From Gammaproteobacteria bacterium (GTDB taxonomy: Bacteria; Pseudomonadota; Gammaproteobacteria; SZUA-229): 64,000 nt of DNA. The notes below the pieces were generated by a model that made no database searches, was not told the origin of the DNA, and was given only the letters and a program-made list of their open reading frames with translations. Below, in pieces: positions 1 through 64,000 of this stretch (positions are counted from its first letter, which is position 1; the number at the start of each line of letters is the position of its first letter). The position numbers and the translations under genes were made by a program. The DNA is taken from the NCBI GenBank assembly GCA_026195255.1, contig JAPHSS010000020.1:176887-240886 (forward strand). The letters are read 5' to 3'.

Positions 1-758
1 TTCTTTTCAATTACCTTACCAGTAGTCGTATCATCAAGCTTACCGCATAACCAGGCCTTAAAATTTTCGAACGAAGTAAGTGGCTTACCACGGGCATTCA
101 TCTTGATATAAAGCTCATCTGACAGTCCAAATGACTCTAGATTCAGATACTGAAATACAATGCGAGGATTAGTCGTATTTATCAACCGCTCGTAAAGTAC
201 ATCATCGCAACTAGAAAACTGGTGATGCATCGCATTTAACATGGTTAGACATGACTGCACTGTGGGGTCTGACTTCCATGACAAAAAGAACCACTGTTTA
301 TCTATGATCTGTTCTGCTATAGCACTCTGCGTGCCGTTTAAATTTACATCATTAGCTATTGCCAGAGCATTAAAAAATTCTGCGGCACTTACACGTGTTT
401 TGTAAGTAAATTTCGAACCGATGTCAGAAACAAATGACGCCTGAAATGATGCGAGACAACCGTCTTTCATTGCCAGGTACCAATGCAATAAAAACAGGGT
501 AGTTAGTCGCTGCTGCCCATCAAGTACCGAAAATGCGGAACCGTCTCTTCCTTCAAAATTACCGTAGACAAAATCTAGATCTAGTGGCTGTTCTAGATTA
601 TCCTCCAGCAAAGCATCCTTTATAGAGCCGAGGAACTGTCGTCGAACTTCTGCCGCCTCATCCCGACCTTGTGCATAATCGCGTTGCAGGATTGGAATCT
701 GAATGACTTCGACTTCATTCATCAACTCAATAAACGACAGGGTGCTTCCTTCTTTCAT
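1..758 (-). CDS. DUF262 (GmrSD/ParB-like) domain protein, C-terminus beyond the left window edge
   Basis: Open minus-strand frame from ATG at 758 through the window edge: MKEGSTLSFIELMNEVEVIQIPILQRDYAQGRDEA...FSVLDGQQRLTTLFLLHW; IPxxQRDYxxG and DGQQRLTTL motifs are DUF262 hallmarks. Not in the supplied ORF track because it runs off the window. Confidence 0.88.
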   Translation of the reverse strand, partial: MKEGSTLSFIELMNEVEVIQIPILQRDYAQGRDEAAEVRRQFLGSIKDALLEDNLEQPLDLDFVYGNFEGRDGSAFSVLDGQQRLTTLFLLHWYLAMKDGCLASFQASFVSDIGSKFTYKTRVSAAEFFNALAIANDVNLNGTQSAIAEQIIDKQWFFLSWKSDPTVQSCLTMLNAMHHQFSSCDDVLYERLINTTNPRIVFQYLNLESFGLSDELYIKMNARGKPLTSFENFKAWLCGKLDDTTTGKVIEK

Positions 759-2578
759 GCCGTCACTCCATCTACTACAAATAATGTTGTTAGCATTTCA
801 ACCATCGCAGACTGGTGGTTTTCGCTATCCCGCGCATGCCAGAACATCATATTATCCACACGATCACTATAATATTTGAGGAAAGCATTTTTAGTGCAAA
901 CCGGCACAAATGTAGCGGTCTTATCGAGCCTGATAATACGATTGCGTTTAATGGGAAAAATAGCATTTTGATAACTGCGATTTGTTGAACTATCGAGCAA
1001 CGTTAAATTACCTATAGAATGATCCGTTTCTTCATTACCATCGGGCACATAAATTTCAAGCACACGAGTGAACAGACTTTCGAACGCTACTGAGTCAAAG
1101 GTTTTCCCTGCAATAATGTCTTTTGCGCTTTTAAGAATGTCGGTAAGACTGATAGACAAATCCTCAGACATCGAGCTTTTATCTACAACCTCATTTTCGA
1201 TATAATCAGCTACCCCTTCAAGCCAGGCCTTTTGTCGATCCTTGCTTTTCGGAATCTCACTTGCCACAGATCTTATATGCTCAATATCCCAGGATTCATT
1301 TTTAAAACGATCAAACTGAAATCGAACATTTGTTTTTGCATTAGCTAATAGTGTCGCAACATTAAACAACAACAGCGCCGATACCAATTGCGGCCTTGGC
1401 GAACCATAAGAAAGCTCTGCCAGATATTCATCAATCGACTGCCGTAAATCTGCACGACTCTCATAGCTATTTATCTCCTTTAATCCTGGCATTGATCTTT
1501 TGAAAACCATATTTGCCAGTTCATGACGATATTCTTGTTTAGTAGCGCATACTTGAAAGTCGTTCAATAAATCGTTTACCTTAGCCCCCGTAGAAACCAG
1601 GTAACCGATCAGGTGAAAGATTGTTCTGTCTTCATGCCACTCTCTTAAGGTCATAAAGCATCGTTTTACTTTTTCCCAATTTCTCTCAATCGATTCATCA
1701 CTTTCAGAGAGCCAGCGTGAAAAAGTGAGAAACACAAAAAAGGGATCGTATTTTGGGATTGCCTGATCATCATTAGTTAACTGACCGGCCACAAGATCTA
1801 GCACAAATTCGATGCGATTTGCCTGCATCTTCTTGTTACTAATAAAAAACCAGAAATCATCCGACTGAAGTGCGCGTTCAATTTCATCCCATTCCTGTGC
1901 AATTCTGAGTTGGCCAAGGTAACGGTCGCTGTCGTTAAAATTACTGCCTTTCAAAAATAACGCTTTAATCAGTTCGGCATTGGTGAGTGGAATTTTCCCA
2001 AGGTTAAGCCGGGTAAACACAGCAGTTACATCCGTATCCTCATTGATCTGATACCAGATTACTTTTACGTTTTTACCACTATCATCGTCATTCAACAGCG
2101 TTTGTACAAACTTGATTTTGTAGGTTCCATCACGCGCTTCAAACCATTCCTGAATAGCTTGACGAGCCTCGTACATATAATAAAAGTCAACATTATCCAT
2201 GTGACGACTTTCATCAATGTCTTCCAGATAAATAGCACTATCCGGGCGTGTTTCATAACGCAGGCTGTAACGCTCTTTACCAATCATCGCAAGGATATCT
2301 TTCAGGTAACTCAGTATGATGTGTATGGTCGTCAACCGTTGCTGACCATCTACCAATTCCCACTCACCATCACGTTTCTTCACCACCACCGGCTGCAAAC
2401 AATAAAATGCGCTCTTTGAACTCTCTTCACTCTGCTTCTGAAATTCATAGATATCATCAAGCAGCTCAGTAACCTGGCGACGCGTCCAACGGTAACCTCG
2501 TTGATAGGCTGGAATATAAAACGACTCGCTTAATAGTTCATTGACGGGCTTCAGCACCAGGTCATTATTTGTCGGCAT
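755..2578 (-). CDS. DUF262 / DUF1524 (GmrSD-like) domain protein
   Basis: IPAYQRGYRW and VDGQQRLTTIHIIL motifs plus C-terminal WDIEHI...SIGNLTLLDSSTNRSYQN (HNH-like DUF1524); stop overlaps the next DUF262 start by 4 nt. Confidence 0.9.
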   Translation of the reverse strand: MPTNNDLVLKPVNELLSESFYIPAYQRGYRWTRRQVTELLDDIYEFQKQSEESSKSAFYCLQPVVVKKRDGEWELVDGQQRLTTIHIILSYLKDILAMIGKERYSLRYETRPDSAIYLEDIDESRHMDNVDFYYMYEARQAIQEWFEARDGTYKIKFVQTLLNDDDSGKNVKVIWYQINEDTDVTAVFTRLNLGKIPLTNAELIKALFLKGSNFNDSDRYLGQLRIAQEWDEIERALQSDDFWFFISNKKMQANRIEFVLDLVAGQLTNDDQAIPKYDPFFVFLTFSRWLSESDESIERNWEKVKRCFMTLREWHEDRTIFHLIGYLVSTGAKVNDLLNDFQVCATKQEYRHELANMVFKRSMPGLKEINSYESRADLRQSIDEYLAELSYGSPRPQLVSALLLFNVATLLANAKTNVRFQFDRFKNESWDIEHIRSVASEIPKSKDRQKAWLEGVADYIENEVVDKSSMSEDLSISLTDILKSAKDIIAGKTFDSVAFESLFTRVLEIYVPDGNEETDHSIGNLTLLDSSTNRSYQNAIFPIKRNRIIRLDKTATFVPVCTKNAFLKYYSDRVDNMMFWHARDSENHQSAMVEMLTTLFVVDGVTA

Positions 2579-3971
2579 AACTAGTCTCCCTGCCAGTTGC
2601 GAGTCGAGTTTTGCCCGTAAGCAATTCCTGCATCATTCCCTGTTTGATTTGGCGGAATTTGTTGTGGCGTTGTTGCAGGGTCTGGATTTCCTCATCCATG
2701 TCGGACAGGATCGTGGCGATGGCGGTTTGTTCTTTTTTGGACGTTGGGCTTGTATACTTTGTTCCGCCAAATTCTGTTTTATTTACTATAGGTACGGCCT
2801 GTTCACCCGCGAGAATTTTTACCTTCGGAGCAATGTAATCTAATACATAATAAATAAACTCCTCATCATCAACATCGTTAGGAAATACAGCATTAATTTG
2901 CTGATTTGATGTTAAATCAATTTGAGCGATCCCTGTTTTACCGATCGTTGATCCTATGCAAGCAAATAATGTACTACCTGCAGGAAATCTTCTTGCCAGC
3001 ATAAAACCTTTTCGTGATAGCTTTTTATCCGTATCTCCAATGTACTTATGACCACCTAAATCAACTGGACTAACGAATAAATAGTGCTCTCCATAATTTG
3101 ATGAATCTGAGGTTGGTGGCGTATTGCCTGTTGCTAGCTGATGTCGTGTTGCTATTGTTGTAATCTCCCAATCCTCCGGCACTTCTCCCAACTCGGTTTG
3201 TTTGTATCCTTTTTTCGTGCCGTCTGGGTGGCGGGCGAATTGAGGCAGGCGGGTGCGGCCGGTGAGCAGTTGCTGCATGGTGGCGGTTTTGATGGCCTGT
3301 TTTTTGCTGATGAGTTTTTCCTGCGCGTTGATCAGCGCGTCTACGTCGGAGAGGGCGTTGGCGATGGCGGTTTGTTCTAGCTGCGGGGGAACAGCAAATG
3401 AAATTGAACGTACACTATTCAAGTTCATTCCTGCTTTTGCGCCTTGATCCGAGCTTCCACGGAAAAGTTTTTGAATATTCTCGCTAGCTAGAAAATAGGC
3501 TACATATTTTTTATCGACATTATCGCCAAAGAATCGTACTAATGAAATATGCTGATTTATATAAGCTGGCTTAGCCAGTTTCTCATCTACATAACCAATA
3601 ATCCCAATGTCTGCAGTAATAGAGACTAATATATCTCCATCGAGAAGTTGAGTCCTCTTGCCTTCAGCTGATTGCTCTGGAAGCGAAACGTATTTCGTAT
3701 CGCTCATATCTAAATAAATAGACTCTCGGCCTAAGTTTGTAATCCGAACAAATGGGTCACCATGTGCTGAATAGTATTCAGCCCACCCTCTTGACCCACT
3801 CGTCACGAATGGGTTGAAGTATCCTATAGATTTAACTTCCCAATCCTCCGGCACAACCCCCACCTCAGTCTGCTTATAGCCCGGCGGTACAACACTCCCT
3901 TGCCCGAGTTCCCCCGCCTTTGTGATTAGATAATCTATCGAAGCCTCGGCAACTTGATCCGTCACACTCAT
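2565..3971 (-). CDS. hsdS: Type I restriction-modification specificity subunit (HsdS)
   Basis: Two target-recognition-domain repeats (GYKQTEVGVVPEDWEV / GYKQTELGEVPEDWEI) each followed by helical EQTAIAxxLSDxDxxI segments; overlaps hsdM stop. Confidence 0.95.
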   Translation of the reverse strand: MSVTDQVAEASIDYLITKAGELGQGSVVPPGYKQTEVGVVPEDWEVKSIGYFNPFVTSGSRGWAEYYSAHGDPFVRITNLGRESIYLDMSDTKYVSLPEQSAEGKRTQLLDGDILVSITADIGIIGYVDEKLAKPAYINQHISLVRFFGDNVDKKYVAYFLASENIQKLFRGSSDQGAKAGMNLNSVRSISFAVPPQLEQTAIANALSDVDALINAQEKLISKKQAIKTATMQQLLTGRTRLPQFARHPDGTKKGYKQTELGEVPEDWEITTIATRHQLATGNTPPTSDSSNYGEHYLFVSPVDLGGHKYIGDTDKKLSRKGFMLARRFPAGSTLFACIGSTIGKTGIAQIDLTSNQQINAVFPNDVDDEEFIYYVLDYIAPKVKILAGEQAVPIVNKTEFGGTKYTSPTSKKEQTAIATILSDMDEEIQTLQQRHNKFRQIKQGMMQELLTGKTRLATGRETSYADK

Positions 3972-6382
3972 AACTCCAGCCCCATGCCCTTAAGATGTCC
4001 AGTCACTTTGTCACTCATCATCACGACGTTCTGTTCGATCATCGGCAGCGGTTCGGCATAGCGCTCTTCCAACTCTTTAACACGGCTGGCCATTTGCTGG
4101 GTGATGCGCTCAATTTCTGCCTGAATATTCGCACTAAGTCTGGCAAGCCACTTGTCTTCTACAATCAGGGTTTTGATATCATCTTCTGATAGTGTTGCGT
4201 AGTGTTTAAATACAGATAGATCCAGTGCTTCCTGCGCTTCTTTTAATGCTTTCTTGCCATCGGTTTCAGATTCAAATAATTTTCTGGCCTGTTTGAGCGC
4301 CGCTTTTTCGTCTTTATCTATGGTAATTTTCAATCGTGATGCAATGGAGGCTTTGGTGACTTTTTCTTTATCGTTAAGTGCTTCGCTTAACAGGCCATCT
4401 TCACCGGAATGCTCCTCAATAAAACTTTCCAGCTCCTGTGTGGCTGCATCCAGTTCAATCTGAATATTATCGATGTTAACCTGCTCTTTTTTGAAGTAAC
4501 GCGCCACGATTAATGCTGGTGGAATCAGCTCGGCTTTATATTTTGCTTTTTTGATTATCAGATCAGGCGCTTCTTTAAGCTTCTCGCCTTTTTTGGCAAC
4601 TAACTCACGCAATACTTTGCCTGCTGGCCAGCCATCCTGCACCAGTACGTAGACATCGTCTTGCATTACCTCTGCCCAGTAGTCCATGAGGATCTGGTAA
4701 ACATCATATTTGCTGAGCAGAGGTTGCTCTGTGTAAGCGCTTAACAGTTCTTCACTGATACGCTGAATAATGGCTTTGGGTTGATCACCGGTTTGAATAT
4801 TTGCCAGCGCGACCTGTTTGCACCACTGGGTAAACGGTTGCAGGCTTTGTGTGGCGAAGGCGATAAATTCTGCATGATTTAAGATGCTGGTTTTCACCTG
4901 ACTGGCTTCGACCAGACCTTTGCTGTAACCGTTGCGATCATCTTTAAACAGGGTAGCGCGAATACTGGGGAATACTTTCCAGTAATGTTCCAGTGCATCG
5001 ATATCACGATTGGGGATGCCACCTTGCAGGTGGGCGCTGAGGTCGTGCAGGTCTTCCGGCTCACTACTGTCGATATAACGCGGAATATTCAGGTTGTAAT
5101 CATTCGCGGCGATTTCACTCAGTGCCACCATACGGCTATAACGTGGCAGCTCTAACTGTTTTGTAAACACATCAACAATTTTATGGATGTCCTGGCTGCG
5201 CAGGCGGTTTTTATTGCCGTCTTTTATAAATCCCTTGCCGGCATCGATCATAAAAATGCCTTTGCGGGCATTGGCGTGCTGCTTGTCGATAACGATAATG
5301 CAGGCGGGGATGCCGGTGCCGTAAAACAGGTTGGCGGGCAGGCCGATAATGCCTTTTATATAACCCTGCTTAATTAAGTTCTCGCGGATGCGAGCTTCGG
5401 CATTGCCCCGAAACAACACACCGTGAGGCAGAATAACCGCACCCTTGCCGGTGCTTTTCAGGCTTTTGATTATGTGCAGTAAAAAAGTGTAATCACCGTT
5501 TTTCTCAGGCGGAATACCCCAGGTGAAACGATTAAACTCATCTTCCTGTGGGTTGATGCCGCTGGTCCAGTTTTTATTGGAGAACGGAGGATTGGCCACC
5601 GCAAAATCGAAGGTTCTCAGTTTGCCATTGGCGTCTTTCCACTGCGGGTCCACAAGGGTATTTCCTTTCCAGATTTTAGCAGTGGCATTGTTATGCAAAA
5701 TCATGTTCATGCGCGCCAGGGCGCTGGTGGCATTATCCATTTCCTGACCGAAAATAGACAGGCCACGGGGCGCTTCATCGCTGGCCTTTAACAGCAGCGA
5801 ACCGGAACCGCAGGTAGGGTCATAAACGGTTTCTGACTGATCGGTTTCGGCATGAATGCCAATGACTTTTGAAAGAATACGGGAGACTTCCGATGGGGTA
5901 TAAAACTGCCCCTTACTCTTGCCGGATTCGGTCGCGAAATGGCGCATTAAATATTCGTAGGCGTCACCCAGCAGATCATCACCCTCGGCGCGGTTTGCGG
6001 AGAGATCCATCCCTTCGAATAGTCCGATTAGCTTGCTTAGGCGATCTACCATTTCCTTGCCTTTACCGAGTTTATCTTCATCATTAAAGTCGGCAACATC
6101 GATGACGCCTTTAAGATCATTCTCTTCGGCAAGGGCGCTGATGATGATATTGATTTTGTCACCAATTTCTTTATCACCCTTGAGCGCGACCATGTCGTCG
6201 AAGCTGGCCCCCTGTGGGATAAGGATCATACCGTGGGGGTCACCCTTGTATTTATCCGAGACGTATTTCATAAAGAGCATGGTGAGCACGAAGTCCTTGT
6301 ACTGGGATGCATCCATGCCGCCGCGCAGTTCGTCGCAGCTTGCCCAGAGGGAGGAGTAGAGTTCTGTCTTTTTGATGGCCAT
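3968..6382 (-). CDS. hsdM: Type I restriction-modification DNA methyltransferase (HsdM), with long C-terminal extension
   Basis: GQFYTPSEVSRIL, DPTCGSGSLLL, NPPFSNKNW N6-adenine MTase motifs. Confidence 0.96.
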   Translation of the reverse strand: MAIKKTELYSSLWASCDELRGGMDASQYKDFVLTMLFMKYVSDKYKGDPHGMILIPQGASFDDMVALKGDKEIGDKINIIISALAEENDLKGVIDVADFNDEDKLGKGKEMVDRLSKLIGLFEGMDLSANRAEGDDLLGDAYEYLMRHFATESGKSKGQFYTPSEVSRILSKVIGIHAETDQSETVYDPTCGSGSLLLKASDEAPRGLSIFGQEMDNATSALARMNMILHNNATAKIWKGNTLVDPQWKDANGKLRTFDFAVANPPFSNKNWTSGINPQEDEFNRFTWGIPPEKNGDYTFLLHIIKSLKSTGKGAVILPHGVLFRGNAEARIRENLIKQGYIKGIIGLPANLFYGTGIPACIIVIDKQHANARKGIFMIDAGKGFIKDGNKNRLRSQDIHKIVDVFTKQLELPRYSRMVALSEIAANDYNLNIPRYIDSSEPEDLHDLSAHLQGGIPNRDIDALEHYWKVFPSIRATLFKDDRNGYSKGLVEASQVKTSILNHAEFIAFATQSLQPFTQWCKQVALANIQTGDQPKAIIQRISEELLSAYTEQPLLSKYDVYQILMDYWAEVMQDDVYVLVQDGWPAGKVLRELVAKKGEKLKEAPDLIIKKAKYKAELIPPALIVARYFKKEQVNIDNIQIELDAATQELESFIEEHSGEDGLLSEALNDKEKVTKASIASRLKITIDKDEKAALKQARKLFESETDGKKALKEAQEALDLSVFKHYATLSEDDIKTLIVEDKWLARLSANIQAEIERITQQMASRVKELEERYAEPLPMIEQNVVMMSDKVTGHLKGMGLEL

Positions 6383-6420
6383 ATGGTCTGGTTCTGCCTT
6401 TATTTATTTCTATCTATATT

Positions 6421-6801
6421 TTATTTTCTACTTAACAAACTTATCAGCAAGGCAGCCAGCGCCCCGCCCACAAGCAGATGCCCTACACCGGGTCCCTGTT
6501 CTTTTGCCTGTGTCGTATTGCCGCGTAACTGAGGTACGACTTCAACCCCGTTGGATTTTAACTCTAACACGGTGGCATTAAGCTGCCGACTGAGTTCTTC
6601 CCCTGGCAATTGCAGCGATGCGGCGGCCTGATACATCTGATCGACAGAAAATGAGGATTTTCCACCTTCAAGGCGGCTATAACTGGCCTGTGATAAACCC
6701 ATTCGGTCGGCCATATCCTTTTGCTCTATACCTTGCCTTTTTCTGATATTAGCCAACACCACACCCAATACAGCTGAATATGTGGTTTGCTCAGTGCTCA
6801 T
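6421..6801 (-). CDS. XRE-family HTH regulator with C-terminal transmembrane helix
   Basis: HTH (IRKRQGIEQKDMADRMGLSQASYSRLEGGKSSF) followed by hydrophobic C-terminus GHLLVGGALAALLISLLSRK. Confidence 0.85.
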   Translation of the reverse strand: MSTEQTTYSAVLGVVLANIRKRQGIEQKDMADRMGLSQASYSRLEGGKSSFSVDQMYQAAASLQLPGEELSRQLNATVLELKSNGVEVVPQLRGNTTQAKEQGPGVGHLLVGGALAALLISLLSRK

Positions 6802-6842
6802 AATTTATCTTCACTATTTTTCTTCGCCATTATTGACATTGA

Positions 6843-6884
6843 ATATAATTACGTTTAACGTATATACTTTAAACGTAATTATAT
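6843..6884. promoter_or_regulatory. Long perfect inverted repeat, candidate operator in the divergent XRE / LRAT-like intergenic region
   Basis: ATATAATTACGTTTA - 12 nt - TAAACGTAATTATAT, 15-bp perfect arms (6843-6857 / 6870-6884), just upstream of the + strand gene. Confidence 0.75.
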
Positions 6885-6891
6885 AGGAGAA

Positions 6892-7380
6892 ATGAATATG
6901 CATTCTAAACTTAAAATGGGTGATTTGCTACATCGAAGCAAAGGCATTGCGCAACATGCTGGCGTATACATGGGTAATATGCAGGTACTCCATAATCAAC
7001 CCGATAGAGGAACTGTAATCACCTCCTTTTCGGAGTACGCAGAGGGAAAAGAAGTGAAAGTCGTAAGCACTGAAGCTACCGATATGCAACAGCTGGCTAA
7101 GCGCAATGAAGACATTGTAAGTAATAAGGTCCAGTACCAGCTATTTAATAATAATTGCGAACACCTGGCAAACTACCTCATTTTTGGCCGCAAAATGAGT
7201 CCTCAGATACAGGCTACAATAACTGGCCTGATCTCTACTGCACTTATTCGCAGCCAATTTAAGAGTGGACACTGGTTACTTTGGCTTGCTGGTGGCGCAC
7301 TAGCCGGATTAGCAATTCACAATGTCAGCAGAAAATATGATTTTACTATTGCACCCGATACTCTCCAGGTAGCGTTATGA
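6892..7380 (+). CDS. LRAT/NlpC-P60-like (NC domain) protein with C-terminal hydrophobic segment
   Basis: KMGDLLHRSKGIAQHAGVYMGNMQVLHN and NNNCEHLANYL motifs (catalytic H and NCEH of LRAT-like enzymes); hydrophobic tail. Confidence 0.78.
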   Translation: MNMHSKLKMGDLLHRSKGIAQHAGVYMGNMQVLHNQPDRGTVITSFSEYAEGKEVKVVSTEATDMQQLAKRNEDIVSNKVQYQLFNNNCEHLANYLIFGRKMSPQIQATITGLISTALIRSQFKSGHWLLWLAGGALAGLAIHNVSRKYDFTIAPDTLQVAL

Positions 7381-7517
7381 ACTTTGACCTGCCTCTGGCA
7401 GTTAATACTCGCGTATCGTCAATGCTCGCAAATAAAAGCATTTATGCTGTTATATTCCGCAGAGAAATAACCGCTATTTTAAATAGCGCCTCAAGACGCA
7501 GACATATTAAACCCTGA
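7377..7517 (+). CDS. Small basic 46-aa ORF translationally coupled to the LRAT-like gene
   Basis: ATGA overlap with the preceding stop; MNFDLPLAVNTRVSSMLANKSIYAVIFRREITAILNSASRRRHIKP*; below the size limit of the ORF track. Confidence 0.4.
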   Translation: MNFDLPLAVNTRVSSMLANKSIYAVIFRREITAILNSASRRRHIKP

Positions 7518-7613
7518 TATTTAAATCTAAACACAATTTATACTACCGTATAAATACCTCGACAATAACAAACATTATAAATATCATTAACTGAAAAACT
7601 TTAAAGGGATGTC

Positions 7614-7898
7614 ATGCTATACAATTGGGATGAAAACAAACGAAACTCCAATATTCAGAAACATGGTATTGATTTTGTTGATGCAGCAGAAATATTCAGT
7701 GATCCGAATAGAATTGAAGCGGTTGACGAACGAACCGACTATGGGGAAGAGCGCCTTCAAACCATTGGGTATGCATTACCAGGCATACTTTTTGTCGTTT
7801 ACACCTACAGAGATAACAAATCGAAGCGACGATTAATTTCGGCTAGAAAGGCCAGTAAAAAAGAACAAGCATTATATAACTCTCAAATTGGTCAATAG
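7614..7898 (+). CDS. BrnT family (DUF497) toxin
   Basis: WDENKRNSNIQKHGIDFVDAAEIFSDP...DYGEERLQTIGYALPGILFVVYTYRDN..RLISARKASKKE matches the BrnT family pattern. Confidence 0.92.
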   Translation: MLYNWDENKRNSNIQKHGIDFVDAAEIFSDPNRIEAVDERTDYGEERLQTIGYALPGILFVVYTYRDNKSKRRLISARKASKKEQALYNSQIGQ

Positions 7899-8091
7899 GA
7901 TAATGGCAATGACAGAAAGAACATATACATTAGACGAGCTTAAAAACATAATAAGCAAAACAGATTATGAACGCTTAAAAAACATGACCGATGAAGAAAT
8001 CGAACAGGCAGCAAAAGATGATCCTGACAGCAATTTACCCTCCGATGAAGAACTGGAAAAATTCAAGCGAGTAAACCCCAATGACAAATAA
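7888..8091 (+). CDS. BrnA-like antitoxin (putative); start may be internal at the MAMTERTY methionine
   Basis: Directly follows the BrnT gene; short acidic protein with TDYERLKNMTDEEIEQAAKDDPDSNLPSDEELEKF. Confidence 0.65.
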   Translation: MVNRIMAMTERTYTLDELKNIISKTDYERLKNMTDEEIEQAAKDDPDSNLPSDEELEKFKRVNPNDK

Positions 8092-8245
8092 ACCTAAAGC
8101 CATAAAGAAAGAAACAGGCAAGACTAACTGGAATAAAGTCATTACACAAACGGATAGTGAAATCCTACGTAACATTAAAACCGACCCGGACAGCGCAACA
8201 TTGACTAATAAAAAATATTATAAGCCTGAAAAAAACAGTAACTAG
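8081..8245 (+). CDS. Second short antitoxin-like ORF (54 aa)
   Basis: ATG at 8081 overlaps the preceding ORF end; MTNKPKAIKKETGKTNWNKVITQTDSEILRNIKTDPDSATLTNKKYYKPEKNSN*; shares KT(D/N)(Y/W)...TD.EI...DPDS with its neighbour. Confidence 0.5.
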   Translation: MTNKPKAIKKETGKTNWNKVITQTDSEILRNIKTDPDSATLTNKKYYKPEKNSN

Positions 8246-8322
8246 CTATATGAAGTAGAGGCAATTGGCGATATATATGATTAAATTAATAAGTAAATTC
8301 TGAAATTCTGGGGACACAATAC

Positions 8323-8625
8323 TTAATTCTCATCACCAGAACACTTTGGCCCAGGCTTTTTCTTTTTAAGGGTACGCTGTAAAAGCTGTTCTACCTTTTC
8401 TTCAAACGACTCATTTCCAAGTGGTCGTCCTGTGCGTTCATGCTGTGCAAATAAACAATCTGTTTGCGTTTGCGCCTCATATAAATACGCCCTCCAGTCG
8501 CCAACCAACGAATGTAATCTATCTGGTTAAATTATTCCGTTGCTATCTTCACCCGCTAAATGTGCATGCACGCTGCTCCAACGATAGTCCCACGGTTTTT
8601 AACCAGGCCCGGTTTCGAAAAATTC
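8323..8625 (-). pseudogene. REP-associated tyrosine transposase (RAYT/Y1) C-terminal remnant
   Basis: Minus-strand reading PWDYRWSSVHAHLAGEDSNGII*PDRLHSLVGDWRAYLYEAQTQTDCLFAQHERTGRPLGNESFEEKVEQLLQRTLKKKKPGPK: RAYT C-terminal signature with an internal stop and missing N-terminus. Confidence 0.85.
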
Positions 8626-8649
8626 GGGGCAGAGTAAAATCAAATTGAC

Positions 8650-8955
8650 CTACCTGGTTTTTAACTTAAGTAATGTCTTAGCTCGCAGACTAGCTGGAAG
8701 CGATCCAAACACTAAAATCATCTCAGCCATTTCATCATCCTCGGCGTAAAAGTAGCAAGCAGGTACTTTAAGTACTTTTGCAAAGCGTGCTATCGTTGTG
8801 AAATCTGGGATGTGCTTTCCTTTCTCATATTGATTCATTCGCGCACTGGCAGAAAATTCATCTATGCCGGCCAGTATGCCAAGTTTTTTTTGGCTTAAAT
8901 CGGCTTTTGTTCTTAATTCTTTGATGCGCTTACTAATTGGTGGTTGTTTAGCCAT
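8650..8955 (-). CDS. XRE-family HTH transcriptional regulator
   Basis: IKELRTKADLSQKKLGILAGIDEFSASARMNQYEKGKHIPDFTTIARFAKVLKVPACYFYAEDD. Confidence 0.88.
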   Translation of the reverse strand: MAKQPPISKRIKELRTKADLSQKKLGILAGIDEFSASARMNQYEKGKHIPDFTTIARFAKVLKVPACYFYAEDDEMAEMILVFGSLPASLRAKTLLKLKTR

Positions 8956-8980
8956 CGATCAGACTCATATTTATACGTAG

Positions 8981-9019
8981 CTAAGATATTCTTAGTATTT
9001 GACTTGACTAGATACTAAG
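8981..9019. promoter_or_regulatory. Clustered inverted-repeat half-sites (candidate XRE operators)
   Basis: CTAAGA-TAT-TCTTAG at 8981-8995, and CTTAGTAT - 13 nt - ATACTAAG (8991-8998 / 9012-9019), in the divergent intergenic region. Confidence 0.65.
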
Positions 9020-9045
9020 GGATACTTTGCTCTGATATTAAATGC

Positions 9046-9195
9046 ATGTCGGAATTGAGCTGGCTAATGTCTGTTGTTCACGCCCAGCAGATTACTGAGT
9101 TTGAAGGGAATTGGTGCTTGTTTTCTGATGGTTTTGTTAGTTTGTGCTGGGGTGAATCTAACGAATTTATGATTTGGTACCTAGCACAAGCATAG
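9046..9195 (+). CDS. Small hypothetical protein (49 aa)
   Basis: MSELSWLMSVVHAQQITEFEGNWCLFSDGFVSLCWGESNEFMIWYLAQA*; first ORF downstream of the XRE operators. Confidence 0.4.
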   Translation: MSELSWLMSVVHAQQITEFEGNWCLFSDGFVSLCWGESNEFMIWYLAQA

Positions 9196-9242
9196 CAACG
9201 TTTTTGTATTTTCTGTTACTTAATCTTTATAGAGGCGCGCCT

Positions 9243-9557
9243 ATGAGTAATGACGAGTTCAAAAAAAGTTTTAATATAAAGTTACATCGATTAAAAACTT
9301 CACTTCAATTGCGAACCATTAAACTCTCTGAGGCAAATAAACTAAGGTTAGCTTTTAACAATATCCAGTATAAAGTGCGGATAGAGCGCTATATAGATCA
9401 ACTGACGTACCTGCTTAATAATCCACATTTTTATAAACCCGTAGATTGCGATATTGAGGTTTATTTCGAACAGGTCGATAACTATTTATTGATGGTGGGT
9501 GAAGTTATTTCTGGGCTGTATGATATTGGTTTCCTTTGTGAGAAGGGCTCTGAATGA
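9243..9557 (+). CDS. Hypothetical protein
   Basis: ATG at 9243 (MSNDEFKKSFNIKLHRLKTS...) preceded by a purine-rich stretch; the longer listed start is less likely. Confidence 0.55.
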   Translation: MSNDEFKKSFNIKLHRLKTSLQLRTIKLSEANKLRLAFNNIQYKVRIERYIDQLTYLLNNPHFYKPVDCDIEVYFEQVDNYLLMVGEVISGLYDIGFLCEKGSE

Positions 9558-9666
9558 TGCTTTAAGAGTGAGTTACTGATTTGATGCGTCGACTGTGTAT
9601 GTGTACATTTCTGAATCTATCATCCAAGCGGAATTCTTTTATAAAAAATAGTTGAAGGGATTAACA

Positions 9667-9936
9667 ATGACTTTAAAACAGCGATTCTTAGATGCGGTGC
9701 AAAAGGGCGAACTAGGTTCTGTTGATGAAAGGGGTGTAGTTGTTACGATAAAACAGTTTAAGTTATATTTTAGTGATGTGAAAACCGATTACGTAAACTC
9801 GTTTCTACTCGCAGCGACTATAGAGACGGGTCAACTCACTGCTAGCCATACCCGATTCGTATTTCGTATACGTAATGGTGTTTATCTTGTGCATAGCGAT
9901 GCGCTTGACGCCTTTTGCACAAATGAAAATAAATAG
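9667..9936 (+). CDS. Hypothetical protein
   Basis: MTLKQRFLDAVQKGELGSVDERGVVVTIKQFKLYFSDVKTDYVNSFLLAATIETGQ...; GAAGG upstream of ATG. Confidence 0.65.
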   Translation: MTLKQRFLDAVQKGELGSVDERGVVVTIKQFKLYFSDVKTDYVNSFLLAATIETGQLTASHTRFVFRIRNGVYLVHSDALDAFCTNENK

Positions 9937-10040
9937 ATACTCATTGCAAACAATAAAATAAATATAAAAACAGAAGCAGGTATTTATTATGTGTTAAAAA
10001 CTATTATTCTATATTTTTTGATAAAATTTTATGAAATAGG

Positions 10041-10442
10041 ATGACTATAAACAAGACAGAAGGTTTCTCTAAAAATTATGATAATGCTGCTAGACTATCC
10101 AAAACACTCAAACGTGCGGGTTATGTTGACATTGCACTGGATGTTGGTCAAAGCGGTGTTAAAATTCATGAGGCTTGTACAATTGGCACTGATCTAGCAG
10201 TGTACAAAGACATCATTTAAAGAAAGTGCAGGTTAATGGGTAGCGTAGCTGGTGGCACCGGTGGTGGCATTGCTTCAGCCTGTATAACATGTAATTTAGT
10301 GTTTGGTTTAGAAACTGCTGGTACAAGTCTGCTATGGTGTGGAATTGTAGCCGGTGTTGCAGGCGGTTATTTTGGCGGTAAATATGCAGGAGTAGCTACA
10401 GGTTTTGCTGGAGAGAAATTATATGAAACCACTATCAGATAA
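10041..10442 (+). pseudogene. Glycine-zipper toxin/effector C-terminal-like ORF interrupted by one in-frame TAA
   Basis: 59-aa ORF 10041-10220, then in the same frame across TAA into 10236-10442: ...VGQSGVKIHEACTIGTDLAVYKDII*RKCRLMGSVAGGTGGGIASACITCNLVFGLETAGTSLLWCGIVAGVAGGYFGGKYAGVATGFAGEKLYE. Confidence 0.6.
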
Positions 10443-10450
10443 GCATTATC

Positions 10451-10780
10451 ATGACTAGTATTGAAGCCATTATGATCAGTTTTTCTGTAGTTGGTACGCT
10501 TTGCATATTTATTGCCATCGGCCTGATGTTTTATATTGGTAAAACACGAGTAAAGACTATAGACAAAGCCGTTCTTGGCTATGAATACCCTAATGACAGT
10601 ATCTTTTCTTTAATGCTTCGTGTGCCTAATTATGGCGGTGGATTTTTATGGGAATGGAGCGCAAAACGAAGTGGACTTAAAGGCAAGATAGAACACTTTG
10701 ATAACAAATTTAAACGACCTTTTATTGTTAATTATATACTCCTGATTATTGGAACCCTCTCTTTTCTCATCAGTTTTTAA
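10451..10780 (+). CDS. Small membrane protein, putative immunity protein
   Basis: N-terminal and C-terminal hydrophobic helices; starts 8 nt after the Gly-rich ORF. Confidence 0.6.
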   Translation: MTSIEAIMISFSVVGTLCIFIAIGLMFYIGKTRVKTIDKAVLGYEYPNDSIFSLMLRVPNYGGGFLWEWSAKRSGLKGKIEHFDNKFKRPFIVNYILLIIGTLSFLISF

Positions 10781-11256
10781 TTGGTAAGGTTTACAGTCTC
10801 ATTTAATTATTTAACTTATGATTATTTTACTTGGGCCTATGGATTCTGGGGTCAAATAATTCTGGGGATAATTCTGGGGAACAATGAACCTCCCCCGATT
10901 TAAATTATAGTAATATGAAATAATCGTGGTTGTTCCCGGTTTAATTCAAACCATGGTTATCAGGTGTGATTTCAAGTGAGGCCTGAGCCCTAGTGGGCGT
11001 GGGTTTATCTGATGCATGATATGGGTGTGCTCCACTGTTCAGTAATTTGTGCACTGCGCTTGCAGTTTGTTACTTGTCGAACTTATGATGGATATCCTGT
11101 TTAATCGATGTTTAGTTAATTATAATGTGTGTATATCTGCGTTTTGGCATGAGTATGTCATTGTCATGGGGGAGTTTAGTAAGATATTAATTGAGATGGT
11201 TAGATATCAACTGTATTATGGGGGTCTATATAGGACGCTAACCTCGAGTAATTACC

Positions 11257-11589
11257 ATGAATATCAAGATTTTATTAGTTTTTATTTTATTAGCTTTTAA
11301 CCATAATTTATATGCAACACAAGCAGACTCGCACAATGATTATCAATTAATCTGTGATGCATTTAATAAAAACTCAACTAACACTCCAGCTTTCAAAAAC
11401 TTAACTAGAGAACAAAGTCTTGATAAAATAAATGACTACATATGGGCTAACATAAAAACTAAACAGGCGAAGGATATACTTTCAGTTATTGCTTCTGCTT
11501 CTCCAGACAAAAAATATGATTTACTTAAAGAAACAATTGAGCTTGTTACAGAAAAACAATGGGACTGCCCAGCAATGCGTGATTACTAG
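11257..11589 (+). CDS. Small secreted/periplasmic hypothetical protein
   Basis: MNIKILLVFILLAFNHNLYA signal peptide; two Cys in the mature part. Confidence 0.55.
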   Translation: MNIKILLVFILLAFNHNLYATQADSHNDYQLICDAFNKNSTNTPAFKNLTREQSLDKINDYIWANIKTKQAKDILSVIASASPDKKYDLLKETIELVTEKQWDCPAMRDY

Positions 11590-11867
11590 AAAGTAATTAA
11601 AAACAGGATAAAGCTAGTCAATAGTATATACCCTGAAATTTTTCTAGATATAGTTGTAGATCCATTAATGGCTATTAAAATAGATGTCCCGAGTAATATT
11701 ATTGAGCTTGCAGCTAAATACGCTTGCACTCCAATCAACACATATGATGATCTGAAAAACTTCGATGGCAAGCTCATTTGTCCCGTATAAGCTATATAAA
11801 TTCCGTATAAAATTATCACAATTGAAATAATTGAAAAAAAAATCTTATCAATTTTATATTTAGGCAC
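11586..11867 (-). CDS. Small multi-TM membrane protein, putative immunity-like partner
   Basis: 93 aa with three hydrophobic segments, 21 nt downstream of the 216-aa ORF on the same strand. Confidence 0.55.
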   Translation of the reverse strand: MPKYKIDKIFFSIISIVIILYGIYIAYTGQMSLPSKFFRSSYVLIGVQAYLAASSIILLGTSILIAINGSTTISRKISGYILLTSFILFLITF

Positions 11868-11888
11868 TGTATTTAATCACGATACTAA

Positions 11889-12539
11889 TTAAAATGGATA
11901 TACAATTTTATAATTATTTTTCCATACAGGAAGTTCAAATACAGATAACTGCTTTTCAAACCCTTTAAGTACATTTAAAGTTAATTTTTGCTTATTGTTA
12001 TCTGATAAAGCCTTAAATATGAGCTGCAATGTTTCTTTCTTTACGTTCTTATTTTTAATTTCGCTGTTTAAACGATGAATTACCGAATCACTTGCGGCTT
12101 TCCAGGCCTTGTCTCGCTGTTGTATATCCCAGGCCTTTGCTTTTACTACACCAGGAGTAATGTTCCTCAGCACCGTTGGAGAGCGCGTGGGAATAATGTC
12201 ACCATATGTCCAGGCAGTAATTGTATAAGCAACTGCTCTCATGCCATATAAGCGCAAGCCCGCTTCCATGCCATTAATAATGCTTAACATTGCACCTACA
12301 GGAAATAATACGATAGAGCTAACACTCGCTGCAGACGCCGCGATTGATAATAATTTAATATCACCGATTATTACTGATACCTGAGGAATTAATTCAGCTA
12401 AAACTACTGTATTATCAATCCAGGCTATTTTATCTATAACCTGAGTTAGGAGTGGTAAATTATCACCTTTTAGGGTTAAGTCTTTTGAAATGAGTTCTTG
12501 AATTATCTGCTTGTTATTGTGGCTGGTTTGATTAGTCAT
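11889..12539 (-). CDS. Hypothetical protein with central hydrophobic hairpin, candidate membrane-active effector
   Basis: LLSIAASAASVSSIVLFPVGAMLSIINGMEAGLRLYGMRAVAYTITAW hydrophobic region followed by a charged C-terminus. Confidence 0.6.
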   Translation of the reverse strand: MTNQTSHNNKQIIQELISKDLTLKGDNLPLLTQVIDKIAWIDNTVVLAELIPQVSVIIGDIKLLSIAASAASVSSIVLFPVGAMLSIINGMEAGLRLYGMRAVAYTITAWTYGDIIPTRSPTVLRNITPGVVKAKAWDIQQRDKAWKAASDSVIHRLNSEIKNKNVKKETLQLIFKALSDNNKQKLTLNVLKGFEKQLSVFELPVWKNNYKIVYPF

Positions 12540-12784
12540 GTATCTACTATCCTTATAATTGTGACTAAATTAAATTATCCTACACATCCAGTATTATATG
12601 GTCAAGAAGCTTTTTGACCTACTATTAATGCTATCTTATGAATGTGTAGACCATATAGGGCGTCCTTACAAATTATCAAGGGGTCAGACTGCCCCCCTTG
12701 AACTCACTTGAACTGCCGCTCTGCTGTCAGACCATCAATCACCGCTTTATCTTTTAAATAATGCATCAAGTCCGCCACTTAATA

Positions 12785-13156
12785 TCAGCTTAATTCTGAA
12801 GCCAGTACTGAAAATAACTCTTCTATCTTTTCCAGCACTTGATGATTTTCTACCTGATAACTACCTATGTAGTCATCCGTTGTCTGATGAATCATCAGCG
12901 CTTGAGCGTCTTTTTCAACAATGGCTAAACGTAGAGGAAGATCAAGACTCATTAAAATATCTTTTTGCATCAACTTTGTACCAGCAAGCGGATTTCCAAA
13001 AATGAGGGCACGCGATGCCGGCATTTCAAGGCCAACTGATACTGCATTGGCCTGGTGATCAATATCAGCAAATAAAGTAAAGCCTTTATCCTGTAATGAC
13101 TTTTTTACAAGCTCAGCCGCTTCGCCTACAGATACTTTCAATACTGTTTGCTTCAT
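12785..13156 (-). CDS. DUF302 domain protein
   Basis: LQDKGFTLFADIDHQANA...MPASRALIFGNPLAGTKLMQ typical DUF302. Confidence 0.88.
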   Translation of the reverse strand: MKQTVLKVSVGEAAELVKKSLQDKGFTLFADIDHQANAVSVGLEMPASRALIFGNPLAGTKLMQKDILMSLDLPLRLAIVEKDAQALMIHQTTDDYIGSYQVENHQVLEKIEELFSVLASELS

Positions 13157-13177
13157 ATTATAAATTCCTTGATAAAC

Positions 13178-13777
13178 CTATTTTGTTACTAATGTTGGAT
13201 AAGCCTCAGTATAAATCCAGTCTTTCTCTTTTGCTGGTACATGACAGCCTAAACAGTCTTTCTTGTAGTCTGTTGCAGCATTTGTTGTTTCAGCACCAGG
13301 TTTAAATAATGCCCAGCCCCAACCATCACCCCACAGGCCATTACTGGAAAAACGATTTTTACTGTCTTTAATCATCACAAACCACTGCTTGACGTTTTTA
13401 TTCGCATAAGAAACACCCGAACCTGTGGAGTAATCTGCAGCCGTTGATGAACGCAATTCTTTTACCAGTGTTGCACCATCAGGAAACCTGCCTGTTTTAC
13501 GATATGCTTCAACGCTTTCTTTTTCCGTATAGACATCATGGAAACCACTGGCATCACCGTCAGGAACAAACCACGAACCCAAATGAACCATTGAAGCACG
13601 AAAATCTTTTGGTGAGCTAATATTGCCATTTGCATCCACATAAGGTGAAATTGTAAACGCATCACCCGCTACCGCTATTACAGGAATTGCAAACTGTGCC
13701 GACATTGCCACTAAAGTAAATCCGCATACTTTAAATAGATTGTTTTTCATATTTATCATGGTTACCCTACCTTTCAT
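13178..13777 (-). CDS. Cytochrome P460 family protein
   Basis: Signal peptide; DFRASMVHLGSW..., C-terminal haem motif CLGCH. Confidence 0.88.
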   Translation of the reverse strand: MKGRVTMINMKNNLFKVCGFTLVAMSAQFAIPVIAVAGDAFTISPYVDANGNISSPKDFRASMVHLGSWFVPDGDASGFHDVYTEKESVEAYRKTGRFPDGATLVKELRSSTAADYSTGSGVSYANKNVKQWFVMIKDSKNRFSSNGLWGDGWGWALFKPGAETTNAATDYKKDCLGCHVPAKEKDWIYTEAYPTLVTK

Positions 13778-13853
13778 TGATTTTAAGCAAAACCCACTTT
13801 TGCTCTATTGGGCGTTAGTATAAGTCTCACCCAGTCAAAACAAGGTATTTGAG

Positions 13854-14825
13854 ATGGTCGAAAAAGTATCCCACAGTATCAAAAACAGGCAAACGACAAC
13901 GACTGCGCCCAAATCAAATGTATTAAGCGATGTACTCGATACATTACGTTTTCGTGGCAGTATTTTTTTTCGATCAAAATTAGCTTCTCCCTGGGGGATG
14001 TCACTACAAAAGCTAAACAACCCTCGTTTTCATATCGCTTTAAGCGGAAATTGTTATATTGGTGTAGAAGCGAATGCTGAAAAAGAAGTTATCAACATCA
14101 AACAAATGGATATCGTCATGCTGCCACATGGGGAGATGCACTGGATTGCAGATCAACCCAATCGAAAGTTAACACCAAGTACAACAGCAGGTGATGCCTG
14201 CGAATTAGGTAAGCCACTTTTTCAGGATGGAGAAATCACTAATAAACTTATCTGTGGTCTTATCGATTACGATAAAGACATGTTGCACCCTATCGTGGAC
14301 TCTTTACCTTCTGCATTACATTTCACTGACATAGAAAAAGATAACCCAATATGGATGACCGTGTTATTACTTGATGCCGAAATGGAGCAAAGTGATTCAA
14401 ATAAAACATCCATTATCGACCGCTTAACAGAAGTACTGTTCTTACAATTATTAAATAGACATATAAATGAAAATAAAGAGTTAACAGGTTTTTTTGCTGC
14501 CTTACAAAACAATCGAATTCATCACGCACTCGAATTGATTCATCAAAACCCACAAAATGAATGGACCTTAGATTTACTAGCCGAACAGGTAAACATGTCT
14601 CGTGCAACTTTAATTAGACAATTTAAAAACACCGTCGGCGTTCCACCAATGGCATACATATTAAACTGGCGAATGATAAAAGCTCATCATTTGATTAAAC
14701 ATTCAAGTAAAAGCATTGATCAAATCTCCGAACTAGTCGGATTCTCCACGGCACGAACGCTTACCAAATCATTTCATCGTCATTATGGTGTAACACCAGG
14801 CGAACTGAGGCGAAAACGAACATAA
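13854..14825 (+). CDS. AraC family transcriptional regulator (cupin-type N-terminus)
   Basis: C-terminal AraC HTH pair (LAEQVNMSRATLIRQFKNTVGVPPMAYILNWRM...ISELVGFSTARTLTKSFHRHYGVTPGELRR). Confidence 0.93.
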   Translation: MVEKVSHSIKNRQTTTTAPKSNVLSDVLDTLRFRGSIFFRSKLASPWGMSLQKLNNPRFHIALSGNCYIGVEANAEKEVINIKQMDIVMLPHGEMHWIADQPNRKLTPSTTAGDACELGKPLFQDGEITNKLICGLIDYDKDMLHPIVDSLPSALHFTDIEKDNPIWMTVLLLDAEMEQSDSNKTSIIDRLTEVLFLQLLNRHINENKELTGFFAALQNNRIHHALELIHQNPQNEWTLDLLAEQVNMSRATLIRQFKNTVGVPPMAYILNWRMIKAHHLIKHSSKSIDQISELVGFSTARTLTKSFHRHYGVTPGELRRKRT

Positions 14826-15090
14826 CAAAGCTGCCAGAAACTATTTATAATTATTAAATTGAGCAACCGAAAACGACAAGCTTCGAGCTCTCCAGTGGAA
14901 AGAAAAATAGTACGGGCACACTCCCCTATTGACTACACATAGCAGTTTACGTGGGTTTAAAGACTCGCTAACCGGGCCTTATAATCTGCAGGACGAGTGT
15001 TCGACCACTCCGGGCCCACCATTTTCTCCTCTTCTCGGCATTACAGACTCCAGACTCAAACACTCCCCACCGTGCTGGCAGGCACAGAAC

Positions 15091-17469
15091 TTAAGGGCAA
15101 TCTTCTGCATTGCTACCGCAACGGCAACCGCTGAGAGCATCAATCTGTACCTCCTGCATGCCTGTTCCGGTAAAGTCGACATCTAGCTTGTAATAAATGT
15201 CATCGGCAATGTTACGAACGACAAATGATGGAGACTCACTGTCGCTGATCGGGTTGGTATGGCTGCGACTGATCTCCTCCCAATTCGACCCATAAACGGT
15301 GAACTCCGCCTGATTCAGATTACTCCCATCGGGGATACTTGCCCGATAAACATTCTCATCGACTGTTGTAAGCGCTGCTATTGCACTCAATGTGTCGACT
15401 CCCTGGGCATCAACCTGAATATTCGTTGCTATCTCACCAAGACCTGGCGCGAATGGCAAACTGGTCATCAGTGTAAGAGGGTTTGCGCATACCCCTGCAA
15501 CGGCAGCTGTGACTGTCATACTGTCCGGAGCACTGTTTACCAGGCCGTCATTAACAATCAGCTGAACTTGATAACTGCCTTCAACATCTGCCACAAAACT
15601 CGGCGTTTCACTGCTCGGATCACCGATGGCTGCGGAACTTCCTGATGGCCGGATCTCAATAGTCCAGTTATAACTAAGCGGATCGTTATCAGGATCGCTG
15701 CTGCCTCCCCCATCCAGTAACACTGTATCACCCACCGTAACTGATTGATCAACACCTGCATCTGCAATTGGGACGCCATTTACGCCACTACCGCTAACAT
15801 TAATAAGCACCTCATCCGCGACGCTGCTTAACTCTCTATCATTCACCGTCAGGCGTAGTCGGTATTCACCATTTCGCCTTGGGGTAAAGGTTGGGCTGGC
15901 ATCCCTGCCTTCGGAAAGTAGTGGCCACTCCCCTGGCCAGGTGGTCCAGTCAACAGGCGTAGAAACCAGGCTCCAGCTATAGGCCACAGAGTCCATGTCT
16001 ACATCACTGCTATTACTACCGTTCAAGGTGACCTGTGAATTGACAGTAACATCCTGGTCGGCACCTGCATCCGCAACTGGCGGAGTATTCGAGGTAATCT
16101 TATAAACTATTCTGTCGGACGTATCGTAGCCCGACATATAGATGTTCTCCACAATAACACTGACAACATAATCTCCCTCCATGTCATAATTCAGCTGGGC
16201 TCCATGCGGATTATTGTTATCAGTAATCACGACAGTCGCATTACTGGTAGCCGGTTTGCTGATCAGCCTCCAGAAATATAAGCTGGATCCGGTGATCTGG
16301 GTAGAACGACTGGCATCTAGTATCAGGCTGCCTGGCCCAGTAAATGCAATTCTCTGATCCGGCCCAAGCATAGAGACAGGCTCAGGACGACTTGATGTTG
16401 CAATCACCGTCACTCGATCCTGATACTGCCAGTCATACAAACTTTGTTTAGTGCCGCTATTGATCAAATCACTGCTGCTGTTAAGCTCACCATTATCGAC
16501 CGACAGAAAGACCACGTATGCACCGTCTACATCAGGGGTAAAAGAAGGTGTAGGGGTATTACTATTTGACAAAACAGCACGACTGCCCTGAGGCCGTGAA
16601 TAGAATTGCCACTCATAACTCAGAGGCCTGCCATCCACATCAAAGCTTTCTCTGCCGTCGAGATTTACCTGTAGACCTGTGCTGACTCTTTGGTCAGGCC
16701 CGGCATTGGGTGCGGGGTGAACATACCCTTCTGAAGGATAAACATAGACATCAACATGATCAGGCGCACTCACCCAGTCATTCTCGTTTATCACATGCAG
16801 GCGAAATTCATAATGGCTATTGCCTTTTTGCCCATCCCCCTCATTGAATTCAGCAATAAAAGAAGGATTAACGACTTCTGTTGATGAGAGAGCAGACGCA
16901 CTATCCAAAGGAGCTTCAGTCATGAACCAGCTATGGCGGAGCGGTATAAAAATATTATCCTGGAAGCTTTGACTGGCATTCAACTCAACCAGTGCACCAT
17001 GTTTTACAACAACATCCGCCCCCGCCCTGGCGACCGGAAGGATTTCATCATCATCCGCATAGGCGGTAATCCTGACAGTATCCAGCCCTGCCTGGCCGTT
17101 AAGCTTAACCTTTAGCTGAATAACATATTCACCCGGATAATTGGCGATAAACACTGGATTGACAGTGTTTGGTTCACGAAACCAGAATATCGGTGCATTG
17201 GGGGGATGCGCCACAACTTCCCAACTGTAGTGCACGCTCTTATCACCCGGATCTGCTCCAAGAGGTGTATTGCTGCCACTGCCATCGAGATAGACATATG
17301 ACCCTGGTCCAGACGAGACATGCTGATCAGGCCCTGCGTCAGCGATACCATGTGGGTCGAAATAAACGCTATCACCACCCGTAGCAAGTATCGTTAAAAC
17401 ACCAGAGACGAGCACCACAATGAGTGACAGGATTCGCCATACCGGTAATCCCTTATTGATTTTAACCAT
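15091..17469 (-). CDS. Multi-PKD-domain surface/secreted protein
   Basis: Repeated ADAGxDQxVxxGxxVxLDGxxSxDxDxxxLxYxW PKD-like motifs; start likely at MVKINKGLPVWRIL (17469). Confidence 0.88.
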   Translation of the reverse strand: MVKINKGLPVWRILSLIVVLVSGVLTILATGGDSVYFDPHGIADAGPDQHVSSGPGSYVYLDGSGSNTPLGADPGDKSVHYSWEVVAHPPNAPIFWFREPNTVNPVFIANYPGEYVIQLKVKLNGQAGLDTVRITAYADDDEILPVARAGADVVVKHGALVELNASQSFQDNIFIPLRHSWFMTEAPLDSASALSSTEVVNPSFIAEFNEGDGQKGNSHYEFRLHVINENDWVSAPDHVDVYVYPSEGYVHPAPNAGPDQRVSTGLQVNLDGRESFDVDGRPLSYEWQFYSRPQGSRAVLSNSNTPTPSFTPDVDGAYVVFLSVDNGELNSSSDLINSGTKQSLYDWQYQDRVTVIATSSRPEPVSMLGPDQRIAFTGPGSLILDASRSTQITGSSLYFWRLISKPATSNATVVITDNNNPHGAQLNYDMEGDYVVSVIVENIYMSGYDTSDRIVYKITSNTPPVADAGADQDVTVNSQVTLNGSNSSDVDMDSVAYSWSLVSTPVDWTTWPGEWPLLSEGRDASPTFTPRRNGEYRLRLTVNDRELSSVADEVLINVSGSGVNGVPIADAGVDQSVTVGDTVLLDGGGSSDPDNDPLSYNWTIEIRPSGSSAAIGDPSSETPSFVADVEGSYQVQLIVNDGLVNSAPDSMTVTAAVAGVCANPLTLMTSLPFAPGLGEIATNIQVDAQGVDTLSAIAALTTVDENVYRASIPDGSNLNQAEFTVYGSNWEEISRSHTNPISDSESPSFVVRNIADDIYYKLDVDFTGTGMQEVQIDALSGCRCGSNAEDCP

Positions 17470-17959
17470 GAGAAACCTCCCAGTGCTGAACTTTATATAA
17501 AGTGAGTAATGCCGCAGCTGCGCCAATAATTATAAAAAGCACATCGACAGGATCGAATGTGCCGCTTAGAAAATAAGTGCTCGCGACCTCAAGATAAGGA
17601 AAACCAGCAAACCATGCAGGTACCCAGTCGGTTAGAGATTGAGCTAAAAATGGGTGCTGACCGATTTCAAAAAAGAGCTCTACGCCCATCCAGCCAAAAC
17701 AGATCAGGATCAGTCCAGTTCTGCTCGGATTAAGCACGACGGCTGTCAGTAATATGAATGCATAAACATGTAAAAAAGACGGCATTGAATTTAAAATATT
17801 TCCGCTCGAAATGGAGTAATTTCCTGCATCGAGGAAAATGTCTGCAAGGAAGTAAACCGTAGAACTGCTGCGGAAAAGCAGGTAGAAAATCCCCCCCGTC
17901 AGTAACGAGCCTGTCGCCACTCCTGACAAGATCCAACCTGAGCGACCATCAATAACCAT
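17462..17959 (-). CDS. Membrane protein of unknown function
   Basis: Several hydrophobic helices; stop overlaps the PKD gene start by 8 nt. Confidence 0.65.
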   Translation of the reverse strand: MVIDGRSGWILSGVATGSLLTGGIFYLLFRSSSTVYFLADIFLDAGNYSISSGNILNSMPSFLHVYAFILLTAVVLNPSRTGLILICFGWMGVELFFEIGQHPFLAQSLTDWVPAWFAGFPYLEVASTYFLSGTFDPVDVLFIIIGAAAALLTLYKVQHWEVSHG

Positions 17960-18332
17960 TACATCTCCGAATTTACCAGTTTCTCATTTCGTCACTTAAA
18001 GTGTATGTGTTCATTGCCCGGCGTTACGATGATACACATCAAATTCATGTGCGTTTATTTAAGGAAAAAAAACAACCATTATAAATCTTCCAAAAAAGCA
18101 CAACGACTATGAAATAGCGGCTTATAACTGGCAATCAATAACTAGCCTGACAGAGAAGGTTAACTGTCACCTATGAAAATCATAGAGTACTTTTTCATGC
18201 ATATTTACAACCCGTCAATATTGTTAATGCGAGACATATTATAAGAGTTAGATTATGTTTGAAAAAATCAGAGTATTAAGGGGTCAGAAGCCGACGGTCA
18301 GTTAATGGTCAGAAACGGGCATTCGCCAGACA

Positions 18333-18363
18333 TAAAAAAGGCGACTAAAAAAGTCGCCTTTTT
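18333..18363. terminator. Intrinsic (bidirectional) terminator
   Basis: AAAAAAGGCGACTAAAAAAGTCGCCTTTTT. Confidence 0.85.
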
Positions 18364-18384
18364 ATAAATTTAGATATAAGTCTT

Positions 18385-18999
18385 TCAAGCTTGCTTATGA
18401 CGTACAATTCCAGCCATTCCAATAAGACCTGAAATAAATAACCAGATTGCAGCGGGTACGGGAACCGGCTCTAAATGGATATCATTACCAAAATCAAATG
18501 AATAATCAGGTGTAATATTTAATCGTCTAATCACCAGTTCAGGTGCCAGCGTATAGTCTGGGCTACTACCTAACCAGTTAGGCCAATCCCAGGGATTACC
18601 TGCACCATCATAAAAAGACATCAGACTATGGTCTTCTAAGACCTCAAGTTCTTCTGTGTAAAAGCTAAATTCAGATGGTGTTCGCTCATACCAGATATTT
18701 AAACGTCCGTTAGAGCCAGTGAATAACCCCATGCCTTCTACATCAACTGAATAACTGTCTATTGCAAAATACCCAAATGCACCTCCTAAATTTGAGCCGG
18801 GGACAGTCGGAGGTGTACCTGAGTTTTGATTAAATACATCATCAAAGGTCATTGAAACCGAAATAAACCTTTCAACCCCATCATTCCCTGTCACATGATT
18901 GGCGCCAACATACTCAACAAGCACAGCTGAGGCGGTAGATGAAAAAAATAGACAAGCTGATAATGTCAGGCTTGATAATATTGAATGAATTTTATTCAT
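18385..18999 (-). CDS. PEP-CTERM sorting domain protein
   Basis: Signal peptide and C-terminal PVPVPAAIWLFISGLIGMAGIVRHKQA. Confidence 0.9.
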   Translation of the reverse strand: MNKIHSILSSLTLSACLFFSSTASAVLVEYVGANHVTGNDGVERFISVSMTFDDVFNQNSGTPPTVPGSNLGGAFGYFAIDSYSVDVEGMGLFTGSNGRLNIWYERTPSEFSFYTEELEVLEDHSLMSFYDGAGNPWDWPNWLGSSPDYTLAPELVIRRLNITPDYSFDFGNDIHLEPVPVPAAIWLFISGLIGMAGIVRHKQA

Positions 19000-19252
19000 A
19001 ATAATTTCTTCCTTTTTTCATTTTTCTTAAACGTGATAAAAATTAATCACATGCGTTTCTACTAATACAGCACGCTAATTTTAAACATACGTATTGGCAC
19101 ACAGCAATCAGTGAATTAGGTCAATGCATGTAGGAAATATCTGAAAGTTTGCTATGCGAATTACATTGTGAAATTTACATTACGAAGAAAAGGCGATGAA
19201 GGTAATGTATAGACATAATAAAGGGATTGTAAGCTTTTGATTTGCATAGAGT

Positions 19253-19367
19253 ATCAAGGGGTCAGACTCGTTGATCACGTTAAAAACACTCTAGTGTTTC
19301 AATTCGAACGTCAACTTTATCGAAATCCACTGCTTTAGATGATTATAAACCAACGGATCAAGGAGTC
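19253..19367 (+). repeat. MITE-like dispersed repeat, copy A
   Basis: GTCAGACTCGTTGATCACGTTAAAAACACTCTAGTGTTT...ATAAACCAACGGATCAAGGAGTC; imperfect terminal inverted repeats. Confidence 0.8.
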
Positions 19368-19371
19368 CGGT

Positions 19372-19462
19372 TCAAGGAGTCTGACCCCTTGAACCCAAGG
19401 AGTCTGACCCCTTGAACCCAGGAGTCTGACCCCTTGAACCGACCCCTTGAACCCTTTGAACC
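19372..19462. repeat. Tandem palindromic ~24-bp repeats TTCAAGGRGTCTGACCCCTTGAACC
   Basis: Three near-identical copies (CAAGGAGTCTGACCCCTTGAACCC) plus truncated ones. Confidence 0.85.
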
Positions 19463-19636
19463 AAACACATTCCTTCAGCAATCAAAACACAGCTTCTATA
19501 CATGCAGTTACAGGCCAGAGTTTTCAATTCACAGACTAAAGTGATTTGAAAAAACTCCTGCGCGGTTATATATTCATAGTTTCGATCACAACCTCTTTAC
19601 TCCACAACTAACATCTTTTTCAAAACGAGGTCATTT

Positions 19637-20143
19637 ATGAAAAAGCTATTTATTATCAAACCCCTGTTCGTTATGTTTATAACCACCTTAACGTTTGCTG
19701 CTCATGCCGCTGATGTGGTAACTGATAACAGTATTGGCATGGAGCTGGCACGTGATATTGCCAGTGAAACCGTTCTTGCCTGTCGCAATGAAGGCTATCA
19801 CGTAAGTGCGGTTGTTGTTGATCGTCATGGTCTGGTTCGCGCCGCTTTACGTGATGACCTGGCATCTCGTTTTACCCTGGAAATTGCAGAGCGCAAAGCC
19901 AATATGACGGTTATGGCATGGGTTGACAGTGGCCAGTTTAAAAAGTCACGCGAAGATATTCGCCAGGAGCTGAATCATATCGAGGGATTAATTGTAATGG
20001 AAGGCGGCATCAAAATTACCTCAGGCGGTTTCAATGTGGGTGCAGTCGGCGTAAGTGGCGCACCCGGTGGTGATAAAGATGCAGCCTGTGCTAATAAAGC
20101 TTTAAAAAAACTTAATGAACGCATTGAGTTTGCAATAGAGTAA
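19637..20143 (+). CDS. GlcG/HbpS family haem-binding-like protein
   Basis: Signal peptide; VVVDRHGLVRAALRDD...GGIKITSGGFNVGAVGVSGAPGGDKDAACANKAL. Confidence 0.9.
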   Translation: MKKLFIIKPLFVMFITTLTFAAHAADVVTDNSIGMELARDIASETVLACRNEGYHVSAVVVDRHGLVRAALRDDLASRFTLEIAERKANMTVMAWVDSGQFKKSREDIRQELNHIEGLIVMEGGIKITSGGFNVGAVGVSGAPGGDKDAACANKALKKLNERIEFAIE

Positions 20144-20263
20144 AACTAAAAGAAACGAAAAGGCCCAGTCCACGTTTAATCTAATAAAATTAAACGCGGA
20201 CCGCTGTTCATAGTTTTACTAGACAGCTCATTTCTGATAAGCCAGCAACACATCCTTACTGAG

Positions 20264-20304
20264 TAAAAAAAGCCGGATGGTGTTTGATCCTGCCCGGCTT
20301 TTTT
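20264..20304 (+). terminator. Intrinsic terminator-like hairpin
   Basis: AAAAAAAGCCGG...CCCGGCTTTTTT. Confidence 0.75.
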
Positions 20305-20337
20305 GCGGTTTTCTAAATCGAGATCATTTACAGAATA

Positions 20338-20449
20338 AAGGAGGCAGACTCGTTGATTACACCAAAATGCACACCAGTGTTTCATATTAAGCGTCAACTT
20401 TATCTAATATTATTACTTTAGCTGAATATAAACCAACGATTCAAGGAGA
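20338..20449 (+). repeat. MITE-like dispersed repeat, copy B
   Basis: GGCAGACTCGTTGATTACACC...GTCAACTTTATCTAATATTATTACTTTAGCTGAATATAAACCAACGATTCAAGGAGA. Confidence 0.75.
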
Positions 20450-20663
20450 TAGCCCCCTTAAATTTTAATTCTTTCAACAGGCATTTTGAGCAGTCCTTGA
20501 AATCACGCTATACTCACTTTAATTACATATTTAAAATAAATCTAAACAAACCTTTTCCACCTGGAAGAGCATCACTACAAACAACAATGCATCAGCAAGA
20601 TTTAACGCGCCCCTGTAAATCACTAACCGTTATATAACTCTGGCTTAATTAAGGCTCTACTTT

Positions 20664-22235
20664 ATGGACACAAGCATGAAATTTTTATTCAACACGTTCC
20701 TGTTTTTATTATTCTCATTCGCTGCTCAATCATCTACTCCACTAAATCAATTAATTGAGCCTCTAACAAAAAAACACCCACACAAAACTGGCCTATATGT
20801 ATTAGAAAAAGGCGGCGACGCATTACTTGCTAGAGCCTGGCTGACCGATAAAGCGACTAAAACTATTGATGTGCAATATTTCATATGGAGCACTGACAAC
20901 ATTGGCGTGCTTGCAGCCGAAGCATTACTGCGAGCGGCCAATCGAGGTGTGCGTGTTCGCGTGCTTGTGGATGACCTGTTAATTGATGCGGATAATGACG
21001 ATTTATATGCACTTGCATACCACCCAAATATTCACATAAAAATTTACAACCCGGTTCATTCAGTTGGCGTAAATTTTATTCAAAGACTGGCTAAAATGAC
21101 CCTGGATTTTCGTGGCAGCAACCAACGTATGCATAATAAAATGTTTATTGTTGATGACACAGTCACTATCACTGGCGGACGAAATATGTCTGCATCGTAT
21201 TTCGATTTTGGTCATAAGTACAATTACAGAGACCGTGATGTATTATTGGTTGGTGATGTTGTTTCAGAAGTTAAAAATATTTTCGAAGAATTCTGGAAAA
21301 GCAATACTTCTACTAAAATTGAACAACTGATTGGAAACCCCAACTCGCTAGATACTGGTCTGCCACTAGAGGATGACTGGGGCGATAACATCGAAGTTAA
21401 TACAAAAGCAGCAAAGATAAACCTGGCCAACTTAACTCAAACTAAAATTCAGAAAAACTATCAGGAACTCCACGATTACGCAAATGATAAGGCAAACTTC
21501 CTGCCTGAAGTGAGATCATCAATTTCGGACATTGATCTTGAAATTAAAAACATTATTGCGTCTTCTTACTGGCTTGACGCTGTATTTATCAGTGACAAAC
21601 CCGGCAAGAATAACACCTGGTTTAATTACAGTCTTGGTGGCGGCGGAGACTCAACGTTAGCTTTGGCAAAGCTGATGAAATCTGCTAAAAACAACATTGT
21701 CATTCAAACACCTTACCTTATATTAAGTGATGAAGCATGGGAACTGTTCGAAGAAACACTGTCTCGAGGCGTCAGTATAAAAATAAATACTAACTCACTA
21801 TCATCTAGCGACAATTTACCTGCTTACAGCGGTTATAGTTCTCAGGTTAATAAATTACTGGATGCTGGTGTCGAAATATATGAATACCGCCACGACGCAA
21901 AACGTCGACAAGATTTGGTAAAACGTTATACGCAATACAAGAACAAAGAACTCCCAATATTTTCGCTGCATGCGAAGACCATGGTAGTTGATGACAGTAT
22001 AGTTTTTATTGGCACATTCAACCTTGACCCCCGTTCTGAAAACCTGAATACAGAAGTTGGTGTTATAGCTAAAGACCCTGAGTTAGCTCGTGCAGTGAAG
22101 CGTGAAATCGAAATTGATATGCAACCTGGCAATAGCTGGAATGTTCGATTAGAAGGCCATAACAATGATACAACGATATTCAAACGTTCAAAATTATTTC
22201 TATGGAAGTTACTACCCATTGACCCTATCTTATGA
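20664..22235 (+). CDS. Phospholipase D family protein (cardiolipin synthase-like)
   Basis: Two HxK motifs (RMHNKMFIVDD..., SLHAKTMVVDD...) and signal peptide. Confidence 0.92.
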   Translation: MDTSMKFLFNTFLFLLFSFAAQSSTPLNQLIEPLTKKHPHKTGLYVLEKGGDALLARAWLTDKATKTIDVQYFIWSTDNIGVLAAEALLRAANRGVRVRVLVDDLLIDADNDDLYALAYHPNIHIKIYNPVHSVGVNFIQRLAKMTLDFRGSNQRMHNKMFIVDDTVTITGGRNMSASYFDFGHKYNYRDRDVLLVGDVVSEVKNIFEEFWKSNTSTKIEQLIGNPNSLDTGLPLEDDWGDNIEVNTKAAKINLANLTQTKIQKNYQELHDYANDKANFLPEVRSSISDIDLEIKNIIASSYWLDAVFISDKPGKNNTWFNYSLGGGGDSTLALAKLMKSAKNNIVIQTPYLILSDEAWELFEETLSRGVSIKINTNSLSSSDNLPAYSGYSSQVNKLLDAGVEIYEYRHDAKRRQDLVKRYTQYKNKELPIFSLHAKTMVVDDSIVFIGTFNLDPRSENLNTEVGVIAKDPELARAVKREIEIDMQPGNSWNVRLEGHNNDTTIFKRSKLFLWKLLPIDPIL

Positions 22236-22315
22236 ATAGACCGCAGTGTAGTTTACGGATGTCGCTGCCTATGTGCTTGAAAGACAGCTGATCGCAGCGA
22301 GGGATCAAGCAAATA

Positions 22316-22428
22316 AAGGAGACAAACTCGCTGTTCACATTAAAAAACACTTTAGTGTGCGAATCCGAGCATCAGCTTTATCTAATTTAATTGCTTTCGA
22401 TGATAACAAACCAACGGATCAAGGCGTC
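22316..22428 (+). repeat. MITE-like dispersed repeat, copy C
   Basis: GACAAACTCGCTGTTCACATTAAAAAACACTTTAGTGTGC...ATAACAAACCAACGGATCAAGGCGTC. Confidence 0.75.
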
Positions 22429-22619
22429 CACCCTCTTGAGTCTTGAAGCATATAAGTCTCTAGATTGATAGTTATCAGCCTTAAACACCTAATAAACGAT
22501 TAAAATTATAAAATAGATCTAAAAATTTTGTGAAAATCCTTTTATTTCCCTATACTTAGGTAAATAAAATAAGAGCGTGAGCAGTATATTGATTTTGACA
22601 CGCCGAATCATCATTAGGA

Positions 22620-25175
22620 TTGTATCGCAAAGTGAGCAAGCTAAATCTGCAGGCAGCACAAAATAAAGCGCGACCCGTTCGCAGCATCCAGTCTCAATAT
22701 ATTTCTACTGCACTGTTATTGGGGGGCTTAGTACTAATAGGCGCTACTCTGGGTTATCTCAACATCACTTCTACCTCGAGTCAGCTGATAAAACAGGCTG
22801 AGACGACATCAAACATTCTCGAATTAACAACAGAAATTCGTGAACACGCAAGTAGTGCTTACAATTCTATTCAGGCATTTATTCTCGACCCGGATCAAAG
22901 CAGTTATAAAGACAAATTAAATAAAGAAATCAATCGTTCACTGCAAACCCTTAACGCCATCAAAGATGAAGCTCTCATTAAACAACTTGATTTAAAGACA
23001 GCGACTCAAAACCTGGCTTTAAACTTTGAGAGTTTGCACGAAGCATCACGCCGCTTATTTGTTGTTCGTGTTACTGCCAATGAGCAATATCCTGCGCTTG
23101 CTATATCTTCTGAAAAAATGCGCCCACTGCGCCTGGAAATTATCAGCGCCATAAATCTTACCACGCGGGAGTACCATGAGGATCACGAGTTAGAACTTAA
23201 TACAGAAGAGTATTATTTACTCAATGAAATAATGCTTGCCTGGGTTAGTACACTGGCAGAATACCGGCTTTATCTTACTAATCGCATGGGATCATTCGAC
23301 CCTGTATTGCTGCTGGAGCAGGAAGTTAGTGTAGACTCTCATGCAGACCGAACTAGAGATATCGCTTTACGTCTGGTTAAGTTAGACGAATATGGACATT
23401 TTGGATTTGAAGGAAGTAATGTAATTAAGCAGTTACCTGAATTAATTACTCTCTGGCAAAAATCTTTTGCTAGTGTTAAGGCTATTAACCATTCAGGAAA
23501 ATGGCGTATGGACAGCACCATATTAGACTCAAGTATTATTCCGTTAATGGACGCTATTAACGAAGACCTCAAACTGGTCGACATGAAAGTTAAACAGGAA
23601 TATCAGAAAATTCTAAAAAACCAGACATCTGCAAGCACCAAACAAAATTATATTCTCATTGGCATTATTCTATTATTTCTGCTTTATATAATTATCTCTA
23701 TCAAACTATTACAACACTTTATTATCAAACCTATCGCGATTATGGCAAGTGCAATGAAGGATGAAGCGCAACATCATAATGGGCTCGAATCACTTAAGTT
23801 AAATAAAACACGAGAAACACAAGATTTAATTGATGCTTTTAATGAAATGAATCGTCAGGTATACAAACGTCAGAACGAACTAGAGCATCAGGCCATGCAC
23901 GATTCACTCACGGGCCTGCCTAATCGGCTGATGTTACAGCAACGCCTGGAATATCATTTATTAATTGCTGATCGTGATCCTCAAAATCTAATTTTTATGA
24001 TGCTCGATTTAAATCGTTTCAAAGAAATAAATGACACCCTTGGTCATCATATAGGCGACAGCTTACTGATACAGGTTGGAGAGCGAATTTTAAAGCTATT
24101 ACGCCACATGGACACAGTCGCTCGCCTTGGGGGTGATGAATTTGCAATATTATTACCCGATACTAACCGTGAGCAAGCAGCGAATGTAGCCGACAAAATA
24201 AATCAGTCACTGGCAAAGGCGTTTTATGTTAATGGTTATGAACTTCAGGTTAGTGTGAGTATTGGAATTTCTGAATTCCCTTCAGATAGCAACGACAGCC
24301 ATACCTTGATGCAACATGCCGATGTGGCCATGTATATATCTAAACGTGAAAAATCTGATTACCACTTTTACAGTGCCAGAGAAGACAGTCATTCTATTGA
24401 TAGATTATCACTTGGTGCAGATTTAAAATCAGCAATTGAAAATAATCAGCTGATATTAAACTATCAACCAAAGTACCTGATGACTACCGGCAAGATTATT
24501 GGGGCTGAAGCACTATTACGTTGGCAGCATCCGGTATCGGGTAATATTGCCCCGGAACAGATAATAAATCTGGCTGAAGAAATGGGTATTATCCACGAAC
24601 TCAGCCATTGGGTTATTAGTAATGCTATGGCTTTCTGTGCACAGAATATCCACAGTGGATACGAGTGCTCAATAGCGATTAACCTCTCAGCACAAAATTT
24701 ACGAGACCCCAAGTTATTAAGTGAAATTAAAAAATGCCTGCAATTGAACAAGTTAAACAGTTCTGAAATTAGCTTTGAAATAACTGAAAGCGCAATGATG
24801 TCGAATCCAGAAAAGTCGATACAGGTTTTAAACAAACTGCATCAACTGGGAGTGAAGTTATCAGTAGATGACTTTGGTACGGGTTTTTCATCTCTTGCAT
24901 ATCTCAAACTACTGCCTGTTAATGAACTTAAAATTGATAAGTCATTTGTAATTGATATGGAACAGGATGAAAGCGATCGTTTAATAGTGCACTCCACAAT
25001 TGAACTCAGTCATAATTTAGGGCTTAAAGTTGTGGCGGAGGGTATTGAAAATAAAACATGCTGGGATATGCTGTTAGAAATGGGATGTGACACAGCTCAG
25101 GGATACTATATGTCTGAACCTATAGACAAAGATAGTTTTTCTCGCCTACTTGAGACATCAAGCACTTTAGCCTAA
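22620..25175 (+). CDS. GGDEF-EAL domain protein with N-terminal membrane sensor region
   Basis: LTGLPNRLMLQQRL, RLGGDEFAIL (GGDEF) and EALLRWQHP, DDFGTGFSSLAYLKLLPVNELKIDKSFV (EAL); apparent TTG start. Confidence 0.95.
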   Translation: MYRKVSKLNLQAAQNKARPVRSIQSQYISTALLLGGLVLIGATLGYLNITSTSSQLIKQAETTSNILELTTEIREHASSAYNSIQAFILDPDQSSYKDKLNKEINRSLQTLNAIKDEALIKQLDLKTATQNLALNFESLHEASRRLFVVRVTANEQYPALAISSEKMRPLRLEIISAINLTTREYHEDHELELNTEEYYLLNEIMLAWVSTLAEYRLYLTNRMGSFDPVLLLEQEVSVDSHADRTRDIALRLVKLDEYGHFGFEGSNVIKQLPELITLWQKSFASVKAINHSGKWRMDSTILDSSIIPLMDAINEDLKLVDMKVKQEYQKILKNQTSASTKQNYILIGIILLFLLYIIISIKLLQHFIIKPIAIMASAMKDEAQHHNGLESLKLNKTRETQDLIDAFNEMNRQVYKRQNELEHQAMHDSLTGLPNRLMLQQRLEYHLLIADRDPQNLIFMMLDLNRFKEINDTLGHHIGDSLLIQVGERILKLLRHMDTVARLGGDEFAILLPDTNREQAANVADKINQSLAKAFYVNGYELQVSVSIGISEFPSDSNDSHTLMQHADVAMYISKREKSDYHFYSAREDSHSIDRLSLGADLKSAIENNQLILNYQPKYLMTTGKIIGAEALLRWQHPVSGNIAPEQIINLAEEMGIIHELSHWVISNAMAFCAQNIHSGYECSIAINLSAQNLRDPKLLSEIKKCLQLNKLNSSEISFEITESAMMSNPEKSIQVLNKLHQLGVKLSVDDFGTGFSSLAYLKLLPVNELKIDKSFVIDMEQDESDRLIVHSTIELSHNLGLKVVAEGIENKTCWDMLLEMGCDTAQGYYMSEPIDKDSFSRLLETSSTLA

Positions 25176-25615
25176 GTGTTATCAGAAGATGGAAATGCAT
25201 TATTAACACACCCATTTAAATAAATATTTAGGCGGCTCATAAGAAGCAATCAAAAATCGCTTATTAATTCAAGCCTTATTCTCAACTACCAGTTACACTT
25301 CAATTTCAAAATCGATTTTTTTATTTATCTCGTTCCCACGCTCCTGCATAGGAATGCATACGAAACTGACAGCACTTCATTTCTTTCAACCCAGGCAATA
25401 AATGTTTCAAGTGTTTCAAGGGGTCAGACTCCTTGAAACACTTTGAAATACTTGAAACACTTGAATCTTGAACCTAACCTGATCACATTATATTTACAGG
25501 ATTTTCTGGGTCGGGAATTTTTCCCTATTATAAGTGATTTTTCGGTAAACAATAATTTCTGGACTATAAGCTTGTATAAGTAATTATCAAAGTAAAATAT
25601 ATCTAGTATAAGGAG

Positions 25616-26503
25616 ATGTATGTGAGAGTTAGTCGCGTTGTTACTGCGGGCCTGTTATCAATTATTATTTGTTTTTTTTCAATAGCTTCTTACTCTGAAG
25701 TAAAAATTGGCGTTTTGGCACCGCGAGGTCCGCTAAAATCCATGAAACGCTGGAAGAATTTTAGTGAGTACCTGACCATTAAACTTGGTGAACAGGTGAT
25801 CATGGTGCCACTATCACCAGCAGACCTTGTTACATCAGTGAAGTCTGATGAGTTAGATCTAGTACTTACAAACCCTGTGCATACTGCAAAAATCGTAAAA
25901 CTATATAATGGCATACCACTGGCAACATTAAACAAAAAATCAGGCCCTTTCTTTGCTGGTGTCATAGTGTCTAAAAAAGGTAGCAATATTAATAATGCCG
26001 AGGACCTTAAAGGCAAAATAGTCATGTCTTTAAAGTTTAAAGCTGCGGCTGGTGCTTACACCTTTCAGACCTATCATCTTTATCAAAAAGGCATAGATCC
26101 ACATAAGGATTTTGCCTCTATGCGCGCAGGAAAAAAACAGGATGATCTCGTACTCGCAGTAAAAGCGGGTGTCATTGATGCAGCTTTTGTACGCTCAGGC
26201 CTTCTAGAGACAATGCAACGAGAGAAAAAAATTAAAATTGATGAGTTTATTATAGTGGACAAACGTACTGGAGATGATCTAAATCTAGTGCATAGTACAA
26301 ATTTATATCCTGAGTGGTACTTAACGGCTTTACCGAAAACAGACGCCAAGATAGCTGAAAAAGCCAAACTGGCAGCACTGGAATTAAGCAATGATCACCC
26401 TGCATCAAAAGCAGCGAAAATTAACGGTTTTGTTGAGCCCATATCTTTAGATGGAATGGTAACAGCATTGAAAGCGTTAAATATTACGCCTTTTAATAAC
26501 TAA
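25616..26503 (+). CDS. PhnD-like periplasmic substrate-binding protein
   Basis: Signal peptide; KIGVLAPRGPLKSMKRWKNFSEYLTIKLGEQV..., DLVLTNPVHTAKI, DLKGKIVM. Confidence 0.85.
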   Translation: MYVRVSRVVTAGLLSIIICFFSIASYSEVKIGVLAPRGPLKSMKRWKNFSEYLTIKLGEQVIMVPLSPADLVTSVKSDELDLVLTNPVHTAKIVKLYNGIPLATLNKKSGPFFAGVIVSKKGSNINNAEDLKGKIVMSLKFKAAAGAYTFQTYHLYQKGIDPHKDFASMRAGKKQDDLVLAVKAGVIDAAFVRSGLLETMQREKKIKIDEFIIVDKRTGDDLNLVHSTNLYPEWYLTALPKTDAKIAEKAKLAALELSNDHPASKAAKINGFVEPISLDGMVTALKALNITPFNN

Positions 26504-26612
26504 CCATTATTCATTATTGAGTTGCCTTTCTCATCAGGCAGACAGTTTATTACCGAAAAAATAATTCTTTTCAAGTTCATGACATTAAGTTTGTCTAACA
26601 CCGAGGTTTATA

Positions 26613-28280
26613 GTGAAAATATTTAACTACCTTATTAGCTCATATAGAGGATTGGGTTTAGCCGCCAAGTTTGCAATCGTAACCGCATTAACATTATTAA
26701 TACTATTGTTTACTTCTTCGCGTGTGACTATTGGCTTGCAGAATAAATCGCTGAATACTTTGTTAGTTTCATCTGAGAAAGTGGTCGATGAATTAACTAG
26801 CTCACAAATAAAGGCAAATAAAGAATCAGAGCTTATAAAAGTAGAACAGCTTTTAAAAGTGCTGGCACAAATTGCACCCACAGCAATTGCTGAATTTGAT
26901 TTCAGTGGGCTGTTAAATTATACAAATGTGGCCACCGAAGACCCAGATATATCATATGTTGCATTTATAGATATGCAAAATCGAAAACTGGCTGAATCTG
27001 GCGATATTTCAACTGTCGATGAAAGCGCGATTTTAGAGAAAGATATAATTTATGATGATGTAAAATTAGGAAAGGTAGTTGTTGGGTATAATCATGACCG
27101 CTCCAATCAACAGATTTTAGTTACTCAACAAAACGCACGGGCGCACCTGCATAATATGGAGCAATCTAAAGTAGACGCTTATGACACGATTGTTTACAGC
27201 CTGAGCTTACTGACTCTGATAATCATTGTATTGGCCAGTGTTATTATTTACAGCATCGCTCGGCTGGTAATTAAACCACTAAATACGGCAATAGATATTG
27301 CTCATCAAATAGCAGAAGGCGACTTAACGGCAGAAATTGAAGTCCATACGAATGATGAGACGGGGCAGTTATTAATGTCGATGAAATTGATGTTAACAAA
27401 TCTGCAACAAATGATTCAGCTAATTGGCTCAACTACATCACAATTGGGATCTACTGCAGAGCATATGTTTAAAGTGACTGAAACAACGGCTAATGGAGCC
27501 AACAGGCAACAGGTAGAAACTGACCAGCTTGCAAATGCTATTGTTGAAATGACAGCTTCAGCAAAAGAGGTGTTTGCAAATGCGACTCAGGCCGCTGACT
27601 CAGCGGCAAGTGCAGACATTGAGGCAACAAACACTAAACAGGTTGTAACGAAAACAATTAATCAGATCGATTTGTTAGCAAGTGATGTATATAAAGCCTC
27701 TGAGGTCATACAGAAACTTGAATTACAAAGTGAGTCTATCGGTAGTGTTCTAGATGTGATTCGAAATATTGCCGAGCAGACAAATTTACTCGCCCTGAAT
27801 GCTGCCATTGAAGCTGCACGCGCAGGGGAGCAAGGCCGGGGTTTTGCTGTAGTTGCTGATGAGGTTCGTACTTTGGCGGGTCGCACACAATCATCCACCC
27901 AGGAAATACAGGGTATGATTGAAGCCCTACAGGCGGGTTCAGTGGAAGCGGTTAATGTAATGAGCATGTGCCGTGAACGCGCTCAAAACGGGGTTGCCCA
28001 GGCGGCGCAGGCAGGCGCGTCTTTAGATGAGATTACGCTCGCGATTACTAACATATCGGAAATGAACACACAGATTGTGACGGCGGCCAGAGAACAGAGT
28101 GAGGTGGCTGAGGAGTTAGGAAAGAGCATCACTAATATATCAGAAGTTGCGGCTAAAACAGCCGACGGCGCACAGGTAACGTCTGAGTCTAGCGAAGAGT
28201 TAAATCAGCTTTCAAATGGGCTGTTTGACCTGGTTAATCGATTTAAACAATCAGCTTCTTTAAGTAGCAGCTATCCTTAG
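26613..28280 (+). CDS. Methyl-accepting chemotaxis protein
   Basis: Two TMs, HAMP, signalling hairpin [40 protein letters not shown]. Confidence 0.97.
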
Positions 28281-28583
28281 TTCTGATTTCTGATAGGCGC
28301 TTTCACTTGATACTGTCTCTTGAGTATAAACAAGAATCAGGAGATCAGAACCCCTGAACAAACAAAGCAGATATAAGCCTTATAAAGCTTTTATCTGTTA
28401 TCTAAACAGTCAACTTTAATAATCGATATCTTTCCCTACCAGCCAGTGAGTCACCTCGATATTATATTAATTTAATATTGACTATAAACATGTGAGCCGC
28501 GGCTAATAACAAAGAAATCTACGATTGATTTAATTAAGGTTACTATCTAATAACTGCAAGTCATTACAACAATTAAGATAAAT

Positions 28584-30161
28584 TTAGCGCTGAAACTGTG
28601 TGACAAGCTGTTGTTGGCGTTGCGCTTCTTCACTTAATTTCTGACTGATTTCACTGGTTCTGGCTGCATCACTAGCGGTGCCTTGCGCAGCTTCATTAAT
28701 ATTAACGACATTCATGTTAATTTCATCAGCAACCGCACTCTGCTCTTCTGCGGCTGTTGCGATCTGAATATTTACATCACTGACTATACTCACTGCTTGG
28801 GTGATATTATTCAGCATTTCACCCGCATCAGTTGCATGCTGTACGCAGACCTCTGATTTTTCTCGGCCCTCCTGCATCATTTTAACCGCTTGATCAGAGC
28901 CGGCCTGAAGGTTTTCAACCATCTCCTGAATTTCCTGAGTTGATGTCTGCGTCCGCTGAGCGAGCGAGCGCACTTCATCAGCGACTACTGCAAATCCACG
29001 TCCTTGCTCGCCAGCGCGTGCCGCCTCTATTGCCGCATTGAGCGCTAATAAATTAGTCTGGTCAGCAATGCCACGTATGACTTCCACAATTGAAGTTATA
29101 TTTCCTGCATTATCATTCAATTTGTTAATTACTTCGGATGCCTGGTCTACACTGCTCGCAACCTCACTGATTGAGGAAATAGTATTGTTAACGACTTGCT
29201 GCCCAGCCTGAGCCGCTTGCTGAGCTTCAAGAGTTGATTCTGATGCATAAGCAGCATTGCGCGCCACCTCTTGCACAGTTGATGACATTTCATTCATCGC
29301 AGTGGCGACTAGATCAGTCTGGACCTGTTGATCATGAATTCTTATATTGGTTTTTTCTATGGTACTGGATAGATCATCAACAGATTCCTTGAGACTCAGG
29401 CTTGAATCGCTAACACGGCCAACCACTGCACGTAGTTCAGAGGATTGCATTTTTATTGCCAGCTCTATTTCTCCAACGTCATCAGTTGAATGAGTGTAAA
29501 TCCATTGCATTAACGGATTTCGGATGACTTTACGAGAAACCTGGGCAACCTGGGCAATTCGCTTTGATACTGAGAAGATGGTTGACATAGCGCCGATCAG
29601 ACTTAATCCACATATCAGCAAGGTTGATAAGCTAACCCCATTGGTGGCAATTAAAAGCGCCAGTGGCGGCACAACAGCTACGCTAAACCCGAGTGACAGT
29701 TTTACACCGGTATTTATATTAGGTAAACGCAATCTAAACGGTAGTTTGCCCTGCATCAACAGCTGGTAAGTGGACTCTGCTCGTTTAATAACTTCTCTAT
29801 CAGGTTTTGTTCGTACTGACTGGTACTCATTAACCGTGCCATTTTCTTTAATAGGCGTTACATAGGCATCAACCCAATAAAAACTACCATCCTTACAGCG
29901 GTTTTTAACCATCCCCATCCAGGGGTGATCGTTTTTTACTGATGACCAAAGATCTTCAAATGCAGCTGGTGGCATATCGGGATGACGTACAATATTATGA
30001 TTACGGCCCTCAAGTTCGTCCAGACTAAAGCCGCTTATTTCAACGAAATCTTGATTGCAGTAGGTGATGGAGCCTTTGAGATCAGTAGTTGAGAGTATGT
30101 TATAGGATTCTGGAAAATTTATTTCATGGTTGGTAACAGGTTGATTTATTTTCATAGACAC
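28584..30161 (-). CDS. PAS-domain methyl-accepting chemotaxis protein (Aer-like)
   Basis: N-terminal PAS ([41 protein letters not shown]) plus MCP signalling domain. Confidence 0.95.
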
Positions 30162-30276
30162 ACAGGTAATTCATAAAAAAACACTATTTAATATTAGTCG
30201 CTAAATAAAAAAAAACAAATGCAGCTTCGATTTATACACGCAATAAAAACAATAGAGTAAAATATTTTGACTGAAT

Positions 30277-30360
30277 CAAGTGGGCAGACTGGTTGATCAT
30301 ATTAAAAAGCACTCGCCTGTTTCACTCGAACTTCTGCTTTTGACTTTTCAGGCTATTTAA
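30277..30360 (+). repeat. MITE-like dispersed repeat, degenerate copy D
   Basis: GGCAGACTGGTTGATCATATTAAAAAGCACTCGCCTGTTTCACTCGAACTTCTGCTTT. Confidence 0.6.
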
Positions 30361-30531
30361 CTGTGTTGTACTGGACTACTACACCGAACATCTTCTGGTG
30401 GTCTGGGTTAAGGGGGACAGAGCGCACCGGGTTCATTGAAAGTGGGCGGCGATCTTGCCCCGCTGGAGAGGTGTCTTAGCGAGGCAATGCTGTTTAACTG
30501 GTCGTTTTAGATCAAAACTAAATTTTTAAAA

Positions 30532-31161
30532 TTATGAAATTTTCCGCCTGGCTAAACTAGCTAAACCGATAAGACCAGAAGCAAATAACCAGACGGCTGC
30601 TGGAACGGGAACGGGCGTAATCGAAGAAAATCTACCTGAGGCTGCCCACTCTTCGACATTTCTTGAGGAAAATCGACGTAGAAAAAGTCGCCCATCTGCA
30701 GCCATTTCTTCTACCGTCGTCACGTCAGGTATCGCCAGTGAATTTAACGAAGTCGCCGTACTGTCTATCATATCAATTTGCAGCAGGTAATAACCTGTGC
30801 CAGATGTATCTGCCATCTCGACGCTGATAAAAAAATTATCTCTAGCGGTACCATTACTTCCTACCCAATCATCAAGTATCTGCAACTGTGGGGTATCCAT
30901 TGCAGTATAAGAATTGGCACCCGATATAATACTTATTGCACCGGTATTGTATTGGGCACGGGTTCCTGGCTCCACTATACTGGCGAGGGGTGCAGCATCA
31001 TCATAAGAAAACGTGGCTTGAAATAAATCACCGAATGCTACATCAGAAGACGGGTCTACAGCACGATCAAATGCACCACTAAATTCATAAGTGATTAAAG
31101 CTGCATGTGAACTCATTGCGCAGAATGATAAACATAAAAGAAGTATAAGTTTTTGTATCAT
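30532..31161 (-). CDS. PEP-CTERM sorting domain protein
   Basis: C-terminal TPVPVPAAVWLFASGLIGLASLARRKIS. Confidence 0.9.
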   Translation of the reverse strand: MIQKLILLLCLSFCAMSSHAALITYEFSGAFDRAVDPSSDVAFGDLFQATFSYDDAAPLASIVEPGTRAQYNTGAISIISGANSYTAMDTPQLQILDDWVGSNGTARDNFFISVEMADTSGTGYYLLQIDMIDSTATSLNSLAIPDVTTVEEMAADGRLFLRRFSSRNVEEWAASGRFSSITPVPVPAAVWLFASGLIGLASLARRKIS

Positions 31162-31418
31162 TTAAGTTGTCCCTGGACATTCCATATGCCCAAATACTAT
31201 GTAAGTTCAGTGATTACAGGCAATAACCATGCAATAAACCTGTTTATATAACGAATACAACTACTTAGAAAAACAGAAATTTAAAATGAACTGAAAAGTG
31301 TAAACTTAATCATAAAAGACTCGTTATTCTTTACAGTAATTGAATATTCAGCACAGTGCTAACTGGAATGAGCACTCCATCGAACATCTTCTGACAGTTG
31401 GATTAGGAGGACAGAAAA

Positions 31419-31652
31419 TTAAGCAAGCCAGCCATCAACTGTTTTACGCTCAGGTACACCACCCGCATGCACCACCTGACCATCAATAACAACACCCGGT
31501 GTCGACATTACGCCGTAACTCATGATATCGCCTATATCTTCAATTTTATCCAGCTCAATCTCGATACCTTTTTCTTTTGCGGCTTCTTCAATGATTGCCA
31601 TTGTGCGTTTACAGTTAGCGCAACCACTGCCTAATACTTTAATTTGTTTCAT
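31419..31652 (-). CDS. Small thioredoxin-like redox protein
   Basis: MKQIKVLGSGCANCKRTMAIIEEAAKEKGIEIELDKIED... CxxC. Confidence 0.92.
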   Translation of the reverse strand: MKQIKVLGSGCANCKRTMAIIEEAAKEKGIEIELDKIEDIGDIMSYGVMSTPGVVIDGQVVHAGGVPERKTVDGWLA

Positions 31653-31685
31653 AACTTGTTTACCTCGTAATTCATTATAATATTT

Positions 31686-31997
31686 TTAACAACAGCTTTG
31701 CCCACTTGCTGTGGACGTGCAACAACTGACTTTAGCATTGTCACTAGACTGCTTTTCAGCTTCTGATTTAATCTGCGGGGTAACACACTCATTTAAAGCA
31801 GCATCGAGTTCCTGTGCGGCTTCATCGCGAATATGGCGCGCTATTTCAATAACCGCATCTATCTGATGTTGTGGTATTCCCACCTTACGTAAACGCTCAA
31901 GCTGGCATTTCCCCATAGCAGGATGATTTGCAGCAATGCCCGAAGCTAACGAAACCATAGCGACGATAGATGAATGTAATTGTGGTTGGTCATTCAT
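31686..31997 (-). CDS. Carboxymuconolactone decarboxylase/AhpD-like small protein with Cys-rich tail
   Basis: IPQHQIDAVIEIARHIRDEAAQELDAA; C-terminus VSCCTSTASGQSCC. Confidence 0.65.
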   Translation of the reverse strand: MNDQPQLHSSIVAMVSLASGIAANHPAMGKCQLERLRKVGIPQHQIDAVIEIARHIRDEAAQELDAALNECVTPQIKSEAEKQSSDNAKVSCCTSTASGQSCC

Positions 31998-32136
31998 AAT
32001 ATTTACCTCCTGTTCAACGTGAAAGTTGCATTATAAAATCTATAGAATTATCGCTGCTTAAATTTTCAGCTAATTCAATTAGTTTCATTTTTATAACATC
32101 AAACATATAAAATTTAATTACAAATAATTACTGCTT

Positions 32137-33093
32137 CTAACTTAATAAGTTGAAGCTCCAGCCAACCAGCATAAAAGCAACTGTCAGCACCGTGCCGTAA
32201 AGCGCTAAAGCGGGCCAGCGAATGACTTTTCTTAGTATGATCATTTCAGGTAACGACAAAGTTGCAATGCTCATCATAAAAGCCAACGTTGTACCAATAG
32301 CCACTCCCTTACCCAGCATCGCCTCAGCCACTGGTATGACACCGGTTGCATTTGAATACAATGGCACGCCTAATAAAACAGCACCCGGCACCGCTAACCA
32401 GTTATCTTTACCACCTAAGTTTTCTGTTACCCAGGCTTCTGGGACATAACCATGAAATAAAGCACCAACCGCGATACCTGCAATAACCCATTTCCATAAA
32501 CGAATAACAATTTCTTTAACCTGGCCCCACGCATATTGGTGCCGCCCGGCAAAACTCCTGTCGGGTTCTGGCAGCGCAACTTCGCCCATTTGAATTTTCC
32601 ATACATAACCCTCCACCCATCGCTCTAGCTTGAAACGCTCCATAACTGCTCCGCCAACATAAGCTACAGTGAGCCCCGCTAACACATACAAGAGTGTTAA
32701 CTTCCAACCTAAAATACCGAATAAAAGAACAACCGCTACTTCATTAATCATGGGGCTAGCAATTAAAAATGAGAATGTCACACTTAATGGAATACCCGCT
32801 TCCACAAAACCAATAAATAAAGGCACGGATGAGCATGAACAAAAAGGCGTAATCGCACCTAAACTTACAGCACCACTCCTGGCAACCCACTTAGGTTTAC
32901 CTCTAACATAGTTTCTAACTTTTTCTGGTGACAACATGGCGCGAAATAAACCCATGATATAAATTATAAGAACAAGCAAAACAAATATTTTTGTTACGTC
33001 CATAACAAAAAAATGCACTGCCGCCGCAAAGTGATCCGCAGGATTAAGCCCGAGCCATTTATAAACGACAAGATTCGCTAACGCGTCAAACAT
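32137..33093 (-). CDS. ArsP/YraQ (DUF318) family permease
   Basis: GAITPFCSCSSVPLFIGFVEAGIPLSVTFSFLIASPMINE. Confidence 0.92.
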   Translation of the reverse strand: MFDALANLVVYKWLGLNPADHFAAAVHFFVMDVTKIFVLLVLIIYIMGLFRAMLSPEKVRNYVRGKPKWVARSGAVSLGAITPFCSCSSVPLFIGFVEAGIPLSVTFSFLIASPMINEVAVVLLFGILGWKLTLLYVLAGLTVAYVGGAVMERFKLERWVEGYVWKIQMGEVALPEPDRSFAGRHQYAWGQVKEIVIRLWKWVIAGIAVGALFHGYVPEAWVTENLGGKDNWLAVPGAVLLGVPLYSNATGVIPVAEAMLGKGVAIGTTLAFMMSIATLSLPEMIILRKVIRWPALALYGTVLTVAFMLVGWSFNLLS

Positions 33094-33562
33094 TTAATTA
33101 AATACTCCACTTTTATCAATATAAAAACAGCTTAACTTTTTTATTACTATTAACACTCAAATACTAATTTCATTTTTATTCGTGACGCGTAGCCTTATGT
33201 AAAGTAAGCATGCCAATAAAATAAATACACCTGAACATATCAGGTAACTAATCAGAGCCTGCGTTTAATAGAGCCAACCAGAAAGTACAACCCCGTGATT
33301 CGCCCAGCCGCAATAAAAAAATACCGAAAAGCTCATATAAATAAAAACAGCATGGCAACTTCAAAAAGTGAATAACAGAGCAAGTAAAAATACAGCGCTC
33401 CCAACATGAAGGTGCACCGTCGGTTATGCTAAACGCCCAGCAACCGATTAATATAAACCCATTCATTATCAAACTCGAACAGGTGCGCCTGAGCAAACCT
33501 GACGCCTGAGTTATTATTTATTCTTAACAATTTTTAATTCTTCAGATGCTGTACACATCACA

Positions 33563-33955
33563 TTAGGCGCAACATGCTGAACCTGGTCGATTAGGCATTT
33601 CCTGCAGAATTTGCAGATCCTGAGAAAAAGGCTCTGCATGCAGATTAGCCTTAACACTGATATGTAGAATATTTTTCGCCCACTCATCGAGTTCTGGATT
33701 AACCTGATAATAAATCCACTGCCCTGCACGGCGATCGCTGACCAGGCCATTACTACGCAATAAAGCCAGGTGACGGGATATCATGGGTTGTGAAAGGTTC
33801 AGTGCATGGGTTAATTCGCATACACATAATTCACCTTGCTGTTGCAACAACATCAGGCAACGCAGGCGAATTTCATTAGATAGTGCTGAAAATAAGGTAC
33901 TGGTTTCTATAGTCATAGAAATAATATATGTATTATCATATATATTGTCAACCAT
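33563..33955 (-). CDS. ArsR family transcriptional regulator
   Basis: ELCVCELTHALNLSQPMISRHLALLRSNGLVSDRRAGQWIYYQV; C-terminal CCA. Confidence 0.94.
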   Translation of the reverse strand: MVDNIYDNTYIISMTIETSTLFSALSNEIRLRCLMLLQQQGELCVCELTHALNLSQPMISRHLALLRSNGLVSDRRAGQWIYYQVNPELDEWAKNILHISVKANLHAEPFSQDLQILQEMPNRPGSACCA

Positions 33956-33981
33956 ATATACTACAAATCATATAAGCACTT

Positions 33982-34508
33982 GAAGCATATGGAAGACTTT
34001 GCTCAAGTTTTAGTGAAGTACCACATGAAAAATATAACTCTGCCAGTTATCAACAAGTTGGCAAGGTTATTTTCGATTATTCTGGCAATGGACAACCGGT
34101 ACACAGCAATTTTCCAGAAGATTACTGGTAAATATATTACTTGCCAATGGTGATGCCCATTTAAAAAACTGGAGCCTTTTATATGAAGATCAGGTTACGC
34201 CAAGGCTATCCCCAGCTTACGATATCGTTACCACCAACATTTACATCGATAATGAAACAAAATTCGCTTTAAAATCTGGCAAAACAAAAAAATGCTATTC
34301 AATTACACTGAACAACTTTCAATCATGGGCAACATAATCAGGTATCCCCTGGCGCGCTATCAAACCGCATATTGCTGACACCATGGAAAAAGTACGCTCA
34401 TTATGGCCAGAGGCATTAAAAAATTTACTAATGGATGATAGTCAAAAAGAAAAACTCAAAGCCCATTGGCTTAAATTACAAACTAATTTTCGAATAGAAA
34501 CACTTTGA
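33982..34508 (+). pseudogene. HipA-like kinase C-terminal remnant
   Basis: LKHMEDFAQV, then in a shifted frame KYNSASYQQVGKVIFDYSGNG, then LLANGDAHLKNWSLLYEDQVTPRLSPAYDIVTTNIY...LNNFQSWAT*SGIPWRAIKPHIADTMEKVRSLWPEA; frameshifts and an internal stop. Confidence 0.85.
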
Positions 34509-34640
34509 TCAATAATGATGACCTAAATCAAAACATATATCATTACTAATGAAACAGTAAACAGATAGGCGTATTATTTTAAAGATAAACCATTATCTTT
34601 AAAAAGTTAAAGATTAAACCCGACTTTGGAATCACAGGTT

Positions 34641-35546
34641 ATGAGCAAGAAACAGCACACACCCCCAATCGAAACTGAAGACAAACTAACTCTTGCTGGT
34701 GATGCTGACGTCGCTGAAATAGATGCTGAGTCTAAAAAAAATAAAAAACTTAAAAATAAAGCATACCGTAAATTCAAGCAGGAAGAAGAACTAAAACCAT
34801 TTCAGGCCGAACTAATCAAAATGCAACAGTATCTGGAACAAACCAAAAGGCGCATGATTATTCTGTTTGAAGGTCGCGATGCTGCGGGCAAAGGTGGCAC
34901 CATCCGTCGTGTCACACGTTATATGAATGAAAAACACTATCGTGTTGTTGCTTTAGGCAAACCGACGGAAAGAGAAAAAACAGAATGGTTTTTCCAGAAA
35001 TATGTACGCCAGTTTCCACAGGGTGGTGAAGTGGTTTTATTTGATCGAAGCTGGTATAACCGCGCGATGGTTGAACCCGTGTTTGGTTTTTGTACTGATG
35101 AAGAATATAAAAATTTCAATCGTGGTGTTTCCGGTTTTGAGAAAGACCTGATTCGACAGGGCACTATCCTTGTTAAGCTGTATTTCAGTGTCACACAGGA
35201 AGAACAGGCTCGCCGATTTGAACGCAGAAAAACAGACCCGCTTAGACAATGGAAACTGAGTGAGGTTGATGTTCAGGCACAGGAGCGATGGGATGATTTC
35301 ACCAATGTTAAATATCAGATGTTGAAAAACACACATACTACCCACGCGCCCTGGAAAATCATTCGATCCAATGATAAACACCTGGCCAGATTAAATGCCA
35401 TGAAAGTAATAATAAACTCTGTTCCTTATGAGCGAGATAATCAAGATCTGGATTTTGTTCCTAATCCTGATATCGTTATTTCAGGCTCAAGGGAACTGGA
35501 AATGATGGAAGCACAACGCTTACGTAGTGGAAAATTTAAAGCCTGA
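34641..35546 (+). CDS. ppk2: Polyphosphate kinase 2 family protein
   Basis: ILFEGRDAAGKGGTIRRVTRYMN, VLFDRSWYNRAMVEPVFGFC. Confidence 0.95.
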   Translation: MSKKQHTPPIETEDKLTLAGDADVAEIDAESKKNKKLKNKAYRKFKQEEELKPFQAELIKMQQYLEQTKRRMIILFEGRDAAGKGGTIRRVTRYMNEKHYRVVALGKPTEREKTEWFFQKYVRQFPQGGEVVLFDRSWYNRAMVEPVFGFCTDEEYKNFNRGVSGFEKDLIRQGTILVKLYFSVTQEEQARRFERRKTDPLRQWKLSEVDVQAQERWDDFTNVKYQMLKNTHTTHAPWKIIRSNDKHLARLNAMKVIINSVPYERDNQDLDFVPNPDIVISGSRELEMMEAQRLRSGKFKA

Positions 35547-35596
35547 AAAAGTCTTAAACACTCAGATTTGTACCCTGGCTTTACACCCAGTGCAAC

Positions 35597-35631
35597 TTGT
35601 TAACTAAATAATAATTTCATTTAGTTAACAA
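35597..35631. other. Perfect inverted repeat downstream of ppk2
   Basis: TTGTTAACTAAAT - 9 nt - ATTTAGTTAACAA. Confidence 0.6.
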
Positions 35632-35814
35632 CAGCTTGAGTTGAAAAACTCCCGTCAAAAACCAGCAAACACCTTAACCCCCGCATTTATGAAGAATAAA
35701 ACAAAGAATAATCAGGTTCAGATCACAGCTGTCTCTAACATTAGAAACAGTTGAGATCCGACCCTGATTTTATTTACTAGCCTCATTTACTAATTATTAA
35801 GACGAGTAAGCCTG

Positions 35815-37230
35815 TCATTCATTAATGATCGTAATTTCCACACGACGGTTTTCAGCACGACCTTTCGCGTTCATATTGGAAGCGACTGGACGACTTTCAC
35901 CATAACCAACTGCCTTGATGCGCTTCGAAGATATATCACCTACTTCTGATAAAAATTTGCTCACCTTCTCGGCGCGTGCCTGAGAGAGTGCTTTATTAAT
36001 ATGACCAGCACCCGTTGAGTCAGTATGCCCGGACACATCGATACGTGAGTTAGGGAACAGTTTGATCGCACGAACGATCTTGCTCATTAGTGGGAAATTC
36101 GCAGTCTGGATTTCACTCACCCCGGATGGAAACTGAAATCCGTGCGCAGAGATTAGAACATTCTGTCGCTGTAGATAAACATTTGCTTCCTGTTTAGAAA
36201 ACATGGCCTGCACGGTTTCAAATTGTTTTTTAACCGCGCGATCTCTTGCTAACATTGCCTCACGTTCTTTTTTAGTTGCTGCCAACTGCTGACTGTAATT
36301 ACCTTCAGCAGATTTAAGCTTCTCTATCGACGCTTTTAAGCTAAGCGCTACCGCATCACTGGATTCATTAAACGGAAGTTTTCCGCCTATCGGCTCATTA
36401 ACTATATTCATTTGAGCCTGATGCCATAAAATTATATCTTCTTTGGTGTAATCACGACGATCGAAGTCTTTGACAGTCTCGGTGATTACAGCGCTTTTTT
36501 CAGCCAACCACCTGGCATTTTTTGCCTGCGCTTCAGCCTTGCTAGTTTGTGTTCGATCCGCATCCAGTATAGAAACTGCTAATGCCATCTTTTCTTCAGA
36601 CTGGGCGAGGGTTTTTGGTGCATAACTTTCTGCGCCCTGTTTTTTAGCATTCGCAATGGCAGTTCTGGCCAGCTCCACAGTGCCCTTCTTCAAGGCCATC
36701 AGTTCAAGCTGACTGTATCCCTGAAGCAATTCAGGACGACGTCGCTTGGCTTTTTCAATGCTTCCATCTTCTATGAGTTCACTTGTCTTTCTCAGGCTTT
36801 TGTCCAGCTCTGCAAGCTTTTCACTCTGCAAGGTAGCCACACCAGCGGCCATTGCACGTTTACGGGCCTGCAGGACATCATTCAGCAAACGTTTGCTGCT
36901 GGCGGTATCTTTTTTCATCTTATCGATTACTTTTAAGCCTTTAGCTGCTGCTTCACTTGCGTCTTCTTTTTCATTGTTATGTGCCGCGCTCATAGCACTA
37001 TCTAAATTCTTACGCGCTGTTTCATAACTCTTCGGGGCTAGATACTTTGAGCCTTTTGCCTGTGCATCTTTTACTTCAGCATTCAGGCTCGCCACCTGCG
37101 GGTACTGACTCAGGACTTCAGCCTGTGTCAGCTTCGGTTGTGACGAAGCGCAACCCCCCATGATTATCAGCGTTACGATTAAACTTAGGCCATACAGGCC
37201 AGTGGTTATTTTCATGATCCTTTCCCTCAT
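35815..37230 (-). CDS. OmpA-family lipoprotein with helical N-terminal region
   Basis: Lipobox LIIMGGC, C-terminal IDVSGHTDSTGAGHINKALSQARAEKV...VGYGESRPVASN. Confidence 0.93.
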   Translation of the reverse strand: MRERIMKITTGLYGLSLIVTLIIMGGCASSQPKLTQAEVLSQYPQVASLNAEVKDAQAKGSKYLAPKSYETARKNLDSAMSAAHNNEKEDASEAAAKGLKVIDKMKKDTASSKRLLNDVLQARKRAMAAGVATLQSEKLAELDKSLRKTSELIEDGSIEKAKRRRPELLQGYSQLELMALKKGTVELARTAIANAKKQGAESYAPKTLAQSEEKMALAVSILDADRTQTSKAEAQAKNARWLAEKSAVITETVKDFDRRDYTKEDIILWHQAQMNIVNEPIGGKLPFNESSDAVALSLKASIEKLKSAEGNYSQQLAATKKEREAMLARDRAVKKQFETVQAMFSKQEANVYLQRQNVLISAHGFQFPSGVSEIQTANFPLMSKIVRAIKLFPNSRIDVSGHTDSTGAGHINKALSQARAEKVSKFLSEVGDISSKRIKAVGYGESRPVASNMNAKGRAENRRVEITIINE

Positions 37231-37485
37231 TTATGATGCTTTAAAATATTGAATACAAAGTGCCTCACCTCAATACCTCCTGGTCAGCAATGCACTATAC
37301 GCCTAAAATACATACATACGATATGTAATTGTAACCTCATTAACAGGCCTGCCGTTACCTTTACTGTTGAAAATGCTTTGATAGTTAAAACAAACTAAGG
37401 CCTGTTAATGGTAAATATTTATTGTCAGTAAAAATCGCCAGTATCGGCATATGATTGTTAAGTGACTGCTATACCTATTGATCTC

Positions 37486-37509
37486 GTTCCCACGGTGACC
37501 CGTGGGAAC
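37486..37509. repeat. Palindromic intergenic element GTTCCCACGG-TGAC-CCGTGGGAAC
   Basis: 10-bp perfect arms; related CTCGTTCCCACGCTCCTGC text near 25330 and its reverse complement near 39670. Confidence 0.7.
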
Positions 37510-38714
37510 ACATATATAAGGTAAGTGACTGTTACTCTGTTTTATTTCCTACGGTCAGGTTTATTAAATCTTTCTGTCTACGGGTAAAGTCTGGCCTTCT
37601 GTAAATTAGTAAATCAAGTCGATTACAAGCCTTGATCTACCCTGTGATTAGCCCGTTTATACATATCACGATTTACCGGGGTGTATAGCATGCAAAAACT
37701 CACTAACCTATTAATAATTATTAATAGTTGCTGTGATATTGTAGCTATCTATAAGCATATCGAAACACGGCTCCTCTTTAACTCAAACTGTTAGACAAAA
37801 TATGAACTTAAGCTTTAAGCTGGAGCATGTTACTCGAGTAACTATTGGTGCTTTGCTTTAGCCGTTTCTATTTTGTTCACCGAAGAGACATAAACCCAGG
37901 TAAGACACTTGCGTTAACTAATCTACTAGCGGTATTTTTCCATCTATTTCACTCTTAAAATTTTTGCAACTGAAAGTATATCAGGGCACTATTAAATACA
38001 GAATTCCTGTTTTTTTTGTTGCGTATTGCAATTGCTTATACAATTACAAATGTAGTTATTATGCTAGTGCTGTTTTAACTAAACAAATTTCCGTTACCTG
38101 CAGACACACTTTGCGTTCAAACATTTAATATTCATTACCATGCCTGCTTCAAATGTCGCTATTATTGTGGATAACTTTAATAAAGAGGAGGCACTTAAAA
38201 ATGTATAATCAAAAACGGTGTTTCGTTAATAAAACTTTTTCTTTTTCTAATTTAATATAAACAAATACAACATGTGCTGAAATCAAATTATTTCACAGGC
38301 TTAAACTCGCCTGTTAAGACAAAATCTTATAAAATTTATAAAAACTAGAACTTATTGTCTCATTAATAAAACAACACACTTTTATTAAGATCAACTCAAC
38401 ACATAAAGCTCAAAAATTAATTATAAATAACTAAAAACTTTACATCAGGCTTAATCTCCAACAAGTTCAATAACGTTTTCAATAACAACCTTGTTTTTAT
38501 AAATCATTCATTAATAGACCGTCTATAAACCAATAACGTGACTAACATTAATAATGTATTACCATGATTTCTCGCCAGCACGGGTGACAAGCCATTTACA
38601 CACAACTTAAACCTGCTTTTCTGGCGTCATGAACTACACTATTAAATATTACTTTATCGCACATGGGTATCAGCCCCATGTAATTTGTTATATTCATAAA
38701 TTAAAGAGAAAATT

Positions 38715-39014
38715 ATGGGACAGAACGATTCAGCTAGCGCTGCTTTTGAAAAAATCATTGCCAATGGGCGCACCTTATCTATACGCAAGGCGGCGAAGGC
38801 TTACTGGGTTGCACATCAGTCAGAAAGCGGTGCCAGTGAAACAGCTGAAGACAATTTTGTTAATGCTATTAAAAGCATCCCACTTGACTATAGGCAGCCC
38901 ACTATTAAACACCTTGAAGACTTGTCTAACTGCAAACAGAGTGACACTGATAATTCTAGCTGTTATTTAACTTTTGCCATTGCAATAGTAGATAAAGTTG
39001 TTTCGCTTGGTTAA
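38715..39014 (+). CDS. Hypothetical protein
   Basis: 99-aa ORF preceded by AGAGAAA; plausible codon usage. Confidence 0.55.
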   Translation: MGQNDSASAAFEKIIANGRTLSIRKAAKAYWVAHQSESGASETAEDNFVNAIKSIPLDYRQPTIKHLEDLSNCKQSDTDNSSCYLTFAIAIVDKVVSLG

Positions 39015-39060
39015 GTGTTTTTAAACTACTGATTTTCTACCCATTAACCTGGAGACCGAC

Positions 39061-39504
39061 ATGCCTCATATTTTTCATAGAGTAGGAATTAAGGCTTCTG
39101 CAAGTGAGGTATACAATAAACTGACCACCGATAAAGGCCTCGCCGAGTGGTGGACAACCGATACATCGGGTGCGGGGGGCGTGGGCTCTATTATTAAATT
39201 CAGGTTTAATGGGGGCGGACCTGATTTTGAAGTGACTGACCTGATACCGGATAAACTTGTTAAATGGAAACACTCAGGCTCTATGCCTGAAGACTGGATT
39301 GGCACAGAGATAACATTTCAGTTAACCCATAAAGATAATCAAACTTATATTTTATTTTCACATTCAGGCTGGAAGGATCAATCCGATTTTATGGCCCACT
39401 GCAGCCAGAAATGGGCTGTTTTTCTGATGAGCCTAAAAGATGTTACAGAAACCGGGACTGGAAACCCGTTTCCAACTGACATTCATATTGATCATGATGA
39501 ATAA
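39061..39504 (+). CDS. SRPBCC/AHSA1 domain protein
   Basis: KASASEVYNKLTTDKGLAEWWTTDT...LVKWKHSG...TEITFQL. Confidence 0.9.
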   Translation: MPHIFHRVGIKASASEVYNKLTTDKGLAEWWTTDTSGAGGVGSIIKFRFNGGGPDFEVTDLIPDKLVKWKHSGSMPEDWIGTEITFQLTHKDNQTYILFSHSGWKDQSDFMAHCSQKWAVFLMSLKDVTETGTGNPFPTDIHIDHDE

Positions 39505-39845
39505 TTCTAACTCTTCGCTGCCACCGCGTGAGAATACATATACATCTGACAGTACTTCGTTTATTCAAAACAGGTCATAAATAACATGCGACCATAAAGC
39601 AACTACTCTGCCTCTATTCGTGTGGGGAATTTGAGATAGGGAGACATCCGTTAGCCGTATGCATTCCCACGCAGGAGCATGGGAACGAGAGTAAGGAGGG
39701 CTCTTCATCTTCTATTTAAGATAGTTTTTATTTGTTTAGGCACATCGCCATCGGGGAAAGACCGCGTTTTTTGCGCTCTGTCCCCTTACTGATACCATCA
39801 AGAGTATTACGGAGTCTATACCCTTACACAAAACAGGTTAAACAT

Positions 39846-40481
39846 TTATAAGCGGGATATATAGTCCGCCACTGCGTTCAGATCATCATCAGACAGAGTT
39901 TTCAACTCAGTTACCATCAACGCATTACTGTTTTTTCGGTATCCATCTCTAATCCATTTAAGCTGGCGTACAAGATACGCGTAGTGTTGCCGCTGCAGTT
40001 TCGGGAAAAAGGCGTCGTTATTACCCTGCGCCTTTTCTCCATGACACTGCAGGCAACGTTGTTTGTATATGCTTTGACCCAAAGCCAGTCGACCGCCATC
40101 CCCAATACCCACATTAGAAGGAGACTCTAGTGATGCAATATAGGCGGTTACATCAGCAATTGCCTGTACACCGCCAATTGATTTTGGATCTGTAAAAGGA
40201 TACATGGTTGGATTAACACGATTTTTAGCACGAATATCAGCCAACTGCTTTATTAAAACATGTCGATGCTGACCGGCAATAACAGGGAAACTACCGTCTT
40301 TTTTGCCCCAGCCTGTCTGCATATGGCAACTGGCACACAGCGGGTATATTGTTTTACCGTTTTCAATATTCGGTTTAAGCCCTATAGCATCACTTATTTC
40401 ATCTGCAATTGATGATTCACAATGAAATAGCAACCCACTTAATACTAAAATACGGCTAATTATCGAAACTCGTTTATTCAT
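39846..40481 (-). CDS. Di-haem cytochrome c (c4-like)
   Basis: Two haem motifs CASCH and CLQCH; signal peptide. Confidence 0.93.
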   Translation of the reverse strand: MNKRVSIISRILVLSGLLFHCESSIADEISDAIGLKPNIENGKTIYPLCASCHMQTGWGKKDGSFPVIAGQHRHVLIKQLADIRAKNRVNPTMYPFTDPKSIGGVQAIADVTAYIASLESPSNVGIGDGGRLALGQSIYKQRCLQCHGEKAQGNNDAFFPKLQRQHYAYLVRQLKWIRDGYRKNSNALMVTELKTLSDDDLNAVADYISRL

Positions 40482-40535
40482 GGGTGAATCATAACACTCA
40501 TATTAAGGTTATTTTAATAGGCCAAATCAATAATT

Positions 40536-41306
40536 ATGAATTTAAAATCATTCATTAACATTTTAGTGATTGCCATCGTTACAAGCATTAGCAATACAAA
40601 CCTGGCTCTGGCTAAAGATATTAAATCCATAGATGCAGGTGATACAGAAATAGAGATACGGATATTTCCCGCATCCGGCAATGTTCTATTGTTAGGTTTT
40701 CCCTGTGATGAAGGCAAAAGTATTGCCGAGGAAAAAACTGCCCGTTCTTTAGCTGGTGACGGCATCGAGGTCTGGATGCCCGACATGCTATCAGGTTTTA
40801 TGTTACCCAAAGTACGCAGTAGCTTATCAAACATCACAACAGAAGCTCTGACCAGCCTCATAAATGAAGCAACTAAAACAGGTAAGAAAGTTTATCTAAT
40901 TGCTAGCGGCCCTGATACAGAGCTGGTTTTACGCGGTGCCAGCAACTGGGAATCACTCAAGCAAAACACCTCACTTTCAGGTGCCATACTAATGTTTCCC
41001 CGTTTATTTAAAGAAACACCCGTTCCAGGTAAAGCGCCTGAGTACCAGGACGCTGTAGGTAAAACCAAATTGCCCATTTTATTACTCGAAGGCGAACGCA
41101 CCCCTAACCGCTGGGGAATCAATAGCCTAAGTCATGAATTACAAAAAAATGGTAGCCCGGTCATATCTAAAATAATACCGAATGTAAGGGGTTACTTTTT
41201 CAAACGTCAGGACGCTAATCGGTCAGAAGATGTCGTTACTTCTCAAATGGCCGGATTAATAAAAGTCAGCTTATTTTATTTACAGGAAAACAACACCCAT
41301 GATTAA
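40536..41306 (+). CDS. Periplasmic alpha/beta-hydrolase-like hypothetical protein
   Basis: Signal peptide; DGIEVWMPDMLSG..., overlaps the TlpA-like gene start. Confidence 0.6.
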   Translation: MNLKSFINILVIAIVTSISNTNLALAKDIKSIDAGDTEIEIRIFPASGNVLLLGFPCDEGKSIAEEKTARSLAGDGIEVWMPDMLSGFMLPKVRSSLSNITTEALTSLINEATKTGKKVYLIASGPDTELVLRGASNWESLKQNTSLSGAILMFPRLFKETPVPGKAPEYQDAVGKTKLPILLLEGERTPNRWGINSLSHELQKNGSPVISKIIPNVRGYFFKRQDANRSEDVVTSQMAGLIKVSLFYLQENNTHD

Positions 41307-41802
41307 ATCATTATCTTTATTTACGCTTTTATTCTGCTTCACGTTAAATATGCAGGCAGCAAATTTAAAACCATTTACGGCAAATACAGCAACACCCCCA
41401 TTAAAACTAACTGACTTGCAGGGTAAAACCCATGACCTTAAAGACTACAGAGGCCAGGTTGTGCTACTACAATTTTGGGCCACCTATTGCGGCCCCTGCC
41501 GCAAAGAAATGCCTTCAATGAATAATATGATTAAAAAAATGGGGGATACTCCGTTTACAATACTCGCTGTAGACATGGGTGAAACAGAAGCTGAAGTTAA
41601 ACAATTTGTAAAAGAAGTAAAACCAGAATTCAGTATATTGATGGATGAGTCAGGAAAAAGCATTAGTGACTGGCAGGTATTTGCAGCTCCTTCCAATTTC
41701 ATTATCGACCCAACCGGCAAAATTCGCTACACCCTGTTTGGCGGTGTCGAGTGGGACTCGGACGAGATAATTAACAAGTTAAAAGAATTAGCCCCAATTT
41801 AA
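41299..41802 (+). CDS. TlpA/ResA-like thiol-disulfide oxidoreductase
   Basis: VVLLQFWATYCGPCRKEMPSMNNM. Confidence 0.94.
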   Translation: MIKSLSLFTLLFCFTLNMQAANLKPFTANTATPPLKLTDLQGKTHDLKDYRGQVVLLQFWATYCGPCRKEMPSMNNMIKKMGDTPFTILAVDMGETEAEVKQFVKEVKPEFSILMDESGKSISDWQVFAAPSNFIIDPTGKIRYTLFGGVEWDSDEIINKLKELAPI

Positions 41803-42041
41803 TTTAACAGTCAGCCATTAAGCAGCCATAGATTTAACTATGCCTGCCTGTTATTTAAAAAATAACAACGTTTTTTCATTCAACATATGCGCTGACAAAC
41901 TATCACCTTACATTCGATCTAAATTAAATTTTAAAAACAGACCTTGAGTGTACTTAATTTATATATAAACAATATAAAATAGTTTTGAATTATTAGAAGT
42001 AAGACTGCTACTTATTTTTTAAAATAGCAGCCTGGTTTTGG

Positions 42042-43592
42042 CTAGTTTTTGTATGGCTCAAGCAAAATACTTTTGCCTAACATTTCAGGTGGCTGCTGTA
42101 GCCCCATTAATTGTAAAATAGTAGGCGCTACATTACTTAAACCCATACCGGTATTTAAATGCCAGTTTTCCTGATCAATTACCATGCAGGGCACAGGATA
42201 AACCGTATGTTGTGTATGTGGTTCTCCGGTAACAGGGTCAACCATTTCATCACAGTTGCCATGGTCAGCCGTTAGTAAAACCGAATACTCTTCTTCTACC
42301 GCCACATCTAGCAAACGACCTACCTGTGTATCCATTGCCTCAACCGCTGCGATTACCGCATCACGTTTAGCCGTGTGGCCCACCATATCTCCGTTTGCAA
42401 AGTTAACAACTAAAAAACCATGTTCATGAGACTTTAGCGCCTTAATCACTGCGTCAGCCACCTCTTTTGCGCTCATTTCAGGGCACTCGTCGTATGTAGC
42501 AACCTTAGGTGATGGAATCATCACACGTTCTTCACCAGCCCATTTTTCTTCGCGCCCGCCATTAAAAAAGAAAGTGACGTGTGCATATTTTTCTGTTTCA
42601 GAACAGTGAAACTGTTTGAAACCAGCACGGCTAACAACCGATGCCAGCGTTGTCGTTGGACGCTGTGGTGCAAATGCTATTGGTAATAAAAAATGCGGGT
42701 CGTATTCTGTTAAACAAGTAACAGTCACCGGCTCATAATTACCGCGCTCAAAACCTTCAAATTCATTTTGACTAAGTGCCGCACTTAACTGACGAGGCCG
42801 ATCATTTCTGAAATTGAAAAAGATAACGTTATCGTCTGTTTCAATTTTCTCTGCCTCGGGCAATATGCAGGGCATAATAAATTCATCTGTAATATCTTTA
42901 TTGTATGATGACTCAATAGCATAACGTGCGGCTTCATGCTGTTCACCGTCAAGATTAGCCATGGCTTTAAAGGCAATTTCTGTTCTGTCCCAGCGGTTAT
43001 CACGATCCATAGCATAATAACGCCCACATACAGTAGCTATTGCACCGTTTGCATCTTCCAGCGCATCTTCAAGACCCTGAAGGTAACCCATAGCCGCCAT
43101 AGGTGCTGTATCACGACCATCTGTAATCATATGCACCAGGGGTTTAACTTTGTATGTGGCACACATTGAGATCAGGGCGCATAAATGTTTGGTGTGACTA
43201 TGTACACCACCGTCAGAAACCAGGCCAACCAGATGCATGGGACGCTCATGTTTTACTGAGTCCTCCATTGCTGCAACCAGTGCCGCATTTTCAAAAAACT
43301 CGCCACTTTCTATAGAATCGTCAATGCGTACCAGATCCTGCCTCATTATCGTGCCGCAGCCTAAAGTGAGGTGCCCCACTTCAGAGTTGCCCATCTGCCC
43401 ACTAGGCAAACCCACGGATAGACCAGAGGCATCAAGAGTTATATGTGTGTTTGTAGATAAATATTCATCAAGGCGTGGTGTATTTGCTTCAACAACTGCA
43501 TTATTAATACGGCTTGGATTAACACCAAAACCATCAAGGATTACTAGTACCGTAGGACGGCGAGGGACACTGCGCTTGCGCTTTTCAGCCAT
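42042..43592 (-). CDS. gpmI: 2,3-bisphosphoglycerate-independent phosphoglycerate mutase
   Basis: LVILDGFGVNP, GNSEVGHLTLG, TADHGNCDEM. Confidence 0.98.
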   Translation of the reverse strand: MAEKRKRSVPRRPTVLVILDGFGVNPSRINNAVVEANTPRLDEYLSTNTHITLDASGLSVGLPSGQMGNSEVGHLTLGCGTIMRQDLVRIDDSIESGEFFENAALVAAMEDSVKHERPMHLVGLVSDGGVHSHTKHLCALISMCATYKVKPLVHMITDGRDTAPMAAMGYLQGLEDALEDANGAIATVCGRYYAMDRDNRWDRTEIAFKAMANLDGEQHEAARYAIESSYNKDITDEFIMPCILPEAEKIETDDNVIFFNFRNDRPRQLSAALSQNEFEGFERGNYEPVTVTCLTEYDPHFLLPIAFAPQRPTTTLASVVSRAGFKQFHCSETEKYAHVTFFFNGGREEKWAGEERVMIPSPKVATYDECPEMSAKEVADAVIKALKSHEHGFLVVNFANGDMVGHTAKRDAVIAAVEAMDTQVGRLLDVAVEEEYSVLLTADHGNCDEMVDPVTGEPHTQHTVYPVPCMVIDQENWHLNTGMGLSNVAPTILQLMGLQQPPEMLGKSILLEPYKN

Positions 43593-43791
43593 TACTTTGC
43601 TCTATCTTCTATGTTAGATCTATGTGGTATTTTTGGGCACGAATTATACCTGAAATTTTCATAAAAGTGGGATGAATATCAAACAGAAAGCCCGCTAAAT
43701 TGGGCTTACAGCCACATTTATGCTGATTTCATACCAGGTGGCGAATATTTACTGCCGTCATAACCCCTGATAAGCCATAACAGGGCCTGAT

Positions 43792-44679
43792 TTATAACCT
43801 GGGCCCATTATCCTCTTCCGCTTCTGCACGGTCTAACTCAGCCTCCATATCTTCTTCAGATAATGGCTGATACGCCTCATCTTCAACATCTTTCTTTTTA
43901 AGAGCACGAGATAGCAATAGACCAATCTCAAATAAAAGCCACATGGGTATGGCTAACATAATCTGTGATGCGGGGTCTGGTGGTGTTAACAGCATACCAA
44001 AAATGAATGCCCCGACAATGATATAAGGTCTTTTTTCTGACAGGCTTTTCGGTGTTGTTACACCCCCTAAAACCAGCAAAATTGTTGCAATTGGTACCTC
44101 AAAGGCAATACCAAATGCGAAAAACATTTTTAAGGTGAAATCGAGATAATAAGTAATATCAGGGGCGTGCGTTACTCCGCCTATTGCCATTGACATCATA
44201 AAGGTAAATACATTGGGCAAAACGACAAAGTAGGCAAAGACAATGCCTACATAAAACAAAATCGCACTGGAAACAATTAAGGGTATGGCCAGTTTTTTTT
44301 CATGTTTGTAAAGCCCCGGTGCAATAAACGCCCAGGCCTGAAATATCAAATATGGAAAAGCGGCAAAAATTGACATAATAAATGCCAGTTTTAAGGGTGT
44401 TAAAAAAGGCGAGATAACACCGGTGGCAATCATCGTTCCACCTTCAGGCAAATTATTAACCAGAGGCAAGGCAAGAATGTGATATATATCATTTGCAAAA
44501 GGAAATGCGCATAGAAAAATCAATATGACAACTACTACACTACGCAATAAACGATCACGTAATTCCATCAGATGCCCTATAAAACCAAGCTCCTGATTTT
44601 CTTTATTCCCTAATTCTTTTTCTTCTGTTTTATTTTTCTTCTGATCACTCACAGGAGTATCACTTGATGAATCACTCAT
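43792..44679 (-). CDS. tatC: Twin-arginine translocase subunit TatC
   Basis: FIGHLMELRDRLLRS, GIAFEVPIATILLV. Confidence 0.97.
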   Translation of the reverse strand: MSDSSSDTPVSDQKKNKTEEKELGNKENQELGFIGHLMELRDRLLRSVVVVILIFLCAFPFANDIYHILALPLVNNLPEGGTMIATGVISPFLTPLKLAFIMSIFAAFPYLIFQAWAFIAPGLYKHEKKLAIPLIVSSAILFYVGIVFAYFVVLPNVFTFMMSMAIGGVTHAPDITYYLDFTLKMFFAFGIAFEVPIATILLVLGGVTTPKSLSEKRPYIIVGAFIFGMLLTPPDPASQIMLAIPMWLLFEIGLLLSRALKKKDVEDEAYQPLSEEDMEAELDRAEAEEDNGPRL

Positions 44680-45155
44680 TGCGCCTTATCACTCACTGCA
44701 CTTTCAGGTGACCGTGTTTTATTAGAATCAACTGTATCTGCAGACTTAGAGTCGACTTCATCATCCCGCAGAGTACTATCATTATCTTCTTCAATAATGT
44801 CATACTGGGGTTCATTTGGCTTTATTTCTTCTTCTAAACTCATAGGTTCAGGCGATGTGCCCGGGTCTTCTTTATCATCAAACTGATTATGATATTCTGA
44901 ATTTATATAATCATCCGCATCCGTTATTTTACTTTGCAACTCACGAATTTGAACTTCCTGATTATGTAACAGGCGTTTTACTTCTGTGCTATCAAACTCT
45001 GCCTCAACCTGAGACTTCATGCCTTCAACATAACGCCGCGCTTTACCAAACCAGTAACCTACTTTTTGCGCAGCCCTGGGCAGGCGCTCCGGGCCAAGCA
45101 CCAGAAGACCGAGCACCATGATTACGAGCAATTCTAAAAAGCCAACATCAAACAT
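44676..45155 (-). CDS. tatB: Twin-arginine translocase subunit TatB
   Basis: MFDVGFLELLVIMVLGLLVLGPERLPRAAQKVGYW. Confidence 0.96.
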   Translation of the reverse strand: MFDVGFLELLVIMVLGLLVLGPERLPRAAQKVGYWFGKARRYVEGMKSQVEAEFDSTEVKRLLHNQEVQIRELQSKITDADDYINSEYHNQFDDKEDPGTSPEPMSLEEEIKPNEPQYDIIEEDNDSTLRDDEVDSKSADTVDSNKTRSPESAVSDKAQ

Positions 45156-45175
45156 TTAATTTAAATCTTTATATT

Positions 45176-45397
45176 TTATGCTTGATCTTTATCTTTGCTG
45201 GTTACTTCAGCATCGATCACATTTTTATCTTTACTCTCAAGACCCGCATCAGCGTCTTTTTCACCGTTTTTCATTGCTTTTTTAAAACTATTAATTGCTG
45301 AACCCATGTCGCCACCGATATTACGCAATTTTTTTGTTCCAAATAATAAAATAACAATGCCTAAAACTATGGCTAACTGCCAGATACTAAAACCCAT
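45176..45397 (-). CDS. tatA: Twin-arginine translocase subunit TatA
   Basis: [35 protein letters not shown]. Confidence 0.97.
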
Positions 45398-45433
45398 CTC
45401 TAATTCCTCTCATACAACATTATAATAATTAAT

Positions 45434-45754
45434 TTATTTTTCAGCTCTTGAGGCTTTTTCCTCAAGACCCGATAAACCAAATCGCCTGGCCAACTCATTT
45501 AAAACATCCTCAGGTTTTAAACCCTGATGTGCTAGTAATACCATGGTATGAAACCATAAGTCAGCAGTTTCATAAATTATTTGATCTGCATTACCATCTT
45601 TTGCAGCCATTACGGTCTCTGTCGCTTCTTCACCGATTTTTTTTAATATAGAATCAAGCCCCTTATCATAGAGCTTCGCTACATACGATGAGTCTGGAGC
45701 TGCCTGTTTACGCTCTTCAAGCACTTCTGCCAATTTTGTTAATACGTCACTCAT
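45434..45754 (-). CDS. hisE: Phosphoribosyl-ATP pyrophosphatase
   Basis: [33 protein letters not shown]. Confidence 0.96.
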
Positions 45755-45770
45755 GGTTTAATACCGTTAC

Positions 45771-46154
45771 CTAATAGATATCTTCAGGGTCTTTAATGAC
45801 TTCATCAACAGTAACCCATTCACCATTTTGAAATTCACGATAAAAACAGCTTTCTCTACCTGTATGACAGGCAATACCACCTGTTTGCTCAATTTTCATA
45901 GTAATTACATCACCGTCACAATCTAAACGCAGTGACTTCACCTTCTGGGTGTGACCTGACTCTTCACCTTTATGCCACAACTTCTGCCGTGAACGCGAAT
46001 AATATACCGCCTCACCTTTTTCAACCGTTAAACTCAGGGATTCTCTGTTCATCCAGGCAAACATTAAAACCCGACCGGTCTCCGCATCCTGTGCAATAGC
46101 CGGCACCAGCCCGTCATCAGTCCATTTTATTTGCTCTAACCAGTCTTTATTCAT
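45771..46154 (-). CDS. hisI: Phosphoribosyl-AMP cyclohydrolase
   Basis: [10 protein letters not shown]...[22 protein letters not shown]. Confidence 0.97.
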
Positions 46155-46237
46155 CAGATTATTTTAACATAGGTAGGATTTAACTGCTTTTGACTAATCA
46201 ATTACACTGAAAATAACCAATAAGTAAGCATTAGATA

Positions 46238-47011
46238 TTATAGACGAACCTCTATTCCCTTACTCGCCATATGCCGTTTAGCCTGTTCTACCGAATATTC
46301 AGCAAAATGGAAAATACTGGCTGCCAGTACGGCATCCGCTTTGCCCTTTGTTACACCGTCAACCAGATGATCCAGGTTGCCCACACCACCGGAGGCTATG
46401 ACTGGAACATTCACAGCATCGCTAATAGCCGCTGTTAACTCAAGATCAAAACCAATTTTGGTTCCGTCACGATCCATGCTGGTTAGTAAAATTTCACCTG
46501 CACCGAAGTCTGCCATTTTAATAGCCCATTCTATTGCATCTATGCCCGTTGGTTTACGGCCACCGTGAGTAAAGATTTCCCAGCGATTTTTTTCGCCTTC
46601 TGTGCTTACTTTTTTTGCATCAATCGCAACAACAATACATTGCGAGCCAACTCTTTCGCTCGCCTCTTTAACAAATTCAGGATTAAACACCGCCGCCGTA
46701 TTAATGGCTACTTTATCGGCACCAGCATTTAACATGCGACGAACATCTTTAACTTCACGAATACCACCGCCCACTGTTAAGGGAATAAAAACCTGTTCGG
46801 CTACTTTCTCAACAACATGCACAATGGTTTCTCTGTCGTCAGAGCTGGCGGTAATATCTAAAAATGTTATTTCGTCTGCGCCTTCACGGTCGTAACGACG
46901 GGCTACTTCAACAGGATCACCAGCATCGCGAATGTCGACAAATTGCACGCCTTTAACAACGCGGCCATTTTTAACATCAAGACAGGGGATTATTCTTTTT
47001 GCAAGTGACAT
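46238..47011 (-). CDS. hisF: Imidazole glycerol phosphate synthase cyclase subunit
   Basis: [30 protein letters not shown]. Confidence 0.98.
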
Positions 47012-47048
47012 AAGACTTCTTTCTCATTATTCAAAAGGGTGTTATTTA

Positions 47049-47783
47049 TTATTTCTGCTCATCTGCCCATTTTTGCGCAGTGGCAAAATCTAATGTCCCC
47101 TCATAAATTGCACGTCCGGTAATCGCCCCCATAATGCCTTCGTCTTCAACTTTCGTCAGGGCTTTTATATCATCCATATTTGTAATACCACCTGATGCAA
47201 TAACGGGTATATGTATTGCCTGTGCTAATTTTACCGTCGCTTCAACATTAACACCCTGCATCATGCCATCTCTGGAGATATCAGTATAAATAATTGATTC
47301 AACACCATCTTCTTCAAAACGCTGTGCCATATCTAACACATCGTGACGTGTCACTTTCGACCAGCCCTCTGTCGCTACCTTGCCATCTTTAGCATCTAAA
47401 CCAACAATAATGTGACCGGGAAATCCGGCACAAATTTCACTAATAAAGTGCGGATCGGTTACCGCTTTTGTGCCAATAATGACATAACTTACACCCGCAT
47501 CCAGGTACGCTTCAATGGTTTTTTCATCACGAATACCACCACCAATTTGTACCGGCACATCGGGATAGGTTTCTACTATCTGATGAACAACCTCTGCGTT
47601 TACCGGTTTACCTTCAAATGCACCATTCAGGTCAACCAGGTGTAAACGACGACAACCTGCTTCAACCCATTTGCCAGCCATTGCGACCGGGTCATCAGAA
47701 AACACGGTATTATCTTCCATAATTCCCTGACGTAAACGAACACAATGCCCATCTTTTAGATCAATGGCGGGTATCAGTAACAT
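47049..47783 (-). CDS. hisA: Phosphoribosylformimino-5-aminoimidazole carboxamide ribotide isomerase
   Basis: [19 protein letters not shown]. Confidence 0.98.
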
Positions 47784-47874
47784 ATTATTTTTTCACCTTA
47801 ATTATTAATAAAAATTTTCAAATATTTCTACATAAAGAAAAGTTACTAAACTTTTCCAGACTTAACAAATGTTT

Positions 47875-48516
47875 TTAATCACCATTCCATAGCGTGAAAT
47901 TTTTCAACAACTGCAAACCATCCTGCGCGCTCTTTTCAGGATGACACTGCACAGCAAAAACATTATCTTTAGCAATTGCCGATACAAAATTTATCCCATA
48001 ATCGCAGGTAGCGGCCACCAGGCTTTTATCTTCTGGATCCATATAATAACTATGTACAAAATAAAAACGACTGTGGTTTTTTATGTTTTGCCATAAAGGA
48101 TGATCAATAGTCTGATCTACATTATTCCAGCCCATATGCGGAATTTTTAATTTTTCATTCTGCTCGCCTTTTAAATCATTACCAAAAAAACGAACATTTC
48201 CCGCATACAACCCCAGGCACTCTATACCTTCATTCTCCTCACTGTGATTTAGCAAAATCTGCATACCCATGCAAATACCAAGAAAGGGTTTTTCTTTGGC
48301 TGAATTTAAAACCACCTGAGTTAATTCACGATCTTCTAATTCACGCATACAGTCGCGGGCAGCTCCCTGACCGGGAAATACCACACGATCTGCATTCGCA
48401 ATTTCACTTGCATCGGACGAAATAATAACACTTTGATCAGGTGCCACATGCTCAACAGCCTTGGCAACGGAACGTAAATTACCCATGCCATAATCAATAA
48501 CCACTATTTGCGCCAC
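47875..48516 (-). CDS. hisH: Imidazole glycerol phosphate synthase glutaminase subunit
   Basis: VIDYGMGNLRSV, FLGICMGMQIL, QCHPEKS. Confidence 0.98.
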   Translation of the reverse strand: MAQIVVIDYGMGNLRSVAKAVEHVAPDQSVIISSDASEIANADRVVFPGQGAARDCMRELEDRELTQVVLNSAKEKPFLGICMGMQILLNHSEENEGIECLGLYAGNVRFFGNDLKGEQNEKLKIPHMGWNNVDQTIDHPLWQNIKNHSRFYFVHSYYMDPEDKSLVAATCDYGINFVSAIAKDNVFAVQCHPEKSAQDGLQLLKNFTLWNGD

Positions 48517-49109
48517 TACAAACTACCTTTAGTTGAAGGCATTACCCCTTGCATTCGAGGATCTTCTTCCAGAGCCATACGCAACGCGCGACCAAATGCT
48601 TTAAAAATAGTTTCTGCAACGTGATGTGCGTTACGGCCACGAATAGAATCAATGTGTAGTGTTACTTTAGCGTGATTAGCGAAACCCTGAAAGAATTCGA
48701 AAAACAGGTCGACATCAAAACCACCGATACTGGCTCGCGGGAACTCAACAGGCATCTCAAGACCAGGGCGACCTGAAAAATCGATGACCACACGTGACAA
48801 TGCTTCATCCAGAGGCACATAAGCATGACCATATCGACGAATACCTTTTTTGTCACCTACCGCTTTATCAAAGGCCTGACCCAAAGTAATGCCAATATCT
48901 TCTACCGTATGGTGCGCATCAATATGCAGGTCACCTTTAGCCTGAATTTTTAAATCAACCAGGCCATGACGGGCCACCTGATCGAGCATATGGTCAAGGA
49001 AAGGTACACCGGTATTAAATTCGGACTGCCCACTACCATCTATATTAATTTCAGCAGTGATTTGAGTTTCCAGTGTGTCGCGAGCGATTTTCGCAGTGCG
49101 ATCAGTCAT
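48516..49109 (-). CDS. hisB: Imidazoleglycerol-phosphate dehydratase
   Basis: [33 protein letters not shown]. Confidence 0.98.
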
Positions 49110-49201
49110 TTACTTAGTTCTCCAGCGGGTAAACGGTTAAAGCTTATAGGATACACTGTAATATAGGTGGGGAAAATAGCTTATTATTCGACGCAAAAAA
49201 T

Positions 49202-49231
49202 AAGGCCGGCCCCCTTGCAGGGGCCGGCCTT
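49202..49231 (-). terminator. Strong intrinsic terminator
   Basis: AAGGCCGGCCCCCTTGCAGGGGCCGGCCTT; minus-strand T-run (TTATTTTTTG) follows. Confidence 0.8.
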
Positions 49232-49251
49232 GCTAATCTATTAACTTAAAT

Positions 49252-49530
49252 CTATTTTATCGTATTATGCATATTGTATTTCAAACGTGAAAAGTAACAG
49301 TTCAGGAAGGTTGACGCTGAGAAACCTAACCACAAAAAGCCAAAACTAAACGCATACGCCTGAATACGGAATACACTCTCATCAACATCTAACATCATCG
49401 CAACGGCAATATCAGCCGGATCGATAAAAGTAAACAGTAGAAATACCAGGCCACCAACAACTAAAGCATTAGTCCATAAAAAAGAAATTACACATTTACA
49501 ACTCGGCGCATCACCCATAAAAACCCCCAA
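49252..49530 (-). CDS. Small membrane protein
   Basis: 92 aa with two hydrophobic helices, own terminator. Confidence 0.6.
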   Translation of the reverse strand: MGVFMGDAPSCKCVISFLWTNALVVGGLVFLLFTFIDPADIAVAMMLDVDESVFRIQAYAFSFGFLWLGFSASTFLNCYFSRLKYNMHNTIK

Positions 49531-49929
49531 ATTCTTTATTGTTCATTTTAAGTACTGCTTAAGACTCAACCATTTCAGTCAGGAGTCACCTACAAGCACA
49601 TTGATTTGGATCAATTAGACTTCAACAATATTAAGCTGTCAACCCTGTATTTCTAATTAATTCTATTTATATTTAGTTTCTGCGAGACTGGCTACTTATA
49701 AATATAATTTATAAAAACAGCATGCCAATACAATACGCTTATAGGCCTCAGTGTCGCCCTTTGTCACAATGCATGCCACTATATAAAAAAACTATTTTTA
49801 AACATTAACTTACGATAATTCTTATGATTTACTGACTTAAAACTAGAATTTATATTGCACTAATTTTTCAAGTGTTTGTGGTCGATGGCATGTTGGGTTT
49901 GCCCCGCATCAACCAGTGATAGATTTATT

Positions 49930-50367
49930 TTATACCTGCAACCAAAATGTTACTGGCCCATCATTTAACAAGCTGACCTTCATATCTGCAGCAAATTCTC
50001 CCGACTGCAACTGGCCCATTTCCTTTTCACATTGGTTTGAAACATAATTAAACCAGTACTCAGCCTCTTTCGGTAATGCCGCACTGGAAAAACTCGGCCG
50101 CATACCGTTTTTCGTATCTGCAGCAAGCGTAAACTGTGGCACCAGTAACAACTCACCCTTTATATCTCGCAAACTTAAGTTCATCTTTCCCTCAGCATCT
50201 TCAAAGACGCGGTATCCCAACATTTTATGGATGAGCTTATCTGCTTTTATCTGATCATCCTGCTTTTCAATACCCAGCAATACCAGCAAACCCTGATCAA
50301 TACGCGCAATTTCAGATTCAGACACGGAAACACTCGCATGACTAACTCTTTGAATTAATGCGATCAT
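49930..50367 (-). CDS. dtd: D-aminoacyl-tRNA deacylase
   Basis: [13 protein letters not shown]...[24 protein letters not shown]. Confidence 0.97.
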
Positions 50368-51314
50368 TTTAATATTTCGCTCATTTCTCTCGTTGCCCTT
50401 AATAATTCCTCGGTTATACCCCTCTCAACAACAGCATGCCCCGCATCACTAACAATTGATAATTTAGCCTCAGGCCATGCTTTAGACAGCTCCCATGCCT
50501 GTTCAACCGGGCATATCACATCATAACGACCGTGCACTATATAACCTGGAATATGACGTATTGCCTGAATATCATTAATTAACTGATCTGGTTTTAACCA
50601 ACAATCGTTCATGAAATAATGACATTCAATCCGCGCAATACTCAATGCCGAGTGTGGATTTGCGAAACTATCTATAACATCTTTGTCTGTTTCCAGTGTT
50701 GCCGTCATGCCTTCCCAGATTGACCAGGCTTTTGCAGCCCGTAATTGCTGCATTTCGTCATCCCCTGTTAACTGTCTGGAATAGGCTTGCACCATATCTC
50801 CACGCTCAGACTCTGGAATTGGCTTAATAAATTTTTCCCAATAATCTGGAAAAAGCCGGCTTGTACCCTGTTGATAAAACCACTGTACATCTTTGTCTCG
50901 CGCCAGAAATACGCCCCTTAGAATGAGACCACTCACACTATCCGGGTGTGTTTGTGCATACAAAAGACCTAATGTAGAGCCCCATGAGCCTCCAAATACA
51001 ACCCATTTATCAATTTTCAAATGTCGGCGAATAGTTTCTATATCTGACACCAGATCCCAGCTAGTATTATTTTCCAGACAGGCATGAGGCGTGGATTTAC
51101 CACAACCACGCTGATCAAATAAAATGATTCGATAAATATCAGGATCAAAGTATCTGCGATGAAAAGGCGCACAACCGGCACCCGGCCCCCCATGTAGAAA
51201 CAACACGGGTAAACCTGCAGGGTTACCACACTCCTCGATGTACAGAGTATGCAGGTCATCCACCTGTAAGTGATGGCTAACAAAAGGGCTGATTGAATTA
51301 AATAAGTTACTCAT
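50364..51314 (-). CDS. pip: Prolyl aminopeptidase
   Basis: [33 protein letters not shown]. Confidence 0.97.
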
Positions 51315-51464
51315 ACTCTTACTCGCTGGTAATCATAGCTGAATTGATTTTTCTAAAATAATGTCTTTTAACATTTAAATTATTCTATTTAAGCATATAT
51401 ATATTTACAGTTTGGACTATTCAAATAGTTTGTTTTTTTAAAAGGACATCTTAAGGCCGCACTT

Positions 51465-51482
51465 TGTAGGATTATCCCTACA
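51465..51482 (+). promoter_or_regulatory. GacA/UvrY-type upstream activating sequence
   Basis: TGTAGG-ATTATC-CCTACA, matching the TGTAAG-N6-CTTACA palindromic form. Confidence 0.75.
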
Positions 51483-51536
51483 TTCACAATGTGAGAAACC
51501 TGACACTAAGCACCTGAATCTACTGATAGTAACACT

Positions 51537-51762
51537 TAGGAAGCTTGTCCATAATACAGTCATGGACAAAAGGACATGGCACAAACAAGGACACAGGGAA
51601 TAGTTAGGAAGTAGCACGATAGGAAATACAGGGATAAGGAATCCACGGAAGAACAGAATGTTTTACAGGAGTATATGAAAAAACGGAACTAGCTACAACG
51701 CCATAATCAATCACCAGGGCAGCGGAAGTCCAAAACCCGGCACGGAACGCCGGGTTTTTTAT
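51537..51762 (+). ncRNA. CsrB/RsmY/RsmZ-type CsrA-sequestering small RNA (5' end approximate)
   Basis: No ORF; 14 GGA motifs (AGGA/AAGGA/CAGGGA/ACGGA) in ~226 nt, 8-bp TTGTCCAT/ATGGACAA hairpin, intrinsic terminator at the end, GacA-type box upstream. Confidence 0.82.
51734..51760 (+). terminator. Intrinsic terminator of the sRNA
   Basis: AACCCGGC-ACGGAAC-GCCGGGTTTTTT. Confidence 0.92.
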
Positions 51763-51830
51763 TGCCTGTAATAAAGTAAAATAAGCCGTGACCCTAACCC
51801 AGCCTTTGTCAGGTGCTTTTAGCCCTTAAC

Positions 51831-52544
51831 TCACACACTGGATAATAATGTATCTCTCGCTTTATTGATTTGCTGAGCCAGGTAATCGGAGCCGCCCCTG
51901 TCCGGATGCAGTTTTTGCATTAAGCGTTTGTGGGCAGTATTAATTTCTTTTTTATTTGCCGTTTCAGATACACCTAAAATATCTCTGGCCTGCTTGTCGC
52001 TCATTTCAGAGTCTGTCATTGGTTCACGATATGACTCAGAGCCGCCTTTAGCCCACTCAGGATATTTACGATCAAGATAAGCTATCAATAACGAGGCAGA
52101 TTCGGCATCTTCCTGTTTGCACTGATCAAGTAGCAACATAATCTGTTCAAGACTCATCGCCTGTAACTTTTGTCCCTGAAACTCACCTTCTAACACCTCA
52201 CCCTGCAACTCACCACTTAACACATTTATTTGTAGATGTATAAATCGCGCTGTCATCGTCGACTGATGATTTTGTCGATATCGCTGAAAATAAGGTAGAA
52301 CTGTTGGCCACACACCTATAAAAAACCGCGCCACACGCGGTATTAAAGGTAAAGTTGCACCAACTGCGGCAATCAACCAGTTGAGCCGGCCAGTCAATAC
52401 AAGAACAGCTAACAAACCCACTGATAATATTATTGCCAGGTTTTTTAAAAGCTGCTTCCTTTTAAGCGAGTCCAATCGCCTGAAAAGATATAACACATAA
52501 AAAACAACGAGCAAAATCAGTAAAATTAGGATAATACGTGGCAA
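51831..52544 (-). CDS. Membrane-anchored DnaJ-domain protein
   Basis: Hydrophobic N-terminus; C-terminal J domain ARDILGVSETANKKEINTAHKRLMQKLHPDRGGSDYLAQQINKA. Confidence 0.9.
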   Translation of the reverse strand: MPRIILILLILLVVFYVLYLFRRLDSLKRKQLLKNLAIILSVGLLAVLVLTGRLNWLIAAVGATLPLIPRVARFFIGVWPTVLPYFQRYRQNHQSTMTARFIHLQINVLSGELQGEVLEGEFQGQKLQAMSLEQIMLLLDQCKQEDAESASLLIAYLDRKYPEWAKGGSESYREPMTDSEMSDKQARDILGVSETANKKEINTAHKRLMQKLHPDRGGSDYLAQQINKARDTLLSSV

Positions 52545-52790
52545 AAGTCACCTTTTCTAAAATCAGAGCACAGATACAAAATGATACAAAAAATACCACC
52601 TAAGCAGAATAAAAAACCGCCACTGTGAACACACCATTGTATACTATTATATAGCCATTCGGGCTCATCATATTATAAACAATCCGCGCTAATGTAACTG
52701 TAAAGAATGTTGATAAATGAACAACATCCGTGCTTTTGAGCAAACCCATTTAAATTTAGTAACAAAACTTCATATCCATAAAGATGTAAA

Positions 52791-54830
52791 CTATTTATTA
52801 TTAGAGCGCTTATAATTAATAATTATTGTCACATGGTCTCCCGGATAAATTAAGTCTGGATTTTTTATATTACTTAATTTTGCAAGCTCGGGATAACGCC
52901 ACGGATTATGCACATATCTTTTTGCAATAAACCATAACGTATCGCCCTTTACAACTACGTGAATAAATTTCTTGCTTGATATTACAGAAGAATTTTCTGT
53001 AATACCTGATACGTCCTCTGTTGTTTTATCAGCGATGCTCTTTCTCTCTTTTGATACAAACCCTGACGAACTATCGCCTGCTTCAGCCATTTTAAAAGCT
53101 CTACTTTCTACTGCACTCTGGCTCTCTACCTTGCCTTTACTTTCTATCACCATCTGCCTTTCGATAACTTTTTTACTTTCTGCAATAACCGTATGATCCG
53201 ATATATTTAACTCATCTACTTTTTCTACACCCGTTTCTTCAATAACATATTGATCTACCTTGCTTTCCCCGGACGCAGCGCTCACCTCTTTTTCCGATAC
53301 GCTATTAATTACTCTATTTTCTAAACCCACATCTTTCTGCTCATTGAAATCCGTATCGTAATCATTCACTTCAACACTATTTTCAATTAACTCATTCTCA
53401 CGAACAACATCATTTACGACAATGAGAAGCCCGTCATCATTTTTCGTTATTTCTACCGATTCATTGTCTACAATTATTTGTTGTTTCGCCGAGCTGGCTT
53501 CTACATCACTATTTTTAATAATCGGTTCGATCGCAATGATTTCTTTTTCTGTCACTACAGGTTTCTGTACTTCTGCGTAATTACTGCTTTCTGAATATTC
53601 AAGCGCCTGCGTGATTGCTCTTTTTTTATCTACCTGCAAAACGTTTTCATTATCCAGCACAACGGAGTCGAGAAAATAATAAATTCCGACCACAGCCATT
53701 AAAGCCAACAACCCTAACCAGACAATACCGTTATTATCCTGTGGTATTGGCTGAATCTTAGCGGGCCCGGCCTGCTCGCGATTAATCTCGTTATATTTTT
53801 TTACGTCACTATTTTTTTGTACTATTTCTTTAGCGAACACCTGTGTTTTAATCTTATTGCTTTTAACTGGATTTATATTATTATCTTTATTTTTTTTCGA
53901 AACCTGCATATGGTTTTTATAAAGCTTGTTATCTTCAGCTTTACTACTGTATATAGTGTTAATTTCTGACTTTCTTTCTGATGCCCTATTTGCAGGCTGA
54001 TAGCTGCTTTGTTTTTTACTTTTCTGTTTTTCGGTATCTAATTCATTAACATGTGAACTCTTTATGTTATTTTTTTCACTAACATCATCTGCTTTAACAG
54101 CCTCAGACTTCACTATCCTGGCTTTATTTATATCGCTATTTTCAATTCCTGTTTTATATATTGGAACCACATTTTCTGATGTTTCATTATTATTCTTAAC
54201 ATCACTTATTTCACTGTGTTCCTCTGCAGATATATTTACAGAATTTATATTCTCCGTTGTTATAATATCAACTGTATTCTCTTCAATAATTTGTTTTTTA
54301 GTTCCACCAGGAGAACTCGTTGATATATTTTTATTTTTTTCCTGCTGATTAGCAGCGACTTTTATCATTTCAATATGCTTACGAAGATAACCTGTTGATT
54401 TGAATTTATCCAGCTGTTCAAAGTCAGCATATAATCTGATATTTTTTTCTTCTATTAGCGTTCGACTAAATACATTTCGAGGAATATAAACAGGCACCTG
54501 AGACCAGCCTTTAGTGGGGAAACTTATAACATCTTCTATTTCATCGACCCAGAATCCTGCATGCCCCCCCTCCACCTCAACAATGACTATTTTACCCGGA
54601 TTATTCATATCCGCCTCGTCAACACCAAATCTAACCCTTAGATCAACCAGTCTCACCATACCGTGTATAGATTTAAATACACCGGGCTCCGCCGCACTCG
54701 AACCTGGGGGAACGGTTAGTTTAGGCGGTAGTGTAACGGCCTCTACAGGCATAGTTGGCGAACACACAAACACCGGCCCTACTCTGTAGAGCAATAACGC
54801 ATTTGATTCCTGAATATTATGAACTGACAA
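52791..54830 (-). CDS. CheW-like domain / transmembrane / LysM fusion protein
   Basis: N-terminal CheW-like FKSIHGMVRLVDLRVRFGVDEADMNNPGKIVIVEVEGGHAGFWVDEIEDVISFP; TM GIVWLGLLALMAVVGIYYFL; C-terminal LysM HVVVKGDTLWFIAKRYVHNPWRYPELAKLSNIKNPDLIYPGDHVTI. Confidence 0.85.
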   Translation of the reverse strand: MSVHNIQESNALLLYRVGPVFVCSPTMPVEAVTLPPKLTVPPGSSAAEPGVFKSIHGMVRLVDLRVRFGVDEADMNNPGKIVIVEVEGGHAGFWVDEIEDVISFPTKGWSQVPVYIPRNVFSRTLIEEKNIRLYADFEQLDKFKSTGYLRKHIEMIKVAANQQEKNKNISTSSPGGTKKQIIEENTVDIITTENINSVNISAEEHSEISDVKNNNETSENVVPIYKTGIENSDINKARIVKSEAVKADDVSEKNNIKSSHVNELDTEKQKSKKQSSYQPANRASERKSEINTIYSSKAEDNKLYKNHMQVSKKNKDNNINPVKSNKIKTQVFAKEIVQKNSDVKKYNEINREQAGPAKIQPIPQDNNGIVWLGLLALMAVVGIYYFLDSVVLDNENVLQVDKKRAITQALEYSESSNYAEVQKPVVTEKEIIAIEPIIKNSDVEASSAKQQIIVDNESVEITKNDDGLLIVVNDVVRENELIENSVEVNDYDTDFNEQKDVGLENRVINSVSEKEVSAASGESKVDQYVIEETGVEKVDELNISDHTVIAESKKVIERQMVIESKGKVESQSAVESRAFKMAEAGDSSSGFVSKERKSIADKTTEDVSGITENSSVISSKKFIHVVVKGDTLWFIAKRYVHNPWRYPELAKLSNIKNPDLIYPGDHVTIIINYKRSNNK

Positions 54831-54832
54831 GA

Positions 54833-55588
54833 TTATTCCATATATTTTTCCTGCCAGCTTTTATATAACTGCCAGGTGTATTCTGTAAATTCTTCTTTAC
54901 TATTAAACTGTGACGGATCTATCGCATCAAACACATAATAGTTAGCTGTACTATTTTCAGTATTCAGAAAATGATATATTTTATCCAGTAACGTATGTGG
55001 ATCTCTCCAGGCAAAATCGTCCTGTGCTTCGTAATGTAAAAAAACAGGCAAAATAGGCACACCTGTTTTCATTGAAACATCAAATGCCCCATAACGAAAT
55101 GATTCAAAAATACGTTTACCTTTACAACCACCTTCAGGGTAGAGCGCTATATTCTTGCCGTTTTCTACTTCTTTTCTTATCGTTTCTGCTGCTTTATTTC
55201 TCGAATCTTTTGATTCTCGTTTAACATAAAGATTACCCGCAGCTGATGAAATTCTACCTACCACCCACCAGTCTTTAACTTCTATTTTAGCTAATGAGTA
55301 AACCTCAAATAGTGCTGGAATACCTATATCCTCAAATGCTGAAGGGTGATTAGCAATAAGAATGTAGTTCTGGGGAATATCATTCGTATTTTTCTGATGT
55401 AATTTTAAATTAACATCCAGTGCGCGCACAAATGACTTACACCACACCCTGAAAAGACGATAATACCAATAACCCAATAAGCCTGCAGGCAACCACGACA
55501 GCACATATAAAAGAACCGTAAGCAATAAAAAATCCAGCCACATTGCTGCTAATTTCAATATTCTGGCAATATAATAAAACACATGCAC
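54833..55588 (-). CDS. 1-acyl-sn-glycerol-3-phosphate acyltransferase-like protein
   Basis: NHPSAFEDIG (NHxxxxD), ALYPEGGCKG. Confidence 0.9.
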   Translation of the reverse strand: MHVFYYIARILKLAAMWLDFLLLTVLLYVLSWLPAGLLGYWYYRLFRVWCKSFVRALDVNLKLHQKNTNDIPQNYILIANHPSAFEDIGIPALFEVYSLAKIEVKDWWVVGRISSAAGNLYVKRESKDSRNKAAETIRKEVENGKNIALYPEGGCKGKRIFESFRYGAFDVSMKTGVPILPVFLHYEAQDDFAWRDPHTLLDKIYHFLNTENSTANYYVFDAIDPSQFNSKEEFTEYTWQLYKSWQEKYME

Positions 55589-55711
55589 TCCCTTAACTGG
55601 TCATTTAACTTATAAATTAATTTAATTATAGTTCATTAAATATATAAGCTTTTGATTGACCTGATTGGTTGCTGTTGTTAACTTGCTGACACAATAACAA
55701 ATCACTTGATC

Positions 55712-56521
55712 ATGAAATTAAACTACCTTAAACACTTACTACTTTTCTGTTCAATTATCACATCTGGCTGCGCCAGTGTGAGCGGGCCTACTGACCCTCG
55801 AGACCCCCTTGAAAGCTATAATCGTGTTGTTTATGAGTTTAATGATGGCTTTGATCGCTATTTGTTAAAACCAGTCGCAGAGGGCTATGAAACAATTACA
55901 CCTGACCCGATAATGAAGGGTATAAATAACTTTTTCAGTAATCTTGATGATGTCATTGTTATATTTAACGATCTCCTGCAACTAAAACCTATGCAGTTCG
56001 TTTCAGATACCGGCCGCTTTATCATTAACAGCACCCTTGGTTTAGCGGGTTTTATTGACTGGGCCAGTGATATGAATATGCCAAAACACCAGGAAGACTT
56101 CGGACAAACACTGGGTTACTGGGGTGTGCCTGAAGGCCCTTATTTTATCATTCCTTTTTGGGGGCCTAGCACAATCCGTGATGCACCCGGTTTGCTAGTT
56201 GATAGCGCACAGTTCGACCCTATCTGGCAGGAAATTGAAAACGGCTTCCCAACTGTTCATCGGGATAGAGAGCTATCATGGGGGCTAACGGCTGTTAAAG
56301 CCATTGATACTCGCGCTTCATTATTAAAAGCAGAGAGCATACTAAATGAGGCGGCTTTAGACCGCTACACCTTTATACGTGAAGCCTTTCTGCAGCGACG
56401 CTTAAACCTTGTTCATGATGGTAACCCACCTGAGGAAGCCGTTGAATTTAATGAAGATGAGTTATTTGATTTCGATGAACCTGAAAAAGCACCAGATAAG
56501 CCCGGAACTATAGATGAGTAA
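55712..56521 (+). CDS. mlaA: MlaA/VacJ family lipoprotein
   Basis: Lipobox TSGC; DPRDPLESYNRVVYEFNDGFDRYLLKPVAEGYE...DFGQTLGYWGVPEGPYFIIPFWGPSTIRD. Confidence 0.95.
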   Translation: MKLNYLKHLLLFCSIITSGCASVSGPTDPRDPLESYNRVVYEFNDGFDRYLLKPVAEGYETITPDPIMKGINNFFSNLDDVIVIFNDLLQLKPMQFVSDTGRFIINSTLGLAGFIDWASDMNMPKHQEDFGQTLGYWGVPEGPYFIIPFWGPSTIRDAPGLLVDSAQFDPIWQEIENGFPTVHRDRELSWGLTAVKAIDTRASLLKAESILNEAALDRYTFIREAFLQRRLNLVHDGNPPEEAVEFNEDELFDFDEPEKAPDKPGTIDE

Positions 56522-57260
56522 CTTTGTTCAACCGCCTAAAACATTGCTTCGTCAAACCGGTCGCGCACTTGTTGATTTCAATATGATTCATGAAGGCGAC
56601 CGCGTTTTACTTGGTCTATCCGGCGGCAAAGACTCATTAGCTTTATTGCATATTCTCAACCACTTTCAGAGGCATGCACCTATTAAGTTTGAGTTTGCCG
56701 CCATGACAGTTGACCCAATGGCGGGAGACTTTGATCCATCACCTATGATTCCTTATTTAGAGTCTTTGGGTGTTGAGTATCACTACCGGCGCGAGCCAAT
56801 TATGGATATGGCAAAAGAGCACATGGGTAAACCCTCTTATTGCTCATTTTGTTCACGCATTAAACGCGGCATTATGTATAACACTGCCAGAAAACATGGT
56901 TTTAATGTGATTGCACTTGCCCAACACCTGGATGATCTTGCAGAAAGTTTTATGATGTCAGCGTTTCATGGCGGACAACTTAGAACCATGAAAGCTAATT
57001 ATGTTATTGATGAAGGTGACTTAAGGGTCATTCGCCCACTGGTTTACGCCCGTGAACGACAAACCCGTGAGTTTTCTAATAACACTGAACTACCGGTAAT
57101 CCCGGACTCCTGTCCCGCCTGTTTTTCGATGCCAACTCAGCGACAACATTTTAAAGAGTTGTTAGCGGCTGAAGAACTAGAAAACAAAACCTTGTTTAAG
57201 AGTTTATTAACAACCATGAAACCTTTAATGAGTGAAGGCTGCCCTGATATTAAAATTTAG
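56514..57260 (+). CDS. TtcA-like PP-loop tRNA thiolation ATPase
   Basis: LLGLSGGKDSLALLHIL, SYCSFCSRIKRG, CPAC. Confidence 0.9.
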   Translation: MSNFVQPPKTLLRQTGRALVDFNMIHEGDRVLLGLSGGKDSLALLHILNHFQRHAPIKFEFAAMTVDPMAGDFDPSPMIPYLESLGVEYHYRREPIMDMAKEHMGKPSYCSFCSRIKRGIMYNTARKHGFNVIALAQHLDDLAESFMMSAFHGGQLRTMKANYVIDEGDLRVIRPLVYARERQTREFSNNTELPVIPDSCPACFSMPTQRQHFKELLAAEELENKTLFKSLLTTMKPLMSEGCPDIKI

Positions 57261-57324
57261 ATGAATTGCCACTAAAACTTAAACCTCTGTGTTCTCCGCG
57301 CCTCTGTTGCAAAGCCTGTTTCAT

Positions 57325-58281
57325 TCAGTACAATTTCGCCTCGCCATCAGGTCTTGTCTTAAATAACTTCATAATCCAGAAATACTGCGATGGGCATAAC
57401 CTGATGATTTCTTCAAGAGACTTATTCATAACCAGGGTATCTTCATAATCATCACCCGTTGGAAAATCTTTTAACGCAGGCAGTATATGAATATTGTAAC
57501 GATGCCTGTCTTCATCATAACAGGCCATGCAGGGCAAAACATCCGCTTTGCATGATTTTGCCAACCGGCCTAAAATGGGAACACTGGCCTTTTCAACGCC
57601 AAAAAACGGAGCAAAAATTGAACGCTCTGCACCAAGATCTTCGTCTGGCAAATAAAACATAGTGCAGCCGCCTCGCACATCTTTTATTATAGGACGCAAA
57701 CCCGTTTCTCTAGTATACAAAATACCACCGTGACGAGAACGCCCTTTGGCAACAAACCAGTCCACTAATTTGTTTTTCATTGGATTAAATGGCCCCGATA
57801 ACGGATAACTCATTGTTGCCGCTGATACCGCCGCTTCCAGGCCAAGACTATGAGCCGCCATAAAAATAACCGAGCGATTATTATTTAATGACGCCTCAAT
57901 ATTTTCCTGCCCCTGAAATACAATTCTTTTTTTAAGAATAAATTTTGGTGCCCACCAGATAATGCCATAATATAAAATACTTCTTGCCTGGTGCCTGAAG
58001 TTTCGTCTAATTAACTCTTTTTTCTCTTCATCATTTAATTCAGGAAAACACAAATCGATATTTTTTCTGGCTATTCTTCGTCTTTTTTTATTTATGTTCC
58101 TAATCAAATCACCCAGTTTATTTGCCAGCCCATCCAGGAAAGACCCGGGCAAAAACATAAACAACCACAAAAACACACTTGAAATCCAGACACCCCAGTA
58201 TGTCGGTTTTAAATATTCGAGCTTAAAAGATGTATCATAGACCAGTGAACTTTTAGGTTTTATTTTTTTCTTTTGATTCAT
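57325..58281 (-). CDS. LpxL/LpxM-family lipid A acyltransferase
   Basis: RRRIARKNIDLCFPELNDEEKKELIRRNFRHQARS, FMAAHSLGLE. Confidence 0.92.
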   Translation of the reverse strand: MNQKKKIKPKSSLVYDTSFKLEYLKPTYWGVWISSVFLWLFMFLPGSFLDGLANKLGDLIRNINKKRRRIARKNIDLCFPELNDEEKKELIRRNFRHQARSILYYGIIWWAPKFILKKRIVFQGQENIEASLNNNRSVIFMAAHSLGLEAAVSAATMSYPLSGPFNPMKNKLVDWFVAKGRSRHGGILYTRETGLRPIIKDVRGGCTMFYLPDEDLGAERSIFAPFFGVEKASVPILGRLAKSCKADVLPCMACYDEDRHRYNIHILPALKDFPTGDDYEDTLVMNKSLEEIIRLCPSQYFWIMKLFKTRPDGEAKLY

Positions 58282-58841
58282 TTTTTTGCCACAAAAAAGA
58301 CCTGCCCCTGCTTACTTTCCGGGCCGTTTGCATTTTCATCATCTTCACGATAATACAACAACTGCATATCTGAAAAAACATTCAGCAGTTCATTTTTTTT
58401 AAGCCTGAAGGCTTCTCTAGCTGGCCCCTGTTCTTTATATTGCAAACCACTAAAAGTCTGATAAAACAACAGCCCGCCTTTTTTCAAAACATCATACAAG
58501 TAACGTAAATTTTCACGATGCAAAAAATAACTCACTACAACAACATCATACTGGTTTTGTATTTTGGGAGACTCATTTTCCAGATCATAAACATCAGCGC
58601 TTAATAACAGACTATTATTCTTAGCGTACTGGTTAATTTTCTCTACTGCAACTTCTGACAAATCCCACGCTTTTACTTCATAACCTTTTTTAGCGAGATA
58701 AATTCCGTTGCCTGCTAAACCGCTCGCATAATCAAGCGCTTTACCTTTGCAGGACAATAGATGGCTATTTTTTAATATCACATCTGCTGGAGTAGAATTT
58801 TCAACTGACTTTTCTGCATATACCGAATTCCAGTCTGGCAT
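58278..58841 (-). CDS. SAM-dependent methyltransferase (TehB-like)
   Basis: ALDYASGLAGNGIYLAKKGYEVKAWDLSEVAVEKI. Confidence 0.9.
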   Translation of the reverse strand: MPDWNSVYAEKSVENSTPADVILKNSHLLSCKGKALDYASGLAGNGIYLAKKGYEVKAWDLSEVAVEKINQYAKNNSLLLSADVYDLENESPKIQNQYDVVVVSYFLHRENLRYLYDVLKKGGLLFYQTFSGLQYKEQGPAREAFRLKKNELLNVFSDMQLLYYREDDENANGPESKQGQVFFVAKK

Positions 58842-60292
58842 TATTTTCTCCAGAATGCAGGCGTGAGTAATACCAGAAGCGTGAATATTTCAAGACGACC
58901 TAATAACATACCAAAACTCAGCACCCACTTGGCAAAATCATTAATAGATGCATAGTTTGATGCCACTTTTCCAAGGCCAGGGCCTAAATTATTAAGTGTT
59001 GCAGCCACCGCAGAAAATGACGTTATTTGATCAAGCCCGCTTGCCATTAACAACAGCATCATTATTACAAACACCAACACATAAATCGCAAAAAAGCCCC
59101 ATACTGCGTCAATTATTGAATCGGCTACCGGTTTTGTACCGATCTTAACCAGAATAACTGCCTTTGGATGAATTAATCTTGTCATTTCGCGCATACCCTG
59201 CTTTAACAACAAAATAACTCGTATCACTTTCAATCCGCCACCAGTTGAGCCTGCACAACCGCCAATAAAACTTGTAAAAAGTAATAACACGGGTAAAAAA
59301 CTTGGCCACAAATGAAATTCAGTTGTTGCAAAACCAGTTGTTGTGCCAATAGATACCACATGAAAAACGCCTAACAAAAGTGATTCACTATAACTATCCG
59401 TAGCATCAGTGAACTGCAGGAAAACAACTGCAATTATTGAAACAAATAATAAAACCTGAAAATAAACTTTGAATTCTGCATCTTTTAAATAAGATCTAAA
59501 ACTCCAGCTTCTAAATGCCAAAAAATGTAATGCGAAATTAACGCCACCTAAAAACATAAAAATTATTGCAACAATTTTAATTCCAACTTCATCAAAATAG
59601 CCCAGGCTTGCATCATGAGTAGAAAAGCCACCAATAGCCACTGTTGAAAAACTGTGCGTTACCGCATCAAATATATTCATTCCAGCAAACCAGTACGCTA
59701 AAGCACACATAACAGTTAAGGTTAAATAAATATACCAAAGCGCTTTTGCTGTTTCAGTTATACGAGGTGTTAATTTCCTGTCTTTTATAGGCCCTGGTGT
59801 TTCTGCCTTATAAAGCTGCATACCACCAATGCCAAGCATAGGCAAAACCGCAACCGCCAATACGATAATACCCATCCCACCTAACCACTGTAATTCCTGG
59901 CGATAAAAAAGTATGGAATGAGGCAGGCTATCCAGGTTGGTAATAACCGTTGCACCGGTAGTTGTTAAACCAGAAACTGATTCAAAAAATGCGTCTGTTA
60001 TTGATATATCCAGTTGTTCATAAAGTATCAAAGGCAATGTTCCAGCTATACTTAATATAAACCAGAAGAGCACAACAACAATAAAACCATCCCTGAGGCG
60101 CAAGTCTTTCTTTGAGTTTTTTACGGGCAACCATAAAACAAAACCCGTTGCTAACAACACTATATATGCGGTAAAAAATGCGTCGGCTGCATTTTCTTGA
60201 TATATAAAATCAATAATTATAGGAGGCAGCAATGTAAAACTGAAGAGCATTATTAAAATGCCAGAAATACGCTGAATAACAGTAAAGTGCAA
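58841..60292 (-). CDS. trkH: Trk potassium transporter membrane subunit TrkH
   Basis: SVSGLTTTGATV, FSTVAIGGFSTHDAS, GGCAGSTGGGLKVIR. Confidence 0.97.
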   Translation of the reverse strand: MHFTVIQRISGILIMLFSFTLLPPIIIDFIYQENAADAFFTAYIVLLATGFVLWLPVKNSKKDLRLRDGFIVVVLFWFILSIAGTLPLILYEQLDISITDAFFESVSGLTTTGATVITNLDSLPHSILFYRQELQWLGGMGIIVLAVAVLPMLGIGGMQLYKAETPGPIKDRKLTPRITETAKALWYIYLTLTVMCALAYWFAGMNIFDAVTHSFSTVAIGGFSTHDASLGYFDEVGIKIVAIIFMFLGGVNFALHFLAFRSWSFRSYLKDAEFKVYFQVLLFVSIIAVVFLQFTDATDSYSESLLLGVFHVVSIGTTTGFATTEFHLWPSFLPVLLLFTSFIGGCAGSTGGGLKVIRVILLLKQGMREMTRLIHPKAVILVKIGTKPVADSIIDAVWGFFAIYVLVFVIMMLLLMASGLDQITSFSAVAATLNNLGPGLGKVASNYASINDFAKWVLSFGMLLGRLEIFTLLVLLTPAFWRK

Positions 60293-60303
60293 AATATCTT
60301 ACC

Positions 60304-61680
60304 TTAGATAAATGTAATGCCCACCTGAAACAGGCGTTCAACATCATTAATTTTTTTCTTATCTACTAAAAACATTATTACATGGTCTTCAGACTCTATA
60401 ACAGTATCATGATGCGCAATAATTACTTCTTCACCACGAACTATTGCACCGATTGTTGTGCCTTCTGGAAGATCTATTTCTTCAATTAATTTTCCAATAA
60501 CTTTGGAGTTGCCACTATCACCATGAGCAATAGCTTCAATTGCTTCTGCAGCTCCACGACGCAATGAGTGTACCGCGACAACATCACCTCGCCTCACATG
60601 TGTTAATAATGCGCCAATAGTCACCTGCTCTGGAGAAATAGCAACATCAATTGCTTCCTGATTTTCCATTAAATCAACATAAGCAGGGCGATTAATCAAC
60701 GACATGGTTTTTCGAGTGCCTAATTTTTTAGCCAACATTGCCGATAAAATATTTGCTTCATCATCATTCGTTACAGAACAAAAAACATCCATACTATCTA
60801 TATTTTCTTCTAACAATAATTCTTCATCTGCCGAATCACCCAATAAAACCACTGATTTATCGAGCGTCTGAGAAAGATAAAAAGCACGATCAGCATTACG
60901 TTCTACAATTTTCACCTGGTGACGTTTTTCCAGGCGCTCGGCAAGGCGTTTACCAATATTGCCACCTCCCGCGATCATAATTCGTTTGTTACGCTTATCG
61001 AGTTTTCGTAATTCGCGTATTACGACACGAATATCTCCACGTGCGGCAATAAAGAAGACCTCATCGCCGGCCTCCAGTACTGTGTGGCCTCTTGGAATAA
61101 TCGCTCTATCACGTCGATAGATTGCGGCAACTCGTGTATCGGTTCCAGGTGTATGTTTAGGTAACTCACTTAACTGATGACCAACCAGGGGCCCCCCATA
61201 ATAAGCACGCATACCAACCAGTACGACTTTACCGTCAGCAAAATCTAATACCTGTAAAGCGCCAGGGTACTCAATAATATTAAATATGTAATTTGTTACA
61301 ATTTCTTCAGGACTAATAATTACATCAACAGGTACAGCATTGCCCTTGAATAGTTCATTATGCTTGAGATATTGTGATGAGCGGATGCGTGCAATTTTAG
61401 TGGGCGTGTGATGTAGAGTCCAGGCAACCTGACAGGCGACCATATTTACTTCATCGCTATTGGTTACCGCAATGAGCATATCCACATCTTCAATGCCTGC
61501 CTGCTCAAGAATATTTGGATGAGCCGCATTACCAACCACGGTTTGAATATCAAGCCTGTCTCGAAGCTCATTAAGCACTTCAACACGGTGATCAATTAAC
61601 GTTATATCATTTGCTTCAGATGCAAGATTGGCCGCTACTGATGAACCTACCTGCCCAGCACCCAGAATCAGAATTTTCAT
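60304..61680 (-). CDS. trkA: Trk system potassium transporter TrkA
   Basis: MKILILGAGQVGSSVAANLASEANDITLIDH; second Rossmann IMIAGGGNIGKRLAERLE. Confidence 0.98.
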   Translation of the reverse strand: MKILILGAGQVGSSVAANLASEANDITLIDHRVEVLNELRDRLDIQTVVGNAAHPNILEQAGIEDVDMLIAVTNSDEVNMVACQVAWTLHHTPTKIARIRSSQYLKHNELFKGNAVPVDVIISPEEIVTNYIFNIIEYPGALQVLDFADGKVVLVGMRAYYGGPLVGHQLSELPKHTPGTDTRVAAIYRRDRAIIPRGHTVLEAGDEVFFIAARGDIRVVIRELRKLDKRNKRIMIAGGGNIGKRLAERLEKRHQVKIVERNADRAFYLSQTLDKSVVLLGDSADEELLLEENIDSMDVFCSVTNDDEANILSAMLAKKLGTRKTMSLINRPAYVDLMENQEAIDVAISPEQVTIGALLTHVRRGDVVAVHSLRRGAAEAIEAIAHGDSGNSKVIGKLIEEIDLPEGTTIGAIVRGEEVIIAHHDTVIESEDHVIMFLVDKKKINDVERLFQVGITFI

Positions 61681-61897
61681 ATCTTAACTTCAAGTTATCC
61701 TGAAAAGCTTATATCCTTTCCAGGGTTAAGTGTAATCGCGAAGTTTACGCCTTTATGGCTTATTTTCCAGTTAAAAACGATGCATTAGCTAAACGATTAT
61801 TTCTTTAAATGAGTAGTTGAAGCTTTCGACTGACTAACATACATAAGAATAATTCTTAATAGAAGTAAACACCTGCCTCTTACAAAATCAGATATCA

Positions 61898-63253
61898 TTA
61901 AGCTTTTTGAAGTAAGGCGTAATAAAAACCATCATTATCACCACTTACCGGAAATAACTGTAAACCGGGCGCTGCAGATTCCTGGCCTGCTGCCAAAGAG
62001 ACAACATTAGTTAAATCAACCAGACTGGCATCTTCGTTTTGCTGCAAGAACCACGTCACCTGTTGTTCATTTTCTGCTTTAAATAATGAGCAGGTTGCAT
62101 ATAAAAGAAAACCTCCGGGTTTCAATAATTGCCAGTTTTTAAGCAATATATCTCTCTGCAGCTGCACCAGCGTTTCTATATCCTCATCCCAACGTAAATG
62201 TTTGATATCCGGGTGACGCCTGATAACACCTACAGCTGAACAGGGTACATCAAGCAAAATTTTGTCAAACTGTTTACCATCCCACCACTTTTCAACTTCG
62301 GTAACATCCGCTGTTATTAATTTTGGCTTAAAACCTAAACGTTGGCAGTTTTCTTCTACTCGCTGTAACCTGCTTTGAGAAATATCCAGTGCTGTAAGCG
62401 TAATATCAGCCTGCATTTCAAACATATGTGCCGTTTTTCCGCCGGGTGCAGCACAGGCATCTAGAATATAGTCTCCCGCTTTCGGCTGTAATATTTGCGC
62501 TGCCAGCTGAGCACCTGCATCTTGCACAGAAAACCAGCCTTTATTATATCCGGGCAGCTGTTTTACATCACGAGCCTGTTCGAGTTTAATTGCAGTGGGT
62601 ATGCCTGATATCTTTTCAGCACTAATTTCAAAGTCTTTTTCAAGCTCCGCTATAAAATCATCTACTGTAGTCTGCTGCAGATTTATTCGTAATGTCATCG
62701 GTGCCTGTTGATTATTCGCCTGAAGTATCTCTCTCCAGCTGTCAGGCCAATCCTCTTGCATCCTGTTTATTATCCACTGAGGATGCGAATAAATTGCTTC
62801 TTCAGATTCAAGCCCTCCTATCACTTCTTGCAAGTCTTTGTTTTCGATTTGACGCAGAAAGCTCCGCAGCACTGCATTTACCATACTCGCGGCCCACTTT
62901 TTCTTCGACTTACGAATTTGCTGTACTGCGGAATCAACGACTGCAAACTCTGGAACCCTGCTATACATTATCTGATAGACCGCCATCAGCATAACTAATT
63001 GAACATCAATATCTTTTGCTTTAAGTGGTTTTTTTATAAACGGTTTGAGCAGTGCCTGTAATTGCTGATAAAAACGTAACACACCAAAACTTAACATACG
63101 GGCAAAAGCAGCATCACGTGCATCAATATTCTCTGTTAAATGTGTAAGCGATGAGAGCGATTTACCATCATCTCTTAATACAGACAAAAGAATATTTAAC
63201 GCGGCTTTTCGTGAAGCGAGGGAAGTTTCATTATTATTATTTTTGCCTGGCAT
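61898..63253 (-). CDS. rsmB: 16S rRNA (cytosine967-C5)-methyltransferase
   Basis: NusB-like N-terminus; DACAAPGGKTAHMFE, LDVPCSAVGVIRRHPDIK. Confidence 0.97.
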   Translation of the reverse strand: MPGKNNNNETSLASRKAALNILLSVLRDDGKSLSSLTHLTENIDARDAAFARMLSFGVLRFYQQLQALLKPFIKKPLKAKDIDVQLVMLMAVYQIMYSRVPEFAVVDSAVQQIRKSKKKWAASMVNAVLRSFLRQIENKDLQEVIGGLESEEAIYSHPQWIINRMQEDWPDSWREILQANNQQAPMTLRINLQQTTVDDFIAELEKDFEISAEKISGIPTAIKLEQARDVKQLPGYNKGWFSVQDAGAQLAAQILQPKAGDYILDACAAPGGKTAHMFEMQADITLTALDISQSRLQRVEENCQRLGFKPKLITADVTEVEKWWDGKQFDKILLDVPCSAVGVIRRHPDIKHLRWDEDIETLVQLQRDILLKNWQLLKPGGFLLYATCSLFKAENEQQVTWFLQQNEDASLVDLTNVVSLAAGQESAAPGLQLFPVSGDNDGFYYALLQKA

Positions 63254-63340
63254 GATTTCTCAATAAATTTAAATATTGCGCCCAAAAGGTAAAAGAACGT
63301 ATATAAAGATTAAAATTTTTCACCGCGTAAACTCAGATTT

Positions 63341-64000
63341 TTAACCCAGGATCACACCACTAATGTCATTTGCATTTACAAACGACGCTACATCCATTGG
63401 TTTTTTACCGGGCATTTGAATTTCCAGTAAACGTAAAACACCATCACCCGTTAAAACATCTATACCGTGTTTAGTACAACTCAACACCTCCCCTGGCTGA
63501 CCCGCTATTGAACTATTAACTTCTTCGCTCACTTTTGCCCGCCAGATACGTAACATCTGATTTTTACCTTTTACATCAATAGGCGTTTGCGCTACTGGCC
63601 ATGCATTAAATGCACTAACCTGTAAGCGAATTTCTTTCGCCGATTTATTCCAGTCAATCAAAGCTTCAGATTTTTGTAACTTATGTGCATAGTTTGCCAG
63701 TGAATCATTCTGCTTTTCTGGTTCAATAGTTTTATTAATTATCCCGGGCAATGCCTGCATTAATGCATCAGCCCCCATAATAGACAATCGATCGTGCAAA
63801 CTTGAGCCGGTATCCTCTGGCTCAATATTACATCGAGTCTTGAGTAACATATCACCTGTATCTAAACCCACATCCATTTGCATAATAGTAATGCCTGTCT
63901 CAGTATCACCGGCGAGAATGGCACGCTGAATAGGTGCAGCCCCACGCCAACGGGGTAGTAAAGACGCATGAATATTAATACAGCCCAATTTTGGAGCATT
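63341..64000 (-). CDS. fmt: Methionyl-tRNA formyltransferase (partial, N-terminus beyond window)
   Basis: NAPKLGCINIHASLLPRWRGAAPIQRAILAGDTETGITIMQMDVGLDTGDML; frame open to the window edge. Confidence 0.97.
   Translation of the reverse strand, partial: NAPKLGCINIHASLLPRWRGAAPIQRAILAGDTETGITIMQMDVGLDTGDMLLKTRCNIEPEDTGSSLHDRLSIMGADALMQALPGIINKTIEPEKQNDSLANYAHKLQKSEALIDWNKSAKEIRLQVSAFNAWPVAQTPIDVKGKNQMLRIWRAKVSEEVNSSIAGQPGEVLSCTKHGIDVLTGDGVLRLLEIQMPGKKPMDVASFVNANDISGVILG

Follow-up and report, generated by a model that had tools for sequence, protein, structure and literature searches.

A GGA-rich intergenic locus in a gammaproteobacterial family very probably encodes a CsrB/RsmZ-type small RNA outside the Rfam families

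Introduction

Does the intergenic gap between a pip gene and a DnaJ-domain gene of a gammaproteobacterium encode a small RNA (sRNA) that sequesters CsrA, and does that RNA belong to a known family? The question was raised by a preliminary description of the window (i.e., the whole 64,000-nt stretch of DNA that was analysed), which proposed a CsrB/RsmZ-type sRNA gene under the control of GacA/UvrY. From comparative sequence analysis, we put the probability that the locus is a stand-alone gene of this kind at roughly 0.92. The interpretation is supported by the presence of csrA and uvrY in the genome, by accessible GGA motifs, by a shared anatomy in 30 loci, and by covarying helices. The best reading is of a functionally ordinary regulator of a well-known kind that represents a new sequence family, with no Rfam match at cut-offs. 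A literature search of open-access text found no paper on this sRNA.

The locus and its neighbors

The gap is flanked by two genes:

50364-51314, minus strand: pip, encoding a prolyl-aminopeptidase-like alpha/beta hydrolase; left neighbor
51831-52544, minus strand: gene for a DnaJ-domain protein; right neighbor

The sRNA interval lies on the plus strand and is directed away from pip, toward the 3′ end of the DnaJ-like gene, meaning that its transcript would stand alone; since the DnaJ-like gene is convergent, the region is not the leader of that gene. The gap had been described as having no ORF, and it indeed lacks a conserved one, the sole frame being a 59-aa one with a GTG start, called mechanically on the minus strand. 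Elsewhere in the window, also on the minus strand, are genes for a 679-aa protein in which a CheW domain and a LysM domain are fused, with a long low-complexity linker (52791-54830), and for an HsdM-like methyltransferase of Type I restriction-modification (TIGR00497; 3968-6382).

Genes of the Csr/Gac pathway are found in the organism's own genome. There is one csrA copy with a canonical sequence (E = 1.6e-26), and a UvrY orthologue, 54% identical to E. coli UvrY, whose gene is followed by uvrC, the same adjacency as in E. coli. The genome also encodes a BarA-like hybrid kinase that matches BarA residues 1-877 at 36%.

A GacA/UvrY-type box

Upstream of the predicted RNA lies a palindrome:

51465-51482, no strand assigned: GacA/UvrY-type box TGTAGG-ATTATC-CCTACA, 18 bp, identified by its exact sequence and its family-wide recurrence

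The box, already noticed in the preliminary description as TGTAGG-N6-CCTACA, is there to the letter. An exact-pattern search located 43 such sites in 36 of 54 family genomes; a reversed control pattern gave no sites in the same 54 genomes. Most of the exact sites have one 350-nt flank with 10-19 GGA, against a background of ~4. The center of the box is ~88 bp upstream of the inferred sRNA start. Published UvrY/GacA sites differ from it by one base per half (TGTAGG/CCTACA here): the UvrY consensus is TGTAAGN6CTTACA, with the 18-nt inverted repeat TGTAAGNNNNNNCTTACA as the published site (PMC4682653), and the GacA box of Pseudomonas rsmY, TGTAAGCATTCTCTTACA, is of the TGTAAG-N6-CTTACA class (PMC4353343).

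Exact boxes also occur at other places. A second TGTAGG-N6-CCTACA in the same genome (G000:C56:32142-32159; L058:1501-1518) lies between small lipoprotein-like genes. A second CsrB-like RNA at this box was rejected because the flank is not GGA-rich; the site is possibly a direct UvrY target, or a chance occurrence. In two species, an exact box is kept in the gap that separates a gene for a sugar-nucleotide epimerase from a divergent gene for a membrane PAS-domain sensor (L048:1501-1518 and L050:1501-1518). A GGA-rich flank is absent from both, and the site is a candidate direct target of GacA/UvrY of a kind other than an sRNA.

A DNA search found the region in 11 of 58 relatives, and 30 loci from at least nine genera can be aligned from box to terminator. 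The box, a −10 hexamer, a GGA-rich body, and a terminator are conserved together in every one of them. A divergent pip adjoins the box in 10 of these 30 loci, and in some loci the box is only tens of bases from the pip start, as might be expected if the locus were a regulatory DNA element for pip, with the box as its operator, instead of an RNA gene. However, pip was not found adjoining the box at the other 20 loci, which nevertheless have the GGA body and terminator as well as the box and −10, and the GGA-rich, terminated body is directed away from pip. We regard a pip operator as very improbable, and favor an sRNA gene.

The predicted promoter

Three elements lie between the box and the predicted RNA:

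51550-51555, plus strand: −10 hexamer CATAAT, with CATAAT or CATACT in place in 30 of 30 aligned relatives
51523-51529, plus strand: promoter element CTGATAG, conserved in most of the 30 relatives
51500-51505, plus strand: CTGACA, previously read as a −35, aligning with the CCTACA of relatives with short spacing

The conserved −10 was overlooked in the preliminary description, and the −35 that it suggested, CTGACA, is found only in close relatives and so is not a conserved −35. In genera whose box is 23 bp nearer the promoter, its 3′ half occupies the same alignment position; CTGACA is therefore more likely a relic 3′ half-site of a promoter-proximal box. The element CTGAT(A/G)G lies 20-21 nt upstream of the −10 in most of the 30 relatives. 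This distance is too great for a standard −35, and CTGATAG may instead be a weak −35 or a second activator contact.

Across the 30 loci, the box begins either 84-85 nt (the class in which L010 is counted) or 61-62 nt before the −10, and at no other distance; these two spacings are 23 bp apart. This difference is about two helical turns, and would fit an activator confined to one face of the DNA. A simple promoter/terminator scan of the locus reported no element of either kind.

The position of the −10 places the predicted transcription start near 51562. It also bears on a proposed 8-bp hairpin, TTGTCCAT/ATGGACAA (51547-51570), which straddles the −10. Because its left arm is within the promoter, overlapping CATAAT at 51550-51555, this hairpin should not form in the RNA.

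Extent and GGA content of the predicted RNA

The predicted transcript and its terminator are as follows:

51562-51760, plus strand: inferred sRNA of ~200 nt, based on a match to covariance model R1 (see below) and on GGA counts and context
51732-51760, plus strand: rho-independent terminator with a GGA in the loop; G+C hairpin and T-run evident in the sequence and in folds

The succession of the box, a −10 at fixed spacing, and then a GGA-rich segment with a rho-independent terminator indicates that the transcript probably runs from ~51562 to 51760, i.e., ~200 nt. The terminator, earlier placed at 51734-51760, is plain, is kept in 30 of 30 relatives, and shows compensatory changes among them. 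The earlier figure of 14 GGA trinucleotides is correct for 51537-51762; 13 of these are in the inferred RNA (51562-51762), compared with 7.0 ± 1.7 in dinucleotide-preserving shuffles, of which 2 in 2000 reach 13. Indeed, this is the GGA-densest 200-nt stretch on the plus strand of the whole 64-kb window, where the mean is 1.55 per 200 nt. GGA counts in the 30 aligned loci range from 10 to 18.

The primary binding site of CsrA/RsmA is A(N)GGA in single-stranded RNA (PMC4066749). In the inferred RNA, 12 of the 13 GGAs are in this context, as are 90% of the 379 GGAs in the 30 relatives; the corresponding share is 47% in the window, and A content/base composition would predict 64%. The predicted fold of 51537-51762, a stretch that includes some promoter sequence, exceeds those of shuffled sequences in stability (z = −4.05). 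The mean unpaired probability of GGAs in the window's RNA is 0.70, versus 0.48 for all Gs, with 11 of the 13 above 0.5, and GGAs exceed other Gs in accessibility in all 30 relatives. The expectation that the GGAs would be exposed in loops was thus borne out in part: they are mostly unpaired, but the hairpin loops of the predicted fold hold only 3 of the 13. The high-affinity sites of CsrB/RsmZ RNAs are usually in hairpin loops.

Covarying long-range helices

Two helices connect distant parts of the RNA:

51576-51580, plus strand: helix P1, 5′ strand ATGGC, pairing with 51700-51704; compensatory variants in relatives
51700-51704, plus strand: helix P1, 3′ strand GCCAT, partner of 51576-51580
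51611-51615, plus strand: helix P2, 5′ strand GTAGC, pairing with 51692-51696; paired in the predicted fold
51692-51696, plus strand: helix P2, 3′ strand GCTAC, partner of 51611-51615

Compensatory variants of P1 in relatives include TTGGC/GCCAA, GAGCC/GGCTC, and GAGTC/GACTC, and P2 varies as ATAGC/GCTAT, TGCAGT/ACTGCA, and GTAACT/AGTTAC. When unaligned segments were paired and partners permuted among nine representatives, one per genus, both helices paired better within than between species, permuted partners matching the observed pairing score in 1.4% (P1) and 0.47% (P2) of 362,880 permutations. In a 16-sequence sub-alignment (A3), 91% of cells pair, and the covariation score is higher than in any of 500 shuffles or any slid control. 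The window's RNA lacks P1 in its minimum-energy fold. Global RNAalifold analysis of all 30 sequences recovered only the terminator, because the MAFFT alignment places P1′ at different positions in different clades. With such short helices and related sequences, covariation appears to lend each helix moderate, though consistent, support.

Distribution of the proposed sRNA family

The 16 sequences behind covariance model R1 come from three other genera, with the organism's own genus left out of training. R1 matches the window at 51562-51763 (E = 5.3e-10), and the locus is its single match in the organism's own genome (E = 1.4e-8). Across the family, R1 matches 44 of 54 genomes (20 of the 22 good-quality ones), including genera without the exact box (G011 and G017). 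The gap is AT-rich, and a box with three mismatches allowed is no more frequent in the window than chance would give, which would suit an origin of the whole pattern as chance purine-rich intergenic DNA adjoining a terminator. This explanation, which we give next to no credence, is refuted by the comparative data, i.e., the constant spacing at 30 loci, the exact box, and the breadth of the R1 matches. An sRNA gene accounts for the locus far better than chance composition.

Three genomes (G065, G066, and G068) have two R1 matches each, which suggests duplicated CsrB/CsrC-like copies in one genus. In a class-wide search of 369 genomes, run with stricter filters, only one match outside the family, in G139, looks real, having the box, 9 GGA, ATCACC, and a terminator; the sRNA sequence family thus seems to be largely lineage-bound, within the reach of those filters. 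Matches in G341 and G353, also outside the family, lack both the exact box and the GGA density and were rejected.

Relation to known CsrA-sequestering RNAs

By Rfam cut-offs, the sRNA is not a member of the CsrB, CsrC, RsmY, or RsmZ families. None of the CsrB, CsrC, RsmX, RsmY, and RsmZ models matches the window at its curated gathering score, the only score of this kind being 10.4 bits for RsmY, below its gathering score of 57. Weak matches to the rnk leader, CC0196, AgrB, and sroD score better than RsmY; they involve mainly the terminator end and were discarded. Among 20 relatives, Rfam searches with permissive E-values listed no CsrB, CsrC, or Rsm family up to E = 3. The testable features of the functional kind are present and the Rfam thresholds are not reached; we therefore have high confidence, as far as sequence features allow, that the RNA works like CsrB/RsmZ while standing outside the Rfam families.

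E. coli CsrB (RF00018) is similar in having a UvrY-type palindrome upstream, many GGAs, a rho-independent terminator, and cognate csrA and barA/uvrY genes. GGA density is also alike, at 6.5 per 100 nt here and 6.0 in CsrB, and the same treatment gives GGA accessibilities of 0.80 versus 0.47 for all Gs in CsrB, compared with 0.70 versus 0.48 here. CsrB differs in its length (369 nt), in having 22 GGAs, 9 of them in predicted hairpin loops, and in showing no Rfam-level sequence or structure match to the sRNA described here. Its UvrY site is ~182 bp upstream (PMC4682653).

The Pseudomonas RsmX/RsmY/RsmZ RNAs (RF00195, RF00166, and relatives) are nearer in size and likewise have a GacA box upstream and multiple A(N)GGA motifs. 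They differ in box class (TGTAAG/CTTACA, rather than TGTAGG/CCTACA half-sites) and in GGA number, with 6-10 in P. brassicacearum (PMC7911923) versus 13 here. InvenireSRNA predicts CsrA/RsmA-regulating sRNAs from GGA density and machine learning (PMC5568370). Its candidates resemble the present locus in being GGA-rich and intergenic and in the logic of their detection; here, by contrast, the evidence is drawn from comparison and includes a promoter and covarying helices. We found no passage in that source on the lineage studied here.

A conserved AUCACC motif

One further element is shared by the relatives:

51709-51716, plus strand: conserved motif AATCACCA, which in relatives lies 48-56 nt before the 3′ end

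In the form AATCACC(A/T)A, this is among the best-conserved parts outside the helices and terminator, and its letters are those of the 3′ tail of 16S rRNA. ATCACC also occurs in L086, from another family. This conservation and recurrence could indicate an sRNA that depends on UvrY/GacA and works chiefly through base-pairing of AUCACC, with CsrA binding mostly stabilizing the sRNA. Against this, the predicted accessibility of AUCACC varies from 0.01 to 0.98, and the retention of 10-18 mostly A(N)GGA sites amid drifting surroundings is best explained by CsrA titration; we consider a mainly base-pairing sRNA decidedly unlikely. A bifunctional RNA, combining CsrA titration with pairing of AAUCACC to Shine-Dalgarno-like GGUGAU, or with nuclease recruitment, is a doubtful prospect. 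If true, it would couple the release of CsrA with either the direct control of selected mRNAs or turnover of the sRNA itself. We favor CsrA titration as the function of the RNA.

Probable mechanism and implications

When BarA/UvrY (GacS/GacA) signalling is on, the sRNA would soak up the global regulator CsrA. The phosphorylated UvrY/GacA orthologue would bind TGTAGG-N6-CCTACA and activate transcription from the CATAAT promoter. In the resulting RNA of ~200 nt, two nested long-range helices and the terminator would hold the structure and leave on display about a dozen mostly single-stranded A(N)GGA sites, to which several CsrA dimers may bind. CsrA would then be drawn off mRNA leaders, and its control would presumably be relieved or removed.

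The understanding of the Csr/Gac system is unchanged by this sRNA. Rather, the locus would extend the sRNA arm of Gac/Csr to a family of gammaproteobacteria where 44 of the 54 sampled genomes are matched by the model and no Rfam family detects the RNA. The alignment and two-helix scaffold provide a covariance model that is usable for annotation.

Follow-up and report, generated by a model that had tools for sequence, protein, structure and literature searches.

To our knowledge, chemosensory arrays are positioned only through multi-protein chains (ParP-ParC-HubP/FimV), or through the effects of membrane curvature and Tol-Pal. In these chains, ParP enters the arrays through its CheW-like domain (PMC5706961), and HubP/FimV are placed by their LysM domain (PMC8789113, PMC12918733). 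Here, we describe a 679-amino-acid protein encoded in the window (the whole stretch of 64,000 nucleotides that was analysed), in which a CheW-like domain and a LysM domain lie on the two sides of a single transmembrane (TM) helix. The ParP-ParC-HubP system of Vibrio is the multi-protein equivalent of what this CheW-LysM protein would join in one polypeptide.

Four groups of described proteins resemble the CheW-LysM protein in part. First, ParP (AIF domain; Vibrio and Pseudomonas) possesses a CheW/P5-like domain operating in array placement, a disordered extension (N- or C-terminal) and no NLRG arginine, but it is soluble, devoid of both TM helix and LysM domain, polar by way of ParC and HubP, and it falls outside the clade of the present family. 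Second, HubP/FimV/TspA share the periplasmic LysM domain, the single TM helix and the long low-complexity cytoplasmic part, whereas their LysM domain is N-terminal and their TPR/FimV domain C-terminal (opposite order and topology), and they have no CheW domain. Third, the CheV, CheWS, CheW-CZB and 2xCheW proteins join a CheW domain to another module, but all of them are cytoplasmic, and the literature searched describes none that also carries a TM helix plus a wall-binding module. Fourth, the CheW coupling protein has the same fold and belongs to the same Pfam family, from which the CheW-LysM protein differs by the lack of the NLRG arginine, an altered groove, the attachment to the membrane and the length of 679 aa. 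Our literature search returned no paper with both "CheW domain" and "LysM domain", the co-mentions of CheW and LysM being incidental only among the papers listed. A 2023 survey (PMC10653840) counts 30 CheW architectures in Pfam that had not been described, and the CheW + LysM combination may already be tabulated in its supplement.

Architecture of the CheW-LysM protein

The features of the locus are as follows:

52791..54830, minus strand: CheW-linker-TM-linker-LysM protein, 679 aa (open reading frame in the window)
54363..54830, minus strand: CheW-like domain, aa 1-156, Pfam match aa 12-136 (Pfam, AlphaFold2, Foldseek)
53727..54362, minus strand: cytoplasmic low-complexity linker, aa 157-368 (length maintained, sequence drifting; composition)
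53670..53726, minus strand: single TM helix with N-in orientation, aa 369-387 (from hydropathy and the charge on either side; shared across the family)
52968..53669, minus strand: periplasmic acidic linker, aa 388-621 (charge, selection, composition)
53403..53456, minus strand: short conserved periplasmic beta-hairpin, aa 459-476, VEITKNDDGLLIVVND (motif scan and AlphaFold2)
52824..52961, minus strand: LysM domain, aa 624-669 (Pfam, AlphaFold2, dN/dS)
54833..55588, minus strand: 1-acylglycerol-3-phosphate acyltransferase-like gene, upstream neighbour (Pfam; a role in the tether is not implied)

The CheW domain (PF01584, aa 12-136) was recognised at E 2e-10 with 40.9 bits, above the curated cut-off of 23.5, and the LysM domain (PF01476, aa 624-669) at E 3.5e-11 with 43.3 bits for a cut-off of 20.9; the scores, and for PF01584 also the CheW fold, place the protein in both families. 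The Pfam scan of the 679-aa protein found no other domain, and in particular no Response_reg match, i.e., no C-terminal receiver of the CheV type, which separates it from CheV. The NCBIfam scan gave no equivalog above cut-off and no FimV model, which, together with the C-terminal location of the LysM domain, separates it from HubP/FimV.

AlphaFold2, supplied with 17 aligned family members, predicted the head (aa 1-156) with a mean pLDDT of 81 and a pTM of 0.76. Against the PDB, this model produced 18 Foldseek matches with E<0.001, every one of them a structure of CheW or of CheA P4-P5, with a TM-score of about 0.7; the next-best match had an E value of 1.2. The comparison of the family profile with PDB chains by sequence yielded 2qdl (5e-14), T. 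maritima CheW (1e-10) and E. coli CheW (1e-7). Hence the CheW fold that the sequence-only reading had proposed for the N-terminus is borne out by Pfam, AlphaFold2 and Foldseek, and no other fold emerged among the significant PDB matches. The C-terminal LysM domain that it had also proposed is confirmed by Pfam. In the AlphaFold2 model of the C-terminal 224 aa, the LysM strand-helix-helix-strand is visible, a hairpin occurs 140 residues before it (pLDDT about 75-83; matching motif in 13 of the 20 members scanned), and the remainder is disordered. Because this model is mostly disordered, Foldseek gave no match under E 0.001 for the C-terminal part, and the LysM assignment therefore relies on Pfam.

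The sole hydrophobic stretch of the protein is aa 369-387 (mean Kyte-Doolittle value 2.35). Its 60-aa flanks comprise 12 K+R and 6 D+E on the N side, as compared to 6 and 12 on the C side. As positive charge precedes and negative charge follows the TM stretch, the CheW domain is placed in the cytoplasm and the LysM domain in the periplasm, the very N-in/C-out topology, with a single TM helix, that had been anticipated. The two linkers (219 and 234 aa) contain few aromatics and no Cys.

When the window protein was compared with that of the near relative L009, dN/dS amounted to 0.05 (CheW domain), 0.06 (LysM domain) and 0.72 (cytoplasmic linker); the values against more distant relatives are rough, synonymous sites being near saturation. 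Strong purifying selection acts on the two end domains, whereas the linkers drift yet remain long. In the 20 members with both ends, the minimum linker lengths are 127 aa (cytoplasmic) and 69 aa (periplasmic), with little shared sequence. With 0.36 nm counted per residue, the 127-aa cytoplasmic linker has a contour of about 46 nm, which exceeds the membrane-to-baseplate distances measured for gammaproteobacterial arrays of the F6 (24-25 nm) and F7 (35-40 nm) types (PMC7184735); the linker design therefore permits, without proving it, that the head lies in the baseplate. In the OB6 protein (L011:6001-7842), the periplasmic linker harbors consecutive VQEVQE repeats, which points to rapid change in linker length.

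The conserved hairpin beside the LysM domain, along with the existence of a sensory CheW fusion, CheWS (PMC10653840), would suit an input device, in which LysM and hairpin sense the state of the wall (growth, turnover, stress) and signal to the kinase array via the head. We regard this proposal as improbable, since conformational signals are poorly transmitted through two disordered linkers that are long and evolve fast, and Pfam recognised neither a HAMP domain nor a signalling helix or a coiled coil.

The domains, their order, the conservation of both ends and the minimum linker lengths are established, and the topology is derived from charge. Thus, the anatomy and topology given by the sequence-only reading hold; its functional claim, namely the anchorage of a chemosensory or pilus/motility complex at the cell wall, is partly supported, as the best interpretation of these features.

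Distribution and genomic context of the family

A family member occurs in 17 of the 54 genomes of the window's own family. Among 369 genomes sampled from the class, at least 12 more, belonging to eight other families, score E < 1e-20 and have long frames. When 399 genomes were sampled across the phylum (E < 1e-19), the window's own protein was the sole long-ORF member, the other matches being single-domain CheWs; so, as far as these samples go, only some gammaproteobacteria seem to possess the family. Every member whose gene 3' end is present encodes the LysM domain. In G230 (L101:5300-6500) and G178 (L106:6500-8146), LysM lies just downstream of CheW in a different frame, which is either an assembly error (frameshift) or a decayed copy. 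A frameshift or annotation fusion as the origin of the architecture, an outcome that had been envisaged from the start, is ruled out because the architecture search found it conserved in many genomes and species.

In a tree of 78 CheW-type domains, comprising the CheW, CheV, PilI, ParP and CheA-P5 domains of the window's genome and canonical CheWs from others, the 30 family domains form one side of one branch (support 100/99), with a long stem, apart from all these groups; with several long-branched rows, the tree shows this separateness, not the nearest neighbouring group. The separate clade, and the presence of a true parP gene elsewhere in the window's genome, distinguish the protein from ParP. 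The CheW-LysM proteins constitute a conserved and, apparently, as yet undescribed family in gammaproteobacteria.

The CheW-LysM gene starts with a TTG codon located 2 bases past the stop codon of the acyltransferase gene, and this spacing suggests that both genes are probably co-transcribed. The acyltransferase-CheW-LysM order is kept in eight loci of the genera g1, g4, g5 and g8, where the context is acyltransferase (plsC) and mlaA. Elsewhere, it is lptD-surA-pdxA-rsmA / apaG-apaH, rsmA with apaG-apaH being found in four genomes of other families. Housekeeping neighbours dominate, che or pil genes rarely adjoin the family gene, and an MCP gene does so in G051 and G033 only. G037 has two family copies, the second one following chpA, chpC and ung (uracil-DNA glycosylase) genes (L110:1-8511); the linker of this second copy contains a long Glu-Ala-Thr repeat.

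Downstream of the CheW-LysM gene, the window encodes a membrane protein whose C-terminal part is a DnaJ domain (51831-52544, minus strand; PF00226, 1e-7); relatives of this gene also come after the CheW-LysM gene in several other members of the window's family. In OB6 (L011:8100-11100), two genes stand between them, encoding a 376-aa protein that resembles a FIST-type sensor by eye and a GGDEF-EAL-type protein. A parC-parP-cheW locus in standard order occurs elsewhere in the window's genome (contig C47; L001:1-1938).

The FimV core was found in 53/54 genomes of the window's family, the window's own genome included, and all but one of the gene-bearing genomes of this family have FimV. The 53/54 count rules out that the protein substitutes for FimV. 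PilJ-type receptors are present in 51/54 family genomes, in every gene-bearing genome of the window's family and, overall, in all gene-bearing genomes but G347, which has flagellin. CheZ occurs in 14/17 genomes with the gene versus 9/37 without it in the window's family (Fisher 9e-5, relatedness ignored), and ParP in 22/29 genomes with the gene versus 0/8 hand-picked, non-random genomes without it, such co-occurrence statistics being confounded by relatedness. The presence of ParP in 22 of the 29 gene-bearing genomes rules out a strict replacement for ParP. Flagellin, CheZ and ParP are all absent from gene-bearing G044 and G045 (98% complete), which possess PilJ-type receptors; a strict link to flagellar chemotaxis is ruled out by these two genomes, which have neither flagellin nor CheZ.

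Divergence of the CheW-like head

We aligned 30 family members with 30 canonical CheW-type domains, using the T. maritima numbering and the MCP-groove positions of CheW taken from PMC5706961. The NLRG arginine (E. coli R62 position) is present in 30/30 canonical domains and in 4/30 family members (lost in 26/30); the window protein has Ile in this column, and thereby lacks this mark of a canonical CheW. Groove position V27, which is V/I in 30/30 canonical domains, is T, S or A in 25/30 family members, and L14, I30 and V33 are still aliphatic. The family-specific residues Cys24, Trp94 and Trp109 are near-constant (24-26/30 members).

Owing to the loss of the NLRG arginine, we removed the label "coupling protein". 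That the protein is a functional CheW paralogue, i.e., an ordinary coupling protein incidentally tethered to membrane and wall, would agree with its CheW fold, but this is very improbable given the arginine loss in 26/30 members, the separate clade with its long stem and the canonical cheW gene beside parP in the same genome.

The chief rival to an array tether is a cell-wall-anchored landmark whose head lies off the array, with a type IV pilus, a polarity factor or another SH3-fold partner as its client, which we consider possible, if rather unlikely. It would account for the loss of the arginine and one groove residue, for the conserved Cys24, Trp94 and Trp109 (24-26/30), which suggest a new surface, and for the housekeeping context and the occurrence of the gene in G044 and G045 in the absence of flagellin, CheZ and ParP. 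It is at odds with the PilJ-type receptors of all gene-bearing genomes but G347, and with the three of four groove positions that are kept. Furthermore, the ParP of the window's genome likewise has no NLRG arginine, and since ParP binds arrays in Vibrio without it (PMC5706961), the arginine loss leaves array binding by the head feasible.

A possible one-piece tether between array and cell wall

Taking these data together, we propose, at about even confidence and by analogy, that the CheW-LysM protein may be a one-piece ParP+HubP-like tether, its CheW-like head lying in or near a chemosensory array and its LysM domain on peptidoglycan. The CheW-fold head would bind a cytoplasmic chemosensory assembly, probably in a CheW/P5-like place on receptor tips or ring edges, like ParP; the long disordered linker would bridge the gap between baseplate and inner membrane; the TM helix would cross the inner membrane; and the second linker would let the C-terminal LysM domain hold peptidoglycan. 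The outcome would be the positioning or immobilisation of the array, perhaps at the pole. From ParP (PMC5706961), HubP (PMC8789113) and FimV (PMC12918733), we infer the array as partner, the LysM-peptidoglycan binding and the positioning or polar placement. In more general terms, the CheW-LysM protein probably connects chemosensory or related polar machinery directly to the cell wall.

The array-tether proposal is supported by the following lines of evidence: first, the CheW fold with three of four groove positions hydrophobic; second, the LysM domain and the conserved reach of the two linkers; third, the constant co-occurrence with chemosensory systems and the second G037 copy close to chpA-chpC. 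It is limited by the divergent clade, the lost arginine and groove residue, the housekeeping gene context, and the genomes G044 and G045 devoid of flagellin, CheZ and ParP. More tentatively still, with somewhat less than even confidence, we suggest that these proteins may represent an undescribed family of one-piece trans-envelope tethers linking arrays to peptidoglycan, independently of or in parallel to ParC/ParP/HubP, and also in non-flagellated gammaproteobacteria.

A single polypeptide carrying an array-type domain and a wall-binding domain across the membrane offers a simple, testable alternative to multi-protein chains. If the tether proposal is true, the CheW fold would have become a positioning handle on two separate occasions, in ParP and in the present family.
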